Below, in pieces: positions 1-64,000 of a stretch of 64,000 bases of DNA. The stretch is from Salinigranum marinum (GTDB lineage: Archaea > Halobacteriota > Halobacteria > Halobacteriales > Haloferacaceae), in assembly GCF_024228675.1 (NCBI RefSeq), contig NZ_CP100461.1:2725398-2789397 (forward strand), written 5' to 3'. The stretch's first letter is position 1. Every line of letters starts with the position of its first letter. Below the pieces are notes generated by a model. The model saw nothing but the letters and a program-made list of their open reading frames with translations. It was not told the origin of the DNA and ran no database searches. The translations under genes and the position numbers were made by a program.

Positions 1-1246
1 CGACGAGTTCGTGGTCCTCGACGGTCTCGTCAGTGTAGACCACCAACACGCCGTAGAGCGTGTCGCGGTGGAGCAGCGGGACGGCGACGAGTCCTTCGAA
101 CGGGAGCGTCACGCCGGCGTGAAAGCCACCGTCGGCGTCGGTCGCCTCCTCGGGCGTCCGCGTCGAGACCGCCCGCGCGACCGGGTCGGCCGCGTCGTCG
201 CGGTCGATCACGAGACCGTCGACCACGTCCGCGTCGTCGCCGGCCCACACCTTCGGAACGACCGTGTCGGGCGAGAGATCGCAGTCGCCGACCCACGCAC
301 AGGCGTACGACGGCGCGGCCGCGACGCGCTCGCAGACGCCCTGTTCGAGCGCCGACCGGCTCTCCGCCCGGACGAGGACGCCGGTGACGTCTTCGAGGAC
401 CCCCTCGATGTTGTCGAGGAGCCGCTGGAGCCGCCCGCGCTCGCGGTCGGCCTCGGCGGCGTACCGTTCGGCCGCCTCCTCGGCGCGGACCCGCGCCGTG
501 ATGTCCGTCTGGAACCCGACGTAGTGGGTCACCTCTCCGGCAGCGTTCTCGATCGGGGCGATGTCGACCCGATTCCAGAACTCCGTCCCGTCGCGGCGGT
601 AGTTCAGGAGTTCGACCGACGTCGACTCGCCGGCGTCGACGGCGCGACGGAGTTCGGCGACCGACTCGGGATCCGTGTCGGGACCCTGCAGGTAGCGGCA
701 GTTGCGGCCGAGCGCCTCCGAGACGCTGTAGCCGGTCGTCTCGCAGAACGCCCGGTTGACGTAAACGAGCGGCCGGTCGGGCAGCGAGAAGTCGGCGATT
801 GTGATGCCGACGGGGGCCTCGTCCATGGCGCGCTCTTTCAGCTCCTCGGTGATCCGGCTGACCGCCGCCGGTCGACGCTGTTGCCAGGTTACCACGCTGG
901 CGACCCGTTCGCCGAGCCGGGCGAACCGGTTCGACCCGTCGACGGGGACGACGTCGGCCACGCCGGCCTCGAACACCTCGTCGGTCGCGTAGCCGCTCTC
1001 GGGTGGCAACAGCACGACGACCGGCGGGGCCGTCGCCTGCGCGAGGCGAGCGAGCGCGCCGTCGAAGAGGTCGATGGATACGATCAGACAGTCGACGCCC
1101 TCCGCCGCGACGGCGTCGTCGACCGTGTCGACGGTGACGACGCCGTCCCCGCCGAACGCGTCCGCGAGGAGCGCGCCCGCACGCGACCGGAGCGCGTCGT
1201 CGCCGGTGGCGAGGAGCACACGGCTCCCACGAGGGACCTCGGTCAT
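1..1246 (-). CDS. LOV/PAS-GAF sensor regulator, Bat-like (3' end outside window)
   Basis: The reading frame is open from the ATG at 1246 to the window edge (about 415 residues), so the C-terminus is missing. Residues about 9-120 look like a degenerate receiver domain. Residues about 138-250 are a PAS domain with the motif GRNCRYLQG, the flavin-binding LOV signature, with the adduct-forming Cys at residue 183. After a short coiled coil, residues about 300-415 look like a GAF domain. In haloarchaea this order normally precedes a C-terminal HTH_10 DNA-binding domain (bacterioopsin-activator family); that part is not visible here. The gene lies 125 bp downstream of atpB on the same strand. A blue-light or redox role is inferred from the LOV motif only. 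Confidence 0.85.
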   Translation of the reverse strand, partial: MTEVPRGSRVLLATGDDALRSRAGALLADAFGGDGVVTVDTVDDAVAAEGVDCLIVSIDLFDGALARLAQATAPPVVVLLPPESGYATDEVFEAGVADVVPVDGSNRFARLGERVASVVTWQQRRPAAVSRITEELKERAMDEAPVGITIADFSLPDRPLVYVNRAFCETTGYSVSEALGRNCRYLQGPDTDPESVAELRRAVDAGESTSVELLNYRRDGTEFWNRVDIAPIENAAGEVTHYVGFQTDITARVRAEEAAERYAAEADRERGRLQRLLDNIEGVLEDVTGVLVRAESRSALEQGVCERVAAAPSYACAWVGDCDLSPDTVVPKVWAGDDADVVDGLVIDRDDAADPVARAVSTRTPEEATDADGGFHAGVTLPFEGLVAVPLLHRDTLYGVLVVYTDETVEDHELV

Positions 1247-1371
1247 ACCGGCTTATCGCGACGGGGACGCGAATAGCTTCCGCCGATCCGGGGCGGGACG
1301 GCGCGTGGACGCGCCGCTCGATGGTCGGTGCTCGGTGGTCGGTCGCGAAAACGGGGTGGTCAGTCGCGGGG

Positions 1372-2786
1372 TTACGCCTCGGCCTCGACCGCTTCGCTCG
1401 TCTCGTCGTCGCGGTAGTGCTGCTCGATGAGTTCCTCGTCGATCCGGTTGAGTTCCTCCTTCGGCAGCATCGACAGCAGGTCCCAGCCGATGTCGAGCGT
1501 CTCGTCGATGGAGCGCTCCGTGGTAAAGCCCTGGTCGACGAACTCGTCCTCGAAGCGCTCGGCGAAGTCGAGGTACTTGTTGTCTCGCTCGGAGAGGGCC
1601 TCGCGACCGACGATGTTCACCAGGTCGCGGAGGTCCTCGCCCTCGGCGTACGCGGCGTACATCTGGTCGGAGACGTCGGCGTGGTCGGCGCGGGTGAGCC
1701 CCTCGCCGATCCCGTCGTCCATGAGCCGCGACAGCGACGGCAGTACGTTGACCGGGGGCTGGACGCCCTGGCTGTTGAGGTCGCGGTCGACGTAGATCTG
1801 CCCCTCGGTAATGTACCCCGTCAGGTCGGGGATCGGGTGGGTGTCGTCGTCGCCCGGCATCGTGAGGATCGGGATCTGGGTCACCGACCCCTCGCGGCCC
1901 TCGATCCGGCCGGCGCGCTCGTACAGCTGGGCCAGGTCGGTGTACATGTACCCGGGGTAGCCCCGGCGACCCGGGACCTCCTCGCGGGCGGCACCGATCT
2001 CGCGCAGCGCCTCACAGTAGTTCGTCATGTCCGTCAGAATGACGAGCACGTGGTAGCCCTTGTCGAACGCGAGGTACTCGGCGGTGGTGAGCGCCAGCCG
2101 GGGCGTGACCGTCCGCTCGACGGCGGGGTCGTCCGCGAGGTTCATGAAGACGACGGAGCGTTCGAGCGCGCCGGTGCGCTCGAAGTCCTCCATGAACTCG
2201 TTTGCCTCCTCCGCCGTAATGCCCATCGCGCCGAAGATGACGGCGAACTCCGAGGCCTCCTCGCCGCCCTCTTCCTCCTCGGGAACGGTCGCCTGGCGGG
2301 CGACCTGGAGCGCGAGGTCGTTGTGCGGCAGGCCCGACCCGGAGAAGATGGGGAGTTTCTGACCGCGGACGAGGGTGTTCATGCCGTCGATAGCGCTCAC
2401 ACCCGTCTGGATGAACTCCTCGGGGTACTCCCGGGAGTAGGGGTTGATCGCGGCACCGACGATGTCACGACGTTCGTCGGGGACGATCTCCGGGCCGCCG
2501 TCGATGGGCTGGCCGGAGCCGTCGAGCACCCGCCCGAGGAGGTCCTCGGTGACGGGCATCTTCAACGTCTCGCCGAGGAACGTGACGGAGGCGTTCCTGT
2601 CGATACCGGTGGTGCCCTCGAACACCTGGATGGCCACGAGGCCCTCGGAGGATTCGAGCACCTGGCCGCGCTTGGTCTCCCCCGCGGGCGTCTCGATCTC
2701 GACGATCTCGTCGTACCCGATCGGTTCGTCGACTTCGGCGAACACCAGCGGACCGCTGATCTCGGTGATAGTCTGGTACTTCTTCA

Positions 2787-2787
<1 letters not shown>
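1372..2787 (-). CDS. atpB: A-type ATP synthase subunit B
   Basis: Regulatory, non-catalytic nucleotide-binding subunit of the A1 head of the archaeal ATP synthase, 471 residues, normal length. It begins [20 protein letters not shown], the family N-terminus. A longer in-frame start at 2850 lies inside atpA and adds 21 residues unlike the family, so 2787 was chosen. The ATG overlaps the atpA stop by one base (TAATG), indicating translational coupling. It is the last recognisable gene of the operon. The next gene downstream is the LOV regulator and not atpD, which often follows atpB in this group. Confidence 0.97.
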
Positions 2788-4544
<1,757 letters not shown>

Positions 4545-4547
4545 GTC

Positions 4548-4865
4548 TTATTCGTCCATTAGGTCGATGCCGATGGCTCGCTTGATCTGTTCGCGGAGGC
4601 CGCCCGACCCGGCCCCGCCGAGGGTGACGAGCACCGGTTCGATGCTCCCCTCGACGGCCTGTCGAGCCTGCCGGGACAGGTGGTCCATGTCTTCGTCGTG
4701 CATCACGATGATGCCGACCTCGTCGTCGTCGAGCGTCTCCATGACGGCCTCGTCGAGCAATGCGTCCTTCTGTTCGTCGGGGACGTTCTGGAACTTCCGA
4801 ACGCCCGCGAGGCGAAAGCCCGTGGTGAAATCCGGACTCCCGACGACCGCGATCTCCTGACTCAT
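4548..4865 (-). CDS. atpF: A-type ATP synthase subunit F
   Basis: Small central-stalk subunit of 105 residues, starting MSQEIAVVGSPDFTTGFRLAG. The GSPDFTTGFRLAGV segment is characteristic of the A/V-type F subunit, a Rossmann-like fold bound to the rotor. The start overlaps the end of atpC by four bases (ATGA), and atpA follows after 3 nt. Order and spacing are standard for the haloarchaeal operon. Confidence 0.95.
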   Translation of the reverse strand: MSQEIAVVGSPDFTTGFRLAGVRKFQNVPDEQKDALLDEAVMETLDDDEVGIIVMHDEDMDHLSRQARQAVEGSIEPVLVTLGGAGSGGLREQIKRAIGIDLMDE

Positions 4866-5908
4866 AGTATCACCAGTTCCTCCTCGATCTGTTCGGGGGA
4901 GAGACCGGCTTCGCGGGCCCGGGCGATGGCCCGGATGTTGTCGACTTCGCGCTCCTTCGCGAGGATGTACGAGATCACCGGACTCACCGAGAGGGGAAAG
5001 ACGTTCCCCAAGCTCGACGAGTACTCCAACAGCGCCGTTTCGAGCGCGCGCTCGAACGCGATGAGGCTCTCGGCCGACTCGAAGTCGTCGAGCGCCTCCG
5101 AGAGGTCGTCACCGTACGTCGAGTCGCGGATCCGCTGGACGAGTTCGTCCGGGTTCGTCGCCAGGCTGCCGAGTTCCGCGCGGGAGAACAGCTGTCCCCC
5201 GGCGATGTAGTACTCCGCAGGGTCGATGTCCGCGCCGCTGCGGGCCAGCCGCAGCGCGTTCCGCGCGTTCCGGAAGTCGACCTCCGCCAGGAGGATATCG
5301 CGGTACTGCTCGGTCGCCTCGTCCCACCGAACCTCCGAGAGGAGGTTCTCGTAGAAGACGCGGTCGACGGCGTTCTCCAGCGGGACCAACACGCCCGAGG
5401 ACTCGTACTCCTCGAACGCCTCCTCGAGGGGAGCCCCGAAGATGGTCCGGTGGAGCGTGTCGATGACCTCCTCGATGCTGGGAGCGTCCAACAGCCGGTT
5501 GACGAGGCGGTCGTCGAACTCGCCAGCACGGATGAGATCGGCCTCGATCTCCTCGCGGGAGGCGTCCGAGTAGATGCCCCGGATGACGGTCTTGACGTTC
5601 CACGCGTCGAACTTCCGGAGGTAGCGGGCAATCAGGTCGTACAGCCGACCCTTCGCCCAGCCGAGGATGTCGTCGAACTGCTTCGCGAGGTTCCGGTTCA
5701 GTGCGTACTCGATGAGGTCGACGCCGGAGTGTCTCGCCCCGAGCGCGTTGATCTCTTCTTCGTACGCCGACTCCTCCATGAACCGGGCGATCTCAGCGGT
5801 GCTCATCCGCACGAGCTTGCGGTAGTCCTCGTCCGCGAAGAGGGCGCTCCGACGGGCTCGAACGCGGGCGTTGACGTACTCCGGATTCGAGCTGCCGGCG
5901 GCGCTCAT
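4862..5908 (-). CDS. atpC: A-type ATP synthase subunit C
   Basis: 348-residue, mostly helical protein that couples the central stalk to the membrane c-ring (family of V-type subunit d). It begins MSAAGSSNPEYVNARVRARR and shows the three-lobed helical repeat pattern of the family. It overlaps both neighbours by four bases (atpE upstream, atpF downstream), so it is translated as part of the tightly packed operon. Confidence 0.95.
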   Translation of the reverse strand: MSAAGSSNPEYVNARVRARRSALFADEDYRKLVRMSTAEIARFMEESAYEEEINALGARHSGVDLIEYALNRNLAKQFDDILGWAKGRLYDLIARYLRKFDAWNVKTVIRGIYSDASREEIEADLIRAGEFDDRLVNRLLDAPSIEEVIDTLHRTIFGAPLEEAFEEYESSGVLVPLENAVDRVFYENLLSEVRWDEATEQYRDILLAEVDFRNARNALRLARSGADIDPAEYYIAGGQLFSRAELGSLATNPDELVQRIRDSTYGDDLSEALDDFESAESLIAFERALETALLEYSSSLGNVFPLSVSPVISYILAKEREVDNIRAIARAREAGLSPEQIEEELVIL

Positions 5909-6489
5909 TGGTCGAAGAGGATGCCGCTGACGTCCTTCAGGTTGTTCTCCCAGACCGTATCGAGGAGCGAATCGAACGTGTTGTCCACCCGGACGCGCGA
6001 GGTCTCCGACTCGACGACGACACCGCCGAGACAGTCGACGGGTTCGTCGCCGAGCGAGAAGCCGTCGTGCTCCGCGATGATCTCCTCCAAGAGCGCCTCG
6101 TCGGCCGCCCGACCGCGGACGACGACCTCACTACCCTCGTCGAACTCCGTGGCGGAGGCTTCGAGCAGGGTTCGCGTGAGCTCCTCGCGCGTGTCGCCCG
6201 ACAGTCCCCCGAGTTCCGTCTCGACCTGCTGTCGGACGCTCTGGAGCGCGTCGCGCCGCGCTTCGAGGCGTTCCTGTTTGGCCTCGAGCTTGGCCCCGGA
6301 GACCGCCTGTTCGCGCTCCTGGGCGATCTGCCGTTCGACCGCCTGCTCGCGCTCTTCGACGATCGCTTCGGCGTCGGCTTCGGCCTCGGCGATGATCTCG
6401 TCGGCGCGCTCTTGACCCTCCGCACGAATCTCTTCGGCGCGCGCGCGGGCTTCGTCTCGAATGTCCTCGACAACTGTGTCCAAACTCAT
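5905..6489 (-). CDS. atpE: A-type ATP synthase subunit E
   Basis: Peripheral-stalk subunit, 194 residues. The N-terminal 100 residues are an Ala/Glu/Arg-rich coiled coil that pairs with subunit H. The C-terminal half is globular and binds the A1 head. It begins MSLDTVVEDIRDEARARAEE, typical of haloarchaeal AtpE. The start codon lies 19 bases after the atpK stop, and the 3' end overlaps atpC by four bases. Confidence 0.95.
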   Translation of the reverse strand: MSLDTVVEDIRDEARARAEEIRAEGQERADEIIAEAEADAEAIVEEREQAVERQIAQEREQAVSGAKLEAKQERLEARRDALQSVRQQVETELGGLSGDTREELTRTLLEASATEFDEGSEVVVRGRAADEALLEEIIAEHDGFSLGDEPVDCLGGVVVESETSRVRVDNTFDSLLDTVWENNLKDVSGILFDQ

Positions 6490-6508
6490 TGTAAGGGGAA
6501 AGAGGTGC

Positions 6509-6769
6509 TTAGCCGACCAGGAAGACGACGACGAGCGCGAGAATAACGAGCGTCTCCGGCAGCACTGTGAAGATCAGTCCCTGCACGAAGAGGCTCTCGT
6601 CCTCGGCGACCGCGCCGACCGCGGCGGCACCGATACCACGCTCGGCGTAGCCCGCACCGAACGCAGCCAGTCCGACCGCCAGGGCGGCAGCGGCCTGAGC
6701 GGGGATCGCGGGAGCGGATGCGCCTTCCTGCAGTACGACGTTCGCCATCTGGGTTGCAGCGTCAATCAT
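6509..6769 (-). CDS. atpK: A-type ATP synthase membrane rotor subunit K (c)
   Basis: Proteolipid forming the membrane rotor ring, 86 residues with two hydrophobic helices and a Gly/Ala-rich first helix. The ion-binding Glu is in LPETLVILAL of the second helix. A longer in-frame start at 6862 would add 31 polar residues; MIDAATQMANVV at 6769 gives the usual proteolipid length and was chosen. There is a single hairpin and one carboxylate, so the ring is not a duplicated V-type form. A 180-bp gap separates it from atpI, the largest gap in the operon. Confidence 0.93.
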   Translation of the reverse strand: MIDAATQMANVVLQEGASAPAIPAQAAAALAVGLAAFGAGYAERGIGAAAVGAVAEDESLFVQGLIFTVLPETLVILALVVVFLVG

Positions 6770-6949
6770 AGTTGTGTGGTATGGCTCGGTAGTGTCCGTA
6801 GTGGTCGTCTCCGAACGTTCGTGTGTGGAGGCAGGGCCATCATAAAGCTTCCCAAAAGACACTGACAGCGCTCTATTCGGCTGAAAACGGAGTTACATCT
6901 GGTCGCGGAGTAATCCGCGTGAGGTGCAAACGAACGGGGTGAACGGGGG

Positions 6950-9223
6950 TCAGTCGTCGGCGGTGTACTTCCGCTCGTAGCCGAACGGGCTGTACTCGGT
7001 GCCGCCCCCGTCGAAGAACTTGTTGAAGAACTCGACGTACTCGAGACGCACCGCCTGTAGACCGGCGCTCGTGACGCCGAGCGCCAGCACCAGCGCGTGA
7101 CCGATCACGAGCACGAGGAGGCCGACGAGCACGAACGCCAAGCCGCCGTGGACGAGGCCGCCGAACATGACCTCGGTGACCTCGTAGCCGTGATACATTA
7201 CGGAGTCGGTGCCGGCCGGAATGGTCGGCATGCCGTCGACGCCGAAGTGCCACCCGCCTTTACTGTCGACGTACACCCCGAAGAACAGGAGGTTGACGGT
7301 GAACGCCATCCCTGCCTTCGCCAGCAACACCGCGGCGATTCGGGTGTACGACAGCACGTTGACGAGCACGTTCAGGAACTCGACGGCTTCGATGGGTTCG
7401 CCGATTATGAGGAGGACGAGTCCGACCGCGAACACCGCGAGCCCCGCCCATCCGACGACGACTGGGAAGCCGGAGAAGCCCAGCGCGATGACTCCCTCGC
7501 TCGAGAACGTCGTGTAGATGAACTCGGGAGCGGTCCCCCGGACGACGTCGCTGAAGATCCAGATCCAGAGACCGTTCACCATCAGCAGCCACGAACCGGA
7601 CTCGTAGAGCGCGTGTTTGAAGTCGTGGAACTCGAGGTTCTCGATGAAGTCGAGGATCCAGCCTATGTTGAGGTGAACGATGCCGATGAGTACGCTCACG
7701 AAGAGCCACGCCAGCGCCCACTCGGCGGTGGCGGGCGAGAGCCCCTTCTCGATCGGGGCGTGTTCGAGGCCGACGACGCCTTCCCAGAACACCGACGCGA
7801 TGGTGTGGAGGCCGAATAGCTCGCCGTAGAGGATACCGAACAGCATCGTGAAGAGGCCGGCCGCGATGGTGATGCCACCCATCGACCGGAACGCCGGCGA
7901 CTCGAACTTCGAGTAGAGGCCGTAGCCGATCAGCGTGTAAATGATCCCGTATCCGAGGTCGCCGATCATGAAGCCGAAGAAAGCCGGGAACGTGAGGAAG
8001 ACGAGCAGCGTCGGGTCGAACTCCGTATACTTCGGGCGGCCGACCGCGTTGACGAGCACCTCGAACGGTTTGACGACGCTGTGGTTGTTCTGGATGGTCG
8101 GCGGCTCGTCGTTCCGCATCACGACGCTTCCGCCGTCGGCTTTCACTTCCTGACCACCGTCGGCGTTCGCCGTCGCCTCCGTCCCGCCGCCGTCCGCGGC
8201 CGCGGGCGTACCGCCACCGGTGTACTGCTCGCGGAGCTCCTCGCCGCCGTGGCGGTTGAACTGGGCGTCTTCGAGCCGCTGGATCTCGACGTGGTCGCCG
8301 ACCGCGTCCGTGAGCTCGGCGACGAAGTCGCCGTACCGCGTCGTGGGGATCCAGCCCTCGGCGACGAAGGCGTTCTTCGTCGTCGCGAAGGTGAGCGGCG
8401 CTTCGGTCTTCTGGACCTCGATCGACAGCCGCTCCTCCGCGGCGAGCAGGAAGCCCGCGGCGTCGAGCTTGACCTCTTCGAGTTCGTCGTCGACGGTGTC
8501 CAGTCGCGACTGGAGCTTCCGGCGACGGCTGTCGAGTTCCTGGACGTACGTCTCCGGCGGCACCGCGCCGTCGGCTCCTTTGATGTCGTCCGGCACGTCC
8601 GAGACGTCCGGGATCGCGAACGCGGCGAACTCCGTGCCGACGAGCGCATCCGAGAGCGACTCGCCCTCGGCCGGCCGGGCGAAGATCCCGAGCGTCGACC
8701 CGCTGTCGCTGACGAACACCCGGTAGTTGCGCACCGCCGACGACGAGGCGAGCGCGTCCTCGACGAGGTCGCGGTTGCCCTCACCCACCGACACGTCGAT
8801 CGACTCGTACCCCGAGAGGAGGTCGAGGTCGATCCCGAGGTCGACGAACGGCTCCATTCCCTCAACCTGCTCTTCGACGTCGCGGAGTTCGGATTCGATC
8901 TCGCTGCGTCGATCGTCGAGTTCGTTGACGCGGGCGCGGACGTCTGCGAGGTCCTCCGCTAGGGCCTCGTCGGAGACGACGCGGGTCGGCCCGGCGTCGC
9001 TCTCGTCGACGTCGAGGATGCTCTCGATCGAGCGGATCGTGACGAGCTTGTCGGAGGCGGACTCGGCCCCGCTGGTCGGGTTGCCCGGCTGGAAGCCGTC
9101 CCAGGAACCGTCGTACTCGGTGACGTGGAGCAGGTTGAGGCCGTGGACCGTCTCGACGACGTCGTCCATGACCTTCTTCGAGCCCGTCACCGACACTTTG
9201 CTCATCTGCTCAGGTCTGAGCAT
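6950..9223 (-). CDS. atpI: A-type ATP synthase membrane subunit I (a)
   Basis: 757 residues. The N-terminal half (about 1-390) is a soluble arm with coiled coils that anchors the peripheral stalks. The C-terminal half holds about eight membrane helices, with the ion-translocating Arg in VLSYTRIAAV. A Gly/Ala/Asp linker near residues 340-370 is usual in haloarchaea. The start MLRPEQMSKVSVTG at 9223 overlaps the end of atpH by 14 bases and matches the family. The second Met (9205) falls just after the atpH stop and is the alternative start. Confidence 0.95.
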   Translation of the reverse strand: MLRPEQMSKVSVTGSKKVMDDVVETVHGLNLLHVTEYDGSWDGFQPGNPTSGAESASDKLVTIRSIESILDVDESDAGPTRVVSDEALAEDLADVRARVNELDDRRSEIESELRDVEEQVEGMEPFVDLGIDLDLLSGYESIDVSVGEGNRDLVEDALASSSAVRNYRVFVSDSGSTLGIFARPAEGESLSDALVGTEFAAFAIPDVSDVPDDIKGADGAVPPETYVQELDSRRRKLQSRLDTVDDELEEVKLDAAGFLLAAEERLSIEVQKTEAPLTFATTKNAFVAEGWIPTTRYGDFVAELTDAVGDHVEIQRLEDAQFNRHGGEELREQYTGGGTPAAADGGGTEATANADGGQEVKADGGSVVMRNDEPPTIQNNHSVVKPFEVLVNAVGRPKYTEFDPTLLVFLTFPAFFGFMIGDLGYGIIYTLIGYGLYSKFESPAFRSMGGITIAAGLFTMLFGILYGELFGLHTIASVFWEGVVGLEHAPIEKGLSPATAEWALAWLFVSVLIGIVHLNIGWILDFIENLEFHDFKHALYESGSWLLMVNGLWIWIFSDVVRGTAPEFIYTTFSSEGVIALGFSGFPVVVGWAGLAVFAVGLVLLIIGEPIEAVEFLNVLVNVLSYTRIAAVLLAKAGMAFTVNLLFFGVYVDSKGGWHFGVDGMPTIPAGTDSVMYHGYEVTEVMFGGLVHGGLAFVLVGLLVLVIGHALVLALGVTSAGLQAVRLEYVEFFNKFFDGGGTEYSPFGYERKYTADD

Positions 9224-9542
9224 GCACCGCCTCCTCGAACCGGTCGATAGCGTACTCGACCGCCTCCTCGACGTTGGATTCGGCCTCGTCGCGGAGCCGC
9301 TGGCGGTCGTCGGCCCCTTCCTCCAGCAGGCGCTGGCGGTCGGCCTCGATCTCCTCGCGGGCCGATTCGAGCCGCGACTCCTCCAGTTCGGCGGCCTCCT
9401 CCTCGGCCTCCGCCCGGATTTGCTCGGCCGCTGTTCGTGCCTCTGAGATCAGCTCCTCGCGGTCGGACTCGGCCTCCGCGACGATCTCGTCGGCCTCCTG
9501 TTCGGCCTGTTTGATTCGGTCGAGAACCTCTGGTCTCGGCAT
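9210..9542 (-). CDS. atpH: A-type ATP synthase peripheral-stalk subunit H
   Basis: First gene of the ATP synthase operon, 110 residues. Almost the whole protein is an Ala/Glu/Arg coiled coil that pairs with AtpE to form the peripheral stalk. The start at 9542 (MPRPEVLDRIKQAEQEADEI) is preceded by a purine-rich GATAGGAG sequence 4-11 bases upstream. A longer frame to 9698 has no family resemblance and runs through the promoter. Confidence 0.92.
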   Translation of the reverse strand: MPRPEVLDRIKQAEQEADEIVAEAESDREELISEARTAAEQIRAEAEEEAAELEESRLESAREEIEADRQRLLEEGADDRQRLRDEAESNVEEAVEYAIDRFEEAVHAQT

Positions 9543-9564
9543 TCTCCTATCACCCGGAAGGTGT

Positions 9565-9585
9565 GTAAGCGGCGTATAAGGTGTT
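9565..9585 (-). promoter_or_regulatory. Probable promoter of the atp operon
   Basis: On the minus strand an AT-rich box reading CACCTTATACG lies 30-40 bases upstream of the atpH start, and no other gene lies between. Its position fits an archaeal TATA box giving a very short leader with a purine-rich GGAG element. Assigned by position and composition only. Confidence 0.5.
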
Positions 9586-9744
9586 TGCGGAACACCCGCG
9601 CAAAGCGGGACGAACGAGGCCACCGCGAGCGGGAGGGGGCGATCGCGTCGACGGCACCGCGGACACGCCGACGCGCCCGGTCCCGGCGCAGCCGTCACCG
9701 GAAATCCGCACCGTTATGACCGGCGACTCCTAAGCCCGGTCGAG

Positions 9745-10368
9745 ATGGGAGTCCTCGAAAACAAGGCTCGCGCGCGCCTGTTCTACAAGTATCTCTCCAA
9801 GGTGTACGACCAGGTGAACCCGTTCATCTGGGACGACGAGATGCGCGAGGAGGCACTCTCGATGGTCGAGATCGAACGGGACGACCGGGTGCTCGACGTC
9901 GGCTGCGGGACGGGCTTTGCCACCGAGGGGCTCCTCGGACGCACCGACGACGTCCACGGTCTCGACCAGTCGATCCACCAGATGGAGAAGGCGTTCGAGA
10001 AGTTCGGCAAGCGCGACCGGGTGAAGTTCTACCGGGGAGATGCCGAACGACTCCCGTTCAAGGACGGGAGCTTCGACGTGGTGTGGTCGTCGGGGTCGAT
10101 CGAGTACTGGCCCAACCCCGTCGACGCGCTCGTGGAGTTCCGCCGCGTGGTGAAGCCGGGGAACCAGGTGCTCGTCGTGGGTCCCGACGATCCCAAGTCC
10201 TCGGTGTTCCAGAAGCTCGCCGACGCAATCATGCTGTTTTACGACGAGGAGGAGGCCCAGCGGATGTTCGAGGAGGCCGGCTTCGACGACATCGAACACC
10301 GCGTCCTCCAGCGGCGACCGGGCTCGCCGCGCGCGATCGTCACCGTGGCGCGCGCTCCCGACGCCTGA
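9745..10368 (+). CDS. VTE3-like SAM-dependent methyltransferase (probable quinone ring methylase)
   Basis: 207-residue class I methyltransferase. The SAM-binding motif I VLDVGCGTGFATEG is near residue 50. The N-terminus FYKYLSKVYDQVNPFIW and the inner motifs LDQSIHQMEKA, GDAERLPF and SGSIEYWPNP closely match the plant chloroplast enzyme VTE3 (MPBQ/MSBQ methyltransferase), which is known to be nearer to archaeal proteins than to bacterial ones. The archaeal substrate is inferred to be a prenylated quinone such as demethylmenaquinone. It is divergent from the atp operon across 202 bp, so the two may share a regulatory region. Confidence 0.8.
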   Translation: MGVLENKARARLFYKYLSKVYDQVNPFIWDDEMREEALSMVEIERDDRVLDVGCGTGFATEGLLGRTDDVHGLDQSIHQMEKAFEKFGKRDRVKFYRGDAERLPFKDGSFDVVWSSGSIEYWPNPVDALVEFRRVVKPGNQVLVVGPDDPKSSVFQKLADAIMLFYDEEEAQRMFEEAGFDDIEHRVLQRRPGSPRAIVTVARAPDA

Positions 10369-10418
10369 AGCCCGAAGAGGGCCGAGCCGGCCGAGTCGGG
10401 CGACACCGGCCGATCGGT

Positions 10419-10874
10419 TCACGACGGACGCGCCGACAGATCCGCGAGCGGCGTGCCGCCGACGGACACGCGCACGGTGACGATGTCCGCAGTCGAGAGC
10501 GCCGGCTGGTTCGTCCCGGCGACGCGGAGCGTCGCGACCTCCCCCGCCGACCATCGGGGGTCGGTCGCGCGATTGAACGGTCCGGTCGGACCGGAGCGGG
10601 ACCCTCGGGCCGCGAAGAACGGCACCGGTGGCTGGTGTGCGAGCGGGTCGCCGTCGACCGTCACCACGAGCCTGAGTCGGCGGACGTCGAGGGTGTCGCC
10701 GCCGCGGTGGGTGAACGTGAGCGTCCGGTCCTCGACAGCGAGCGACAGCGACGCTCGTGGCGGCGGACCGTCGGTCACGTCGGCGGCGGCGAAGACGGCC
10801 CCCGCGGCGACGGAGGCGAGCCCCACCGTGAGTGCCAGGAGGAGGACGCCTGCCAGCGGCGCGAGCGCGCGCAT
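10419..10874 (-). CDS. Pilin-like secreted protein with type III-like signal
   Basis: 151 residues. The N-terminus MRALAPLAGVLLLALTVGLA has a short basic segment followed by a roughly 20-residue hydrophobic stretch, like haloarchaeal type IV pilins (RGxSPVIGV pattern) but divergent at the cleavage region. The rest is a beta-rich domain with no Cys. A Sec signal or single membrane anchor is the alternative. It converges with the methyltransferase gene. Confidence 0.6.
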   Translation of the reverse strand: MRALAPLAGVLLLALTVGLASVAAGAVFAAADVTDGPPPRASLSLAVEDRTLTFTHRGGDTLDVRRLRLVVTVDGDPLAHQPPVPFFAARGSRSGPTGPFNRATDPRWSAGEVATLRVAGTNQPALSTADIVTVRVSVGGTPLADLSARPS

Positions 10875-11154
10875 CTATCCCGTTACGGTGACTGTCGTCC
10901 GAGCCGACGGGTTGCTGTCGGCCGTCGTCGACGGGCCGACCCGACGTCTCCAGCGGTGGTCGAGAGGCGAGCGTATCGTCACGCGGGAGTGGCTCCGTCA
11001 CCGTATTTGAACCCTCGCGGGCGGGACAACCACCGGCGAAGTCCCGGCTGAACGGGTCGTTATTCTCTCATTAAAACCGCCGGCGAACGGGAGACGCGCC
11101 GCCGTTCGGGGTATGGAAAGCGTTTTGACGCCCCGATGAGGAGAACGAACGCAC

Positions 11155-12456
11155 ATGCGGAGCGCCGCGCTCATCTTCGCCCTCCTCATCATCCTCTCCG
11201 GCGTGGCACCGGCGGCAGCGTTGGTCCCCACCGGTGTCGACGACGGATGGGAGCCAGCGACAGCCGCGGGTCTCGTCGCCCAGCGGGGTATCGCACAGAC
11301 CACGGTCGACGACGACCAACCGGCGACGGAGATCCGCGTCGAACTCGAAGCCGACACCGACGCTCGCTGGACGGTCACGTACCGGTACGATCTGGCAGAC
11401 GAGAACGAAGTCGAGGCGTTCCGGTCGCTCGCACGGGAGTACGAGGCTGGCCGGTCCGACATCGGGCTCGACGTCGGCGTCTTCCGGTCGGTGGCGGACC
11501 AGGCGTCGGAGTCGACGGGCCGACCCATGCAGATCCAGGACGTCGAGCGGAACGCCACGGTCGAGCGGAACGTGACCACTCCGCGGACGGCAACGGGCGT
11601 CGACACGACTCCCGACGCCGCCGACACGCAGCCGGTCGGGAACGCGACCGGCGTCGTCCGCCTGTCGTTCACCTGGACGAACTTCCTCGAGCGGAACGAC
11701 GACGGCAGCCTCGAGCTCGGTGACGTGTTCGCGACGACCGACGGCGGGACGTGGCTGTCGTCGCTCGGCGCCGATCAGCGGCTCACGGTCGTCACCCCGC
11801 CGGGATTCGTCATCAGCGGCACGAGCTTCCCGATCCAACAGCAGAACGGCTCGCTCATCATCGACGGGCCGCGGGAGTTCGCCAGCGAGGAGCGACTCGT
11901 CGTCACCTACCGCCCGGGCGACGAGGCGGAGATCCCCTGGATGCTCATCACGACCGGTGGCGTCGCCGTCGCGGTCGTCCTCGCGCTCATCGGCTTCCTC
12001 GTCTACCGCGGCCGCTCGGCGGAGCGCTCGGCGCCCGACGGGACCGCCCTGACCAACGGCGGCGAGACCACGGCGACCGAAAGCGAGGGGTCGACTAGCG
12101 CCGACGAGGTGGCGGCGACACCCGACACGACGCCGCCGGCCGCCGCGGGAGGGTCGAATGCCGAACCGGGGACCGTCGAGGAGCCGCCGGACGACGCAGC
12201 GGACGAAGGAGAGGAGGAACCGGACTTCGAGTTGCTCTCCGACGAGGAGCGCGTCGAGTACCTCCTCGAACAGCGCGGCGGGCGGATGAAGCAGGCGAAC
12301 ATCGTCAAGGAGACCGGCTGGTCGGACGCGAAGGTGTCGCAGCTCCTGTCGGCGATGGCGGAGCAAGGCCGCGTCGAGAAGCTCCGGCTCGGCCGCGAGA
12401 ACCTCATTTCGCTCCCCGACGAGACGGTCGTCGAGGACGGCCGCGACGGCGAGTAA
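11155..12456 (+). CDS. Membrane-anchored winged-helix regulator
   Basis: 433 residues in four parts. A signal peptide (1-22, ending near APAAA) is followed by an extracellular beta-rich domain (about 25-260), one membrane helix (about 262-284, WMLITTGGVAVAVVLALIGF), an acidic Ala/Thr/Glu linker, and a cytoplasmic winged helix (about 360-425; QANIVKETGWSDAKVSQLLS is its recognition part). This architecture is common in haloarchaea and suggests a one-component sensor that reads an outside signal and binds DNA at the membrane. Target and signal are unknown. Confidence 0.8.
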   Translation: MRSAALIFALLIILSGVAPAAALVPTGVDDGWEPATAAGLVAQRGIAQTTVDDDQPATEIRVELEADTDARWTVTYRYDLADENEVEAFRSLAREYEAGRSDIGLDVGVFRSVADQASESTGRPMQIQDVERNATVERNVTTPRTATGVDTTPDAADTQPVGNATGVVRLSFTWTNFLERNDDGSLELGDVFATTDGGTWLSSLGADQRLTVVTPPGFVISGTSFPIQQQNGSLIIDGPREFASEERLVVTYRPGDEAEIPWMLITTGGVAVAVVLALIGFLVYRGRSAERSAPDGTALTNGGETTATESEGSTSADEVAATPDTTPPAAAGGSNAEPGTVEEPPDDAADEGEEEPDFELLSDEERVEYLLEQRGGRMKQANIVKETGWSDAKVSQLLSAMAEQGRVEKLRLGRENLISLPDETVVEDGRDGE

Positions 12457-12470
12457 CGAGTAACGTCCGG

Positions 12471-14684
12471 TTACTCGACGACGAACCCGACGCTGACGGC
12501 CTCGGCGTCCGTCGCGGACAGTCCCACGGACAGCGTGAACTCGCCGGGCTCGATCGTCCGCGCGCCGTCCGAATCGACGACGGCCATCGCGCTTGGCGAC
12601 ACGACGAGATCCACCGTGGTCGTCGCACCCGGGTCGAGATCGACCCGTTCGAAGCCGCAGAGCTCGCGGACCGGTCGGGCGCGCGAGGCGTACTCGTCCC
12701 GAAGGTACGCCTGGACGACCTGGCTCCCCGGGCTGTCCCCGCGGTTTTCGACCGTCGCCGACACCGTCACCGGCTCGCCGGGCGTGACGGTCGTGGTCGA
12801 GAGCGTCGCGTCCGTCACCGCGACGTCGGCGTAGCTCAGCCCGTGACCGAAGGCGTACAGCGGGTCGTACGACGGTGGATGTTCGTGGTCGCCGATGGGG
12901 TGTGGGTGGCGGACGTAGTCGTGGTGGGTCGGGAGATGCGCCGCCGACCGCGCAACCGAGATAGGGAGCGACCCGCCCGGCTCCGCGCCGAACAGCACGT
13001 CGGCGAGCGCCGCGCCGCCTTCCGTCCCGCCGGGTGGCGTGAAGACGATCGCCGGGAGGTGTTCGGCCGCCCAGGGGATCGGGAGGGGCCGGCCGGAGAC
13101 GAGCGCCAGCACCGTGGGCGTGCCCGTGTCGTGGATCGCCCGGAGGAGCGTCGACTGCGCGTCCGGGAGCCCGAAGTCGTGCCGCGAGGGGAACGCCCCC
13201 GGTTCGGAGCCGCTCATCTCGCTCGGGCCGAACTCGTGGAGATACCACCCCTCGCCGAGGGCGACGACCGCCACGTCCGCGTCGCGCGCCGCGGCGGCCG
13301 CGCTCTCGATGTCGACCGCGTCCCGGTGGGTCGCGCCGGGTTCGTACGTCACAGTTCCCTCGCTCGCGGCCTCGACTCCCGCACGGAGCGTCGTCCCCTC
13401 GCTCGGGTCGAGGACGCTCCAGCCGCCGACCTGTGCCGTGAGGTCGTCCGCGTTGGGGCCCGTCAGGAGGACATGGGCGTCAGAATCGAGCGGGAGCAGG
13501 CCGTCGTTTTCGAGGAGCGTGACGCCCTCGCGGGCGACGTCGCGGGCGAGGTCGACGGCCTCGGGGCGGCGGAGCGCCGCGTCGAGGTCGTCCTCGTCGA
13601 CGAGCGGGTCGTCGAAGAGGCCGAGGTCGCGCTTCAGCGCGAGGATCCGGCGGACCGCGGCGTCGACGGTCACCTCGTCAAGTTCGCCCTCGCGAACGAG
13701 CGAGACGACGGCCTCGGCGTGGCGTGCGCCGTTGACCGAGCCGACGTCGACGCCCGCGACGAGCGCGTCGCCGACGGCCTCTTCGGAAGATTCGGCGGTG
13801 CGGTGGTCGGCGTGAAGCATCTCGACGCCGTTCCAGTCGGAGGCGACGACGCCGTCGAAACCGAGGCGCTCGCGAAGCAGTCCTCGTACGAAGCGCGGCG
13901 AGCCGTGGGCGGGTTCGCCGTCGATGGAGTTGTAACAGGGCATCACGGACGCGACGCCGGCGTCGAGCGCCGCAACGAACGGCGGGACGAACAGTCGGTG
14001 GAACTCGGTGAGCGACACCTCGACCGGCGAGGCGTCCTCCCCGCGAAGCGGCCCCCCGTATGCGGGGAAGTGTTTGGCGGTGGCGGCCACGCTTCCGTCG
14101 GCGTCGAGCCCGTCGCCCTGGAGCCCGCGGGCCTTCGCGGCGGCCATCGCGCTCACGAGGAACGGCGACTCGCCGAACGTCTCGAAGGTTCGGCCCCAGC
14201 GGGGGTCGCGGGCGACGTCGCACGTCGGCCCGTAGTTCGTCGTCACGCCGGTCGCGCGGGCCTCCCGCGCGGTGACTTCGCCCACGCGTTCGGCGAGCGC
14301 CGGCGAGAAGGTCGCCGCGAGCGCGAGGTTCTGCGGGAAGACGGTGGTGCGGTCGACGTACGCGTGGCCGTGGACGGCGTCGACGGGCACGAGAAGCGGG
14401 ATCCCGAGGCGGGTCTCCTCGACGGCGTATCGCTGGAGGCGGTTGGCGACGGCGGCGGCGTCGTGGGGGTCGACGTGCGGCGATCCGGCCCAGCCGAACG
14501 GCGTCACCGCGCCGAGGTGGTGACTGTCGACGAGCGACTCGACGTCGGCGACGCGCTGGACGTCGTCCAGTTCGCCGACGTACGTGCCGGCGCACTGGCC
14601 CGCCTTCTCGGCGAGCGTCATCTCCTGGAGCAGGGCGTCGACGTCGACCCGTCCGTCGTCGTCACGGGGGTAATCAGGAGTCAT
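12471..14684 (-). CDS. Glycoside hydrolase family 3 (beta-glucosidase type)
   Basis: 737 residues covering the complete GH3 layout: TIM barrel (about 15-320), alpha/beta sandwich (about 375-590) and C-terminal fibronectin III-like domain (about 640-735). The catalytic nucleophile is Asp283 in GVVASDWNGV, and the substrate-binding KHFPAYG motif is at about residues 204-210. There is no signal peptide, so the enzyme is probably cytoplasmic and acts on imported oligosaccharides. The exact sugar cannot be read from sequence. It is convergent with the regulator gene, 14 bp apart. Confidence 0.92.
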   Translation of the reverse strand: MTPDYPRDDDGRVDVDALLQEMTLAEKAGQCAGTYVGELDDVQRVADVESLVDSHHLGAVTPFGWAGSPHVDPHDAAAVANRLQRYAVEETRLGIPLLVPVDAVHGHAYVDRTTVFPQNLALAATFSPALAERVGEVTAREARATGVTTNYGPTCDVARDPRWGRTFETFGESPFLVSAMAAAKARGLQGDGLDADGSVAATAKHFPAYGGPLRGEDASPVEVSLTEFHRLFVPPFVAALDAGVASVMPCYNSIDGEPAHGSPRFVRGLLRERLGFDGVVASDWNGVEMLHADHRTAESSEEAVGDALVAGVDVGSVNGARHAEAVVSLVREGELDEVTVDAAVRRILALKRDLGLFDDPLVDEDDLDAALRRPEAVDLARDVAREGVTLLENDGLLPLDSDAHVLLTGPNADDLTAQVGGWSVLDPSEGTTLRAGVEAASEGTVTYEPGATHRDAVDIESAAAAARDADVAVVALGEGWYLHEFGPSEMSGSEPGAFPSRHDFGLPDAQSTLLRAIHDTGTPTVLALVSGRPLPIPWAAEHLPAIVFTPPGGTEGGAALADVLFGAEPGGSLPISVARSAAHLPTHHDYVRHPHPIGDHEHPPSYDPLYAFGHGLSYADVAVTDATLSTTTVTPGEPVTVSATVENRGDSPGSQVVQAYLRDEYASRARPVRELCGFERVDLDPGATTTVDLVVSPSAMAVVDSDGARTIEPGEFTLSVGLSATDAEAVSVGFVVE

Positions 14685-14785
14685 GCGCGGAGGCTCATCC
14701 GACGCCGTGGTAAAGCCATCGGCCAGTGCCGTCGGCGGTGGCTCTTCCGAAAAGGTTTAGCGCCGACGAACTGGATGGATCGAAT

Positions 14786-15574
14786 ATGAAGGTTCTCGTC
14801 ACCGTAAAGGAGGTCGGGGAGGCCGCGGACGACTTCGAGATCGACGGCCTCGATATCGCCGCCGAGTATCTGGAGTACGACCTGAACGAGTGGGACGAGT
14901 ACGCCGTCGAGGCCGCGGTCCAGCTGGTCGAGGCGGGTCACGCCGACGAGGTCGTGAGCGTCACCATCGGTCCCGAGCGAACGGAGGAGACGATCCGAAT
15001 GGCGCTGGCGAAAGGCGTCGACCGCGCGGTCAGGGTGTGGGACGACGCGATCGCCGGCGCGGGCCTGCTCGACGTCGAGGCGAAGGCGCGGCTCCTCGAA
15101 GCCGTCGTCGCCGAGGAGGAGCCGGATCTCGTGCTGACGGGCGTGCAGGCGAACGACGACGGCTTCGGCGCGACGGGTGTCGCACTGGCCGAACGCGTCG
15201 GCTACGAGTGGGCCGCCGTGGTGAACGACCTCGAACTCGACGGCGAGGTGGCGAAGGTCCACCGCGAGCTCGAAGGCGGAGTCGAAGAGCACGCCGAGGT
15301 CGACCTCCCCGCGGTGTTGACGATCCAGACGGGGATCAACGAGCCGCGGTACGCCTCGCTTCGCGGGATCCGGAGCGCGCAGTCGAAGGAGATCGCGCCG
15401 AAGGGCCTGGGAGAGCTGGGGCTCGACGCAGGAGCGGTCGAGAGCCCGCTCACGATGACGGGGATGTACGAACCCGAGACGGAGTCCGACGCGACGATCT
15501 TCGAGGGAAGCGCCGAGGAGGCCGGCGCGGAGCTCGCGGCCGTCCTCCGCGAGAAGGGGGTGGGTGCGGAATGA
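14786..15574 (+). CDS. etfB: Electron transfer flavoprotein beta subunit
   Basis: 262-residue EtfB/FixA family protein starting MKVLVTVKEVGEAADDFEID. It carries the family segment LPAVLTIQTGINEPRYASLRGIRSAQSKEI around residues 172-203. With EtfA it forms the FAD heterodimer that carries electrons from acyl-CoA dehydrogenases to the quinone pool. The start at 14786 was chosen over an in-frame ATG at 14726 because it gives the conserved N-terminus. It is coupled to etfA by an ATGA overlap. Confidence 0.95.
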   Translation: MKVLVTVKEVGEAADDFEIDGLDIAAEYLEYDLNEWDEYAVEAAVQLVEAGHADEVVSVTIGPERTEETIRMALAKGVDRAVRVWDDAIAGAGLLDVEAKARLLEAVVAEEEPDLVLTGVQANDDGFGATGVALAERVGYEWAAVVNDLELDGEVAKVHRELEGGVEEHAEVDLPAVLTIQTGINEPRYASLRGIRSAQSKEIAPKGLGELGLDAGAVESPLTMTGMYEPETESDATIFEGSAEEAGAELAAVLREKGVGAE

Positions 15575-16521
15575 CCGTCCTCGCCGTCGCCGATCACCGC
15601 CGCGGCCAGTTGCGCGACGTGAGCTACGAACTCGTCACGGCGGGCCGGGAGCTCGCCGACGACCTCGGCGGCGACCTCCACGTCGCGTGCGTCTCCGGCG
15701 ACGTCGACGGCTTCGCCGACGACCTCTCGCTCGACGGCGTCGACACGATCCACACCGTCGACCACGGCGAGGAGTTCAACCATGACGTCTACCTGCAGGT
15801 GGTGGAAGTGCTCGACGCCGAGCTCGACCCCACGGTCGTGCTCATGCCGAACTCGGTCAACGGGCTCGACTACGCGCCCGCGGTGGCGTCGGCGCTCGAC
15901 CGCCCGCTGGTGACTGACGCCGTCGAGCTCGCGTTCGAGGACGGCCTCGTCGCCACGCGGGAGATGTACGCCTCGAAGGTCGAGACCACGATCGAAACCG
16001 ACGCCGAGCGCGTGGCGGTGACGATCCGCGGCGGGGAGTGGCCGCCGGCCGAGGACCACGGTGACCCCGCGGTCGAGCCGTTCGACCTCGCCGTCGACGA
16101 GTCACGGGTCCGCTCGCGAGTGACGGGCTTCGAGGAGGTCGCCGGCGGCGACGTCGACATCGGCGACGCCGACGTGCTCGTCTCGGTCGGGCGCGGGATC
16201 GAAGAGGAGGAGAACATCGAACTCGTCGCGGAACTCGCCGACGCGATGGGCGCGACGCTCTCCGCGTCCAGACCCATCGTCGACAACGGCTGGCTCCCGA
16301 AGAACCGGCAGGTTGGCCAGTCCGGGAAGGTCGTCACGCCCGACGTGTACATCGCCGTCGGCATCTCGGGCGCGGTCCAGCACGTCGCGGGGATGAAAGG
16401 CTCCGACACCATCGTGGCGATCAACACCGACCCGAACGCGCCCATCTTCGACATCGCCGACTACGGCATCGTGGGCGACCTCTTCGACGTGGTGCCGGCG
16501 CTGATCGAGGAGTTCGAGTAG
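15571..16521 (+). CDS. etfA: Electron transfer flavoprotein alpha subunit
   Basis: 316 residues; starts at the ATG overlapping the etfB stop. The C-terminal FAD domain has the signature VGISGAVQHVAGMKGSDTIVAINTDPNAPI near residues 263-293. The same frame stays open far upstream through etfB but that part is not EtfA-like. The last 36 coding bases plus 2 more are duplicated exactly about 70 bp downstream (see the repeat entry). No fixC or fixX follows. Confidence 0.95.
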   Translation: MTVLAVADHRRGQLRDVSYELVTAGRELADDLGGDLHVACVSGDVDGFADDLSLDGVDTIHTVDHGEEFNHDVYLQVVEVLDAELDPTVVLMPNSVNGLDYAPAVASALDRPLVTDAVELAFEDGLVATREMYASKVETTIETDAERVAVTIRGGEWPPAEDHGDPAVEPFDLAVDESRVRSRVTGFEEVAGGDVDIGDADVLVSVGRGIEEEENIELVAELADAMGATLSASRPIVDNGWLPKNRQVGQSGKVVTPDVYIAVGISGAVQHVAGMKGSDTIVAINTDPNAPIFDIADYGIVGDLFDVVPALIEEFE

Positions 16522-16629
16522 CGCCTCCGAGGTCGTTTTGGTCCAGGTTTTACGCGAGTGAACGGAGTGAGCGAGCCGAAAAGCTGGTTCTGACGTGGTG
16601 CCGGCGCTGATCGAGGAGTTCGAGTAGCG
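16486..16629 (+). repeat. 38-bp direct duplication of the etfA 3' end flanking a dispersed intergenic repeat
   Basis: Bases 16486-16523 (the last codons of etfA and two further bases) recur exactly at 16592-16629. Between them (16524-16591) lies an intergenic sequence whose core (16534-16587) is nearly identical to 21436-21497 downstream of the radical SAM gene: cgttttggtccaggtttt, then gcgagtga, then gagccgaaaagctgg. The second copy has no coding role of its own. Confidence 0.9.
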
Positions 16630-16661
16630 TCCGGTTCGAGGTGGGACTTCCGGTACGGGGC

Positions 16662-17117
16662 TCAGTCGACCTCGATGGTGATGGGCTTCGCCGCGTCCTC
16701 GTCGAACGCGTCGTCGGTAGTGGCATCGGTCAGCGCGTCGAGCGCCAGTTCGAAGTTCCTGACGTTGGCCTTCCAGACGGCGTCGAAGAGGACGCCGACG
16801 ACGGGGACGGAGCCGACCGCGACGTCGATCGCGACGTTCGCGAGCATCCGGAGCAGCGTGGTGAACGGGACGCCGAGCCGCGCCGACTCGGCGACGACGT
16901 ACAGCGAGAGGCCCGCAGCGACGGCGTCGCCAGCGCCGGGGAGCGCCCCGAGGACGGGGTCGAGGCCGACGCGGAAGTCGGTCCCCGGGAGACGGACGCG
17001 CTCGTCGAGCAGCCGGCTCACGAACCGCATCCGTCGGACTGCCGCCTCGTCGACCGTCGGCGGGAGATCGACGTCTCCGTGGAACTCGTCGTCGAAGTCG
17101 GTGGAGCGGTCGTCCAT
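16662..17117 (-). CDS. DUF4112 membrane protein
   Basis: 151 residues. The core (about 40-125) fits DUF4112: LPGTDFRVGLDPVLGALPGAGDAVAAGLS followed by two hydrophobic segments. N- and C-terminal tails are acidic. DUF4112 proteins are small membrane proteins of unknown function found in bacteria and haloarchaea. The gene is divergent from the prenyl synthase gene. Confidence 0.85.
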   Translation of the reverse strand: MDDRSTDFDDEFHGDVDLPPTVDEAAVRRMRFVSRLLDERVRLPGTDFRVGLDPVLGALPGAGDAVAAGLSLYVVAESARLGVPFTTLLRMLANVAIDVAVGSVPVVGVLFDAVWKANVRNFELALDALTDATTDDAFDEDAAKPITIEVD

Positions 17118-17259
17118 ACGTCACAAGGACGCGCCGGTCGGAAAAAGCTGGTCGTGCACGCACGAGTCACGACGGGCCGCCGGACGGGCCGCCGCGGCAG
17201 ACGGGTGACAGTTCCCGCGTTCCGTTACCTACTTGCCCACGCCGTCCTGAGAGCCGCCA

Positions 17260-18102
17260 ATGGAGTACCTGGAGCGCCGGGTCGCGCTGGTGAACGACCG
17301 GCTGGAGGAGGTCGTCGAGTCGGTCGACCCCGCGGAGCTGTCGGCGGAGCTCGATCACGTGGCGCTCTCGGGTGGCAAACGCGTCAGACCGGCCGTGACG
17401 GTGCTCTCCTGCGAGGCGGTCGGCGGGGCACCCGCGGACGCGGTCGACTTCGCGGTCGCCGTCGAACTCGTCCACAACGCCTCGCTGGTCATCGACGACA
17501 TCATCGACCGCTCGGGAGTCAGGCGCGGAACGGCGAGCGCGTGGGCCGAGTACGGCTACGGCCCGGCCATCATCTGCTCGGACGGCCTCCTGGGGGAGGC
17601 GTTCGCCCTCCTGTCGGTCGACGACCAGGCGACACAGATCGTCGCCGAATCGATGGTCGAGTTGAGCGAGGGCGAGGCGACGGAACTCGTCGCCCGCCCC
17701 ACGACCGACGAGGAGTACATGGAACTCGCGCGACGGAAGACGGGCGCGCTGTTCCGCGCGGCCGCCGAACTCGGCGTCGTCGCCGCCGATGGCGACCCGA
17801 TGACGGTCGAATCGTTCGGGGAGTACGCCGAGCGCGTCGGCGTCGCCTTCCAGATCCGCGACGACGTCCTCGACGCCACCGCGGACGCCGACGAACTCGG
17901 CAAGCCGACCGGACAGGACGAGGCGATGGACCGCCCCTCGCTGGTGCAGGTGACCGACATCGAACCCGCGGCGGCGAACGGACGGGCCCGCGCGGAGGCC
18001 GACCGCGCGCTCGCGGCGCTCGACAGCGCCGACCTCGACGAGACGGCGGCGCTGGGCTATCTGCGGGATCTCGCTGAGTTCGTCGTGGTGCGGGAGCGAT
18101 AG
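17260..18102 (+). CDS. Polyprenyl diphosphate synthase (GGPP/FPP synthase type)
   Basis: 280 residues. The substrate-binding motif GGKRVRP is at 38-44. The first Asp-rich motif DDIID is at 79-83 and the second, DDVLD in FQIRDDVLD, at 201-205. It condenses isopentenyl diphosphate with allylic diphosphates, making precursors for archaeal lipids, carotenoids and quinone side chains. Product chain length cannot be fixed here. It is shorter than typical IdsA (about 340 residues), so it may be a paralogue and not the main lipid-chain enzyme. Confidence 0.88.
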   Translation: MEYLERRVALVNDRLEEVVESVDPAELSAELDHVALSGGKRVRPAVTVLSCEAVGGAPADAVDFAVAVELVHNASLVIDDIIDRSGVRRGTASAWAEYGYGPAIICSDGLLGEAFALLSVDDQATQIVAESMVELSEGEATELVARPTTDEEYMELARRKTGALFRAAAELGVVAADGDPMTVESFGEYAERVGVAFQIRDDVLDATADADELGKPTGQDEAMDRPSLVQVTDIEPAAANGRARAEADRALAALDSADLDETAALGYLRDLAEFVVVRER

Positions 18103-18121
18103 GCCGTCGACTGGCGACGAC

Positions 18122-19027
18122 TCACGACTCCGTGTCGTACGCTACCGTCGCCCGCCAGTACCCCTCCAGTCGGGCGACCAGCGCGTCGGGTTCTTCGACG
18201 AACAGCCGCTCGCCGATCGGACGCGCCGCCCGGCGGAGTTCGGCCCGGCGGCCGGTGATCGTTCGGTCGAGCGTCTCGCGCGTCTCGGCGTCGAACAGCT
18301 CCTCCTCGTGCAGGGTCTCGCGGAAGACGGCGAGGTCGTGCTCGTCGCCCGTGAGATCCGACAGCCGCTTCAGTTCGTTCCGACGGGCCCTCATCGGCTT
18401 CTCCCAGACGGGTCTGAGCAGGTAGCAGTGGTAGCGGTGGTACTTGACGCGCTTGCGCCACTCGTGGAACGCCTCGGTCGTTGGATCGGCGTACGCGTCG
18501 GCCAGCCGGTCTCTCCCCCGGCGGTAGGACTTTCGGAGGCCGCCGGCGACGGCGTCGAAGCCGTCGGTGGCGAGCGGGAACGAGTCGATCCGCTCGCTCC
18601 CGCGCCGGAGGTCCCGTCCGACGGCGTCCAGCCGCGCGTCGAGGTCCATCTCGGCGGCGAGCGTGTCACGGCGGTCGAGGAGCGTCTCGCGGACGGCGTC
18701 GAGGCGGTCGCTGTCGAGCCGTTCGTCCGCCTCGACCGCGGGAACGACGTGGTCGTCGAACGTCTCGAGAAGCGCCTGCGCGTCCCGGATCCGCGAGAGC
18801 CGACGGGCGGCGTCGCGGTAGTGGGCGTTCTCCTCGCTGTACGTCGGGAGCACGCCGCGGACGAGCCGGAGCGTCGCACGGACCTCCTTGCACCGCTTTC
18901 GGACCTCGTGGACCGCCTCGTGGGGCGCTTCTTCGGCGAGGTGGTCGAGGCCGTCGTCGACCAGCGATCGGACGATTCGCTTCGTCTCCGCCGGGACGGG
19001 TTCGTGCGGATCGAGCGTGTAGTCCAT
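18122..19027 (-). CDS. CHAD domain protein
   Basis: 301 residues, starting MDYTLDPHEPVPAETKRIVR. The protein is one CHAD domain: helical, with conserved His/Arg/Lys positions such as HEVRKRCKEVRATLRLVRG (about 48-66) and FHEWRKRVKYHRYH (about 184-197) in its two halves. CHAD domains bind polyphosphate through these basic faces. No CYTH/triphosphatase partner is adjacent. A longer in-frame start at 19417 gives Arg-rich nonsense and was rejected. Confidence 0.9.
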   Translation of the reverse strand: MDYTLDPHEPVPAETKRIVRSLVDDGLDHLAEEAPHEAVHEVRKRCKEVRATLRLVRGVLPTYSEENAHYRDAARRLSRIRDAQALLETFDDHVVPAVEADERLDSDRLDAVRETLLDRRDTLAAEMDLDARLDAVGRDLRRGSERIDSFPLATDGFDAVAGGLRKSYRRGRDRLADAYADPTTEAFHEWRKRVKYHRYHCYLLRPVWEKPMRARRNELKRLSDLTGDEHDLAVFRETLHEEELFDAETRETLDRTITGRRAELRRAARPIGERLFVEEPDALVARLEGYWRATVAYDTES

Positions 19028-19119
19028 GCCCACGGGTTCTCGTGGTGAGCGAAAAAAGTCGTTCGGCCGGCCCTGGTCGGGCCCCGCGTCCCGATCGGTC
19101 GGTGGGGGTACGACCCGCC

Positions 19120-20244
19120 TCACGCAGACGCGTCCGTCTCGACACCGGTGGGAAAGCGCGACTCCGCGACGGCGAACGCGAGCGTGCTCAACACCCCGAG
19201 CAAGGTGCCGACGGTGAGCGCGACGGCGAGATCGGTCAGCGAGAGCGTGGAGACGCCCGCCGCGGTCGGGAGGAAGAAGCCCGAGACGGCGTGGAGGACG
19301 ACCGCGATGGCGATCACGTAGAAGGGGGCGTTGAGGTAGCGCCACTTGAAGCGGTCGGCGAGGTACTCGTCGGTGACCTGTCCGAGCGAGGAGGTGACGC
19401 CGGCGGCCGCGAACCACTGGACTGCACCGTGGACGAGCGCCGCGAGGACGACGCCGGCACCGAGGCGTCCCGGGACGGCCGCGTCGACGGTCCGGAGGAG
19501 TTCGACGCCGCGCACGCCGCCGACGGTCATGAGCGCCGCGGCGACCACGTACGTGATGAGCGTCACGCGGCCGGCGTACAGGAGGTTACGCCCGCGTTCG
19601 GCGACATCGTCGAGGACCGTCTCGAGGCCCAACCCCCGAAAGAGCGAGTACAGCCCCAACAGCGCGGAGATGAGCCCCAGCACGACGGCACCCGGGACGT
19701 CGAAGTACGACGCGATGGTGACGAACGGGTAGATCAGGAGCAAGATCCCGAGCGGGACGAGGATCGTCCCCCTGGTTTCGGGGTCGTCGAGCACCTGCTT
19801 CATCGTGTAGTACATCGATTCGAGGTCCTGGGCCTGCCGGACGACGACCCGGCGAACCCCGTCGATCGGCACCCGCGAGCGGATGACCGGGAGGACCGAC
19901 TCGTCCTGTGCGCCGTCGGTGATGACGATGGCACGGACGTTCTCGCCGGTCTGGAGCGAGGCGAGCACCGTGTCGATCTCCTCGCCGATGGCGCGGTTGG
20001 CTTTCACGTCCGAACCGTCGACACCCGTGACGGCGGCGACTTCCACCTCTTCGCCGCCCTCGGCGAAGAGGTCATCGTAGGTGTGGATCCCCTGGAACAG
20101 CACGTTGATGTCGGAGTCCTCCGGATCGGCGGTGGCCAGGGCGACCGCGCTCTCCTCGACGGCCGCACGCCCGACGACCGGCGTGTCGAAGCCGGTCTTT
20201 CGGCCGAGGTCGTCGTCGAGGTCGACACAGAGGACCAACAGCAT
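19120..20244 (-). CDS. DUF373 family membrane protein
   Basis: 374 residues, starting MLLVLCVDLDDDLGRKTGFD. The N-terminal 150 residues form an alpha/beta soluble domain; the rest has about six membrane helices. DUF373 is an archaeal family of unknown function, and this one matches it in length and in the N-terminal VDLDDD motif. The 18 bases after the start are purine-poor and no clear SD is seen, so the transcript may be leaderless. Confidence 0.88.
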   Translation of the reverse strand: MLLVLCVDLDDDLGRKTGFDTPVVGRAAVEESAVALATADPEDSDINVLFQGIHTYDDLFAEGGEEVEVAAVTGVDGSDVKANRAIGEEIDTVLASLQTGENVRAIVITDGAQDESVLPVIRSRVPIDGVRRVVVRQAQDLESMYYTMKQVLDDPETRGTILVPLGILLLIYPFVTIASYFDVPGAVVLGLISALLGLYSLFRGLGLETVLDDVAERGRNLLYAGRVTLITYVVAAALMTVGGVRGVELLRTVDAAVPGRLGAGVVLAALVHGAVQWFAAAGVTSSLGQVTDEYLADRFKWRYLNAPFYVIAIAVVLHAVSGFFLPTAAGVSTLSLTDLAVALTVGTLLGVLSTLAFAVAESRFPTGVETDASA

Positions 20245-20431
20245 CGGCAAACGGTACGTCGTCGTCGTATATCTGTTTTCGGGACGAGGGCGAAATCGAC
20301 AGCCGGTGGCCGGACGCGGGCGCGCAGGTCGACGGCGTCTTGGGTGTCGCGTTCCCGTGGGACGCGCTCGTCGGCCGAGCGGTGCAAGTCGCACGGTTTT
20401 TGACGCTCCACGGGTCTAGGGAAAGTACCGA

Positions 20432-21427
20432 ATGATCTCGAAGGGCTGCGAACAGTGCGCCAAAGGCGGGAAGATGGTACTGTTCGTCTACGGCTACTGC
20501 GACCAGCGCGACTGTTTTTACTGTCCCCTGGGTGAGAACCGCAAGAACGTCACGCAGGTGTACGCGAACGAGCGAGCCGTCGAGTCCGACGCGGACGTGA
20601 TCGAAGAGGCCAGACGGATGGACGCGCTCGGGACGTCGATCACGGGCGGCGAACCACAGGAGGCGCTCGACCGGACCTGTCACTACCTCTCGCTTCTCAA
20701 AGACGAGTTCGGCGAGGACCACCACACGCACCTGTACACGGGGATCACCGGCGGGCGCGAGAACATGCGCCGACTCGCGGAGGCGGGGCTCGACGAGATC
20801 CGCTTTCATCCACCCCTAGAGCAGTGGGGGGACCTCCACGGGACGGAGTGGGAGGAGATCCTCTACGTCGCCCGCGAGGAGGGGCTCACCCCGGCGTTCG
20901 AGATCCCGGGCATCCGGGCGGAACCCGAGTTCCTCGAGTTCCTCGACGAGGGTGCGGCCGACTTCTGTAACGTCAACGAGTTCGAGATGTCCGACGGCAA
21001 CTTCCGACGGATGCAAGAGGAGGGGTTCGAGCTCCGCGACGGACACATGAGCGCCGTCGAGTCCCCGAAAGAGGAGATCCTCGACGTGATGGGGAGCCAC
21101 GACAGGGTGTACTTCTGTACCTCCGTATTCAAAGACGCCGCCCAGCACCGCCGCCGGCTCAAACGGATGGCCCGCAACCTCCGCCGGCCGTTCGACGACG
21201 TGACCGACGACGGCACCCTCGTCTACGGGAAGACGTGGGTCACGCCCGAGGAACTGGAGGCGCTCGGCGTCCCCGAGGAGTTCTACACGGTGAAGTCCGA
21301 ACACGTCGAGGTGGCCTGGTGGCTCCTCGAGGAGATGATCGAGGCGGGCGACGTCCCCGAGGGCGAGATCGTCGAGCAGTACCCGACCGTCGACGGCACT
21401 GTCGTGGAACGAACCCCGCTGGCGTGA
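20432..21427 (+). CDS. Radical SAM protein (COG2108 type) with CX4CX2C cluster motif
   Basis: 331 residues. The [4Fe-4S]-binding cysteines are C23, C28 and C31 (CDQRDCFYC), spacing CX4CX2C instead of the usual CX3CX2C. Two more cysteines (C6, C9) precede them. The SAM-binding GGEP motif follows at about residue 72. N-terminal MISKGCEQCAKGGKMVLFV and YCPLGENRKN resemble the archaeal COG2108 family related to pyruvate formate-lyase activase, whose substrate is unknown. It stands alone with divergent neighbours. Confidence 0.85.
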   Translation: MISKGCEQCAKGGKMVLFVYGYCDQRDCFYCPLGENRKNVTQVYANERAVESDADVIEEARRMDALGTSITGGEPQEALDRTCHYLSLLKDEFGEDHHTHLYTGITGGRENMRRLAEAGLDEIRFHPPLEQWGDLHGTEWEEILYVAREEGLTPAFEIPGIRAEPEFLEFLDEGAADFCNVNEFEMSDGNFRRMQEEGFELRDGHMSAVESPKEEILDVMGSHDRVYFCTSVFKDAAQHRRRLKRMARNLRRPFDDVTDDGTLVYGKTWVTPEELEALGVPEEFYTVKSEHVEVAWWLLEEMIEAGDVPEGEIVEQYPTVDGTVVERTPLA

Positions 21428-21435
21428 GAACGGTG

Positions 21436-21534
21436 CGTTTTGATCCAGGTTTTGCGCGAGTGACCGAGCGAAGCGAGCGAACGAGCCGAAAAGCTGGGAG
21501 CGAACGAGCCGAAAAGCGGGGATGCCGCTGGCGT
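21436..21534 (+). repeat. Second copy of the dispersed intergenic repeat
   Basis: Bases 21436-21497 match 16534-16587: cgttttgatccaggtttt, gcgcgagtga, and gagccgaaaagctgg with an extra gagcgaagcgagcgaac segment. The last part (gagcgaacgagccgaaaagc) is repeated once more to 21517. The 10-mer ccgctggcgt from the end of the radical SAM gene (21416-21425) recurs after the repeat at 21525-21534, echoing the etfA case. Confidence 0.8.
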
Positions 21535-21561
21535 CGGTCGACGACCGGCGCTCGTCGAGCG

Positions 21562-22980
21562 TCAGTCGCGCTCGTCGGGGAGTGGTGTCGCCGTCGAAGC
21601 GTTCGTCGCGGCCGGCGTCGACGGTGTCGGTGTCGGTGGCGGCGTCGCAGTCGTCGGCTGTGCCCCATCGATCCACACCGGTGGGCTGACCATCGTCGAC
21701 CCTACCCGGCCATAGGTCCACTCGAAGCGGAGCCGGTAGCTCCCTTCGACGGTGACCACGGAGAACTCGACCGTCGCCCGGTAGACGAACCCGTCGTCGC
21801 CGATGGTCGCGACGAAGCTGTAGTTGTACACCCGGTCGCGGTCGAAGCCCGACGGCAGCCCCTCGCCTTCGAGCCGGTAACGCACCGTGTTTCCGACCCG
21901 GGTTCGGTCCGTGACGTCCGTGACCGGCGTCGCGAGGTAGCGCGTGACGAGCGTCTCGCGGAGCGACCGGGGATCGGGCGGGACCGAGAGGTTGGTCGTG
22001 GTGCCGTCGATCCGGTGGACCGTCGTCTCGTCAGCGGGGTCGGCGACGTACCAGTCGGTGCCGTCGTAGTAGACGGCCCGGACGACCCGTCGCTCGTCGC
22101 CCCGTTCGAGGCTCTCGCTGACGGAGTACTCCGCGCCGTCGACGGCGATGTCGGTGTCCCGCTGTATCCGGGGCGCGTCGGGGTCGCCGTTGAACGGCCG
22201 GTAGGTGTCGATCCAGAGCGTGTACGACCGGTTGCCGAGCGCGCGGTCGTGGGCGGCCGCGAGTGCGGTCAGGTTCGTCACCCCCTCGCCTCCGATGCCC
22301 GGAAGGCCCGAGAGCGTCCGGACCTCGTCGCGGTCGTCCGCTCCGGTTGCACGGTCGCCGGGCGGTGTCGCGTCGTCCACCCGCTCGGTTGCAGTCGCGC
22401 CCGCCGTCGCGTCGGCGGTGCCGTCGGTCGCGCCGCCCGCACCGCCGAGACCGTCGGCGGTGGAGCCGTCGAGAACGACGCCGGTTGTGAGACCGACGAG
22501 CGCGAGAAGCGCGACGACCGCCGCCAGGCTGGCTGACGACCGAGCTTCGACGCGCGAGGCGTGTGCCCGGACGCGGGCGCGGAGCGGGGGCTGGAGGGTT
22601 GCGGGAGGGCTTCCGAGGTGCCGTTCACAGAGCGCCTCGGCGTCCGCGGGGGCGACCGCGTACCGGAGCATCTCACGGAGGTCCGCGGCGGTCAGGACGC
22701 GAGCGTCGTGCGTCTCCGCGAGCGCCGCGGCGGCCTCGCCCCCGCGGGGGGCGACGACGACGTCGACCGAACGGGACGGTGGCGACGGCGCGCGGAGGCG
22801 GCCACCGACGGCGGGAAAGAGCACGACCGGGTCGCCGCGGCGGGTCGCGACCACGACGTCGCCGTCGACGCGCGTCTCGAAGCCGCGGGCGACCCACAGG
22901 TCGGCGACGAACGCCCGGCAGTCCCGCGGGTCGAGTCGTGCGAGGTGGTGGTCGACGGCGGTCTCCCTCCACCGGGTCAC
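21562..22980 (-). CDS. Membrane-anchored protein with N-terminal nuclease-like and C-terminal lipoprotein-carrier-like domain
   Basis: 472 residues. The N-terminal 130 residues (CRAFVADLWVARGFETRVDG then VVLFP) resemble the compact restriction-endonuclease-like fold seen in haloarchaeal membrane proteins, but no clear (D/E)XK triad is visible. One membrane helix lies near residues 150-172, followed by a low-complexity Gly/Ala/Thr linker, then a beta-rich extracellular domain (about 225-440). The end is a Pro/Thr-rich tail (PTTATPPPTPTPS), a likely glycosylation region. Function unknown. Confidence 0.7.
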   Translation of the reverse strand: MTRWRETAVDHHLARLDPRDCRAFVADLWVARGFETRVDGDVVVATRRGDPVVLFPAVGGRLRAPSPPSRSVDVVVAPRGGEAAAALAETHDARVLTAADLREMLRYAVAPADAEALCERHLGSPPATLQPPLRARVRAHASRVEARSSASLAAVVALLALVGLTTGVVLDGSTADGLGGAGGATDGTADATAGATATERVDDATPPGDRATGADDRDEVRTLSGLPGIGGEGVTNLTALAAAHDRALGNRSYTLWIDTYRPFNGDPDAPRIQRDTDIAVDGAEYSVSESLERGDERRVVRAVYYDGTDWYVADPADETTVHRIDGTTTNLSVPPDPRSLRETLVTRYLATPVTDVTDRTRVGNTVRYRLEGEGLPSGFDRDRVYNYSFVATIGDDGFVYRATVEFSVVTVEGSYRLRFEWTYGRVGSTMVSPPVWIDGAQPTTATPPPTPTPSTPAATNASTATPLPDERD

Positions 22981-23171
22981 GACGGGCCCGCCCTGGCGCG
23001 GTGTCGGAGGTGTGAGCGCGAACCGGGCGTCCCGGTCGTCGACGGGACCGCGGCCGACGGTGCTGTCCGTGTCATCCGACCGTCCCTAACGGAAGCGGAC
23101 GACATAGACGCTTCCCTCGGCCGACACGTGGCAGCGAAGAGGGACGAGTCGGTGCTGGGGTGACGGCACCC

Positions 23172-23959
23172 TCAGAGCCCGACGGTCCGTGCGACGAGTA
23201 ACGCGAGCATCGCGCCGCCGACGAGCGTCGCGACGAGGCCGAACACCGAGACGACCAGCCCCTCGGCGGCGTGTCGGAGCGGCGACCCGCCGCTCGACGA
23301 GGAGACGGTGAACCCGCTGGGGTCCGTCCGCCCCGAGAGGACGACCGCCTCGCCGTGGTCGGTCGACGCACGGACGGCCTCGCCGACGACGTAGACGTCG
23401 TCGCCGGTGGCGGCGACGCCCTGCTCGAACCGGAGCGTCGTCTCGCCGGGCGTGTGTGGGAGTCCGCCGACTGAGTCGTCGTACGCCTGGATCTCTCGGG
23501 GGATGCCGTCGGTTCCGACGACCCGTGAGCGCGTCGGGAGGTCGATGTCCGGGGCCGGAATCGACCGGGTGGAGTGGTCCTCCCCGGTGGGAGGCCGGAC
23601 GAGTACCTCGCCGGTGTCGTCTTCGACGCGGAACGGGCGCGTCCGGTAGTTCCAGTGGAAGCGGTCCACGGCGATTCGCCCTGGTTCGAACCGGGGTCCT
23701 CGCGGGCGACGGAGGTCGACACCACGACGCCGTCGACCCCCGAGAGGCTGTCGACGAACTCGTCGGTCGCGGGGCGGATCGTCCCGTCGACCGCGACGGA
23801 GCCACCGGGTGTGAGCGACGCCGTCTCGACCCGATCGACCTGCCACAGGCGGATAGCCGTTCCGAGCAGCCCGGCGGCTTTCCGGAGGACGAGCAGACCG
23901 ACGATCGCGAACAGGCCACCGACCCCGAGGAGGACGGGCCATGGGCCGGAACTCACCAT
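23172..23959 (-). pseudogene. GIDE-type membrane protein, frameshifted
   Basis: Two overlapping frames carry the two halves of one protein. The first, from 23959, reads MVSSGPWPVLLGVGGLFAIV and runs through VETASLTPGGSVAVDGTI to about 23690. The second picks up with DRFHWNYRTRPFRVEDDTGE and ends in a membrane helix at 23172. A shift of -1 near 23665-23700 (a one-base deletion) would join them. The joined product (about 260 residues, one helix at each end) fits the GIDE domain seen in bacteria and archaea. Either the gene is broken or the assembly has an indel; a programmed shift is less likely as no slippery run is evident. Confidence 0.7.
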
Positions 23960-24069
23960 GCGTTCGTGCCGGGCCCGCGTCGAACGGTCGTCAGTCGGTG
24001 CATACGCCGTGAACGATTCCACAGGCGAAAATTCTTTTTCACCGACACGATACGGCGCGATCGTCCCGG

Positions 24070-24783
24070 TCAGACGCGCTCTGGCGCGGTGAGCGCGTAA
24101 AACAGCGTCGGTGCGGCCACGACGCAGAGCCCGACGAGGAGCCAGGCCTCCGGCGTACTGCCGCGAACGAGCCCGACGAGCGCGACGCCGACGCCCGTGA
24201 CGGCACCGCCGGCGACGAACCGGCGACGGGTTCGGACGGAGAGTCGTGCGCCACTGCCCCGGGCGTACACCGCCCCGGCGAGGAAGGTGAGCAGCGCGGT
24301 CGCGGCGGCGAACACCGCACCGCCAACGAGCAGTCCGTATCCGAGCACGGCGACGGCGACGACGGTCGTGGCGGCGACGGTCCCGATTGGCGAGAGCGGG
24401 TTGACGCGGTCGGCTCGCTCGCCGTAGCGGACGTGGTACGCGGCGGGCGGGAGAACGACGGTCGCCCCGAGCACCAGCGCGTACGGGAGGTCAGCCGTGA
24501 GACGACCGGGGAGCGCCGCGACGAGCGCGCTCCCGGCGAGGACGACGCCGACGACGGCGGCGGTGACGGACGTGACGCGCGGCGGGAGGACGCCCGTCGG
24601 GTCGTCGGAGTGGGTGACCGCGTAGGCGGTGAACGGGTAGAGGATGACGACCGCAGTCAGGAGCGACCGGACGACGTCACCCGTGAGAACGACGCCGGCG
24701 ACGAGCGCGGACAGCGAGAGGAACGCCCCGGTGACGAGCGCGAACTCCGGGACGTGGCGGTTCGTACCGGGCGGGTGTGCCAT
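24070..24783 (-). CDS. Polytopic membrane protein, haloarchaeal, unknown
   Basis: 237 residues with about seven hydrophobic helices and short polar loops. No motif recognised. It begins MAHPPGTNRHVPEFALVTGA. Same strand as the GIDE and nuclease-like membrane proteins, with short gaps, so they may be co-transcribed. Confidence 0.75.
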   Translation of the reverse strand: MAHPPGTNRHVPEFALVTGAFLSLSALVAGVVLTGDVVRSLLTAVVILYPFTAYAVTHSDDPTGVLPPRVTSVTAAVVGVVLAGSALVAALPGRLTADLPYALVLGATVVLPPAAYHVRYGERADRVNPLSPIGTVAATTVVAVAVLGYGLLVGGAVFAAATALLTFLAGAVYARGSGARLSVRTRRRFVAGGAVTGVGVALVGLVRGSTPEAWLLVGLCVVAAPTLFYALTAPERV

Positions 24784-24898
24784 GTCCGGGGTTGGAAAGG
24801 CGGGGACAAATGGGTTCCGCCAGCGGTGGGGAGGGCGCGGCCATCGGCTGGGCTACTCCCATCGTGTATCGTGGTCGGACCGGGCGAGCGCCCACGAC

Positions 24899-25048
24899 TC
24901 ACTCCGGGCGGACGACCGCCTCACACGAGGGACATTCGGCGAAGATCCCCACACCGTCGTCCCGTTCGTACTCGATGAGCGTCCAGCCGGCCGGGATGGA
25001 CTGTCCGCACTCCGGACAGCGACCGAGCGGGGACGAGTTCGTACTCAT
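24899..25048 (-). CDS. Small zinc-ribbon protein (49 aa)
   Basis: Starts at 25048 (MSTNSSPLGRCPECGQSIP). Two CPxCG-like knuckles, CPECG and CPSCE, about 30 residues apart would bind one zinc ion. Many such under-70-residue zinc-finger proteins are conserved in haloarchaea and some are regulators. A longer in-frame start at 25144 has no support. Confidence 0.75.
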   Translation of the reverse strand: MSTNSSPLGRCPECGQSIPAGWTLIEYERDDGVGIFAECPSCEAVVRPE

Positions 25049-25348
25049 AGGCTGTGAGGGTGCGTGCAGCGAGAGCGCGGGCTGACGATCGGTCCCACTC
25101 CACGTGTGTGGGTCGGACTCCCCCGAGGTGCCATGCTCGCTCAATTTCCCCCGTCAAACATGACACGGCGAACGCAGATAACGTTTGTTCCTCCAGACAC
25201 TGAGCGAGACGGACTGGTCTGGCCCCCACGCCGTCCGCCGCGTGGCGATCGGCGACCGTCGCGCGTGGAGAGAGACGGCGTCGGACCCGAGAACGGCGAG
25301 GAAACGCGGGGCGCAAGCGTTTAGAGCGCCCCCCGAGTAGTCCACCAC
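25049..25348. other. Intergenic, divergent promoter region
   Basis: 300 bp between the divergent zinc-ribbon and TRAM genes. Frames here are shadows. It presumably holds both promoters; no RNA gene or repeat seen. Confidence 0.5.
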
Positions 25349-25795
25349 ATGTCCGACTGCCCACTGGCGGACGAGTGTCCTCGGTTCTCCGAGCGAATCG
25401 CGGGGATGGGCTGTCAGTACTACGGCGACAAGGGGGGCGCCGAGTGGTGTGACAGCTACGACATGCCGATCTACGAACTCAAACAACAGCCCGTGAAAGC
25501 CGGCGAGGAGGTCGAGATCGAGGTCACGGACATCCACGAGAGCGGCGCGGGCGTCGGCCGGACGGACGACGGCTTCATCGTCCTCGTCGACGGGCTGTTG
25601 CCCGACTGCCGTGCGATCGTCCGCATCGATCGGGTGAAGTCGAACCACGCAACGGCGAAGGAGGTCGTCGAGAAACTGCCGTTCGATCCCGAGGAGGAAG
25701 AGGGGGACTCGCCGCCCGACGAGCGCGGCGGTCGCCGGAGCGAGCGAAGTCGCCCGGAGGCGCTCGGGAGCCGAGACAACTTCTGGGGCCAGTAA
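25349..25795 (+). CDS. TRAM domain RNA-binding protein with N-terminal Cys cluster
   Basis: 148 residues. Cysteines 4, 10, 22 and 34 in the N-terminal part could bind a metal. Residues about 47-110 are a TRAM beta-barrel (EVEIEVTDIHESGAGVGRTDDGFIVLVDG). The tail is disordered and Arg/Glu-rich. Single-TRAM proteins in archaea bind RNA and some act as RNA chaperones. Leader and start are consistent with an AT-rich box about 20 bp upstream. Confidence 0.88.
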   Translation: MSDCPLADECPRFSERIAGMGCQYYGDKGGAEWCDSYDMPIYELKQQPVKAGEEVEIEVTDIHESGAGVGRTDDGFIVLVDGLLPDCRAIVRIDRVKSNHATAKEVVEKLPFDPEEEEGDSPPDERGGRRSERSRPEALGSRDNFWGQ

Positions 25796-25861
25796 CTCCC
25801 GTCGAGTCGCGACGGGCAGTCGACGCGCTGTTTTTTTCTCGCCCGGCCTGCAGTATCCGGT

Positions 25862-26389
25862 ATGGACGACACGGACGCCTCGGACGCCGACGCCGAGACG
25901 AGCCACGACGGCGACGACGGGGGCGACGTGAACATCGACGCACTCCTCGATCGAGCGGGGTTCGACCCAGAGACGAACGTGCTGACGCGCCGGCAGGCCG
26001 AGGTACTGGTGCTCCGCGAGCGGAGCGTCCGCCAGGCGACCATCGCCGACCGCATCGAGACGTCACGCGCGAACGTGTCGAGCATCGAAGCGAGCGCGCG
26101 AGCCAACATCGAGAAGGCCCGCGAGACGATCGCGTTCGCCGAGGCGCTGTCGGCCCCCGTCACGGTCGAGGTCGACGTCGGCACGGATCTGTACGACGTA
26201 CCGAAACTCGTCTACGACGCCTGTGACGAGGCGGGCGTGAAGGTGAACTACACCGCGCCGGACCTGATGAAGATCGTGAGCGACGCCGCCGACGAGGCGG
26301 TCCAGGGCAGGGAGGTTTGCGAGTCCCTCCTCGTCGGGGTCACGAGCGACGGGAACGTCCGAGTTCGGCGGTCGACGGCGGACCAGTAG
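25862..26389 (+). CDS. Tfx family DNA-binding protein
   Basis: 175 residues. After an acidic N-terminus (1-30), residues about 40-90 form the HTH LTRRQAEVLVLRERSVRQATIADRIETSRANVSSIEASARANIEKARET, the Tfx signature. The C-terminal domain (100-170) is the Tfx ligand or dimer domain. In Methanothermobacter Tfx binds downstream of the fmd promoter; the haloarchaeal targets are unknown. It lies 66 bp after the TRAM gene on the same strand. Confidence 0.9.
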   Translation: MDDTDASDADAETSHDGDDGGDVNIDALLDRAGFDPETNVLTRRQAEVLVLRERSVRQATIADRIETSRANVSSIEASARANIEKARETIAFAEALSAPVTVEVDVGTDLYDVPKLVYDACDEAGVKVNYTAPDLMKIVSDAADEAVQGREVCESLLVGVTSDGNVRVRRSTADQ

Positions 26390-26437
26390 ACGGGCCCAGA
26401 CGGGGCCAGTGTGAACCGCGCCGGGGGTCGGATCGGA

Positions 26438-27496
26438 TCAGAACCGACCGGCGTCCTGCAGGTTCGAGACGACCTCGCGGACGCGCTGGGCCTCGGCCTT
26501 CGGAACCACGAGCATGCGGTCGTCCCACGCGACCACCGCGAGTCCGTCGACGCCGACGAGCGAGATATGCGCGCCGTCGGAGACCACGACGTTCTCCCCG
26601 CTGTCGACGAACAGTGCACCCTCGGCGTCTCCCCCGCCGGCGTCCCCTGTCTGTGTGACGTTTCCGTCCTCGTCCGCCGGGAGCAACCGCGCCATCGCGT
26701 CCCACGAGCCCAGGTCGTCCCACGGGACGTCGAGTGCGACGACGGCCGCGTCGTCGACCCGCTCCATCACGGCGTAGTCGATGCTGGTCGGCTCGACGGC
26801 CGCGAAACCCTCCTCGACGCGGCCCTCGTCGAGCGCGTCGACGAGTGGCGCGAGCGGGGAGTCACGGGCGGCTTCCCGAAATGCCCGCGGCGTCCACGCG
26901 AACGTCCCCGCGTTCCACAGATACCCCTCGGCGACGTAGCGTTCGGCCGTCTCGGCGTCGGGTTTCTCGTGGAACGCGGCGAGTTCCGAGAACGCCCCGC
27001 GGTCGGTCCCGGGTTCGATGTAACCGTAGCCCGTATCCGGACGCGTCGGGTCGACGCCGAACGCGACGAGGCGGCCCTCCTCGTGGGCGACCCGCGCGCC
27101 GCGGCGCATCGTCGCCGCGAACGCCTCCCGGGAGCCGACGTGGTGGTCGCTCGGCAGGGAAAGCACGACGACGTCGTCGCCGTACTGCGCTTCGATCCGG
27201 TGGGTCGCGTACGCGAGCGCGGGTCCAGTGTCCTTGCCGGCGGGTTCGACGACCACCTCGTCGACGTCCGGGACGAGCTCGGAGACGTCGGCTTCGAGGC
27301 CCGGACGCGTGCTCACGACGACGTGGTCGGCGAAGTCGGCACGGGCGACCGTGCGTTCGAGCAACGTGGTCTCCCCCAAGAGCGGGAGGAACTGTTTCGG
27401 GCGTGTCGACCGCGAGGCGGGGTAGAGCCGGGAACCGGTCCCCCCGGCGAGGACGAGCGCGACGAGCGGCGGCGTCCCGGTCGCCTCGGTCACCAC
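26438..27496 (-). CDS. manC: Mannose-1-phosphate guanylyltransferase
   Basis: 352 residues. The nucleotide-binding signature is at 16-35 (LAGGTGSRLYPASRSTRPKQ), with further ManC blocks EPAGKDTGPALAYATHRIEA, LPSDHHVG, WNAGTFAW and SIDYAVMER. It makes GDP-mannose from mannose-1-phosphate and GTP for glycan synthesis. It lacks the isomerase (cupin) half of bifunctional ManC/AlgA. The start overlaps the preceding 99-residue gene by seven bases, so the two are probably coupled. Confidence 0.93.
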   Translation of the reverse strand: MVTEATGTPPLVALVLAGGTGSRLYPASRSTRPKQFLPLLGETTLLERTVARADFADHVVVSTRPGLEADVSELVPDVDEVVVEPAGKDTGPALAYATHRIEAQYGDDVVVLSLPSDHHVGSREAFAATMRRGARVAHEEGRLVAFGVDPTRPDTGYGYIEPGTDRGAFSELAAFHEKPDAETAERYVAEGYLWNAGTFAWTPRAFREAARDSPLAPLVDALDEGRVEEGFAAVEPTSIDYAVMERVDDAAVVALDVPWDDLGSWDAMARLLPADEDGNVTQTGDAGGGDAEGALFVDSGENVVVSDGAHISLVGVDGLAVVAWDDRMLVVPKAEAQRVREVVSNLQDAGRF

Positions 27497-27789
27497 GTCT
27501 CGACGACCCCCTCGCGGACGTCCTCGGCACAGCCCTCGCAGTCGGCGTGGCCGGCCTCGAAGCAGTCGGGCCGGCCGGCGGCGTCGACGTCGACGGCGCG
27601 GCGCTCGGCGTGGCGGCGACAGACGAGCCGGGCGCGGCCCTCGTCGTCGGTCGGGAGGTCGAACTCCTCCCCCAGACGACCCTCGCGGTAGGCGCGCTTC
27701 GCCTCCGCGTAGCGCCGGCCGGCCCGCCGGAACGTGGTTCGGACGAACCGGTCGAAGCGGTCGTCACCGTCGCGGTCGGGATCGGTCAT
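27490..27789 (-). CDS. Small haloarchaeal Cys-containing protein (DUF7091-like)
   Basis: 99 residues from the ATG at 27789. The N-terminal half is basic and helical (RFVRTTFRRAGRRYAEAKRA). The C-terminal half has Cys and His at RLVCRRHAERRAV and DCFEAGHADCEGCAEDVREG, a likely metal site. I believe it is the haloarchaeal DUF7091-type family but cannot confirm it. It overlaps manC. Confidence 0.7.
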   Translation of the reverse strand: MTDPDRDGDDRFDRFVRTTFRRAGRRYAEAKRAYREGRLGEEFDLPTDDEGRARLVCRRHAERRAVDVDAAGRPDCFEAGHADCEGCAEDVREGVVETW

Positions 27790-28052
27790 CTTCGATGTGA
27801 CTGTCGCAGGGCGGCCACTTAGACGTTGACGGACTGCGGAGCGACGACCGGAACCGGTCGAAGAGACAGGCGTCTGAGAGGAGAGGACCGTCGACGAGCC
27901 GGTCGCGACGAGCGGATGAGAAGCCAACACTCGATGGATCACCCAACGTGTCAGCTTACTTTATAAGAATCTGTCAGTGAAAAATTGTCTCTCGGAAATC
28001 TGATAAATACTTATCACGCATAAGCGTGTGAGACCGCTTCGAGGGAATCCTC
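27790..28052 (+). promoter_or_regulatory. AT-rich upstream region of the triplet-repeat protein
   Basis: No gene is seen. Bases about 27957-28020 are strongly AT-rich with boxes such as tttataaga and gataaatacttatcac, 35-90 bp before the ATG, and could form a strong promoter. Confidence 0.5.
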
Positions 28053-29087
28053 ATGCAACGTAAAAAAACGTTCAACGGAATCCTCCGACGCTTTAGTGTA
28101 GCTACAGTGGTACTGTTGGTCGTTCTGAGCGTCCCGGTGGGGACCGCGCTAGCTGACTATCGAGAAATTGAGAATAACGGGTTCAAAAGTGAGACTGCGA
28201 TAGAAGACGTTACCGATTTGAGACAGGTCCAGGGCCCGAACGGCGAAATACCAGAGAAACCTGAGAAGCCAGAGAAACCCGAAAAACCGGAGAAGCCAGA
28301 GAAGCCAGAGAAACCCGAGAAGCCAGAGAAACCTGAAAAACCGGAGAAGCCAGACAAGCCAGAGAAACCTGAAAAACCGGAGAAGCCAGACAAGCCAGAG
28401 AAACCCGAAAAACCGGAGAAGCCAGACAAGCCCGAGAAGCCAGAGAAACCCGAAAAACCGGAGAAGCCAGACAAGCCCGAGAAGCCAGAGAAACCCGAAA
28501 AACCGGAGAAACCTGAGAAGCCAGAGAAACCTGAAAAACCAGACAAGCCCGAGAAGCCAGAGAAGCCAGAGAAACCTGAAAAACCGGAGAAGCCAGACAA
28601 GCCCGAGAAGCCAGAGAAACCCGAAAAACCGGAGAAACCTGAGAAGCCAGAGAAACCTGAAAAACCAGACAAGCCAGAGAAGCCAGAGAAGCCAGAGAAA
28701 CCTGAAAAACCTGAAAAACCAGACAAGCCCGAGAAGCCAGGAGAGGACGAGGGCGACGACTTCGATCAGGCGACGCCGATCACGCTCGGAGTCACACAGG
28801 AGGCCACACTCGAAGCGGGCGACGTCGACGTCTTCAGTGTCGATGCCACGGCCGGGACCGTGATCAGAGCCGAGTACGAGTACGACTTCCACGGCCCGGT
28901 GGACGTGACGGTGTACGGCCCGAACCGGCAGGTGATCGACTCGGAACGGATCAGTGGCGAGTCGTCCGGCGAACTAGTGCTGACCGCACCGAGGGACGGT
29001 ACCTACTACCTCGAGGTGGCCGGGGTCCAGCAGTCGACCGGATCCTACGCCGTGACGCTGACCGAAGTGAGTTCGGCGGCAGCGTAG
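28053..29087 (+). CDS. Secreted protein with 54 Pro-Glu/Asp-Lys triplets and a PPC-like domain
   Basis: 344 residues. The N-terminal 34 residues are a signal peptide (twin-basic start, hydrophobic core VVLLVVLSVPVGTALA). Residues 67-229 are 54 tandem triplets Pro-(Glu/Asp)-Lys with Asp at every fourth to eighth triplet. The C-terminal 115 residues are a beta-sandwich resembling the pre-peptidase C-terminal (PPC) domain (AGDVDVFSVDATAGT, DGTYYLEVAG). The triplet arm would be an extended rod with balanced charge carrying an outside binding domain. The repeat DNA and upstream region are far more AT-rich than neighbours, suggesting recent acquisition or expansion. Confidence 0.88.
   Translation: MQRKKTFNGILRRFSVATVVLLVVLSVPVGTALADYREIENNGFKSETAIEDVTDLRQVQGPNGEIPEKPEKPEKPEKPEKPEKPEKPEKPEKPEKPEKPDKPEKPEKPEKPDKPEKPEKPEKPDKPEKPEKPEKPEKPDKPEKPEKPEKPEKPEKPEKPEKPDKPEKPEKPEKPEKPEKPDKPEKPEKPEKPEKPEKPEKPEKPDKPEKPEKPEKPEKPEKPDKPEKPGEDEGDDFDQATPITLGVTQEATLEAGDVDVFSVDATAGTVIRAEYEYDFHGPVDVTVYGPNRQVIDSERISGESSGELVLTAPRDGTYYLEVAGVQQSTGSYAVTLTEVSSAAA
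28251..28739 (+). repeat. 9-bp coding repeat, 54 units with higher-order periods
   Basis: 54 units of ccNgaNaaR encoding Pro-Glu/Asp-Lys plus a terminal Pro codon. Codon choice (cca/ccc/cct/ccg, gag/gaa, gac, aag/aaa) varies in longer blocks of about 36-72 bp that recur, such as the stretch beginning ccagacaagcccgagaag. This points to growth by unequal exchange or slippage of multi-unit blocks. Confidence 0.95.
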
Positions 29088-29344
29088 CCAACACCGAACC
29101 CATCGACGGCAATCCGACCGAATCGGAGACAAGTCGCGGGTCGGTGTTCGTCCCCACACCGTCGAGGGTCGGCCGCTCTGCGTCCAGTGCAGGGCTGGAA
29201 CCGACGAGTAGACGACGGCCCACACTTCCGTTCCGTGTGTTCGACTGACGTTGTCGAGGAGTACGCCGCGGAGACGTGTGTGAGACCGTCCGGTGTTTCC
29301 CCGATAAGGGAGCGTTTGAAGTGATCCGCAGCCAATGGCGAGGT

Positions 29345-30157
29345 ATGACGACGGGTCGGTGTCGGGTCATGACGTTCAACGTCCGCTACGACACTGCGGC
29401 CGACGGGGCGAACGCCTGGGAACACCGTCGAGCGATGGTCGCGAGCGTCGTCCGGTTTCACGCACCCGACATCGTCGGCCTGCAGGAGCCGCTGGCACAC
29501 CAGTACGACTACCTCCGCGAGCGCCTTCCGGCGTACGCGTGGGAAGCGGCGGGACGGATCGACGGCGACGCCGAGGGGGAGCACTGTCCGCTCGGGCGGC
29601 GGCACGAGCGGGTGTCGGCCGAAGAACACGGCACCGTGTGGCTCTCCGAGACCCCCGACGTGCCGGGGAGTTCCTACCCGAGCGCCGGCAAGCCCCGGCT
29701 CGTGACGTGGTCGCGACTGCGGATCGACGGGGTCGAAGCAGTCGTCTGCAACACCCACTTCGACCACGAGAGCGATCGGGCCCGCGTGCGAAGCGCCCGA
29801 CAGCTCAGGACCCTGGTTGGTCACCTCGGCGGCGCGGGTGAGGACGGGAGCCCGTCCCTCCCGGTGGTGGTGCTCGGCGACTTCAACTGCACGCCCGGCT
29901 CCGAGCCGTACCGCGTCCTGACCGAGCGGGACGGCGTTCGGGGACTACCACTCACGGACGCGATGAGCGTCTCGGACCACCCTCACCACGGGCCGACGAA
30001 GACGTTCGAGCGGTTCGACGGCGCGCCCGACCGCAAGATCGACCACGTGTTCGTCACCGGCGATATCGCGGTCAGACAACACGGCGTCCTCGCCGACCAC
30101 TGGGACGGCCGCCCGCCGTCCGATCACCTCCCCGTGGTCGCCGAACTGGTGCTGTGA
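29345..30157 (+). CDS. Endonuclease/exonuclease/phosphatase family hydrolase
   Basis: 270 residues from the ATG at 29345 (MTTGRCRVMTFNVRYDTA). Metal and catalytic motifs of the EEP fold are present: FNVRYD near 11, GLQEP near 51, CNTHFDHES near 136, LGDFNCTPGS near 176, and the C-terminal SDHLPV near 260. No signal peptide. The motif pattern and length match secreted-type sugar or lipid phosphodiesterase relatives as well as nucleases, so the substrate is open. Confidence 0.9.
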   Translation: MTTGRCRVMTFNVRYDTAADGANAWEHRRAMVASVVRFHAPDIVGLQEPLAHQYDYLRERLPAYAWEAAGRIDGDAEGEHCPLGRRHERVSAEEHGTVWLSETPDVPGSSYPSAGKPRLVTWSRLRIDGVEAVVCNTHFDHESDRARVRSARQLRTLVGHLGGAGEDGSPSLPVVVLGDFNCTPGSEPYRVLTERDGVRGLPLTDAMSVSDHPHHGPTKTFERFDGAPDRKIDHVFVTGDIAVRQHGVLADHWDGRPPSDHLPVVAELVL

Positions 30158-30277
30158 GTCCGTCGACGTCCGTCGGTCGGCCCGCGTCCGCTTCACTTCG
30201 CTCGCGCAAATTTTTATACCATCGGGAACCAACCGTCGTACGCCTCCCATTGAAAACGAAGCGGAGGCGAGTAAACC

Positions 30278-31213
30278 ATGAGCGATTTGCGTACCCACGC
30301 CGAAGAGATCGTATCGCAGTTTTCAGACCATCTGGACCTCTCGGTCGACGAGGTTGAAGAACGGCTCGACAACCTCGTCAACGAGTACCGCGTGCCCGTC
30401 GAGGAGGCGCGCCGGAGCGTCACCAACAGCTACCTCGACGAGGCGGGCATGGAGCGCGACGACCTCGGTCGTGGCGGCTCGCAGGCCGTGCAGTTGGGAG
30501 ATATCGACGCGGACGAACAGTGGGTCGACGTCACGGTCAAAGTCGTCGATCTCTGGGAGCCCCGCAGCGACTCCATCTCACAGGTCGGCCTGGTCGGCGA
30601 CGAGTCCGGGACGAAGAAGTTCGTCGCTTTTACCACCTCCGACCTGCCCGAACTCGACGAGGGCGCCTCGTACACGCTCTCGAACGTCGTCACCGACGAG
30701 TACCAGGGCAACTTCTCGATCAAGCTCAACCGGACGACGACCATCACCGAACTCGACGAGGAGATCGAGGTCGGCGACGACACCAGCGAGGCCGAGGGCG
30801 CGCTGGTCGACATCCAGTCGGGATCCGGGTTGATCAAGCGCTGTCCCGAGGAGGACTGTACCCGCGTGCTCCAGAACGGCCGCTGTTCCGAACACGGCAA
30901 CGTCGAGGGCGAGTTCGACCTCCGGATCAAGGGCGTTCTCGACGACGGCGCGGAGGTCCACGAAGTGATCTTCGGGCGCGAGACGACCGAGGAGTTGACC
31001 GGTGTCAGCTTAGAGGAAGCGAAACAGCGGGCGATGGACGCGCTCGACACGACCGTGGTCGCCGACGACATGCGCGCCGACGTCCTGGGTCGGTACTACC
31101 GGGTGAGCGGCCCGACGTTCGGTCGCTACCTGCTCGTCGACGACTTCGAACAGCTCTCCGCGCCCGCGGCCGCGGATGCGAGTGCCCTGCTGTCCGACGC
31201 GAGGTCGATCTGA
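30278..31213 (+). CDS. rpa3: Replication protein A, Rpa3 type (ssDNA-binding)
   Basis: 311 residues. An N-terminal helical region (1-60) is followed by OB folds (about 65-165 and 170-280). A zinc knuckle CPEEDC...CSEHG lies at about residues 188-208 in the second fold. Length and arrangement match haloarchaeal Rpa3. It binds single-stranded DNA in replication and repair. The partner gene starts one base after its stop codon. Confidence 0.9.
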   Translation: MSDLRTHAEEIVSQFSDHLDLSVDEVEERLDNLVNEYRVPVEEARRSVTNSYLDEAGMERDDLGRGGSQAVQLGDIDADEQWVDVTVKVVDLWEPRSDSISQVGLVGDESGTKKFVAFTTSDLPELDEGASYTLSNVVTDEYQGNFSIKLNRTTTITELDEEIEVGDDTSEAEGALVDIQSGSGLIKRCPEEDCTRVLQNGRCSEHGNVEGEFDLRIKGVLDDGAEVHEVIFGRETTEELTGVSLEEAKQRAMDALDTTVVADDMRADVLGRYYRVSGPTFGRYLLVDDFEQLSAPAAADASALLSDARSI

Positions 31214-31214
31214 C

Positions 31215-31817
31215 ATGAGCCAGTCCATCCCCACCCGCGAAGTCGCCCGGCGCGTCTTCGCGGGCGAGTTCAACGACGCCAGCTACACGTTCACCGAGAG
31301 CGACGACGAGCGCGCACCCGTCTACCTGCTCCTCCCCTCCGGGGAGCGGGCCAACCGAGTGTTCCTCGTCGGGACCCTCACCGAGAAGGAAGACATCGGG
31401 GACGACGCCGAGTACTGGCGCGGCCGGATCGTCGACCCGACAGGGACGTTCTTCGTCTACGCCGGGCAGTACCAGCCCGAAGCCGCCGCCGCGCTACGCG
31501 ACCTCGACGCGCCGTCGTACGTCGCCATCGTCGGCAAGCCGCGGACGTACGAACCCGACGACGGCGACGGCGTCATCGTGAGCGTCCGGCCCGAGTCCAT
31601 CACCGAAGTCGACGCCGCAACCCGGGACCGCTGGGTCGTCGAGACCGCCCAGCGCACCCTCGAACGGGTTCGGACGTTCGACGACGAGGGTAACCGCTAC
31701 GCACAGATGGCCAAAGAGCGGTACGACCTCGCGGTCGAACAGTACCGTGAGGAGGCCATCGCGGCGCTACAGAGCCTCGACGAGACGGGCGAACTAGACG
31801 AGGCCCCGACGGCGTAA
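31215..31817 (+). CDS. rpap3: RPA-associated protein (COG3390, RPAP3)
   Basis: 200 residues starting MSQSIPTREVARRVFAGEFN. An OB-like central domain (RVFLVGTLTEKEDIG, WRGRIVDPTGTFFVYAG) is typical of COG3390. In Haloferax volcanii the Rpa3 and RPAP3 proteins are co-transcribed and interact; the same one-base spacing here supports this. Confidence 0.9.
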   Translation: MSQSIPTREVARRVFAGEFNDASYTFTESDDERAPVYLLLPSGERANRVFLVGTLTEKEDIGDDAEYWRGRIVDPTGTFFVYAGQYQPEAAAALRDLDAPSYVAIVGKPRTYEPDDGDGVIVSVRPESITEVDAATRDRWVVETAQRTLERVRTFDDEGNRYAQMAKERYDLAVEQYREEAIAALQSLDETGELDEAPTA

Positions 31818-32011
31818 CCGTCGGTGCCGGTTCGGGTTTTGTCATCCGACCGACCCTCGGCTAGCACCGCGTCCGCCGGCCGGCGACGGGACCGGTCGCG
31901 CCGAGGTCGTCGTGGGAACGAGTCGGTTCGAGCGGTGGAGCCCCGACCGACGGCCCGATGTCTGACGAACCATTAAGTACGAGCGGGCTGCATTCCGTGG
32001 TAGAATCAGTC

Positions 32012-32434
32012 ATGGGCAACAAGAACAAAACAATCTCGTTCCGCGTCAACGAGGACTCGTTCGAGACGCTTCGTGAGATCGCAGAGGAACGGGACATCTC
32101 GCTGTCCGCCGTCTTCCGCGACTACGTCGACACGCTCGTTGCCCAGGACGGCCAGGTGCGGGTCGTCCCCGAGCACGAACTCCGACAGCTGCAGCAGAGC
32201 GAGGACGAGTCCGAGAGCTTCCCGCCGAAGGTGAAGGTGCCGAAGAGCTTCATCCGTGAGCACGAACGTCTCGAACTCGAAGCCGAACACCTCCGCGAGC
32301 AGCTGGAAGAGCACAAGGGTTACGTCAACTACCTCCGCGAGCAGTTGGAGGAACAGAACGACGAGGAGGAAGTCATCCAGCTCGAGGACCTCGACGGGGG
32401 CGAGCGCGAGGAGCCGTCGTTCCGGCTGGGGTAG
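32012..32434 (+). CDS. Ribbon-helix-helix protein with coiled coil
   Basis: 140 residues from MGNKNKTISFRVNEDSFETL. Residues 5-45 form an RHH DNA-binding fold; residues about 85-125 are a coiled coil (LELEAEHLREQLEEHKGYV). The acidic tail ends PSFRLG. It may be a cell-division-type haloarchaeal RHH regulator such as CdrL, but no cdrS or ftsZ2 is adjacent, so this is only a suggestion. Confidence 0.8.
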   Translation: MGNKNKTISFRVNEDSFETLREIAEERDISLSAVFRDYVDTLVAQDGQVRVVPEHELRQLQQSEDESESFPPKVKVPKSFIREHERLELEAEHLREQLEEHKGYVNYLREQLEEQNDEEEVIQLEDLDGGEREEPSFRLG

Positions 32435-32590
32435 TTTTATGACAGTTTTCTGAATAGTCGGGGCTCGGGCGCGTTCGTGACACCGACGACCGACTGGCCG
32501 AGCTGAAGCGTCGGTACGGTCCGGAGAACGTGTTCCGAGTGGACCAGAACGTCGAACGGGACGACGAGAAGGATGAGCGTCGTCTCCGTC

Positions 32591-33052
32591 TTAGCGGCGG
32601 CCGGCGAGCGATCGCTTCGCCTCCCCCGCCTCCTGCGCCGCGGCCCGGTTCCCGTCGACCTCTGCGAGCGCCTCGACGGCCTCGAGCGTCCGGACCGACT
32701 GGTCGAGAAACGAGAGCACGTCACCGGGGTACGCGTACAGCATGTAGTCGTCGCCCATCACGTCCACGATGGCGTCCGGCCCCAGCCCCTCGGCACGGAG
32801 TTCGAGCAGATAGCGGATGAACTGTCGCTCGGGGTAGCCCGTGTAGAGTTGGTCCTCGCTGTCGCAGTCGAGGAAGTCGGTCGCGAAGTCGAGGAGACGG
32901 TCACGCGTCGCATCGTCGACCTTCGAGAGGCCCTCGCCCGAGTAGAGCAGTTCGATGGTCGCTCCCTTGAACGCCCCCTTCGGGATCGAGGTGTCGAGCT
33001 GTGAGACGATCTGCCTGTGGTTCTTCAGGTAGATCTTGTCGGTGATGGCCAC
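32591..33052 (-). CDS. Conserved haloarchaeal protein, unknown
   Basis: 153 residues from a GTG at 33052 (VAITDKIYLKNHRQIVSQLD). Mostly helical. A repeated theme VDVMGDDYMLYAYPGDVLSFLDQSVRTLEAV near residue 98 looks conserved. A longer frame upstream to 33370 is not protein-like. No known domain recognised. It is divergent from the membrane protein at 33213. Confidence 0.75.
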   Translation of the reverse strand: MAITDKIYLKNHRQIVSQLDTSIPKGAFKGATIELLYSGEGLSKVDDATRDRLLDFATDFLDCDSEDQLYTGYPERQFIRYLLELRAEGLGPDAIVDVMGDDYMLYAYPGDVLSFLDQSVRTLEAVEALAEVDGNRAAAQEAGEAKRSLAGRR

Positions 33053-33212
33053 GGTTCGTGATCCACAGTGGTCGCCACGGTGGCAAAAGCGTCCCGCTCC
33101 ACGGTGGGGGACAGACGGAGAGGCGAACGGGTCGGTATAACGGTGTCGCCGATCCGGGTGACGCGCCCACAGTCGGCCAAACCCGTTGACGCCCCCGCGA
33201 CAGTGTACACCC

Positions 33213-33686
33213 GTGTCAACCACGACATCGACGGCACGGCAACCAGGCGTATCGGTCGGAAACTGGAAAGCGGGCGTCGTCAGCGGCGTCGCGGGCGCGC
33301 TCGCGATGGGCGCGCTCGTCGCCGCGATGAACCTCCCCACGGTCGCCGTGGCGATCCCCTCGCTGTACACGCTCGCACCGCCACCGAGTCCGGGAGTCGG
33401 ACTGGTCGTCCACGTCTCGCACGGCGCCGTCCTCGGCGTCGTCTACGCGGGCCTGGCGGGCGCGTTCGGCCTCGACTCGCCGCGAAAACGCCTCGGACTC
33501 GGCCTCGTCTGGGGCGTCGTTACCTGGGTTGGCCTCGCGGCGCTGCTCATGCCCCTCTGGCTGAGTGCGGTCGGTTCACCCGCCTCACCCCCGTTCCCGA
33601 ACTTCGCGATCCCGTCGCTCCTGTGGCACGTCGTCTACGGGCTGGTCCTCGGCGGCGCCTACGTCGCGACCGGAGATCGGCTCTAA
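33213..33686 (+). CDS. Small four-helix membrane protein, unknown
   Basis: 157 residues from a GTG at 33213 (VSTTTSTARQPGVSVGNWKA). Four hydrophobic segments with Gly-rich helices (AGVVSGVAGALAMGALVAAM, GLVVHVSHGAVLGVVYAGLA). An ATG at 33186 is possible but adds a Cys-containing stretch that looks non-native. Confidence 0.7.
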   Translation: MSTTTSTARQPGVSVGNWKAGVVSGVAGALAMGALVAAMNLPTVAVAIPSLYTLAPPPSPGVGLVVHVSHGAVLGVVYAGLAGAFGLDSPRKRLGLGLVWGVVTWVGLAALLMPLWLSAVGSPASPPFPNFAIPSLLWHVVYGLVLGGAYVATGDRL

Positions 33687-36185
<2,499 letters not shown>

Positions 36186-36367
36186 TCTAGCTGAGAACCG
36201 CCGGATCTGTTCCCAGTTCCCGGTCGGTTCCCAGGTGTGACGTCTCGGTGGTGGGTCGCCACGAACCCCGGGCCGACCTGGCACGTCACGATCGATACGC
36301 GCGGTCTCCGCAGTACGACCCCCGAGAGCTGCCACCGATCGAGCGGTTCGACGAGACCGTCCCCCGA

Positions 36368-36925
36368 CTACTCGGGTTTCCGCTGAAACACCCGCCACTG
36401 TGGCGCCTCGTCGTCGCGCTCGACGATCGACTCGACCTTCTCCCGACGGAGGTCGTCGAGTAGTGCCGCGGCGTGAGCGACCCACGCCGCGAACAGCCGC
36501 GTGAGTTCCCGACGGACGACTTCGGGCTCTCGCGGCGTGTAGACATACACCTGCCCTCCTCGTTCGAGGAGGCGACGGCGTTTCTCGACGACCCCGAGGC
36601 CGACGAGGTGGTTCAGGTGGCGCGTGACGACGCTCCGGTCGTAGTCGGTCTCGCTCGCCAACTGGTTCACGGTCAACTCGCCGCCCTCCATGACGCACAG
36701 GCAGAGTTCGAGTTCCGTGTCGGACATGTCGAAGACGCTCCGGAGCAGGTCGGCGAGCGACGGTTCTTCGAGCGGCGCGCCGTCGTCGACCGCTTCCATC
36801 GGACGGTCACAACAGCGGATCGATCCGGTGCCGACGCCAACGTTCCCACACGAGGCACACTCGAAGAGGTCGGTCGAACCGGCGGACGGTCGCATGGGTC
36901 GGCGGTTGCACCGACGGAGTGACAT
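36368..36925 (-). CDS. Zinc-ribbon plus winged-helix transcription regulator
   Basis: Up to 185 residues; the start may be 36925 or 36895 (MRPSAGSTDLFECASCGNVG). The N-terminal zinc ribbon has CASCG and a CCDRP knuckle. The central winged helix (about 60-145) has GGELTVNQLASETDYDRSVVTRHLNHLVGLGVVEKRR. The C-terminus is helical. It reads towards katG and away from nothing else, so regulation of katG or the peroxiredoxin is plausible but only inferred from position. Confidence 0.8.
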   Translation of the reverse strand: MSLRRCNRRPMRPSAGSTDLFECASCGNVGVGTGSIRCCDRPMEAVDDGAPLEEPSLADLLRSVFDMSDTELELCLCVMEGGELTVNQLASETDYDRSVVTRHLNHLVGLGVVEKRRRLLERGGQVYVYTPREPEVVRRELTRLFAAWVAHAAALLDDLRREKVESIVERDDEAPQWRVFQRKPE

Positions 36926-36976
36926 AGCTGTGGCCGCTGTGCGTCGGTCCTACCAGAGAGGCCGCCGTGTGGCGAC

Positions 36977-37507
36977 TCACTCGCCCACCGGTTCCGCCCC
37001 CTCGTCGGGGTCGGAGAGCTCACACTCGTCGCCGCGACAGCGTGTGGCCTGTTCCACGGCCGCGAACTCCGGTCCCGCGTCCCCGATGTCGCCGCGCCAC
37101 GCGAACTGTACCAGAGACGTGGGATCGACGACGAACAGCGCCATCCCCGGCACCCGCCGGTGCCCCTCGAACTCCGGTTCGAGGACGCCGTAGGCCTCCG
37201 CGACCCGCCCGTCGGTGTCCGACAGCAGGGGGAACGCCACGTCGTACTCGCGGGCGAACCGCTGGTGGGCGTGGACGCTATCCGCGCCGATTCCCAACAC
37301 GGCCGTGTCGTCGAGCAGCGTGAGCCAACCGGCGTCGCGGACCGCACACAGCTGTGAGACACACGCCGGATGTAAGTCGAAGGGGTAGAACACCAGGATC
37401 ACCGACCAGCCGCTGTCGACGTACTCCGCGAGGGCGTGGTCGTCGATCGCGTCGCCCGCGGCACCCGGCAGGGTGAACGCCGGGGCAGTCTGTCCTGTCT
37501 GGAGCAT
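36977..37507 (-). CDS. Peroxiredoxin (AhpC/TSA family)
   Basis: 176 residues from MLQTGQTAPAFTLPGAAGDA. Thioredoxin fold with the peroxidatic Cys49 in FYPFDLHPACVSQLC and a second Cys54; further Cys near the C-terminus (RCRGDECEL) could resolve the disulfide. It reduces peroxides using thiol donors. The usual Thr before the active Cys is replaced (HPAC instead of TPVCT), a variation seen in Prx-like redoxins. Confidence 0.88.
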   Translation of the reverse strand: MLQTGQTAPAFTLPGAAGDAIDDHALAEYVDSGWSVILVFYPFDLHPACVSQLCAVRDAGWLTLLDDTAVLGIGADSVHAHQRFAREYDVAFPLLSDTDGRVAEAYGVLEPEFEGHRRVPGMALFVVDPTSLVQFAWRGDIGDAGPEFAAVEQATRCRGDECELSDPDEGAEPVGE

Positions 37508-37641
37508 GTTCCACGTACGCGGAGTGTGTCGATGAACCTCCTGCGCCCGTGTGTCACGGTCGCACGCGACCGAAATCCGAGTCGTAACGCTTTTTGACTG
37601 CACACGACTCTGGCTTTATTGCAGACGCAAGCAACCAGCGC

Positions 37642-37714
37642 GTCCGGGTTGGGGTAATGGTCATCCTTCAGCCTTGTGGAGGCTGAGACGCGGGTTCGAT
37701 TCTCGCACCCGGAC
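37642..37714 (+). tRNA. tRNA-His (GTG), encoded G-1, no CCA
   Basis: Folds fully: acceptor stem TCCGGGT (37643-37649) with ACCCGGA, an encoded G-1 (37642) pairing with discriminator C73 (37714), D-arm, anticodon stem CAGCC/GGCTG with loop TTGTGGA (anticodon GTG), and T-arm GCGGG/CTCGC with loop TTCGATT. G-1:C73 is the identity element of tRNA-His. CCA is not encoded. The gene lies 162 bp before an integrase, so its 3' end is the probable attachment site. Confidence 0.95.
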
Positions 37715-37876
37715 TTCCAATTCCTTCGGAAACTATGGTTTCAGAGCTTCTGCAGAGGAATCTGTATTCCACAGATTCACAAGAAGCTCTGTATGCCGAA
37801 AAGGCTGCCAAGAGTTCTCGAAGGCCATCCCCGCGCCGTCCGTCGATTCCGCCAAACTATCAGGACAAATACAGAT

Positions 37877-38992
37877 ATGACGGACGACCTGCCGGACGAC
37901 ATCCCCCTCGTCCACGACATCGACGCGAAGCAGCTGAACCGCCTGCAGATGGAAGACTACCGCGACCATCGCCGAGAAGTCCTCACGTGGCTCTGGACGA
38001 GCGGCAGAGTTCCAGCTGAAGGAAAGGGATACAGCCACTCGGTGGTCGAGAACACCGCCTACCGACTCTCGAAGATATATCGATGGCTGTGGGAGCGCGA
38101 CGGATACACGGCCAGTTTGACGCAGGGTGACGCCGATGCGTTCATCGAGGAGCTTCGCGGGAGGAGCTGGTCGGACGAGAACAAGAACCAGTACGTGAAA
38201 GCTCTGAAACGGTACTTTTCGTGGCGTGAGTACGAGAGAGGTGCCGGCGAGTGGGAACCAGAGCAGACCTACACTCCCGGTCAGCAAACCCACCACGCTC
38301 GTGACTATCTCACCCTCGACGAACGGCAGCTGATTCGCGACGCCGCCTTGGACTACGCCACGATCCCGTCCTACGACCACGCGTCTGCAGACGAACGTGA
38401 CCGGTGGAACATCCACCTCGCACAACGCTTCGAGAAGCCGAAACGCGACGTGACACGTGAAGACTGGGAACGGGCGACGAGTTGGAAGATTCCCAGTCTG
38501 GTCGCAACCGGTCTCGATGCTGGACTGCGGCCGATCGAAGTCGAACGTGCACGCGTCTCGTGGGTGGACGTGCCGAACGCAGTGTTGCGCATTCCAAAAG
38601 AACAGGACAGTAAGGGGACGAACGGCGGCGAGAACTGGACTGTTAGCCTCCGTGAGGACACTGCCCGTCATCTCGAACGGTGGCTCGACGAGCGCAGAAC
38701 TCGCCCGAAGTACGACAGTCGATCCGAACTCTGGCTCACCAGCCACAGTAATCCGTTCGGGTCGGATGCCCTCAATTACATCCTCGGGAAGCTCTGCACC
38801 GAGGCCGGGATCTCGACCGAGAATCGAGATATCTCGTGGTATTCCATCCGACACTCCACTGGAACGTACATGGCTCGTGAAGAGGGTCTCGCCGCCGCGC
38901 AAGACCAACTCCGCCACCTGTCTGAACAGACGACGATGCGGTACGATCAGGCACCGCCTGAAGACCGCAGAGACGCCCTCGACAGGATGTGA
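37877..38992 (+). CDS. Tyrosine recombinase/integrase
   Basis: 371 residues from the ATG at 37877. The N-terminal SAM-like core-binding domain is at about 25-125; the catalytic domain is about 185-365. Catalytic residues: R218 (GLDAGLRPIE), a Lys at 241 or 246, Y322 in the HxxR position (YSIRH, so Tyr for the usual His), R325, H347 (QLRHLSEQTT) and nucleophile Y356 (MRYDQ). It probably integrates the island at tRNA-His. Haloarchaeal integrases of this type accompany tRNA-targeted elements. Confidence 0.92.
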   Translation: MTDDLPDDIPLVHDIDAKQLNRLQMEDYRDHRREVLTWLWTSGRVPAEGKGYSHSVVENTAYRLSKIYRWLWERDGYTASLTQGDADAFIEELRGRSWSDENKNQYVKALKRYFSWREYERGAGEWEPEQTYTPGQQTHHARDYLTLDERQLIRDAALDYATIPSYDHASADERDRWNIHLAQRFEKPKRDVTREDWERATSWKIPSLVATGLDAGLRPIEVERARVSWVDVPNAVLRIPKEQDSKGTNGGENWTVSLREDTARHLERWLDERRTRPKYDSRSELWLTSHSNPFGSDALNYILGKLCTEAGISTENRDISWYSIRHSTGTYMAREEGLAAAQDQLRHLSEQTTMRYDQAPPEDRRDALDRM

Positions 38993-39278
38993 GTACTGCC
39001 CACTCGAATGGCGGGAAAGAATAACAAAAGAGACCATACATTCGACTACATACTATATTGTGAGTGTCAGAACGAGCTGTGCGGGAAACAACACGCGTTT
39101 CGGTCGCGAGACACACTTAGACACTGATCGGCTGAACAGTGATCTCTGCGGTCGCGTACTACATTTTCGGCCCGAGCTGAGTCCAGAATCACACCACAGC
39201 CACTGTTCCAGTTCGTTCGTGATAATTTTAATTCGTTCTGTAGTAAATTTTTTTGCCTCAGGCGACGTCTGGTGTAGT

Positions 39279-39458
39279 ATGGGAATGAAATTCACCCTCA
39301 GCAAGCCCTACCGTGGCTTCGACGCAGAGACCGAATTCGAACAGATCGCCAAATACGGCAGCTGGCACCTCGCGGCAGCCAAACTCGAAGCCGTGGACGG
39401 CTCCGACCAGCGCATCGAAGTGACCACCGACGAACTCAAGCAGCACTTCGCCGCATAG
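39279..39458 (+). CDS. Small protein (59 aa), unknown
   Basis: MGMKFTLSKPYRGFDAETEF onward, ending in Ala-rich HFAA. Mixed alpha/beta and acidic, with no Cys. The preceding 60 bases are AT-rich and could be a promoter. The coding-like amino acid composition and the strong promoter-like region support expression, but the family is not recognised. Confidence 0.6.
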   Translation: MGMKFTLSKPYRGFDAETEFEQIAKYGSWHLAAAKLEAVDGSDQRIEVTTDELKQHFAA

Positions 39459-39711
39459 CGTCACTGTCTCGTCCGAGATCGACCCGCGAGTGGATTTTTC
39501 CAGTGGTACGTAAGCACAGGGGATCGCAGACCTCGCGTGAGACGGCTTCTGAAGCATTATTTGGTGTAGCCGATCTATCTCGTGTATGAGTCCAACAAAC
39601 CAAAAATCTGTTATTTAATAGGTTACGAAAACTTCTGCTAGTATTACTGGTTCGAAACTCCGGCGACAGGTTGTCGCTATGCTGGGAAGATTCCCCGCCC
39701 CTGTGCGTCGC

Positions 39712-40305
39712 TCACCCACCTTCGACGTCGAGTTCCTCTATCTCGTCGAGGAACGCTGGTCGGTTCGAGTGTTTCTCTTTCAGGCGTACGACGAACGCCT
39801 CGAACTCCTCTTCGAACCCCAACTCCCGCATCTCTTCGAGGTACTCGATCACCGTCCGATAGTGTTTCCGGCCCGTCGTCTCGGCGAGGAACGGTTCGAG
39901 ATGTTCCTTGTACACCTCGAAGTACGTCCTCGGGTCGTGCGCAGAGACGTCTGCTCGATACTCGCTCAAAATCGTGAGTCCACTGTCACCCGCCGTACGC
40001 CAGAACGCGTCGTCGGGTTCGTTGCGAGCCGCATCGATAACCGTCTCGAACACCTCCTCGGTACGTCCCTCGCGCAGATAGAGGTCAGTCAGGCGACGAA
40101 CGTATGACTCCTCGAACTCGGCTTCGAGTGTCGTCACGACCTCCGCCCACTGCTCGTCCGAACAGAGCGTTCGCAACTCCTCGTAGTGTGTCCAGTCGCC
40201 GGTCTGCAGGAACAGTTCCCGCAGGAGCGCCTTCCGTCGGTCTGGGTCGAACTCGGCGTACGCGTCGATCAGGAACCGGCGGATATCTGCGGTGCGCGAG
40301 AACGC
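39712..40305 (-). pseudogene. C-terminal fragment of a SWIM-type zinc finger protein
   Basis: Residues such as IDAYAEFDPDRRKALLRELF, HYRTVIEYLEEMRELGFEEE and KEKHSNRPAFLDEIEEL resemble the helical TPR-like C-terminus of SWIM zinc finger proteins. The N-terminal SWIM (CxCx-CxH) part is missing. The meaningful sequence stops near 40305, where the opposite strand begins an SDR fragment. The frame stays open further upstream by chance. Confidence 0.6.
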
Positions 40306-40569
40306 GTCAACGCCGTCTCGCCAGCCACGACGAAGACACTGATGGTCGAAGCCGTGTTCGAAGAGATAGCCAGCGAACGGGGAATCAGCGTCGACGAAGC
40401 CGAACAGCGGTTCCTCGCCGAGGAGCGCCCTCACATCGTACTCGGACGTGTGGCCGAACCCAAAGAGGTCGCCGGCGTCATCGCATTCCTCGCGAACGAT
40501 GACGCGTCGTTCGTCACGGGTGCGAACTACCGTGTCGACGGAGGTTCCGTCGCCAGCATGAGCCTCTGA
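40300..40569 (+). pseudogene. C-terminal fragment of a short-chain dehydrogenase/reductase
   Basis: About 90 residues with clear SDR C-terminal features: RVNAVSPATTKT, then VLGRVAEPKEVAGVIAFLAN and DASFVTGANYRVDGGSVASM. The Rossmann fold and the catalytic Ser-Tyr-Lys region are absent. It begins exactly where the SWIM-type fragment on the other strand begins, so the junction at about 40300 is a recombination scar. Confidence 0.75.
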
Positions 40570-40643
40570 GGTAGCTACACGATGGCCCCGATAACGCGAC
40601 TACGCTGACGAGGGGCAGTCCTCGTTGTGGCCGGACGCCTGCG

Positions 40644-41087
40644 TCACCCCAGTTCGGCAGCCACAGTATCGTGGTCGTTCGTCGTGAGTTCGAGCCAGTT
40701 GCCGTCAGGATCCGTGAAGTAGAGCGAGTACGAGAGGTCATGGTCGACCACGTCGGCAGGGGACACTGGCTCGCCGTCACGGTTGGTCAGGTCAAGCGTA
40801 TCCAGCCGGTCGACGAACGAGAGGAATCCGGCAGCGTCCGTTTGGAAGGCGATTCGATGAGGACTCACCGCCTGTCCGCGGGTCGCCGTCTCCCGCTCGA
40901 ACAGGGCCAATTTCGTGGTGTCGTCGACTGACAGCACCAGTGGCCCCCTCCCGGTCGCCCACCATTCTTCGAAGGACACGTCCGGCGCCAGACCCAGCAC
41001 GCGCTCGTACCATGCTGCGGCGTCGTCCCAATCGGCGACGAACAGTTCCACATGGTCGATGCCTGTGACCGTGCCATCTCGAGACAT
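40644..41087 (-). CDS. VOC family (glyoxalase-like) protein
   Basis: 147 residues from MSRDGTVTGIDHVELFVADW. Paired beta-alpha-beta modules of the vicinal oxygen chelate fold; metal-ligand-type His and Glu in IDHVELFV, SPHRIAFQTD and DPDGNWLELTT. Substrate unknown. It may be a native gene trapped in the island. Confidence 0.85.
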   Translation of the reverse strand: MSRDGTVTGIDHVELFVADWDDAAAWYERVLGLAPDVSFEEWWATGRGPLVLSVDDTTKLALFERETATRGQAVSPHRIAFQTDAAGFLSFVDRLDTLDLTNRDGEPVSPADVVDHDLSYSLYFTDPDGNWLELTTNDHDTVAAELG

Positions 41088-41600
41088 ACCGTGGATGTAG
41101 CTCGGGGACGTGTAATAGCACCGGGGACTGAAATCAACGTTTGCGCTATCCAGACGATGATTTGGGATGGACGGCGAGTAAACGGGGAACAAGCAATCTC
41201 ACGCACACCGATAGCGACGCGCTGGCCTCTGGGGAGATGACCGAGCGCATAGAGGTGCTTCGTCTCACGACGGAAGTCCGAACGGGCGGATTAGCCGTCC
41301 ATCTCACCCTATTCCAGCACACGTTTCGGTACCCCTCCATGGTCGGGACGGGAACCGGTCTTGTTCCGGTTGAATGTCGAGACGAGACAGCAGACGGACG
41401 GAGCATCGCTCCGGTACCGCTCGAACAGTCTCGACCGCGCTCGGCGGTTCACACCGTCGGTATGCATAAGAGACGACGGATCTTCACCGGGCAGGCCAAC
41501 CAACATCTCGGTCATCACTCGCGTAGACTAATAGACACGGACAAATCCAGTGAAACAAAGAAGACACGTCACCCCCACTTAGCAGACTTTCGCCGAGGAA
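41088..41600. other. No gene seen
   Basis: About 510 bp with short frames only; none has a credible protein sequence. Low-GC, consistent with degraded island DNA. Confidence 0.5.
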
Positions 41601-41771
41601 CTACGCCGAGACTGGCTTGGGTTCGATGACGTTCCACGCCGCTGGAAGCATCGCGTGCATCCGAATCACTTCCTCGGGGGCCTCGGTACAACTGCACGCC
41701 AACACTCCATCAGGGGTGATTTGAACCTCCCCACATTGCTCACACGCGATAGTAGTGCTTCTAATGTTCAT
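41601..41771 (-). CDS. Small zinc-finger protein (56 aa)
   Basis: Minus-strand frame beginning MNIRSTTIACEQCGEVQITP and ending EPKPVSA. A CEQCG knuckle and a CSC motif 15 residues later resemble a zinc ribbon. The short acidic helix after it (EAPEEVIRMHAML) fits haloarchaeal small zinc proteins. It is directly followed (69 bp upstream) by the J-domain gene on the same strand. Confidence 0.65.
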   Translation of the reverse strand: MNIRSTTIACEQCGEVQITPDGVLACSCTEAPEEVIRMHAMLPAAWNVIEPKPVSA

Positions 41772-41840
41772 TCGTTCTGTTTGAGTTCAAGTTGTCAAGT
41801 GGTTTCAAACACTCGTCCAAGGAGGACACCCACTTGACCA

Positions 41841-43226
41841 TTAATCGCCAAGGGCGGAACCTGCATCCACCACGAGTTGGTACTCCTCGTCGTAACCGTC
41901 ACCACCTTGGTCAGGGTGATGTTCGAGGAAGTACTCCGCACGGGCCTTGCGAATCTCGTCTTCCGTGGAGGTTTGGTCGACGCCATCGAGAACTTCAACC
42001 ACCTCGTTCATGTCCACATCGTCCTCGTCCCCGTCACCACCGTAGATCGTGGATTCAATTTCAACGACGGTCTCGGCCCACATCTCGTACCACTCGTCAC
42101 CAATGTCAGACGTACTCTTGAACTCGATAGCTCGGATTGCACATGTAGTGACTCCAAATGGTTCGATGTCCGTCACTTCACTGAGCAACACCGCCAACTT
42201 GTTCACCACGTGTGCAGCGCCACGCATCTGTTCATCCGCCGTCATCGACTCCGAAACGCGCCGACTCGATGACTTCGTCTTTAGAATCTTCTCCACGGTT
42301 TCGCGGATAATCTGCCATACGTCGATAGCCCACGCGTCCTCGTCAACGTAGACACCTCCTTCGTCCCAGTCCTGCTGGCGCAACGCCCACGAGATGAACC
42401 CACGAACGTCGTCGGGGTAGATCCCCTCGTGAGCCACCTCGGACGGGTGATCGACCGATGCCGCCTTGCACAGCACCTCGTCGTATGCATCGTCGCCGAC
42501 GATGCGGTTGTCCTCGGACGGGTGTGGGCGGATAAGTCCCTCGCGCACCATGTCCTTCCGGTAGTTCCTCGCCGTCTGTTCCGACAGTCCCAACTCACTC
42601 GTGATCATCGACTCGATTTCGTCCCAGTCCACACACGCGTCGAACAGCACGTCGTGTTCGAGCCGATAATTGATCATCCCGCGGAGTGCCGGCAGTAGAT
42701 CGCCCTTGGTGTGTGCCACGATATCCGACTTCCGAGTGTGGATCTCGGCCACTGTCTCGGGATCGATACACACGTCGTGGTGCATGTCCCCTGACACGGA
42801 CGCCATTGTCTCTTCCGTCTCGGCGACTTCAGGTGGCTTACCGTCATTCTCGCCGACGGGCACGGGCTTGTTCGACGACTTCGTGCTCAAGTTGTCGCCA
42901 CTCCCGTCGTCCTCAGGATCCGGCTGAGATTTTGTTTTTGGGACGTCCTCGTCGGAGCCGGGAGGGGTACCCCTCAGCATCTCCATTATCTCACATTGGT
43001 TCTCGAGAACCTCGCTGAGTCGGTCACGCCCTGCATTACCGCCTAAGGAGCCATAGTCGTCCACGAGGAACTGTCCATCCTCGCTGATGGTCGAAGCTTC
43101 CTGAAGCCGTCGGAGAGCCTCATCAAGAACGTCAACTTTCGCTAGGTTCGTCTTATCAGATACCTCATCCGCATAGTCGTGGAGGTCTTCGTCAATTCGT
43201 ACCGTGTAGGCACGTCGTTCGCCCAT
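41841..43226 (-). CDS. RHH N-terminus plus C-terminal J-domain-like protein
   Basis: 461 residues from MGERRAYTVRIDEDLHDYAD. Residues 1-45 fit an RHH DNA-binding domain. A long middle contains a winged-helix-like region (SMITSELGLSEQTARNYRKD). The last about 35 residues, EDEIRKARAEYFLEHHPDQG followed by GDGYDEEYQLVVDAGSAL, have the J-domain HPD motif (residues 437-439) with flanking helices, i.e. a truncated J domain. Such proteins occur on haloarchaeal plasmids and viruses. Function unknown; recruitment of DnaK is inferred. Confidence 0.7.
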   Translation of the reverse strand: MGERRAYTVRIDEDLHDYADEVSDKTNLAKVDVLDEALRRLQEASTISEDGQFLVDDYGSLGGNAGRDRLSEVLENQCEIMEMLRGTPPGSDEDVPKTKSQPDPEDDGSGDNLSTKSSNKPVPVGENDGKPPEVAETEETMASVSGDMHHDVCIDPETVAEIHTRKSDIVAHTKGDLLPALRGMINYRLEHDVLFDACVDWDEIESMITSELGLSEQTARNYRKDMVREGLIRPHPSEDNRIVGDDAYDEVLCKAASVDHPSEVAHEGIYPDDVRGFISWALRQQDWDEGGVYVDEDAWAIDVWQIIRETVEKILKTKSSSRRVSESMTADEQMRGAAHVVNKLAVLLSEVTDIEPFGVTTCAIRAIEFKSTSDIGDEWYEMWAETVVEIESTIYGGDGDEDDVDMNEVVEVLDGVDQTSTEDEIRKARAEYFLEHHPDQGGDGYDEEYQLVVDAGSALGD

Positions 43227-44565
43227 TCGCACCAGATTGTATATGTCTCGTACACATAACCGCCTCGCCCCGGCATCAAAAACTCCTAACGAACCAACAC
43301 AAACTAACAAACTGTATACGTAATCAGTAGTAGTAGTAGAGTCCTGAGTTGGCGAGAGGATAGACTGGGAGTGGGGACGTGGAGAACGAGGGTTTGAGGG
43401 CTTCTTCCGACGGTATTGAGAGAGCCTTCCCCACCCCTACGACTCCCGAGAGAACCGGCATAAAAATAAGATCTAGACGAAGTTCTGTAGGTATCGAAAG
43501 TGACGACCATCGAACGGCGGCTGCCGACACCCGATCAATACATCGGCATCGTACGACGCGACCTGCGTGCAAGATTGAGCGATCGGTGCAGTACCCGCGG
43601 GGATGACCGTCATCTGCGCCCGCCGACACGTGTCTTGGCGTCCTTTCTCGGGCTTCGACGTGTTTCACCGCCGTGTTGACCGTAGACGACCCGCGGCGGC
43701 GTGATGGACGTGTCTCGGCGTTCTGTAGTCAGATTGTGGTTAGTCTCTTCTGTCTTCGGTACCATCTCGGAGTCATTGGATATGGATGACGGCCGAGAGA
43801 CAATACTCGTCTTTGTTGTTCGGAGTCCCGACGATGACACCTGCGTTTCGACCTCCGTCGTGGGCGCTTCCCTCGGCGACGACGTTGAACCCGATCTTGC
43901 GCGGTGAGGTCTCGAGTACCTTGTCCTGTCCTTCATGGAGTGCTGGATCCCGTGGTAGCCTCCGGGAACCACCCCTTCATCGAGATGTAACCTCTGTTCG
44001 GCGATGAAGTGGAACCTCATCGGCTGTCAAGACATCATAAGAACTGCTAACGACAATTTCCAACGATCTTGAAGTGGCAGAGCGACGAGATCGGCGGCAC
44101 ATCGGGGACAACTGGCGTCGGAACCGAGACGTATGCGAGACGATCGGGGATGTATTCAGAGACAACCAACCGGCGTACACGCCCTTAGGGTGTCGCCTTT
44201 CACACAGGAGACAGATGGTGATGCCACGGGTGGCCCCATCAACGGGCCAGTGGCGGATCTGGGGGAAGTCATTACCGCCTGTACTTGCGAGCGGGTGAAC
44301 GGGTATCTAAATGTTTGTCATATGGTTCGTCAAGAGCATTTACGCCCAGTGACCGCGTTCCCCAGTGGGACACCTCTCACACGGGTAGTCGTGTTAAGAC
44401 AGATATGAGTTGAATTTAGTTATCACTCATGCGTATTCTTATAATAACTGTCTCGATCGAGATACGGTATTTGTCGAATTGATCCGAGGAGGTGGATTGT
44501 ATCTTGTGCCGATATTCTCCCCGGCGAAGTATTCAACATACGGGCACCAGACTACCAACCATCTG
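43227..44565. other. Gene-poor stretch upstream of the helicase
   Basis: About 1.3 kb with short frames, none convincing. The 5' end (43230-43450) is the J-domain gene's promoter region. The part around 44400-44560 is AT-rich with ttcttataataactg and could be the helicase promoter. Confidence 0.5.
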
Positions 44566-44773
44566 ATGCTCTCACTCGACCCGCTCGTCGACAACACAGA
44601 CGGAACCCTCGAGGACGCGTACAAGAAAGTCATCCCCGAGTGCGAGGAGATTCGGATCGCAACGGGCTACTTCTACATCTCAGGGTTCGACCTCATCAAA
44701 GACGAGCTGGCAAATCTCCGCGATCCCTCGGAGATGGAGTATGCACCGTTTCGCATCCTGATGGGTCGAAAGA

Positions 44774-45893
44774 TGCCTTGTTGAACGCAAGACAGCGTCG
44801 GGGTGGGGTTGCTGATCTACAATTTTACGGCGCTAAAGACGGCTTCTCGCCCTCAGAAGATGCAGTAGCTGTCACTCACAGCGGTTGCTGATGAGTCAAA
44901 ACTATGGTACCTTGCTCCATTGTTCCGGTGACGGCGGCGATGCCTCTCCCGGATACGTCCGGAGAAGGGGAGCAGACGGCGAGCCCTAACTCGCCGCCTG
45001 CGTCAGGTTATGCACGATGCACTTGCGAGTCAGCTCCCGGAACTGGCCATGCCAGCTCCGGGAGCGGAGCTTCTCGCCGTCGTCTTCCTTCAACTGCGAG
45101 AAACCTGTCTCGCTCATCCAGCGTTGGTTGTAGTCCTCGTTCATCCGGGCGTTGTGGGCCTTCTGCAACGGTGTCTGCTCCCTGTGCTTGATCAACGGTC
45201 GCGTTGAGTTGGAGCGACACTCCTCGCGGAGGTCGCTCCACGAATAGTTCGCATCAGCAGACAACACACGCAGGTCTTCCGCGTTCCGGCGGAAGACCTG
45301 CATCCCGATGTGGCCGTCCCAGGCTTTCTTCGTCGTGAAATGAACGTCCTTGATCGCCAGCGAGTTCACGTCGATCAAGATCGTCGTCTTCATCGACTGG
45401 AACGAGTAATTCGCGCGGTCGCGGTAGTGGTAGCTGGTTTGATCGCGCTGGAAGCCACTCGCGTCAATCGCGGCTTCACCACTCCAGCCCGCCTGCTCCG
45501 CCGAAGCGCGGAGCAGGCGGCGCAGGTCACGCATCCGGTACTCTTGTTCCCACCGGCAGAACGAACTGTAGTGCGGTGCCTCGTCAAGTTCGAACACGGC
45601 GAGGACACCGGGCATCTCGTTAAGATAGTCTTCAGTCTCACGGAGGCTCTTCTCCAACTCGACGCGGTACAGAATCAAGGCGATCTGCACCCATTTCGCG
45701 TACCCGCCCGCGCCGTCCGGCGCGGCGGGTACTTCCGGGTCGTCAACGTGCTGTTTGGCAAGATCTCGACACATCCGTGCTAGCCGTCTGAGCGATGCCA
45801 TATCGCCAGACGGCGTCCAATTACGGGTTAGCGTGACGGAATCTTCCCGTGAGAGCGTCTGAAGCTGCCGTTAGTCGACCGCAAAACAAGGCA
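44774..45893 (-). mobile_element. ISH1-type IS5 element (1120 bp)
   Basis: Terminal inverted repeats begin TGCCTTGTT at both ends, as in ISH1. The 8-bp target duplication tcgaaaga lies at 44766-44773 and 45894-45901. Length 1120 bp, close to ISH1 (1118 bp, 8-bp duplications). It carries one transposase gene. The perfect duplication and intact ends indicate a recent insertion. Confidence 0.95.
44986..45801 (-). CDS. IS5-family transposase (ISH1 group)
   Basis: 271 residues starting MASLRRLARMCRDLAKQHVD. The DDE residues are in AIDASGFQRDQ, LSADANYSWSD and ETGFSQLKEDD. It catalyses cut-and-paste transposition of its element. Full length with no frameshift, so probably active. Confidence 0.93.
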   Translation of the reverse strand: MASLRRLARMCRDLAKQHVDDPEVPAAPDGAGGYAKWVQIALILYRVELEKSLRETEDYLNEMPGVLAVFELDEAPHYSSFCRWEQEYRMRDLRRLLRASAEQAGWSGEAAIDASGFQRDQTSYHYRDRANYSFQSMKTTILIDVNSLAIKDVHFTTKKAWDGHIGMQVFRRNAEDLRVLSADANYSWSDLREECRSNSTRPLIKHREQTPLQKAHNARMNEDYNQRWMSETGFSQLKEDDGEKLRSRSWHGQFRELTRKCIVHNLTQAAS

Positions 45894-48800
45894 TCGAAAG
45901 ACCAACCGACAGACGGCCGACGAGATCACCGAGGGACAAAGTCTCCACGAACGGTTCCAGCAAGAGCTGGAAGATGACATCGCCGAATTGAACAATGCCC
46001 AGCTCGGTCGACTCGACCGACTCCGAGATTTCATCGCCGACGGTCTCGTCGATGTACGTGTACGGAATCCCGAGCAGGGCTATTTCCACGCCAAGGGCGC
46101 ATGCTTCCGGGGCGTCGTCGACGACCCGAGCATCCGAGAGGGAGACACCGACCGCCGAGCCAGTGTCACGATCGTTGGATCGTCCAACTTCTCACAGAGC
46201 GGCCAACGCCACAACATCGAGCTCAATCTCACGAGCCAAGAACGCGGTGACGTCGAGGCCTTCGAGGAGTGGTACGACAATCAGTGGGCCAACGCCGAGG
46301 GCTTCAGCGAGGAGATCGTCCAGCTCATCGAGGACAGTGATCGGTATCAGGAGTGGAAGGAACGGAAAGAGCAGGGAGCCGATGACGAGGAGACACAGGC
46401 GACTGTCGGAACGTACATCGAACCGTTCGAGATGTACAAGCTCCTCGCGTACGACGAACTGAGCGGCAACGTTGGAACGCGTGACAGCCCTCTCTACTAC
46501 TTCCAAGCGCTCGGCTATGAGAGCGCGAAAGAGAAGCTCTCGCGCTACGATGGCTGTATCATCTCGGACTCGGTCGGCCTCGGGAAGTCCTTCATCGGGA
46601 GTGAGCTGCTCTACGACTACCGGCAACAAGGTGACCGATGCCTACTCATCGTCCCGGCCAACCTGACCGACCAGTGGCGCGACCTCCTGCAGGACGCGAC
46701 CGACGAGGACGGGAATCTGTACTTCGGGCTGGACGTCGATGGGACGCATCTCGACGTCATGAGTATCAGCAAGTTCCAGAATCTCTCGTACGAGGCGGTG
46801 CAGGAACTGAACGATGCGTTCGACGTGGTGCTAATCGACGAGGCCCACCGATTCCGCAACTCCGGTCGATGGCGACCGAATCCCGACCACGATGACGACT
46901 ACAAGGGGACGCGTCGTCACGCCAATCTCCGGCTGCTCCGCAATCAGACGATGATCATGCTGACTGCGACGCCAATCAACAACTCCGCGACCGACTTGAA
47001 GAATCTTATCGGGTTGTTCACCAGCGCGGAAGAGCTGATGAACAAGGCCTCACTGGACTTCTCGGCGTTCGACAACTACATCGAGAAGTCAGAGCAACGC
47101 AAGCGAATTGCAGCAGGGAAAGAGGAAGTCACCGACGAAGAGCAACAGAAACTGACCGAGCAGCTGCAGCGCCACTCGGCAGAAATCTCTGAGATTCTGA
47201 ACGATGTGATGGTGCTTCGGACACGTAAGCACGTCAAGGAGACGATCAAGGACGACGAGGACTTCGAGATGAGCTTCAAGCCCCCCACGCTCTCCAAGGA
47301 GCAGTACAGTCTGCCGCCAGCCTACCAACCCATCTATCGGATGCTCCCCGACGTGATGGACGCGCTCCACCTCCCGCACATCACGATCCGAAACCCGCAG
47401 GCAGGCGGGACGCTGAAGGCACTCTATAAGTTGAACCTTCTGAAGCGACTGGAGTCTTCGACGTACGCGTTCGTGCAGTCGATTCAGACGCTCCACGAGA
47501 GCGAGCGCGCACTACTGGGATTCCTCGATGGGCTCCCCGACGAGGAAGACATAGACGTGTTGCGGGCCGTTCAGGACGACGACGCGTCGGCGACGATCGA
47601 CGACTTCGTCGAGGGCGCAGATGCTGCGGAGGACTTGGAGCAGTCACTCGAGGAGTTCGGGTTCGACACCGGGGCACTCCGCGCAGATGGTGGCGATGAT
47701 GACCGAGGTGACCAGCTCGAACTCGCGGACGCGACCGTCGGTGAAGTGAAGCAGTACATCCGCGAAGACTTGACGCTACTCGCGTACTTCCTCTCGCGGT
47801 TTATCGGTCGGGTCGCCGAGGACACGGGCGGGGTGGCCGATGCCGAGGTTGAGCTAGAGCAGTGGCTGGCCGAGCATGGGGCGGCCGTCCTCCCGGACGT
47901 GCCCGAAGACGACCCGAACCCGACGCTCTACCCGAGCAGTGATCTGTCGGAGGCTGACACAGCCACGCTCGACTTCTACGAGGCGGTGTTTGCACTCCGT
48001 GCGTTCCGTGACCCCAAAATCGACCGGTTGACCGAGGTGCTGAACGGCCACCAACAGAAAGTTCTCGTCTTCACCCAGTACCGAGCGACCGCAGACTACG
48101 TCCACCGCACGCTGATTGAGGATCCCGACTCGCCGTTGACCGATGCAAACAGTGCCGTGGTGAAGGGAGGGGACGAGAACAAACAGGACATCATCAAGCG
48201 GTTCGCGCCCGAGGCATCTGGCTATCAACGAACGCTCGCGGAGAGTGACGAGACAGAGCTGGAGTACGTCGTCGCCACGGACACGCTCAGCGAGGGGGTC
48301 AATCTGCAGGACATCGGAGTCGTCGTCAACTACGACCTCCCGTGGAATCCGATGCGGATCGTCCAGCGGGTCGGTCGCATCGACCGCATCGGGTCGACGG
48401 CCGACAAGCACGTCCACAACTTCTATCCGGACGGAGACATCGAGGCGGCGATCAAGCTACTGGAGCGGCTTCAGGCGAAGATCGACGACATCGCGCTGAT
48501 CGTCGGGAAGGAGAACAATATCCTCGATCCGAACGAGGACGCCGTGTTGGAGCGGGCCGGCGTCGAGACACAGAAGACCATCGGGGAACTGGAGGTCGAA
48601 GAGATCGAACGATCGCTCCGTCAGTCACGCGAAGTGGACGACTACAACGAGCTGGACGACACCTCGAAGAATCCACTCCTCCGAAACGCCGGGAGCGACG
48701 AGAGCGCGGCGTTCGAGCGATACCTGCTCAAGCAGGAACTCGACGAGGATTACGACCTCGAAGCGGACGACTTCGAGTTCGCCGAGGACTACTTCGACGA

Positions 48801-49515
48801 CAGTCCGGGCGAGCGCGAAATGCTGTACACGAACGCCGTGGATCACGACTCCGGCCCACGACCGGGCGTGTTCGGGCTGGCGCATCTCTGGTTCGAGGAT
48901 GAGGAGACCGGTGAGACCGAACCCGCACCGCTGGGACGCGTGCGTCGCGCGTTCTACTACAAGCCGTTCTCAGGGGAGGTCAAGGAGCGACCAGTTCGGC
49001 ACTTGGGCATCGAACCGAACACGGTCGGCGAACCAGTCGAGGGCAACACTGACTCGGTGCTGTCGAACCGAGGTGTAATAGAAGAGCATCTGGAAGCCCG
49101 ACTCGAAGCCATCCGTGAGGGGCAGGTCGGAGCGGCGTTCAAACAGGGCGAACAGCTCTCGAAGGAACAGGAGACCATACTGGACTTCGTGAGCCACTAC
49201 TTCGTGCCGAACTACGGTGACGGGAGCGCTCCCCACGACAACCACGAAACACTCGGTGAGTGGGCCACTGCGCTCCACGACCGACTGAACGAGGTGAAGC
49301 TGGCCAACACGGACGAGGATCGAATTCTCAGGGAGACGTTCCGACATCACCCCGAGTACGACTCGTTCACCAAGTGGCCACCCGAGGAGTTCCTCGCCGA
49401 ACTCGACGCGTTCCTCGAAGAGAACATCGAGGCCTCGTCAGAGTATCAGGATACCCTCGTCGGCGAAAGTTCGGTTCAGGCACGTCTCGTCTGTTGGGGT
49501 GTCGTCGGTCGGTAG

Positions 49516-50163
49516 TCACTCCCGACGCTCGAAATACATCTCGCCGTAGTTCTCTCGACCGGGGCCGGTGTAGTAGAACCCCTCCAGAACATCTTGTGGC
49601 CCATTGTGCTTGAGGGACAGGTCAGCAGTACCGTCGTGTGATGCCATCGAAGGTTCGGTGTCTGCCCCGGGTTTGTTCCCGTATTGGTACGTCAAACTCG
49701 GCCACCGACCATCCTTGGTTAGCACCGTCGCACCGGTGCTGTCTGATTCGGAATTGTCTGTGGAGAGATGGATGCCGATTTCTCGCCACGTTTGCTCGAT
49801 GTGTAGCGACGCTGCAACTCGTTGCATATCTGCCTCGGGAGCGTTCGACTCGTGGAGTGCTGACTCCGGAATGTCACCGCCATACGAAGTCATGATGTAG
49901 CCATCCCACTCTCCAGAGAAATCCGGCGATTTGGAGGCACCGGTTACACGAGAGATCTTCGTCTTCCACACCTTCTGGCTGAAACCCTTCGAGAGTATTG
50001 TGAATGCGACACCCCACGAGATCGTACCACCTGCGAGGGCTGGGACACTACTCGCAAGCAGAGATGTTGCTTGACCGATCCAGACAATCAAAAACCACGA
50101 GACGACTCCCAGAAGGCCGTAAACCACGATTCTGTTGTCGTTGTCGGTCGAATACGTGTGCAT
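49516..50163 (-). CDS. cap15: Cap15-type CBASS membrane effector
   Basis: 215 residues from the ATG at 50163 (MHTYSTDNDNRIVVYGLLGV). Two N-terminal membrane helices (about 11-29 and 40-58) are followed by a beta-rich domain opening with PDFSGEWDGYI (residue 80 on). This is the 2TM plus beta-barrel layout of Cap15, the effector that binds the cyclic nucleotide and disrupts the inner membrane. It starts 4 bp after the stop of the second CD-NTase, in one operon. Confidence 0.85.
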   Translation of the reverse strand: MHTYSTDNDNRIVVYGLLGVVSWFLIVWIGQATSLLASSVPALAGGTISWGVAFTILSKGFSQKVWKTKISRVTGASKSPDFSGEWDGYIMTSYGGDIPESALHESNAPEADMQRVAASLHIEQTWREIGIHLSTDNSESDSTGATVLTKDGRWPSLTYQYGNKPGADTEPSMASHDGTADLSLKHNGPQDVLEGFYYTGPGRENYGEMYFERRE

Positions 50164-50167
50164 CAGA

Positions 50168-51064
50168 CTAATCCTCCTCGTAGAGGGTGCGAGCTGCTCT
50201 GACGAACTCTTCCGCTTGGTCGGTGTTCCACTGTGTCGATTTCTCACCGAAGAGCGGGCTCATTCCGTGTTGCACCGTGTAGTCCGGAAATCCCCCCTCA
50301 GCTGCTGACTCAAGCTCTTCGAAGACGCCTTCGATCCGGTCTCGGATGTCCCCATGGGCGATAGTGGACACCTCCACGTTCGAGAGAAGGCACTCGACGA
50401 AGTACGAGGGGGCATCCTCTTTCTCGATGGTACCGTTCGCTACGAGTGTGTTCCGGAAGTTCTTGAGAACCCGAACGGTCGACTTGTAGTTGCCGGCGCA
50501 CCAGCCGTTGTATTGCTCGCCCATTATCCGGTGCCGCCGAGGGAAGTTCACCACCTTCGTCCCTTCGGCAGTCCAGAACACGATGCCCTTCATATGGTTC
50601 CCGGACTGCCGAGGCCAGAACCGTCGGTACTGGAGACACGGAACCACGTCGGCACCGAGTGGGAGGTCTTTAGAATCCACTTCGATGGCTTTGTCGCCCC
50701 GTTCGACACTTCGGGTACCGTACTGTGCCTGAAGGGTTCGATAGACACCCTCGGCATGCTCCTCGAACATCTGCCGTGGATTTTGGGTCGGAGCGTGTTC
50801 GGCCGAGGTTTCGGGTGTGTCCGAGAAGTCGGCGTGGTACTTGTCTGTCCGGATGACTAGGATATCTACGTCTCCGGAATCGTACACCATCGTCGTGTTC
50901 CGATATGATCCTTGGAGATAGGTGGCGAACTCAAGCCCGTCGCTGACACCCTCCAGACGCCCCTCTTCGAGTTCGTCCCGAATTGCGCGCTGTGTGTCTC
51001 GCGCTTCGTCTTGATCAGCCGTTTCGGCCTTCGTCCACCGCTCCAGTTTCCTGCGCTCGATCAT
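50168..51064 (-). CDS. CD-NTase 2 (cGAS/DncV-like nucleotidyltransferase)
   Basis: 298 residues from the ATG at 51064 (MIERRKLERWTKAETADQDE). The nucleotidyltransferase signature GS (52-53) with D65 and D67 in SGDVDILV, and D139 in GADVVPC, form the metal site. Helical C-terminal domain. In CBASS this enzyme makes a cyclic oligonucleotide after phage detection. Its ATG overlaps the stop of the first CD-NTase by four bases. It is closely related in layout to the first CD-NTase but only part of the sequence matches. Confidence 0.9.
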   Translation of the reverse strand: MIERRKLERWTKAETADQDEARDTQRAIRDELEEGRLEGVSDGLEFATYLQGSYRNTTMVYDSGDVDILVIRTDKYHADFSDTPETSAEHAPTQNPRQMFEEHAEGVYRTLQAQYGTRSVERGDKAIEVDSKDLPLGADVVPCLQYRRFWPRQSGNHMKGIVFWTAEGTKVVNFPRRHRIMGEQYNGWCAGNYKSTVRVLKNFRNTLVANGTIEKEDAPSYFVECLLSNVEVSTIAHGDIRDRIEGVFEELESAAEGGFPDYTVQHGMSPLFGEKSTQWNTDQAEEFVRAARTLYEED

Positions 51065-52008
51065 GTGAAGAGACGGCGATTGTGTTGGTCGTACCAGTCG
51101 TTCCACATCGTTCCGAGGTGGGTGAGCATCGTCATGGCCGAGTCGACGTCCCACTGGGTGTTGCTGGTGCCGAACAGGGGTTCCATCTCGGACACCTGAT
51201 CGAACGTCGTTAGGTCGGTGCTGTCGGCTTGGAGATGGTCGAGAATCTCCTCGAACCGGTCGCTTCGCTTCGACCGCCGTAGGATGCGCTCGGGGACGTT
51301 GTAGATGAGGCACTCGATGAAGTATGATGGAGCATCGATGCGGTACGGGGACTCCCACTTCTCGTTGAAGTAGTCGCGTGCGTTCTTGAAGATCCGAACC
51401 GTCTCTTTGAAGTTCGCGTGTTGCTCCGTCCCGTTCTGGTAGTGCATCTTCGGGAAGTTGACGATGCGCTCGGTGCTGTGCCGAGGACTGAATGCCATCC
51501 CGTGGTCGATGTCCGGTTCTCCATTCGATGGGTACGACCGGTAGATTCGGTAGTCTCGACAGGGCACTACGTCAACATCGACTGGCAGTGGCCCGTCGTT
51601 GATCTCGATGGCCTTCCCGTCCCACACCACCGGCTTCGATGTCGTGCTGTTGAAGCGGGTTTTCAGGGTGTTGAACACGTCCTTGCGGAAGTCTCGATAC
51701 GTGTAGTCTGCATCTGTGGTGTCGCGATCGTACCGGGCTTGTTCCTCGGAGTCGAGGTTCGACGTATCGGCCAGCCACGCCGATTCGAGTTTGACGACGA
51801 CGTCGACGTCACTCGATCCGTAGGTGTGGGTGTCGTTCTTGTATGACCCCTGCAGGAACGTATCGAACTCGATGTCGTCAGGTAGTGACGACCGATCCAT
51901 CTCGAGAGCGTTGATGATGCGCGTACGTGCAGTCGCCGACCCGGCATCCGCTCCTGTGCCCTTCCAGTCGTCGAACTTGGAGTTCGGAATACTCACCGGC
52001 AGGAGCAC
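51061..52008 (-). CDS. CD-NTase 1 (cGAS/DncV-like nucleotidyltransferase)
   Basis: 315 residues from a GTG at 52008 (start choice uncertain). The signature GS (54-55) with D67 and D69 in SSDVDVVV, and PVDVDVVPC with D144/D146, define the catalytic triad. Shares FLQGSYKN-type motif and NFPKMHYQNG with the second enzyme (NFPRRHRIMG there), suggesting an old duplication. It is the first gene of the CBASS operon and is followed by the second CD-NTase and Cap15. Confidence 0.88.
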   Translation of the reverse strand: MLLPVSIPNSKFDDWKGTGADAGSATARTRIINALEMDRSSLPDDIEFDTFLQGSYKNDTHTYGSSDVDVVVKLESAWLADTSNLDSEEQARYDRDTTDADYTYRDFRKDVFNTLKTRFNSTTSKPVVWDGKAIEINDGPLPVDVDVVPCRDYRIYRSYPSNGEPDIDHGMAFSPRHSTERIVNFPKMHYQNGTEQHANFKETVRIFKNARDYFNEKWESPYRIDAPSYFIECLIYNVPERILRRSKRSDRFEEILDHLQADSTDLTTFDQVSEMEPLFGTSNTQWDVDSAMTMLTHLGTMWNDWYDQHNRRLFT

Positions 52009-53528
52009 CCCCCAGATTCGAGGGCGCTGGCGTGGGTCTGCGTTCGTTCAGTGGATGAAGGTTGTTCTCGTGACATCCATTTTGATAGTGGAAAGGAACG
52101 TTCATAAGGGATACGTAAGCGTGGTGAAAGTGAAATAATAGCATATTTCTCGTTCGCGTCCGGTGGTTTCCACAGGAATCTATAGGGGGTTCAGCAGCCG
52201 ATCTGGCCGGTTATGATAGAACGTTTATCAGACAGAAACGCTGGATGCCCGAATCAACGACGGTGATATGGTTACTCGAAGGGGCCCTCTGCGGCGAGGA
52301 GGTCGAATTTCTCGAACACCATGTCGAAGTACTCCTCGGTCATGATTCGAGGATTGGACACGCGGTGGAAGTCGTCGAGGACGAACTCCACGTCTCGCCG
52401 TTCGAGTCCATACGCGTGGAACACGGCGGCGTCGATCTCCGCCTGTAACTCCCGCCGCTTGCGGTGGTCGGTCGCCGGTTCGATCCCGCCGAGTCGTTCG
52501 CGCATCTCGGCGAACTCCTCACCGTAGCAGTTCAGGCGAGCAGCGCGTTCGGCGATGTAGTGGAACCAGTCGTCTCCCTCGGTGAGACGGGGCATCTGAG
52601 ATTCGAGCAGCTCCCGCTTCACGATGTGAGTCTCGACCTTCGTTCGCATCAGGAAGTCGAATGCTATGCTGTTCAGTAGTCCTGTGGCCGCAAACAGCTC
52701 GTGGTCGGTGAACCGCCGTACGTAGGGTGAGCGAATCGGAGCTTCCGAGAGATGCTCCTCCTCGGGCTCGATAGCGAACGGTTTGAGCGTGTTAATCGTG
52801 TGGAGGCAAATGACCTCCTTGGGAAGCACGGTCGCAATGATCGTTCGCTCGTCACGCGACCGAGAGACGTCCCTAATACCAATTCGATACTCGGTACAGT
52901 CAAGGAGCACGTCTTCTTCCTTGAGTCCGTGGCCGCGATGCTCTTCAAGAAGCTCATCCACGAACTGAACCTGTGACTGACTCGTCTCTGGGCCTCCAAA
53001 GGCCTCGTAGATTGAACGCTTGAGATGGCCACGATTGAACTTCTTCTCTCGGACTCGATACTGTGCGCTGTTTGGGGGGTCGTACATCCCGCGGCTCCAG
53101 TACTTGGGCCCGTCCAAGCTCTCTGCGTGGGAGTTGTCGTACTCGAACTGATGGATGTTCTTCCCACCATACACCGGATAGTCTGCATCTTCGGGTGAGG
53201 TCTGTAGTCTGTCCTTGTCCGTCGACTCAACGAACTCCTTGGTGAGTACATCTACTGACCACGCGTCCTCAACGTCCTCATCCAAGGAAAGCTGATTGAC
53301 CACTTTCTCTAGGACGCTAACCTCAATTTGGGAAGTGATGGAGGGGAAGATTCTCCCCTCAGGAGAGTAACTGACAAGGACGTCACGTGGGATGCTGGCC
53401 GCTACCTCCCCAATCCGGTACACAACATCCATGTCGCGCTGGTTGAATATTCCTCGAAGTTCGGACGTTCTCCCTCCATATTCGAAGGTTAAGATGGCGA
53501 ATCGGTACCGATCATCGATGGCCTGATA

Positions 53529-54646
53529 GTGATTAAGACGAATCTTTACCAGTAAGATACGGCCAGATGTTTGGTTCGGTGATTGCGCTCAGTCCTCGTG
53601 GAATGTAGTCTTTCAGCGTCGAGAGATCTGGAATAAGACGGTACTTGAACCACTCCTGCAGCTGGTCCCAGCAGCCTTCGACTGCGTTCAATTCGGGGAG
53701 TTTTGACGGAAAGTACCAGACGTCGAGATCGTCACCGCGGAGGCACGCGACCGAACTGTCTCCGACAGTTTCGGTCGCTCGGTCTCCGCTGACGTGCTCC
53801 CAGAGATCTCGCGCCCAGAAGTAGCCTGCCCGGTCAAGAAACACCACTAACTCGTCACCGAAGCGCTGTTTCAACGCCTCTAACAGTCGAATCCCGTGTT
53901 TCCGTGTGAGATTCTCTTCTGTCCAGCAGAAGAAGCTGTCACCGTCGTCGGTGACAGCGCCCAGCACTGTCACCGACTTCCAAGAAGTTGCAGTCTCTAT
54001 CGTCGGATTCGAGCCGATCGGGAACCAGCCACGCCGCTGGACGGTTCCGACGTGTTTGGTAAACTGGTCGACGACAACGACCGTTTTTTCACTCAGTTCG
54101 GGCCGTTTTTTTCGACTGTCTCCTGGAATTCAGCCTTCTCCTCAGGATCTGCCTCATGGTGTTGAGGCCGTGCTGTCCGCAAGGACAGCCCGGCCTCTCT
54201 CAACAACTCGTAGGCGTAGTTCTCGTGGTATTCAACACCGTACTCCTCTTTGACGTGGTGAAGCAGGAGCTTGGCTGACCACGCTTGCTGATCGTAGCCG
54301 AGTTCAGTTGGCGGCTGTTGCAACTGTTCGAACAGCTGCTCACGGTCTTGTCCCTCGATCTTTGCTGGGCCTCCTGGGCGAGGAGCGTCGTAAGGAGCTT
54401 GCTCGATCGGTTCTTCCTCGAACCGATCAAGCCAGTTGCGGATCGTTTTCTCGACGACGCCGTGGCGGTCAGCCAGCGTCTCCAGTTGATCGCCCTGCTT
54501 GCGCCCGATCGCCGCGAGAACACGTTCTCGCGGCTTCCCTTCGTCTATCTGCTCTTTGAGCTCGTAGAGTTCCTCAAGCGTAATCTCATCGAGCCGACCC
54601 ATTACCAACTCTATTATGTCGACCGGTAAATAACCTCCTTAATCAC
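53529..54646 (-). mobile_element. IS630-family element (about 1118 bp)
   Basis: Both ends begin gtgattaag within imperfect inverted repeats of about 26 bp (tttacc is shared further in), each preceded by TA (53527-53528 and 54647-54648), the IS630 target. It encodes a transposase with a -1 frameshift. If these are the exact borders, excision plus one TA removes 1120 bp, which would leave a one-base shift; alternative borders 53529-54639 would restore the frame. The exact ends are therefore uncertain. Confidence 0.8.
53533..54608 (-). CDS. IS630-family transposase (two frames, -1 shift)
   Basis: OrfA (54608 to 54093, 171 residues) has the HTH region (LADRHGVVEKTIRNWLDRFE). OrfB (to 53533) carries the DDE part: VVVVDQFTKH, VVFLDRAGYFWARDL and LPELNAVEGCWDQLQEWFKY. 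The frames overlap at a run of seven A (54106-54112 on the plus strand as T7), consistent with programmed -1 slippage as used by IS630 elements. Confidence 0.85.
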
Positions 54647-57080
54647 TATGAAAGATGCCCTTGTTCTCGAAGCCGATGAGGTTCTCCACGTCGGTGTGAT
54701 TCAGTAAGTGCATCCGGAGGTCTTTGCCCATCACTCCACCGAAGATGGTACCGGGAAGAAGGAGACTCACCTTCACACCGTCTCGAGAGAGCTTGAAGAC
54801 TCGCTCCAGAAAGAGAGCTGACAGCTCGTTCTTCGTCGGCATCGTGCGACCACCGACCACCGGCGACTGGAGTTTGTAGGTGTCCCCCTTGGTGAAGAAG
54901 TCCGCTCGGGTCTCCATCGAGTCCTGATACGCTTCCCACTCTTGTGCGATGTCAGGCTTGGAAAGCAGATCCTCCATCACCTCATCCTTCTCCTCCGAGG
55001 GATACATGCGGAACTGCTCGTCGTACCGGATGAAGAAGTCGTCACGGTTCGCGTAGAGCATATCCCACGGCGGGTTCCCGATGAACACGTCGAAGCCGCC
55101 CTGCTCGAACACGTCGGCGAACTCTAACGGCCAGTGGAAGGGCGACCACTCTCGGAGTTCCTCGATAGTGATGTCGTCGAAGCCCGCATCTTGGAACTCT
55201 CCTCGGAGGATGTCGTCGAACTTCTCACGATGCTCTTCGATCCGAGCTTCTGCCTCTTTCCGCCACTTCTGTGCCTCAGCACTCGTCTCGGCACGCTTGT
55301 GTTTCTTGATGGCCTCCTTGACGTCCTCGAAACGTGCTTTTCTCTCCCACGCGTCTAGCTCGCTGTCCCCGTCTTCGTTGCTCTCGATGACCGCATCCAC
55401 CTGACCGATGAGGCTGTTCCCCTGTCGGATGTTGAAATCGATGTTCGGCAGTGGCTCAACCTCACTTGGCTCGTCTTCGATATCGGCGACCATCGAGAGC
55501 CACAGGCGGAGCTTGCAGATTTCGACAGCACCCTCGTCGATATCGACCCCGTACAGGTTGTTCAGGATGGCCGAGCGCTTTGCGTAGAGGGAGGTTCCTC
55601 CTCTCCCTGTCTCGATCTCCTCCAGTTCGTCACGCGTCTTGTTCTCCAGCTCCCAGCCCTTCCCCTCGGCGTCGAGCTGCTGGAAGAACTCGATGCACTG
55701 CATATAGATGTCCAGCAGCACCTCCTGTGCGGCGAGCAGGAACGCCCCACTCCCGACCGCCGGGTCGAGGACGCGCATCTCCGTCAGCACGTCGTGATAC
55801 AGCGTTTCGACGTGACGCGTCTGGACGTTCTCGGTCGGAACCTGCGCTGTGACTGCTCCACCGTCTGCGAGGGCCTCTGCACCGGTATCAGCGTCCACGG
55901 CGGAGAAGCCGAACACGTCGTCGATCTCCTCGTACTCGGCGTCGACAGCCTCGTTGAGCTGGTCGAGAAGGTACGGGTGGATCGTCCGCCGGGCCATGAA
56001 CCCGGTGATCTCCTCGGGCGTGTAGTACGCCCCCATCTCCTTTTGGTTGACCGTCTGCTCGAAGATGTGGCCGAGGATGGCCGGCGAGAGGTTCTTTGGG
56101 TCGACGATGTCGAGCCGTTCGTCCACGTTCCAGTTCCAGTCCGAGAGAAAGTCGAGGATCTCGCCGAACAGTTCGTTGGTGCGCTCCGACGAGTCGCCCA
56201 GCCGTGGGTCGTCGAACTCCTCCTCAACCGGATTCTTCGAGAACAGGCCACCGTTCAGGTACGGGAGACTCCCGAAGTCGGGGTTCTGCTTCCCCTCGGC
56301 GAGCATCTCGAAGAAGAGCGGATGGTAGAAGTCGTCGTACACGTCGCCACCCTCGGCGACGACGTCCTCGTGCTTGTCGTGGAGGTACTCCACGTCGCGG
56401 TCGAGCAGGCGTTTCTCTTGGATGAAGTAGAGGAAGATCATCCGGTCGAGAACGACCTGCACGTACCGCTGCTTGGCGTCGCCTCGGTCGTCGGGGATGC
56501 CGGCGACCTCCTGAACGAGGTCGGTGCGCAGTTGCTCGAACTGCTGGTAGAACTCCTTGACCACCTGCTTGGTGTCGTAGAGCGTGTCCTGAATTGCCTC
56601 GACCGAGCCATACTCGATGGCGTTGAGCTTCTGCAGGACGGTGTTCTTCTCGCCGCTCTCGCTGGTCATCTGCGTCTTCGTGAACGAGAGCTTCTGGTGC
56701 TTGATGCGCCCGTGCTGTTGCCCCTCCCAGCTCCGGATACGCGTGAGGAAGGTGAACTCCTCATAGTCGTTGGTGGCCACGAGGTTCGTCCTGCGGTTCC
56801 GATTGTCGGGCTTGAACTCCGATGCCGATTCGCCCGGGCCAGCCTCGACGAGGACGATGAACTCCGTGTCGGTGAGCTGGAGGACGAGTTCGTTCTCCTC
56901 ACCGAGGTTCGGTCGCTTTTTCAATCCTCGCTTCTGGAAAGATGTCGCAATATCGCTGAGAGAATCCCAGTTCCTGATATCGTCCGCAGTGATAGACTGG
57001 CGTGTCACGACACGGGAGTTTCGGAGGGAACAAAATAAATCCAAGTCACGAATGACAGGGTGGCGGAGATGCGTGGCACC

Positions 57081-57968
57081 TCACTCGAAATCGTCGAGAG
57101 AGGTCTGCTCCAGTTTGGTCTGAACGTCGTCGACGAACTCGTCCACCTTCCGCTGGAGTGCCTGTAGAGACTTAGAGACGACCTTCCACTCGTCTTTGTT
57201 CCCTGCCTGTATCTTTTTGATGTGCTCGTTCAGCCCCTGTCGTTGATACTCGGTCAGGATGGTCTTAGTGTGCGCCCGAAGCTCCTTCTTCAGCCCCCTA
57301 TCAAGGTCAATCCAGAGCGGATGCGCGTCTTTGAGGAGGTCATCGGCGTCGAACGTGTCCTGTTCGAGAGCGACGTGGACGGTTGACTGGAGGATGCTGA
57401 TTGTGAACTGGCGGTAGTCGTCCTCACCAGTTCCGACGTCGAACGGGAAGTAGTCGGTCGGGAGTCGCCGTGTACCGGTGAAAATTGGGAACACGTCTTG
57501 GAGGTCGGCGAGATTGAACTCGTAGTCCTCTAGTGTCCGCACGATGTATTGGTTGGCGTCCTCGTCGAATTGAACGACTGCGAAGTCGTTGTCTGGGAGG
57601 AACGGGTTTACCGAGAGGTCGGCGAAGGACGAGTAGGTGAACTCGGCGTCGAAGTCTTCGCTGGCGTCCGCCGAGGAGACGATGCCCCGAGTCATGAGAA
57701 AGTCGGGGGACTGGTGGATGGCCTCGTACTTCTCGTTCTGATCCTCTTCCAACGTCTTTGACTTACAGTCGATCACGATGGAGTGGTTGTGTGCCCGGCT
57801 GGTGAGGATCAGGTCGGGGTTCACCCCCTCTCCTTCATGAACGAACTCCGGGTCGATGATGTCGACCGTGTAGCCGAGGCTTCTCAAGGCGTTGGGGAAT
57901 GTTCTGTCCAACTGGCACAGACCGATCCACGCGTTCATCTGGAGAGTGTGGTTAGACAGGTTCTCCAT
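57081..57968 (-). CDS. PD-(D/E)XK-like nuclease of the defence operon
   Basis: 295 residues from the ATG at 57968 (MENLSNHTLQMNAWIGLCQL). The motif NPDLILTSRAHNHSIVIDCK (PD...DCK, near residue 52-75) is the likely metal-binding core, a variant with Asp in the (D/E)XK position. The C-terminal 70 residues form a coiled coil. TGATG overlap with the upstream gene shows coupling. It probably supplies DNA cleavage for the restriction-like cassette. Confidence 0.75.
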   Translation of the reverse strand: MENLSNHTLQMNAWIGLCQLDRTFPNALRSLGYTVDIIDPEFVHEGEGVNPDLILTSRAHNHSIVIDCKSKTLEEDQNEKYEAIHQSPDFLMTRGIVSSADASEDFDAEFTYSSFADLSVNPFLPDNDFAVVQFDEDANQYIVRTLEDYEFNLADLQDVFPIFTGTRRLPTDYFPFDVGTGEDDYRQFTISILQSTVHVALEQDTFDADDLLKDAHPLWIDLDRGLKKELRAHTKTILTEYQRQGLNEHIKKIQAGNKDEWKVVSKSLQALQRKVDEFVDDVQTKLEQTSLDDFE

Positions 57969-59062
57969 CACTCCTGCACCTCCATCACCGCGTTGGAGTC
58001 GTAGTGCCGTTGGAGGTTCGAGTAGATGCGTAGAGCGGTGTTCCCACACGCGTCCTCGCCGAGGTAGAGTCGAAGCCACTCCGGACAGATCTCTATGGTG
58101 AACTTGTCGTTGTTGTGGAGATCGACTCCCTTGACCTTCCAGTACTGTTCGTCAAGTTGGGTTTTTGCGCCCCAGAGACGGAGTGGGTTCTTCGCCGTGA
58201 TGATGTTCTCGATGAACTCATGGACGTCCTCGATTTCGTTGTCCAACTCGATGACGAGGGGTGCCCCGCTCATCCCAGTTCCGTGTTCACGAGACTGGTA
58301 AGAGAGGCGGTGGTTCTCCTCGATACGTTCGAGGAGCGTCGCATATCGGCGTTTGATGTCGGCGACGGTGTCGAGATGAAGCTGGATGGAGTTCCCTCCC
58401 GACGTGGTGAACCGTCCGTTGTGGGTGACGCGCTCGAGAACGAAGGAGTCGTCCACTTCGCGCTTGATGCCGACGCTGGCGAGACTGAGGAAACTGGAGA
58501 GTTCCTCGTGGCTGTCGAGGATGTCGAATAGGGTGCCAGTCCCTCTGCCACTGCTTCGAACAGAGAGGTCGCCGAAATCCAGCCGGTCGTCGATGTAGTC
58601 TTCGGTGAACACCTCGTCAGCGTCGTAACTGATCCCCACATCTCGGAACTCGCCCATGTCCATGATGATGCGCTGTTGCTCGACCGGCATCCACGTGTAG
58701 TCGAGGCCGTTCCGTACACCGCTCACCATGTCACCCACTACATTCTTCGCGTCTTCCGACTCCTCAAGGGTATAGAGCGTCCAGAACCGTGAATCCTCGT
58801 GATCGAGGAAGAATGTATGCTCGGTGCTGTTTCGTCGGATGACCAGTTCTTCGAGATCGAAGTCCACCTCGCGAGTCGCGACGATGTCCACTCTCTCCCG
58901 AAGTTCGGCCGGGGAGACGTTGGATTCGATGAGGAACGTCTTGAGCATCGTCTGTCCGGGCTGAAGCTCTTGATCATCCACCAGCTCGTCGTACGTGCCT
59001 TCAATTGTATGCTGGAAGAGATCGAAGAGGTCTCGTCTACTCTGTATGGACGTGGTGGACAT
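57968..59062 (-). CDS. Unknown protein, first gene of the defence operon
   Basis: 364 residues starting MSTTSIQSRRDLFDLFQHTI. Mixed alpha/beta. No motif recognised; the C-terminus has FTIEICPEWLRLYLGEDACG. It leads the PD-(D/E)XK gene with a one-base overlap (TGATG). Being first, it may be a sensor or specificity protein of the system, but this is not supported by motifs. Confidence 0.7.
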   Translation of the reverse strand: MSTTSIQSRRDLFDLFQHTIEGTYDELVDDQELQPGQTMLKTFLIESNVSPAELRERVDIVATREVDFDLEELVIRRNSTEHTFFLDHEDSRFWTLYTLEESEDAKNVVGDMVSGVRNGLDYTWMPVEQQRIIMDMGEFRDVGISYDADEVFTEDYIDDRLDFGDLSVRSSGRGTGTLFDILDSHEELSSFLSLASVGIKREVDDSFVLERVTHNGRFTTSGGNSIQLHLDTVADIKRRYATLLERIEENHRLSYQSREHGTGMSGAPLVIELDNEIEDVHEFIENIITAKNPLRLWGAKTQLDEQYWKVKGVDLHNNDKFTIEICPEWLRLYLGEDACGNTALRIYSNLQRHYDSNAVMEVQE

Positions 59063-59279
59063 GTTGACTCTTGTTGGGATTTTCTCAGGGTAGTGTATCT
59101 AACACGGAATGTGATAATTGTTAGCAGACCATGGCGGAAGTAGACTCGAACGCCGGAAGAGGAGACATTAGACTCACTGTTATGCCGTAACACATAGGGG
59201 TACTGGTATCTCCGTCTCACAATCACTCGTACCGATAGTACGTCGTGTCGCACTGTCTGACTGATCGTGGTGATAGCCG

Positions 59280-59303
59280 TTCGGACTTACCCGTAAGTCC
59301 GAA
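59280..59303. promoter_or_regulatory. 24-bp perfect palindrome
   Basis: Arms TTCGGACTTAC (59280-59290) and GTAAGTCCGAA (59293-59303) are separated by cc. It lies 22 bp before a TATA-like box tttataaag (59326-59334) of the AbrB-like gene at 59360. It could be the operator of the AbrB-like protein or a crossover site of the serine recombinase. Confidence 0.7.
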
Positions 59304-59359
59304 TACATCACTGAACCGGCTCGGGTTTATAAAGATAAGGCACAAAATAACATACGTAA

Positions 59360-59749
59360 ATGGGTCAGTCGGACGACCACGAATTCACGACCAAGCTCTG
59401 GCCACGAGGAGGAAGTCAGGCCACTACCATCCCCCCACGGCTCCTCGCGTACACCCAAGCCCCGACTGGAGACGACGCCGAAGTGTGGTGGTTCTTCGAA
59501 GAAGCCACCAACGACGTCTATGTCGAGTTCCACCGGGAAGACGATCCTGACCCCGGACAATTCGTCTATCGAACGAGCCTCGACACGCGCGGGAAGAACA
59601 GCCACGCGACGACTGTGCCGAAGGACATCCGTATCCACTTCGAGGCACCTGTCGGCGAGAACGCAGTCGTGAACTGGAGATTCAGTCTCGGCAACGCACG
59701 CGTCTATGCAACCCCCACCGCTTCCCGTGAGCGGGGTGATGAGCGATGA
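59360..59749 (+). CDS. Protein with two AbrB-like swapped-hairpin domains
   Basis: 129 residues. Two similar halves: about 9-55 (TTKLWPRGGSQATTIPPRLL) and about 66-112 (YRTSLDTRGKNSHATTVPKD), each like an AbrB/SpoVT DNA-binding hairpin. A tandem pair in one chain would make a pseudo-dimer. The stop overlaps the start of the recombinase (ATGA), so they form one operon. Confidence 0.7.
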   Translation: MGQSDDHEFTTKLWPRGGSQATTIPPRLLAYTQAPTGDDAEVWWFFEEATNDVYVEFHREDDPDPGQFVYRTSLDTRGKNSHATTVPKDIRIHFEAPVGENAVVNWRFSLGNARVYATPTASRERGDER

Positions 59750-60477
59750 GCGAACGACAAACTGCTCGGGCCTACGTTCGTCTCTCCGACTACTCGAGTC
59801 GAAGCATCGAGGGACAGATTGAGGACTGCGAGGCGTACTGCGACCGCAACAGCTTCCATCTCGATCAGATCTACAACGAGGGCTACAATGCAAGCGGTTG
59901 GGACGAGTCCCGAGAGGAGTACCAACAGATGCTCACAGATGCAGAAGAAGGAGAGTTCGACGTCCTCGTCGTTCGGGACGGTTCACGACTTGGACGCGAC
60001 CACCGAGAGCGGATCCGGAGATTCTTCGACCTCAACGAGTGGAGTATCGAGTTCCATACCGTCGACCGTGGCCACGTGAACGCCGAGAAGCCTGCAGACT
60101 TCCTCATGGAGGTGTTCCGAGCGTTCTCGGACGACCACGGGAAACGCGGTGAGGTGGAAAGGCTGGAAGCCGAGAAGGAACGCCGGAGAGAACTCGGCTA
60201 CTACTCGAAGGAACCACCCACCGGACTCGCATACGACCGACAGAAACACTATTTGACCCGAGGAGACGGATTTGAGGAGGTCATCGATGTCATTGAGATG
60301 CGAGAGGGGGGTGCGACATATGACGAGATGGAACAATCCGCACCGTTCTCTCGGAGCACCATCTCGAAGTTGCTCACGCGTCGTGAGAAGTACAGAGCCG
60401 TCGCCGAAGGTGGGAAGCTCGGTCACAAACTCGAAGTAGTCTGGTCGGAGGGCGACCACGAGACGACCGACGACTGA
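59746..60477 (+). CDS. Serine recombinase (resolvase/invertase type)
   Basis: 243 residues. The catalytic domain (about 5-130) has the active-site Ser14 in VRLSDYSSRSIEGQ and the motif VVRDGSRLGRDHRERIRRFF. A C-terminal HTH-like region (SRSTISKLLTRREKYRA) replaces the large recombinase domain of bigger integrases. It could invert or resolve DNA. The AbrB-like partner overlapping it is unusual and may control it. Confidence 0.9.
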   Translation: MSERQTARAYVRLSDYSSRSIEGQIEDCEAYCDRNSFHLDQIYNEGYNASGWDESREEYQQMLTDAEEGEFDVLVVRDGSRLGRDHRERIRRFFDLNEWSIEFHTVDRGHVNAEKPADFLMEVFRAFSDDHGKRGEVERLEAEKERRRELGYYSKEPPTGLAYDRQKHYLTRGDGFEEVIDVIEMREGGATYDEMEQSAPFSRSTISKLLTRREKYRAVAEGGKLGHKLEVVWSEGDHETTDD

Positions 60478-61426
60478 TCTCAATCTATCGGCGAAAACCC
60501 CCTCAGGTCAGCAGTTTTGATGCTTCGACGTGACGAGATAAATGGCCCCTTCAGTGGGGCCGGTGGTTTGGGGGAGTCTTCGCTCGCCCGCACTTGCGGG
60601 CGGTGAACTATCCCTCTGAATTCCCGGATCGATACCGGTATTGTTGGCCTAAACACGGAATTGTGGTGGAGGATTATTGTGATGAGGTACGCCCGGAGTA
60701 CTCGGGCCGTTATAGCCCCTTCCACAGGACTTCAATCCGATTGCATCGGTGCGACACCGGTCTGTGTCGGTTTAGTACCCGCGTGGGTCATTCGTACACG
60801 TGTCCCTCTTCCGCTCAGAGGTTGAACCCCCTCCTCTCTCATCGGGATTGCCCGGGCAACTCTCTTTCAGACGTAGTGATCCGGCATAGTCACCAGCACA
60901 CCCCCCTGACTTCCGATGAACTCCCCGGGACTGATACCAGCTCAACGGAGAAATGGAATCTTCTCTCGGTTTGACCAATAATCAAACTCCCGACATTTGG
61001 AGCTCCGAAAGTGTGGAGCGATGTGAGCAGTCCCAGAACGATGCGGCCATTCGGCCCGGGAGCATTACTACGGGGGTACCGGGGGGTTACTCTTGACGTT
61101 GTATTTTCTCATAAGATTTCACTATGAATCTCATAGGACGCTTCATAAAAATCGCTCATAGTGATTTCAGGCATAGGTGAACTCATAGAGGGATACTCGG
61201 CCTCGGACATTACCGACCTCGCCCCACGGAATATACTTGACGTTCTTCCATCTCGTAGGCTTTCGTTACGAAACTCGTGGAGCATTTCGTAGGATGCGTT
61301 CGTTACGAATTGTTCGTAGGGCATTTCGTAGGACGGTTGGGAAAAAGAAATAGGCCGTTCACCGAGCGACTGCGTCTTCGTTCGACTCCTTTGGCGATCT
61401 CGTCGCCTGTCCGAGGCGGCCAGAGG
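60478..61426. other. Gene-poor stretch with hairpins and iteron-like repeats
   Basis: Two perfect hairpins follow the recombinase (ggcccc/ggggcc at 60543-60560; cgcccgc/gcgggcg at about 60585-60602), possible terminators. More stems occur to about 60800. At 61108-61187 four ctcata boxes recur at 22-27 bp, with the inverted pair tcactatga/tcatagtga. At 61262-61333 two units with ttcgttacgaa then gcatttcgtagga recur. No frame here is convincing. Confidence 0.6.
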
Positions 61427-61672
61427 CTACCGTCTTGACGGTGATTTTTCGATTGCGACGATTCGGTCACGCAGCACTCGTTCCTCTTCGCTGATGTGGG
61501 CGCCTTGAAGTGGGTATTCAATGGGTTGAGCGCGCTGAACCAGTTCGATCAATCCCCGAGCGGACGCCCACACCACGAACTCGTCGATGGTGTCGAACTG
61601 GTCGTGCTTCTCGATTTCTTCCTCCATCAGGTCAACGAAGTCGTCTGGAAACCCCACGGTCTTGATCGGCAT
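61427..61672 (-). CDS. Small RHH-like protein (81 aa)
   Basis: MPIKTVGFPDDFVDLMEEEI followed by a helix and EFVVWASARGLIELV: a short CopG/RHH-like or helix-helix DNA-binding fold with acidic N-terminal helix. It reads away from the iteron-like repeats 90 bp upstream, which could be its binding sites. Confidence 0.6.
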   Translation of the reverse strand: MPIKTVGFPDDFVDLMEEEIEKHDQFDTIDEFVVWASARGLIELVQRAQPIEYPLQGAHISEEERVLRDRIVAIEKSPSRR

Positions 61673-61928
61673 CGCGGGCCCTGCGCAGCAGCGAACATTC
61701 TAATAGCTACCGGTGGGTCGAATGACCCGAGAGAGGATACTCACGCTGTGGACGCTCGATCCCGTCAAAGCAATTCGATGCAACGAACCGAAAGGAATCA
61801 ATCAGACCGGATGTATCTCCGACCCATCCGTGTTCGGTTAAGAAAATCGGCAGACGGGAGCGAGACTTTCGTGAATCATTGAGGTGAGTCTCATGTTGAG
61901 CGGAAGCGTATGCTGATCGATGTAGCTA

Positions 61929-61947
61929 TAGTGCACTGAGTGCACTA
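61929..61947. promoter_or_regulatory. Palindromic operator upstream of the RHH gene
   Basis: Arms TAGTGCAC and GTGCACTA separated by TGA, perfect over 8 bases, lie 17 bp before the RHH start (61964). A related site TGCAC-ttg-GTGCA lies at 62174-62186 just after the gene. These are likely autoregulatory sites for the RHH protein. Confidence 0.7.
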
Positions 61948-61963
61948 GAAGCGGGAAGAAGCA

Positions 61964-62167
61964 ATGACACGACCGAAATTCGGCATTTCACCCTCACCAC
62001 AGATTGCTCATCATCTCGATGATCTTGTAGAGGACTGCGTAGATCTCGGAGCCAGCCGCTCCGAGATCGTCGAAGCGATCCTCACAGCATATTTCGACAC
62101 TGATGAAGACCGCAGTACCACAACGCGCGAGTTGATCGTTCGACTTCGACAAGCTCGCCAGAACTGA
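61964..62167 (+). CDS. RHH repressor-like protein (67 aa)
   Basis: MTRPKFGISPSPQIAHHLDD then SRSEIVEAILTAYFD: a CopG/RHH fold of one strand and two helices. Flanked by matching inverted sites on both sides and inside the 496-bp element. As a passenger of a MITE it may limit its own expression or affect nearby genes. Confidence 0.75.
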   Translation: MTRPKFGISPSPQIAHHLDDLVEDCVDLGASRSEIVEAILTAYFDTDEDRSTTTRELIVRLRQARQN

Positions 62168-62173
62168 CCGTAA

Positions 62174-62186
62174 TGCACTTGGTGCA
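62174..62186. promoter_or_regulatory. Second palindrome after the RHH gene
   Basis: TGCAC, ttg, GTGCA: same half-site and spacing as the upstream operator (tgcac, 3 nt). It begins 7 bp after the RHH stop. Confidence 0.55.
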
Positions 62187-62330
62187 CCACGCTTCTGATC
62201 ATCGGCTCTACGCAAAGTGTCGAAGAATTATTCGTCAGTTGCAGAATGAAATTATGGTTGTTTTTGCCTACACTATCTCACTGCCGTCTACTGGTTCCTC
62301 GTCTTAACCGAACACCGATGATCTCCGACC

Positions 62331-62632
62331 AAGACACGTCCATCGGAAACGAGAGGGGTATCACTATCACCTGCGAGGAGTAGCAGAGAGCACCGGCCGA
62401 GAGGAGTATTTGTGAAACGCGTCTTCGTCCTCGCCAGCAGTACGTGGGCTGGCATCACATGGTCGGTACCGGACTCCCGTAGCGATTAGATCGACATCAC
62501 CTCCTTACACACCGTCAACAGACGTTTCCACGGTTACCAGTGCTCTCAACGCATCAGAGCGGCCCCGGGCAATGACTGTCAGCGGCGGTCTCAAGAATCG
62601 GCTACACCACCAGCCGGCTGCGGAGGCCGCGC
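62331..62632. other. No gene seen
   Basis: About 300 bp with only short unconvincing frames; it may be the degraded right part of the island. Confidence 0.4.
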
Positions 62633-63097
62633 CTACGGTGGGTTGATCGCGTCGTTGAGGGGGTCAACAGTCTCGGTATCGTACCCAGCCCGCCACAACT
62701 GATGGACAGCACGTGCGACGAGGACGAGTTCCGTGACCCTGATACAGGACGCTTCGACGTCGTCGTCATCGCTCGACGCGTCCGGTGGTGGGTGGAAGTG
62801 GCCGTCACCGTCAGGATCGGTGTACGCGTGGGGGTGAACGTCCCATCGGAGGTTCCGATCCGTATCGTCGCCGTAGTGAACGTTGTAGTCGTCTCGCACC
62901 GACCACCGGACGGTGATGGTCGCAGTCGTCGCCTCGCCGATGCCATCGTCGAGTTGGAGACGCAGTTCACTGGGACTCACCGGGTCGTCCAGCGATCCAC
63001 TCACGAGGGGTTCGAGGCGCTCGAACTCGGAGCGAAAATCGTGGAGGGCACCGGCGTCGATGGCGCCTCGCAGTGAATGCGACTCGGAGTCCTCCAT
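62633..63097 (-). CDS. TumE-like protein, possible toxin
   Basis: 154 residues if started at 63097 (MEDSESHSLRGAIDAGAL), directly after the stop of the upstream gene; a start at 63154 would add 19 residues and overlap. Motifs RWDVHPHAYTDPDGDG and HFHPPPDASSD resemble TumE-type proteins paired with a winged-helix antitoxin. The pair arrangement here fits that, but activity is inferred. Confidence 0.6.
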   Translation of the reverse strand: MEDSESHSLRGAIDAGALHDFRSEFERLEPLVSGSLDDPVSPSELRLQLDDGIGEATTATITVRWSVRDDYNVHYGDDTDRNLRWDVHPHAYTDPDGDGHFHPPPDASSDDDDVEASCIRVTELVLVARAVHQLWRAGYDTETVDPLNDAINPP

Positions 63098-63101
63098 CGT
63101 G

Positions 63102-63659
63102 TCAACCGGTGATGCCTGCAGGTTCGCCCCGCTCGCCCGATCCGGTGTCGTCATCGATGGCCTCGGTTGCGTCTGCGAGCGCGAGGGCGGCCCGCGCGAG
63201 TTTCAGGTTCCGACGTGCCGTCTGCCACTCGATCACCTCTTCTGCGCTCAGTCCCGAGTCGTCGATGGCCGCGGCGCGGGGGGACTCCGCGCCAGCGCGC
63301 TCTTCGTACTCGCGGACGGTCTCGCTCAGCTCCGAGATCCGCTCCGCCAGCGTGTCTACGTCGACCGAATTGAGTATCTGCTGGGCGCGTTCGAGGACGA
63401 CCGACCGGGGCGCGCGTTTGTACCACGTCCCGCGCTTATCTCGGAGAGAGACTGCCTCAACGTAGCCGTCCTCGGCGAGGATGCCGAGGTGCTTGCGTGC
63501 GGTCGTCTCTGAAGTCAGCGCACGCTCGGCGATGGCAGCAACCGACTGCGGGTCGTACGTCCGCTTTATCACGGTGCGAACGCGCTCACCGGGAGTGGTC
63601 TCGGACTTCCATTCCTCGGTAACGCGCTCGTTCACCTCGGCGGGGCGATCGTCGGTCAT
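63102..63659 (-). CDS. Winged-helix protein (DUF7342-like), possible antitoxin
   Basis: 185 residues from the ATG at 63659 (MTDDRPAEVNERVTEEWKSE). Residues about 35-85 are a winged helix (AIAERALTSETTARKHLGIL). The C-terminal 90 residues are a coiled coil. It precedes the TumE-like gene with a tiny gap or overlap, matching a haloarchaeal two-gene module. Confidence 0.75.
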   Translation of the reverse strand: MTDDRPAEVNERVTEEWKSETTPGERVRTVIKRTYDPQSVAAIAERALTSETTARKHLGILAEDGYVEAVSLRDKRGTWYKRAPRSVVLERAQQILNSVDVDTLAERISELSETVREYEERAGAESPRAAAIDDSGLSAEEVIEWQTARRNLKLARAALALADATEAIDDDTGSGERGEPAGITG

Positions 63660-63907
63660 GCGTAGTCTCGTAGGCACAAGCATATTAACCTTAGGAGCAA
63701 TATAATTGTTCTACTGTCGTGATACACCATCCCGGCGGCCCGCTCAGTCAGACATCCTCACTAACAACAATCCACGGTGGGCGGCGAAAACTGGTACTTC
63801 GCGCAGTCGATTCACCGAACGCGAATCCTCACGGTATAGGCGGCGTCAGTTAGTAGATACAACAGACCGGGCGGAATAGTTGTAGGACGCGTGTGCTCGA
63901 CTACCGC
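63660..63907. other. Intergenic
   Basis: No gene seen. AT-rich near 63680-63720, upstream of the winged-helix gene, so probably its promoter. Confidence 0.4.
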
Positions 63908-64000
63908 TTACAGGTCATGGGGTTGGCCTGTCTTGCGATCGTTGGCCTCGGCCCGTTGGGCGGCGTCCTCCAGCAATCCCGCGACCTCTTGGTATAGTAC
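63908..64000 (-). CDS. Histone-fold protein (DUF1931-like), 3' end only
   Basis: The last 30 residues before the stop at 63908: YQEVAGLLEDAAQRAEANDR then KTGQPHDL. This is the C-terminal helix and loop of small haloarchaeal histone-fold proteins (KT-QPRDL type). The start lies outside the window. It gives a reference that the core genome probably resumes here. Confidence 0.75.
   Translation of the reverse strand, partial: VLYQEVAGLLEDAAQRAEANDRKTGQPHDL

Follow-up and report, generated by a model that had tools for sequence, protein, structure and literature searches.

An orphan haloarchaeal protein with 54 tandem Pro-acid-Lys triplets and a C-terminal PPC domain: a candidate polyproline-II spacer

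The window examined here, namely the whole 64-kb stretch of DNA that was analyzed (G000:C1:2725398-2789397), lies in the 4.9-Mb, haloarchaeal-type genome of Salinigranum marinum, and its open reading frame at 28053-29087 (+) is translated into a protein of 344 amino acids. This protein is composed of a signal-peptide-like N-terminus, an uninterrupted array of triplets, and a C-terminal PPC domain; its features are as follows, with the basis of each in parentheses.

28053..29087, + strand: whole open reading frame of the putatively exported (PEK)54-PPC protein, 344 residues (translation; syntenic ortholog L007:1498-2337(-) in genome G002)
28053..28154, + strand: predicted signal peptide, residues 1-34, MQRKK...VGTALA, with predicted cleavage before D35 (hydropathy; A-x-A/D-Y site kept in the ortholog; judged by eye)
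28155..28250, + strand: short mature N-terminal segment, residues 35-66, opening with the conserved DYxEIxNNxF (alignment of the two orthologs)
28251..28736, + strand: 54 tandem 9-bp units encoding P-E/D-K, with 36-, 45-, and 126-bp blocks and variation at third codon positions only (Tandem Repeats Finder; comparison of units)
28737..29084, + strand: PPC domain region, residues 229-344 (Pfam match 257-324), predicted as an eight-stranded beta sandwich (PF04151 at 30.1 bits; AlphaFold2 pLDDT 82; best Foldseek match 5sv5)

The array spans residues 67-229 and consists of exactly 54 P-[E/D]-K triplets, of which 46 are PEK and 8 PDK, with a closing P, 163 residues in all; the count and coordinates in the original prediction proved exact on translation. 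With 54 Lys residues against 54 Asp and Glu residues, the net charge of the array is 0; indeed, 54 of the 57 Lys residues of the protein sit in the array and none in the PPC part, while Lys makes up 2.1% of the residues in six neighboring genes. Proline at every third residue is known to favor a polyproline-II (PPII) helix with three residues per turn, and this spacing, as in an XPZ-type rod, was found in all of the 54 triplets. A collagen-like (Gly-X-Y)n protein was ruled out, as the array is without any glycine. Based upon the single sequence, AlphaFold gave the repeat as a low-confidence coil (pLDDT of ~60), which weighs neither for nor against PPII. The sequence search of the array against PDB returned low-complexity matches only, for example to the Pro-Asn/Asp tail of the V8 protease from staphylococci. 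In our literature search, furthermore, no paper containing “PEKPEK” described a PEK-repeat protein of this kind.

At the DNA level, Tandem Repeats Finder detected the array at periods of 36, 45, and 126 bp. The 54 nine-base units occur in nine spellings, and with one letter for each spelling the array was parsed by eye as AHAFDGAE / ACDB / ACDB / AFDBE / AFDBE / AFIHACBEGACDBE / AFIHACBGGACCBE; the identity between units peaks at lags of 5, 14, and 19 units. Because this parse and the lag peaks match the detected periods, the array has grown via duplication of 36-, 45-, and 126-bp blocks, and the higher-order blocks that had been proposed in the repeat DNA are thus real. Positions 1, 2, 4, 5, 7, and 8 are invariant across all 54 units, which differ from one another at third codon positions only. 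The observed states of the units call for six substitutions or more, and six would all fall at third positions by chance with a probability of ~(1/3)^6 = 0.0014, which is our rough estimate with mutation bias ignored. Such variation would be predicted under conservation of the protein-level triplet. In the antisense Ser-Gly-Phe frame, nonetheless, the same positions are also third positions and the changes are synonymous or nearly so; the pattern therefore argues for a constraint on the triplet period but does not by itself prove the PEK frame. It is the in-frame signal peptide and PPC domain, together with the ortholog, that identify PEK as the real frame. The antisense open reading frames at 28149-28892 (-) and 28157-28726 (-) were also considered as genes and rejected for want of supporting evidence; their openness over the repeat follows from the 9-bp unit, which lacks a stop codon in the frames concerned.

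The AT-rich codon use that was previously described for this protein is chiefly that of proline, of which the codons CCA/CCT account for 35 of 54 in the array versus 6 of 104 in the neighbors (Fisher p=2e-15); no clear difference was found for lysine (AAA, 27/54 versus 13/43; p=0.06) or for glutamate (p=0.7). GC3 is low in the N-terminal part (0.55) and the repeat (0.54) and normal in the PPC part (0.83), and the ortholog split in the same way gives 0.43, 0.54, and 0.84, respectively.

The PPC-like domain that had been predicted behind the rod was confirmed as a match to PF04151, which scored 26.7 bits with the whole protein and 30.1 bits with the C-terminal part against the Pfam gathering cut-off of 25.9 bits; the ortholog scores 18.7 bits and is under that cut-off. 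An AlphaFold2 model of the PPC part, built from six sequences, had a mean pLDDT of 82 and a pTM of 0.76, and its top match in Foldseek was 5sv5, the PPC domain of a Bacillus collagenase (TM 0.70/0.77, prob 1.00), followed by the collagen-binding domains (CBD) of ColG and ColH and by p24 GOLD domains. The model thus assigns the C-terminal domain to the PPC/CBD beta-sandwich fold, while the PPC part had no match in PDB by sequence. Several secreted proteases have PPC domains that bind or swell collagen, and others have PPC domains that do not (review, PMC11294657). In contrast to these PPC-bearing proteases, which it resembles in the Pfam match and the predicted fold, the protein in the window has no peptidase domain; Pfam gives only PPC and a weak GOLD-type match, leaving PPC as the sole folded domain.

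The N-terminal hydrophobic core reaches 2.41 on the Kyte-Doolittle scale over 19 residues, and an A-x-A/D cleavage-type site is aligned in both orthologs; from these two features, judged by eye, we infer that the protein is exported. After the signal peptide, there is no transmembrane segment (hydropathy maximum of 0.86 over 19 residues), and neither a lipobox nor a C-terminal sorting motif such as PGF-CTERM was seen by eye in either ortholog. The proposal of a surface stalk thus finds no anchor in either species; a stalk would have to rely on a partner not seen here or on a signal peptide that stays uncleaved, and either a cell-bound stalk or a released protein is compatible with the sequence.

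Among 170 genomes of the family, a close relative was found only in G002, a member of the same genus, where a 279-residue protein with 63% identity in the PPC part is encoded at the same site. In both species, the gene lies between a DUF7091/nucleotidyltransferase pair and a gene for an endonuclease/exonuclease/phosphatase protein. The other two of the four species in the genus, each represented by one genome, have the same neighbors with 98 bp and 279 bp between them and no tblastn trace of the gene, which is hence dispensable. In a tree of seven neighboring proteins, the four species formed two pairs, G000 plus G003 and G001 plus G002 (support 1.0; 47 informative sites versus 8 and 7), and each pair therefore has one carrier of the gene. 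The dS of the PPC part (0.52) is equal to that of the flanks (0.37-0.65). Given the species tree, the shared syntenic site, and the flank-like dS, we favor a single ancestral gene that would have descended vertically and been lost twice; horizontal gain in two species is disfavored by the same site and dS. A phage or plasmid origin was also rejected: the PPC part has no relative in phages or viral contigs, and the whole protein has none in plasmids. The dN/dS of the PPC part is ~0.5 versus ~0.1-0.3 in the flanking genes, suggesting mild constraint on this part.

The ortholog shares the start of the mature N-terminus, D-Y-x-E-I-x-N-N-x-F, but its array is shorter and less regular. It has 32 triplets with a closing P, and the repeat length thus differs between species, in line with the earlier idea that it changes. 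While proline is kept at 33 of 33 positions, an acid (E) is at the second place in 30 of 32 triplets and K at the third place in only 16 of 32, so that the proline register is the fixed feature and the charge balance is species-specific. The description of the array as a charge-balanced polymer accordingly stands for S. marinum but does not extend to the ortholog, of which the array has a net charge of -19. What persists between the two species is the three-residue spacing of proline that marks a PPII rod.

The array is not a chance occurrence, because the PEKx4 pattern, with 51 occurrences in its own genome, is confined to this one open reading frame and PEKx5 is confined to the genus (2 of 391 Halobacteria genomes). 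Longer P-acid-x patterns, of eight or more, were found in 9 of 145 haloarchaeal genomes, although some of these matches are probably out of frame, and several of the array proteins are clearly exported or membrane-linked; unrelated viral contigs, too, carry tracts of PEK or PDK. Three haloarchaeal proteins are comparable in their long arrays with proline at every third residue, but their partner domains are unrelated to PPC. One (L068, genome G373) is an FG-GAP protein that has a long P-D/E-T (PDTPET) rod and ends, unlike the protein in the window, in a hydrophobic C-terminal segment like an archaeal surface anchor. Another (L069:1330-2823, genome G368) has a signal-like N-terminus, a long PDK/PGK/PNNPGK array, a weakly hydrophobic stretch, and two ArsR-like winged-helix (HTH) domains; it may be a regulator of transcription whose proline rod lies outside the cell. 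These two share export-type features with the S. marinum protein. The third (L072, genome G208) is a probable surface protein with ~29 consecutive, strongly negative Pro-Glu-Glu triplets near the C-terminus.

Haloarchaea commonly combine a PPC domain with a Thr/Pro-rich linker. We noticed a small family of exported PPC proteins in several genera (L004, L008, L023, L024, L026, and L027), which have a signal of the twin-arginine type, a tail rich in Thr/Pro, and a GYGEYGYGG-like motif conserved at the C-terminus. Members such as L004 of the same S. marinum genome, L023, L024, L026, and L027 resemble the protein in the window in combining a single PPC domain with a signal peptide and a single low-complexity linker; the linker, however, follows PPC and is (TP)n or T-rich, and the signal and the GYGEYGYGG tail further set them apart, with PPC identities of ~26-31%.

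Taken individually, the parts of the protein are of known kinds, and the whole is an ordinary but tidy orphan protein. The array resembles two known proline-rich regions. The beta protein (BAC) of group B streptococci is anchored by sortase, and TonB is anchored in the inner membrane and has a linker in Glu-Pro and Lys-Pro blocks besides the TonB C-terminal domain. The proline-rich region of the beta protein is reported to be PPII and surface-exposed in the title of Areschoug 2002a, as cited in PMC8013792, and other domains of this protein bind IgA, factor H, and CEACAM (PMC8013792). This XPZ region is, like our array, a long, periodic, exported region with proline at every third position and charged residues between, although the beta protein is bacterial and has no domains in common with the protein in the window; the NCBIfam beta-protein model gave the array a weak, low-complexity match of 38 bits, far below the cut-off of 1700. 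The array would most likely work like the XPZ region by analogy and not by homology. The linker of TonB, described as a stiff PPII spacer (PMC10907165), is likewise charged and proline-periodic, again a likeness of form.

From the proline periodicity and these likenesses, we consider it somewhat probable (about 0.55) that the array is an exported PPII rod, serving as a stiff, salt-tolerant spacer that presents the C-terminal PPC binding domain. The rod would hold the PPC domain away from whatever is contacted by the short N-terminal segment, and the PPC domain may bind a polymer such as a glycan, the S-layer, or an exoprotein. With a turn about every three residues, one face of the helix would carry the prolines, another the acids, and the third the lysines. 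A rise of ~0.31 nm per residue would give a rod of ~50 nm in S. marinum and ~30 nm in the sister species. Duplication and loss of the 36-126 bp blocks would lengthen and shorten it, with the proline register under selection and the charge of the third residue drifting between species. Set against the spacer are the missing cell anchor and the missing gene in two of the four species, and unless the rod reading holds, the protein would be an ordinary accessory exported protein. If it does hold, the two orthologs would provide a natural pair (54/32 triplets and charge 0/-19) for separating the proline register, charge, and length at molar salt, and a protein period of three residues would have been kept while the DNA was reshuffled in blocks of 36-126 bp.

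Alternatively, the array might be a neutral or weakly selected by-product of slippage, i.e., a flexible and dispensable tail between the signal peptide and PPC with no function as a rod. The two gene losses, the recent block duplications, the unconserved charge pattern, and the independent rise of (P-E/D-K)n tracts in the viral contigs would all be consistent with this, but the third-position-only variation in the 54 units and the unbroken prolines of the ortholog argue for a constraint on the triplet, and we regard a pure by-product as rather unlikely. It is improbable that the array itself is the functional material, namely a neutral polyampholyte, hydrated even in molar salt, that is released as an extracellular polymer and fixed to a matrix by PPC. 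While the neutrality, the strictly regular E-K spacing, the very high Lys content in a low-lysine proteome, and the absence of an anchor fit such a polymer, half of the lysines are replaced in the negatively charged array of the ortholog, and neutrality is hence not maintained between species. Slightly more speculative is a (PEK)54 zwitterionic polymer tuned to molar salt, which would be released to coat the cell or matrix, with its length set by block duplication and PPC serving to dock it; lysine would then be the means of coping with salt, a departure from the usual acidic surface of haloarchaea. Least credible is the view that the protein accompanies a secreted protease or is what is left of one, its PPC domain being a subtilase copy that was fused to a signal peptide and linker. 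The best-matching PPC relative beyond the genus does belong to a subtilisin-like protein (L022 of G092, 37% identity), and GC3 changes between the N-terminal and PPC parts of both orthologs, but no protease gene is adjacent and many haloarchaeal PPC proteins are not proteases. Compared with these, the PPII spacer remains our preferred reading.

Elsewhere in the window, GC falls from ~0.68 to ~0.57 downstream of a tRNA-His gene (37642-37715), and no repeat of the 3' end of this tRNA gene was found inside the 64-kb window. The low-GC stretch (37642-64000) is a probable defense island, holding an SNF2/HKD-type helicase (46432-49515), a type IIG/DrmMI-like methylase (54639-56669), and a serine resolvase (59746-60477). 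It also has a CBASS-like cluster at 49516-51900, in which a Cap15-type 2TM cyclic-nucleotide effector (PF18153, 96 bits) is followed by two tandem oligonucleotide cyclases; the cyclases are 33% identical to each other, both have GS...DVD and a later D-V-V-P motif, and it is unusual for a single effector to be accompanied by two intact cyclases.
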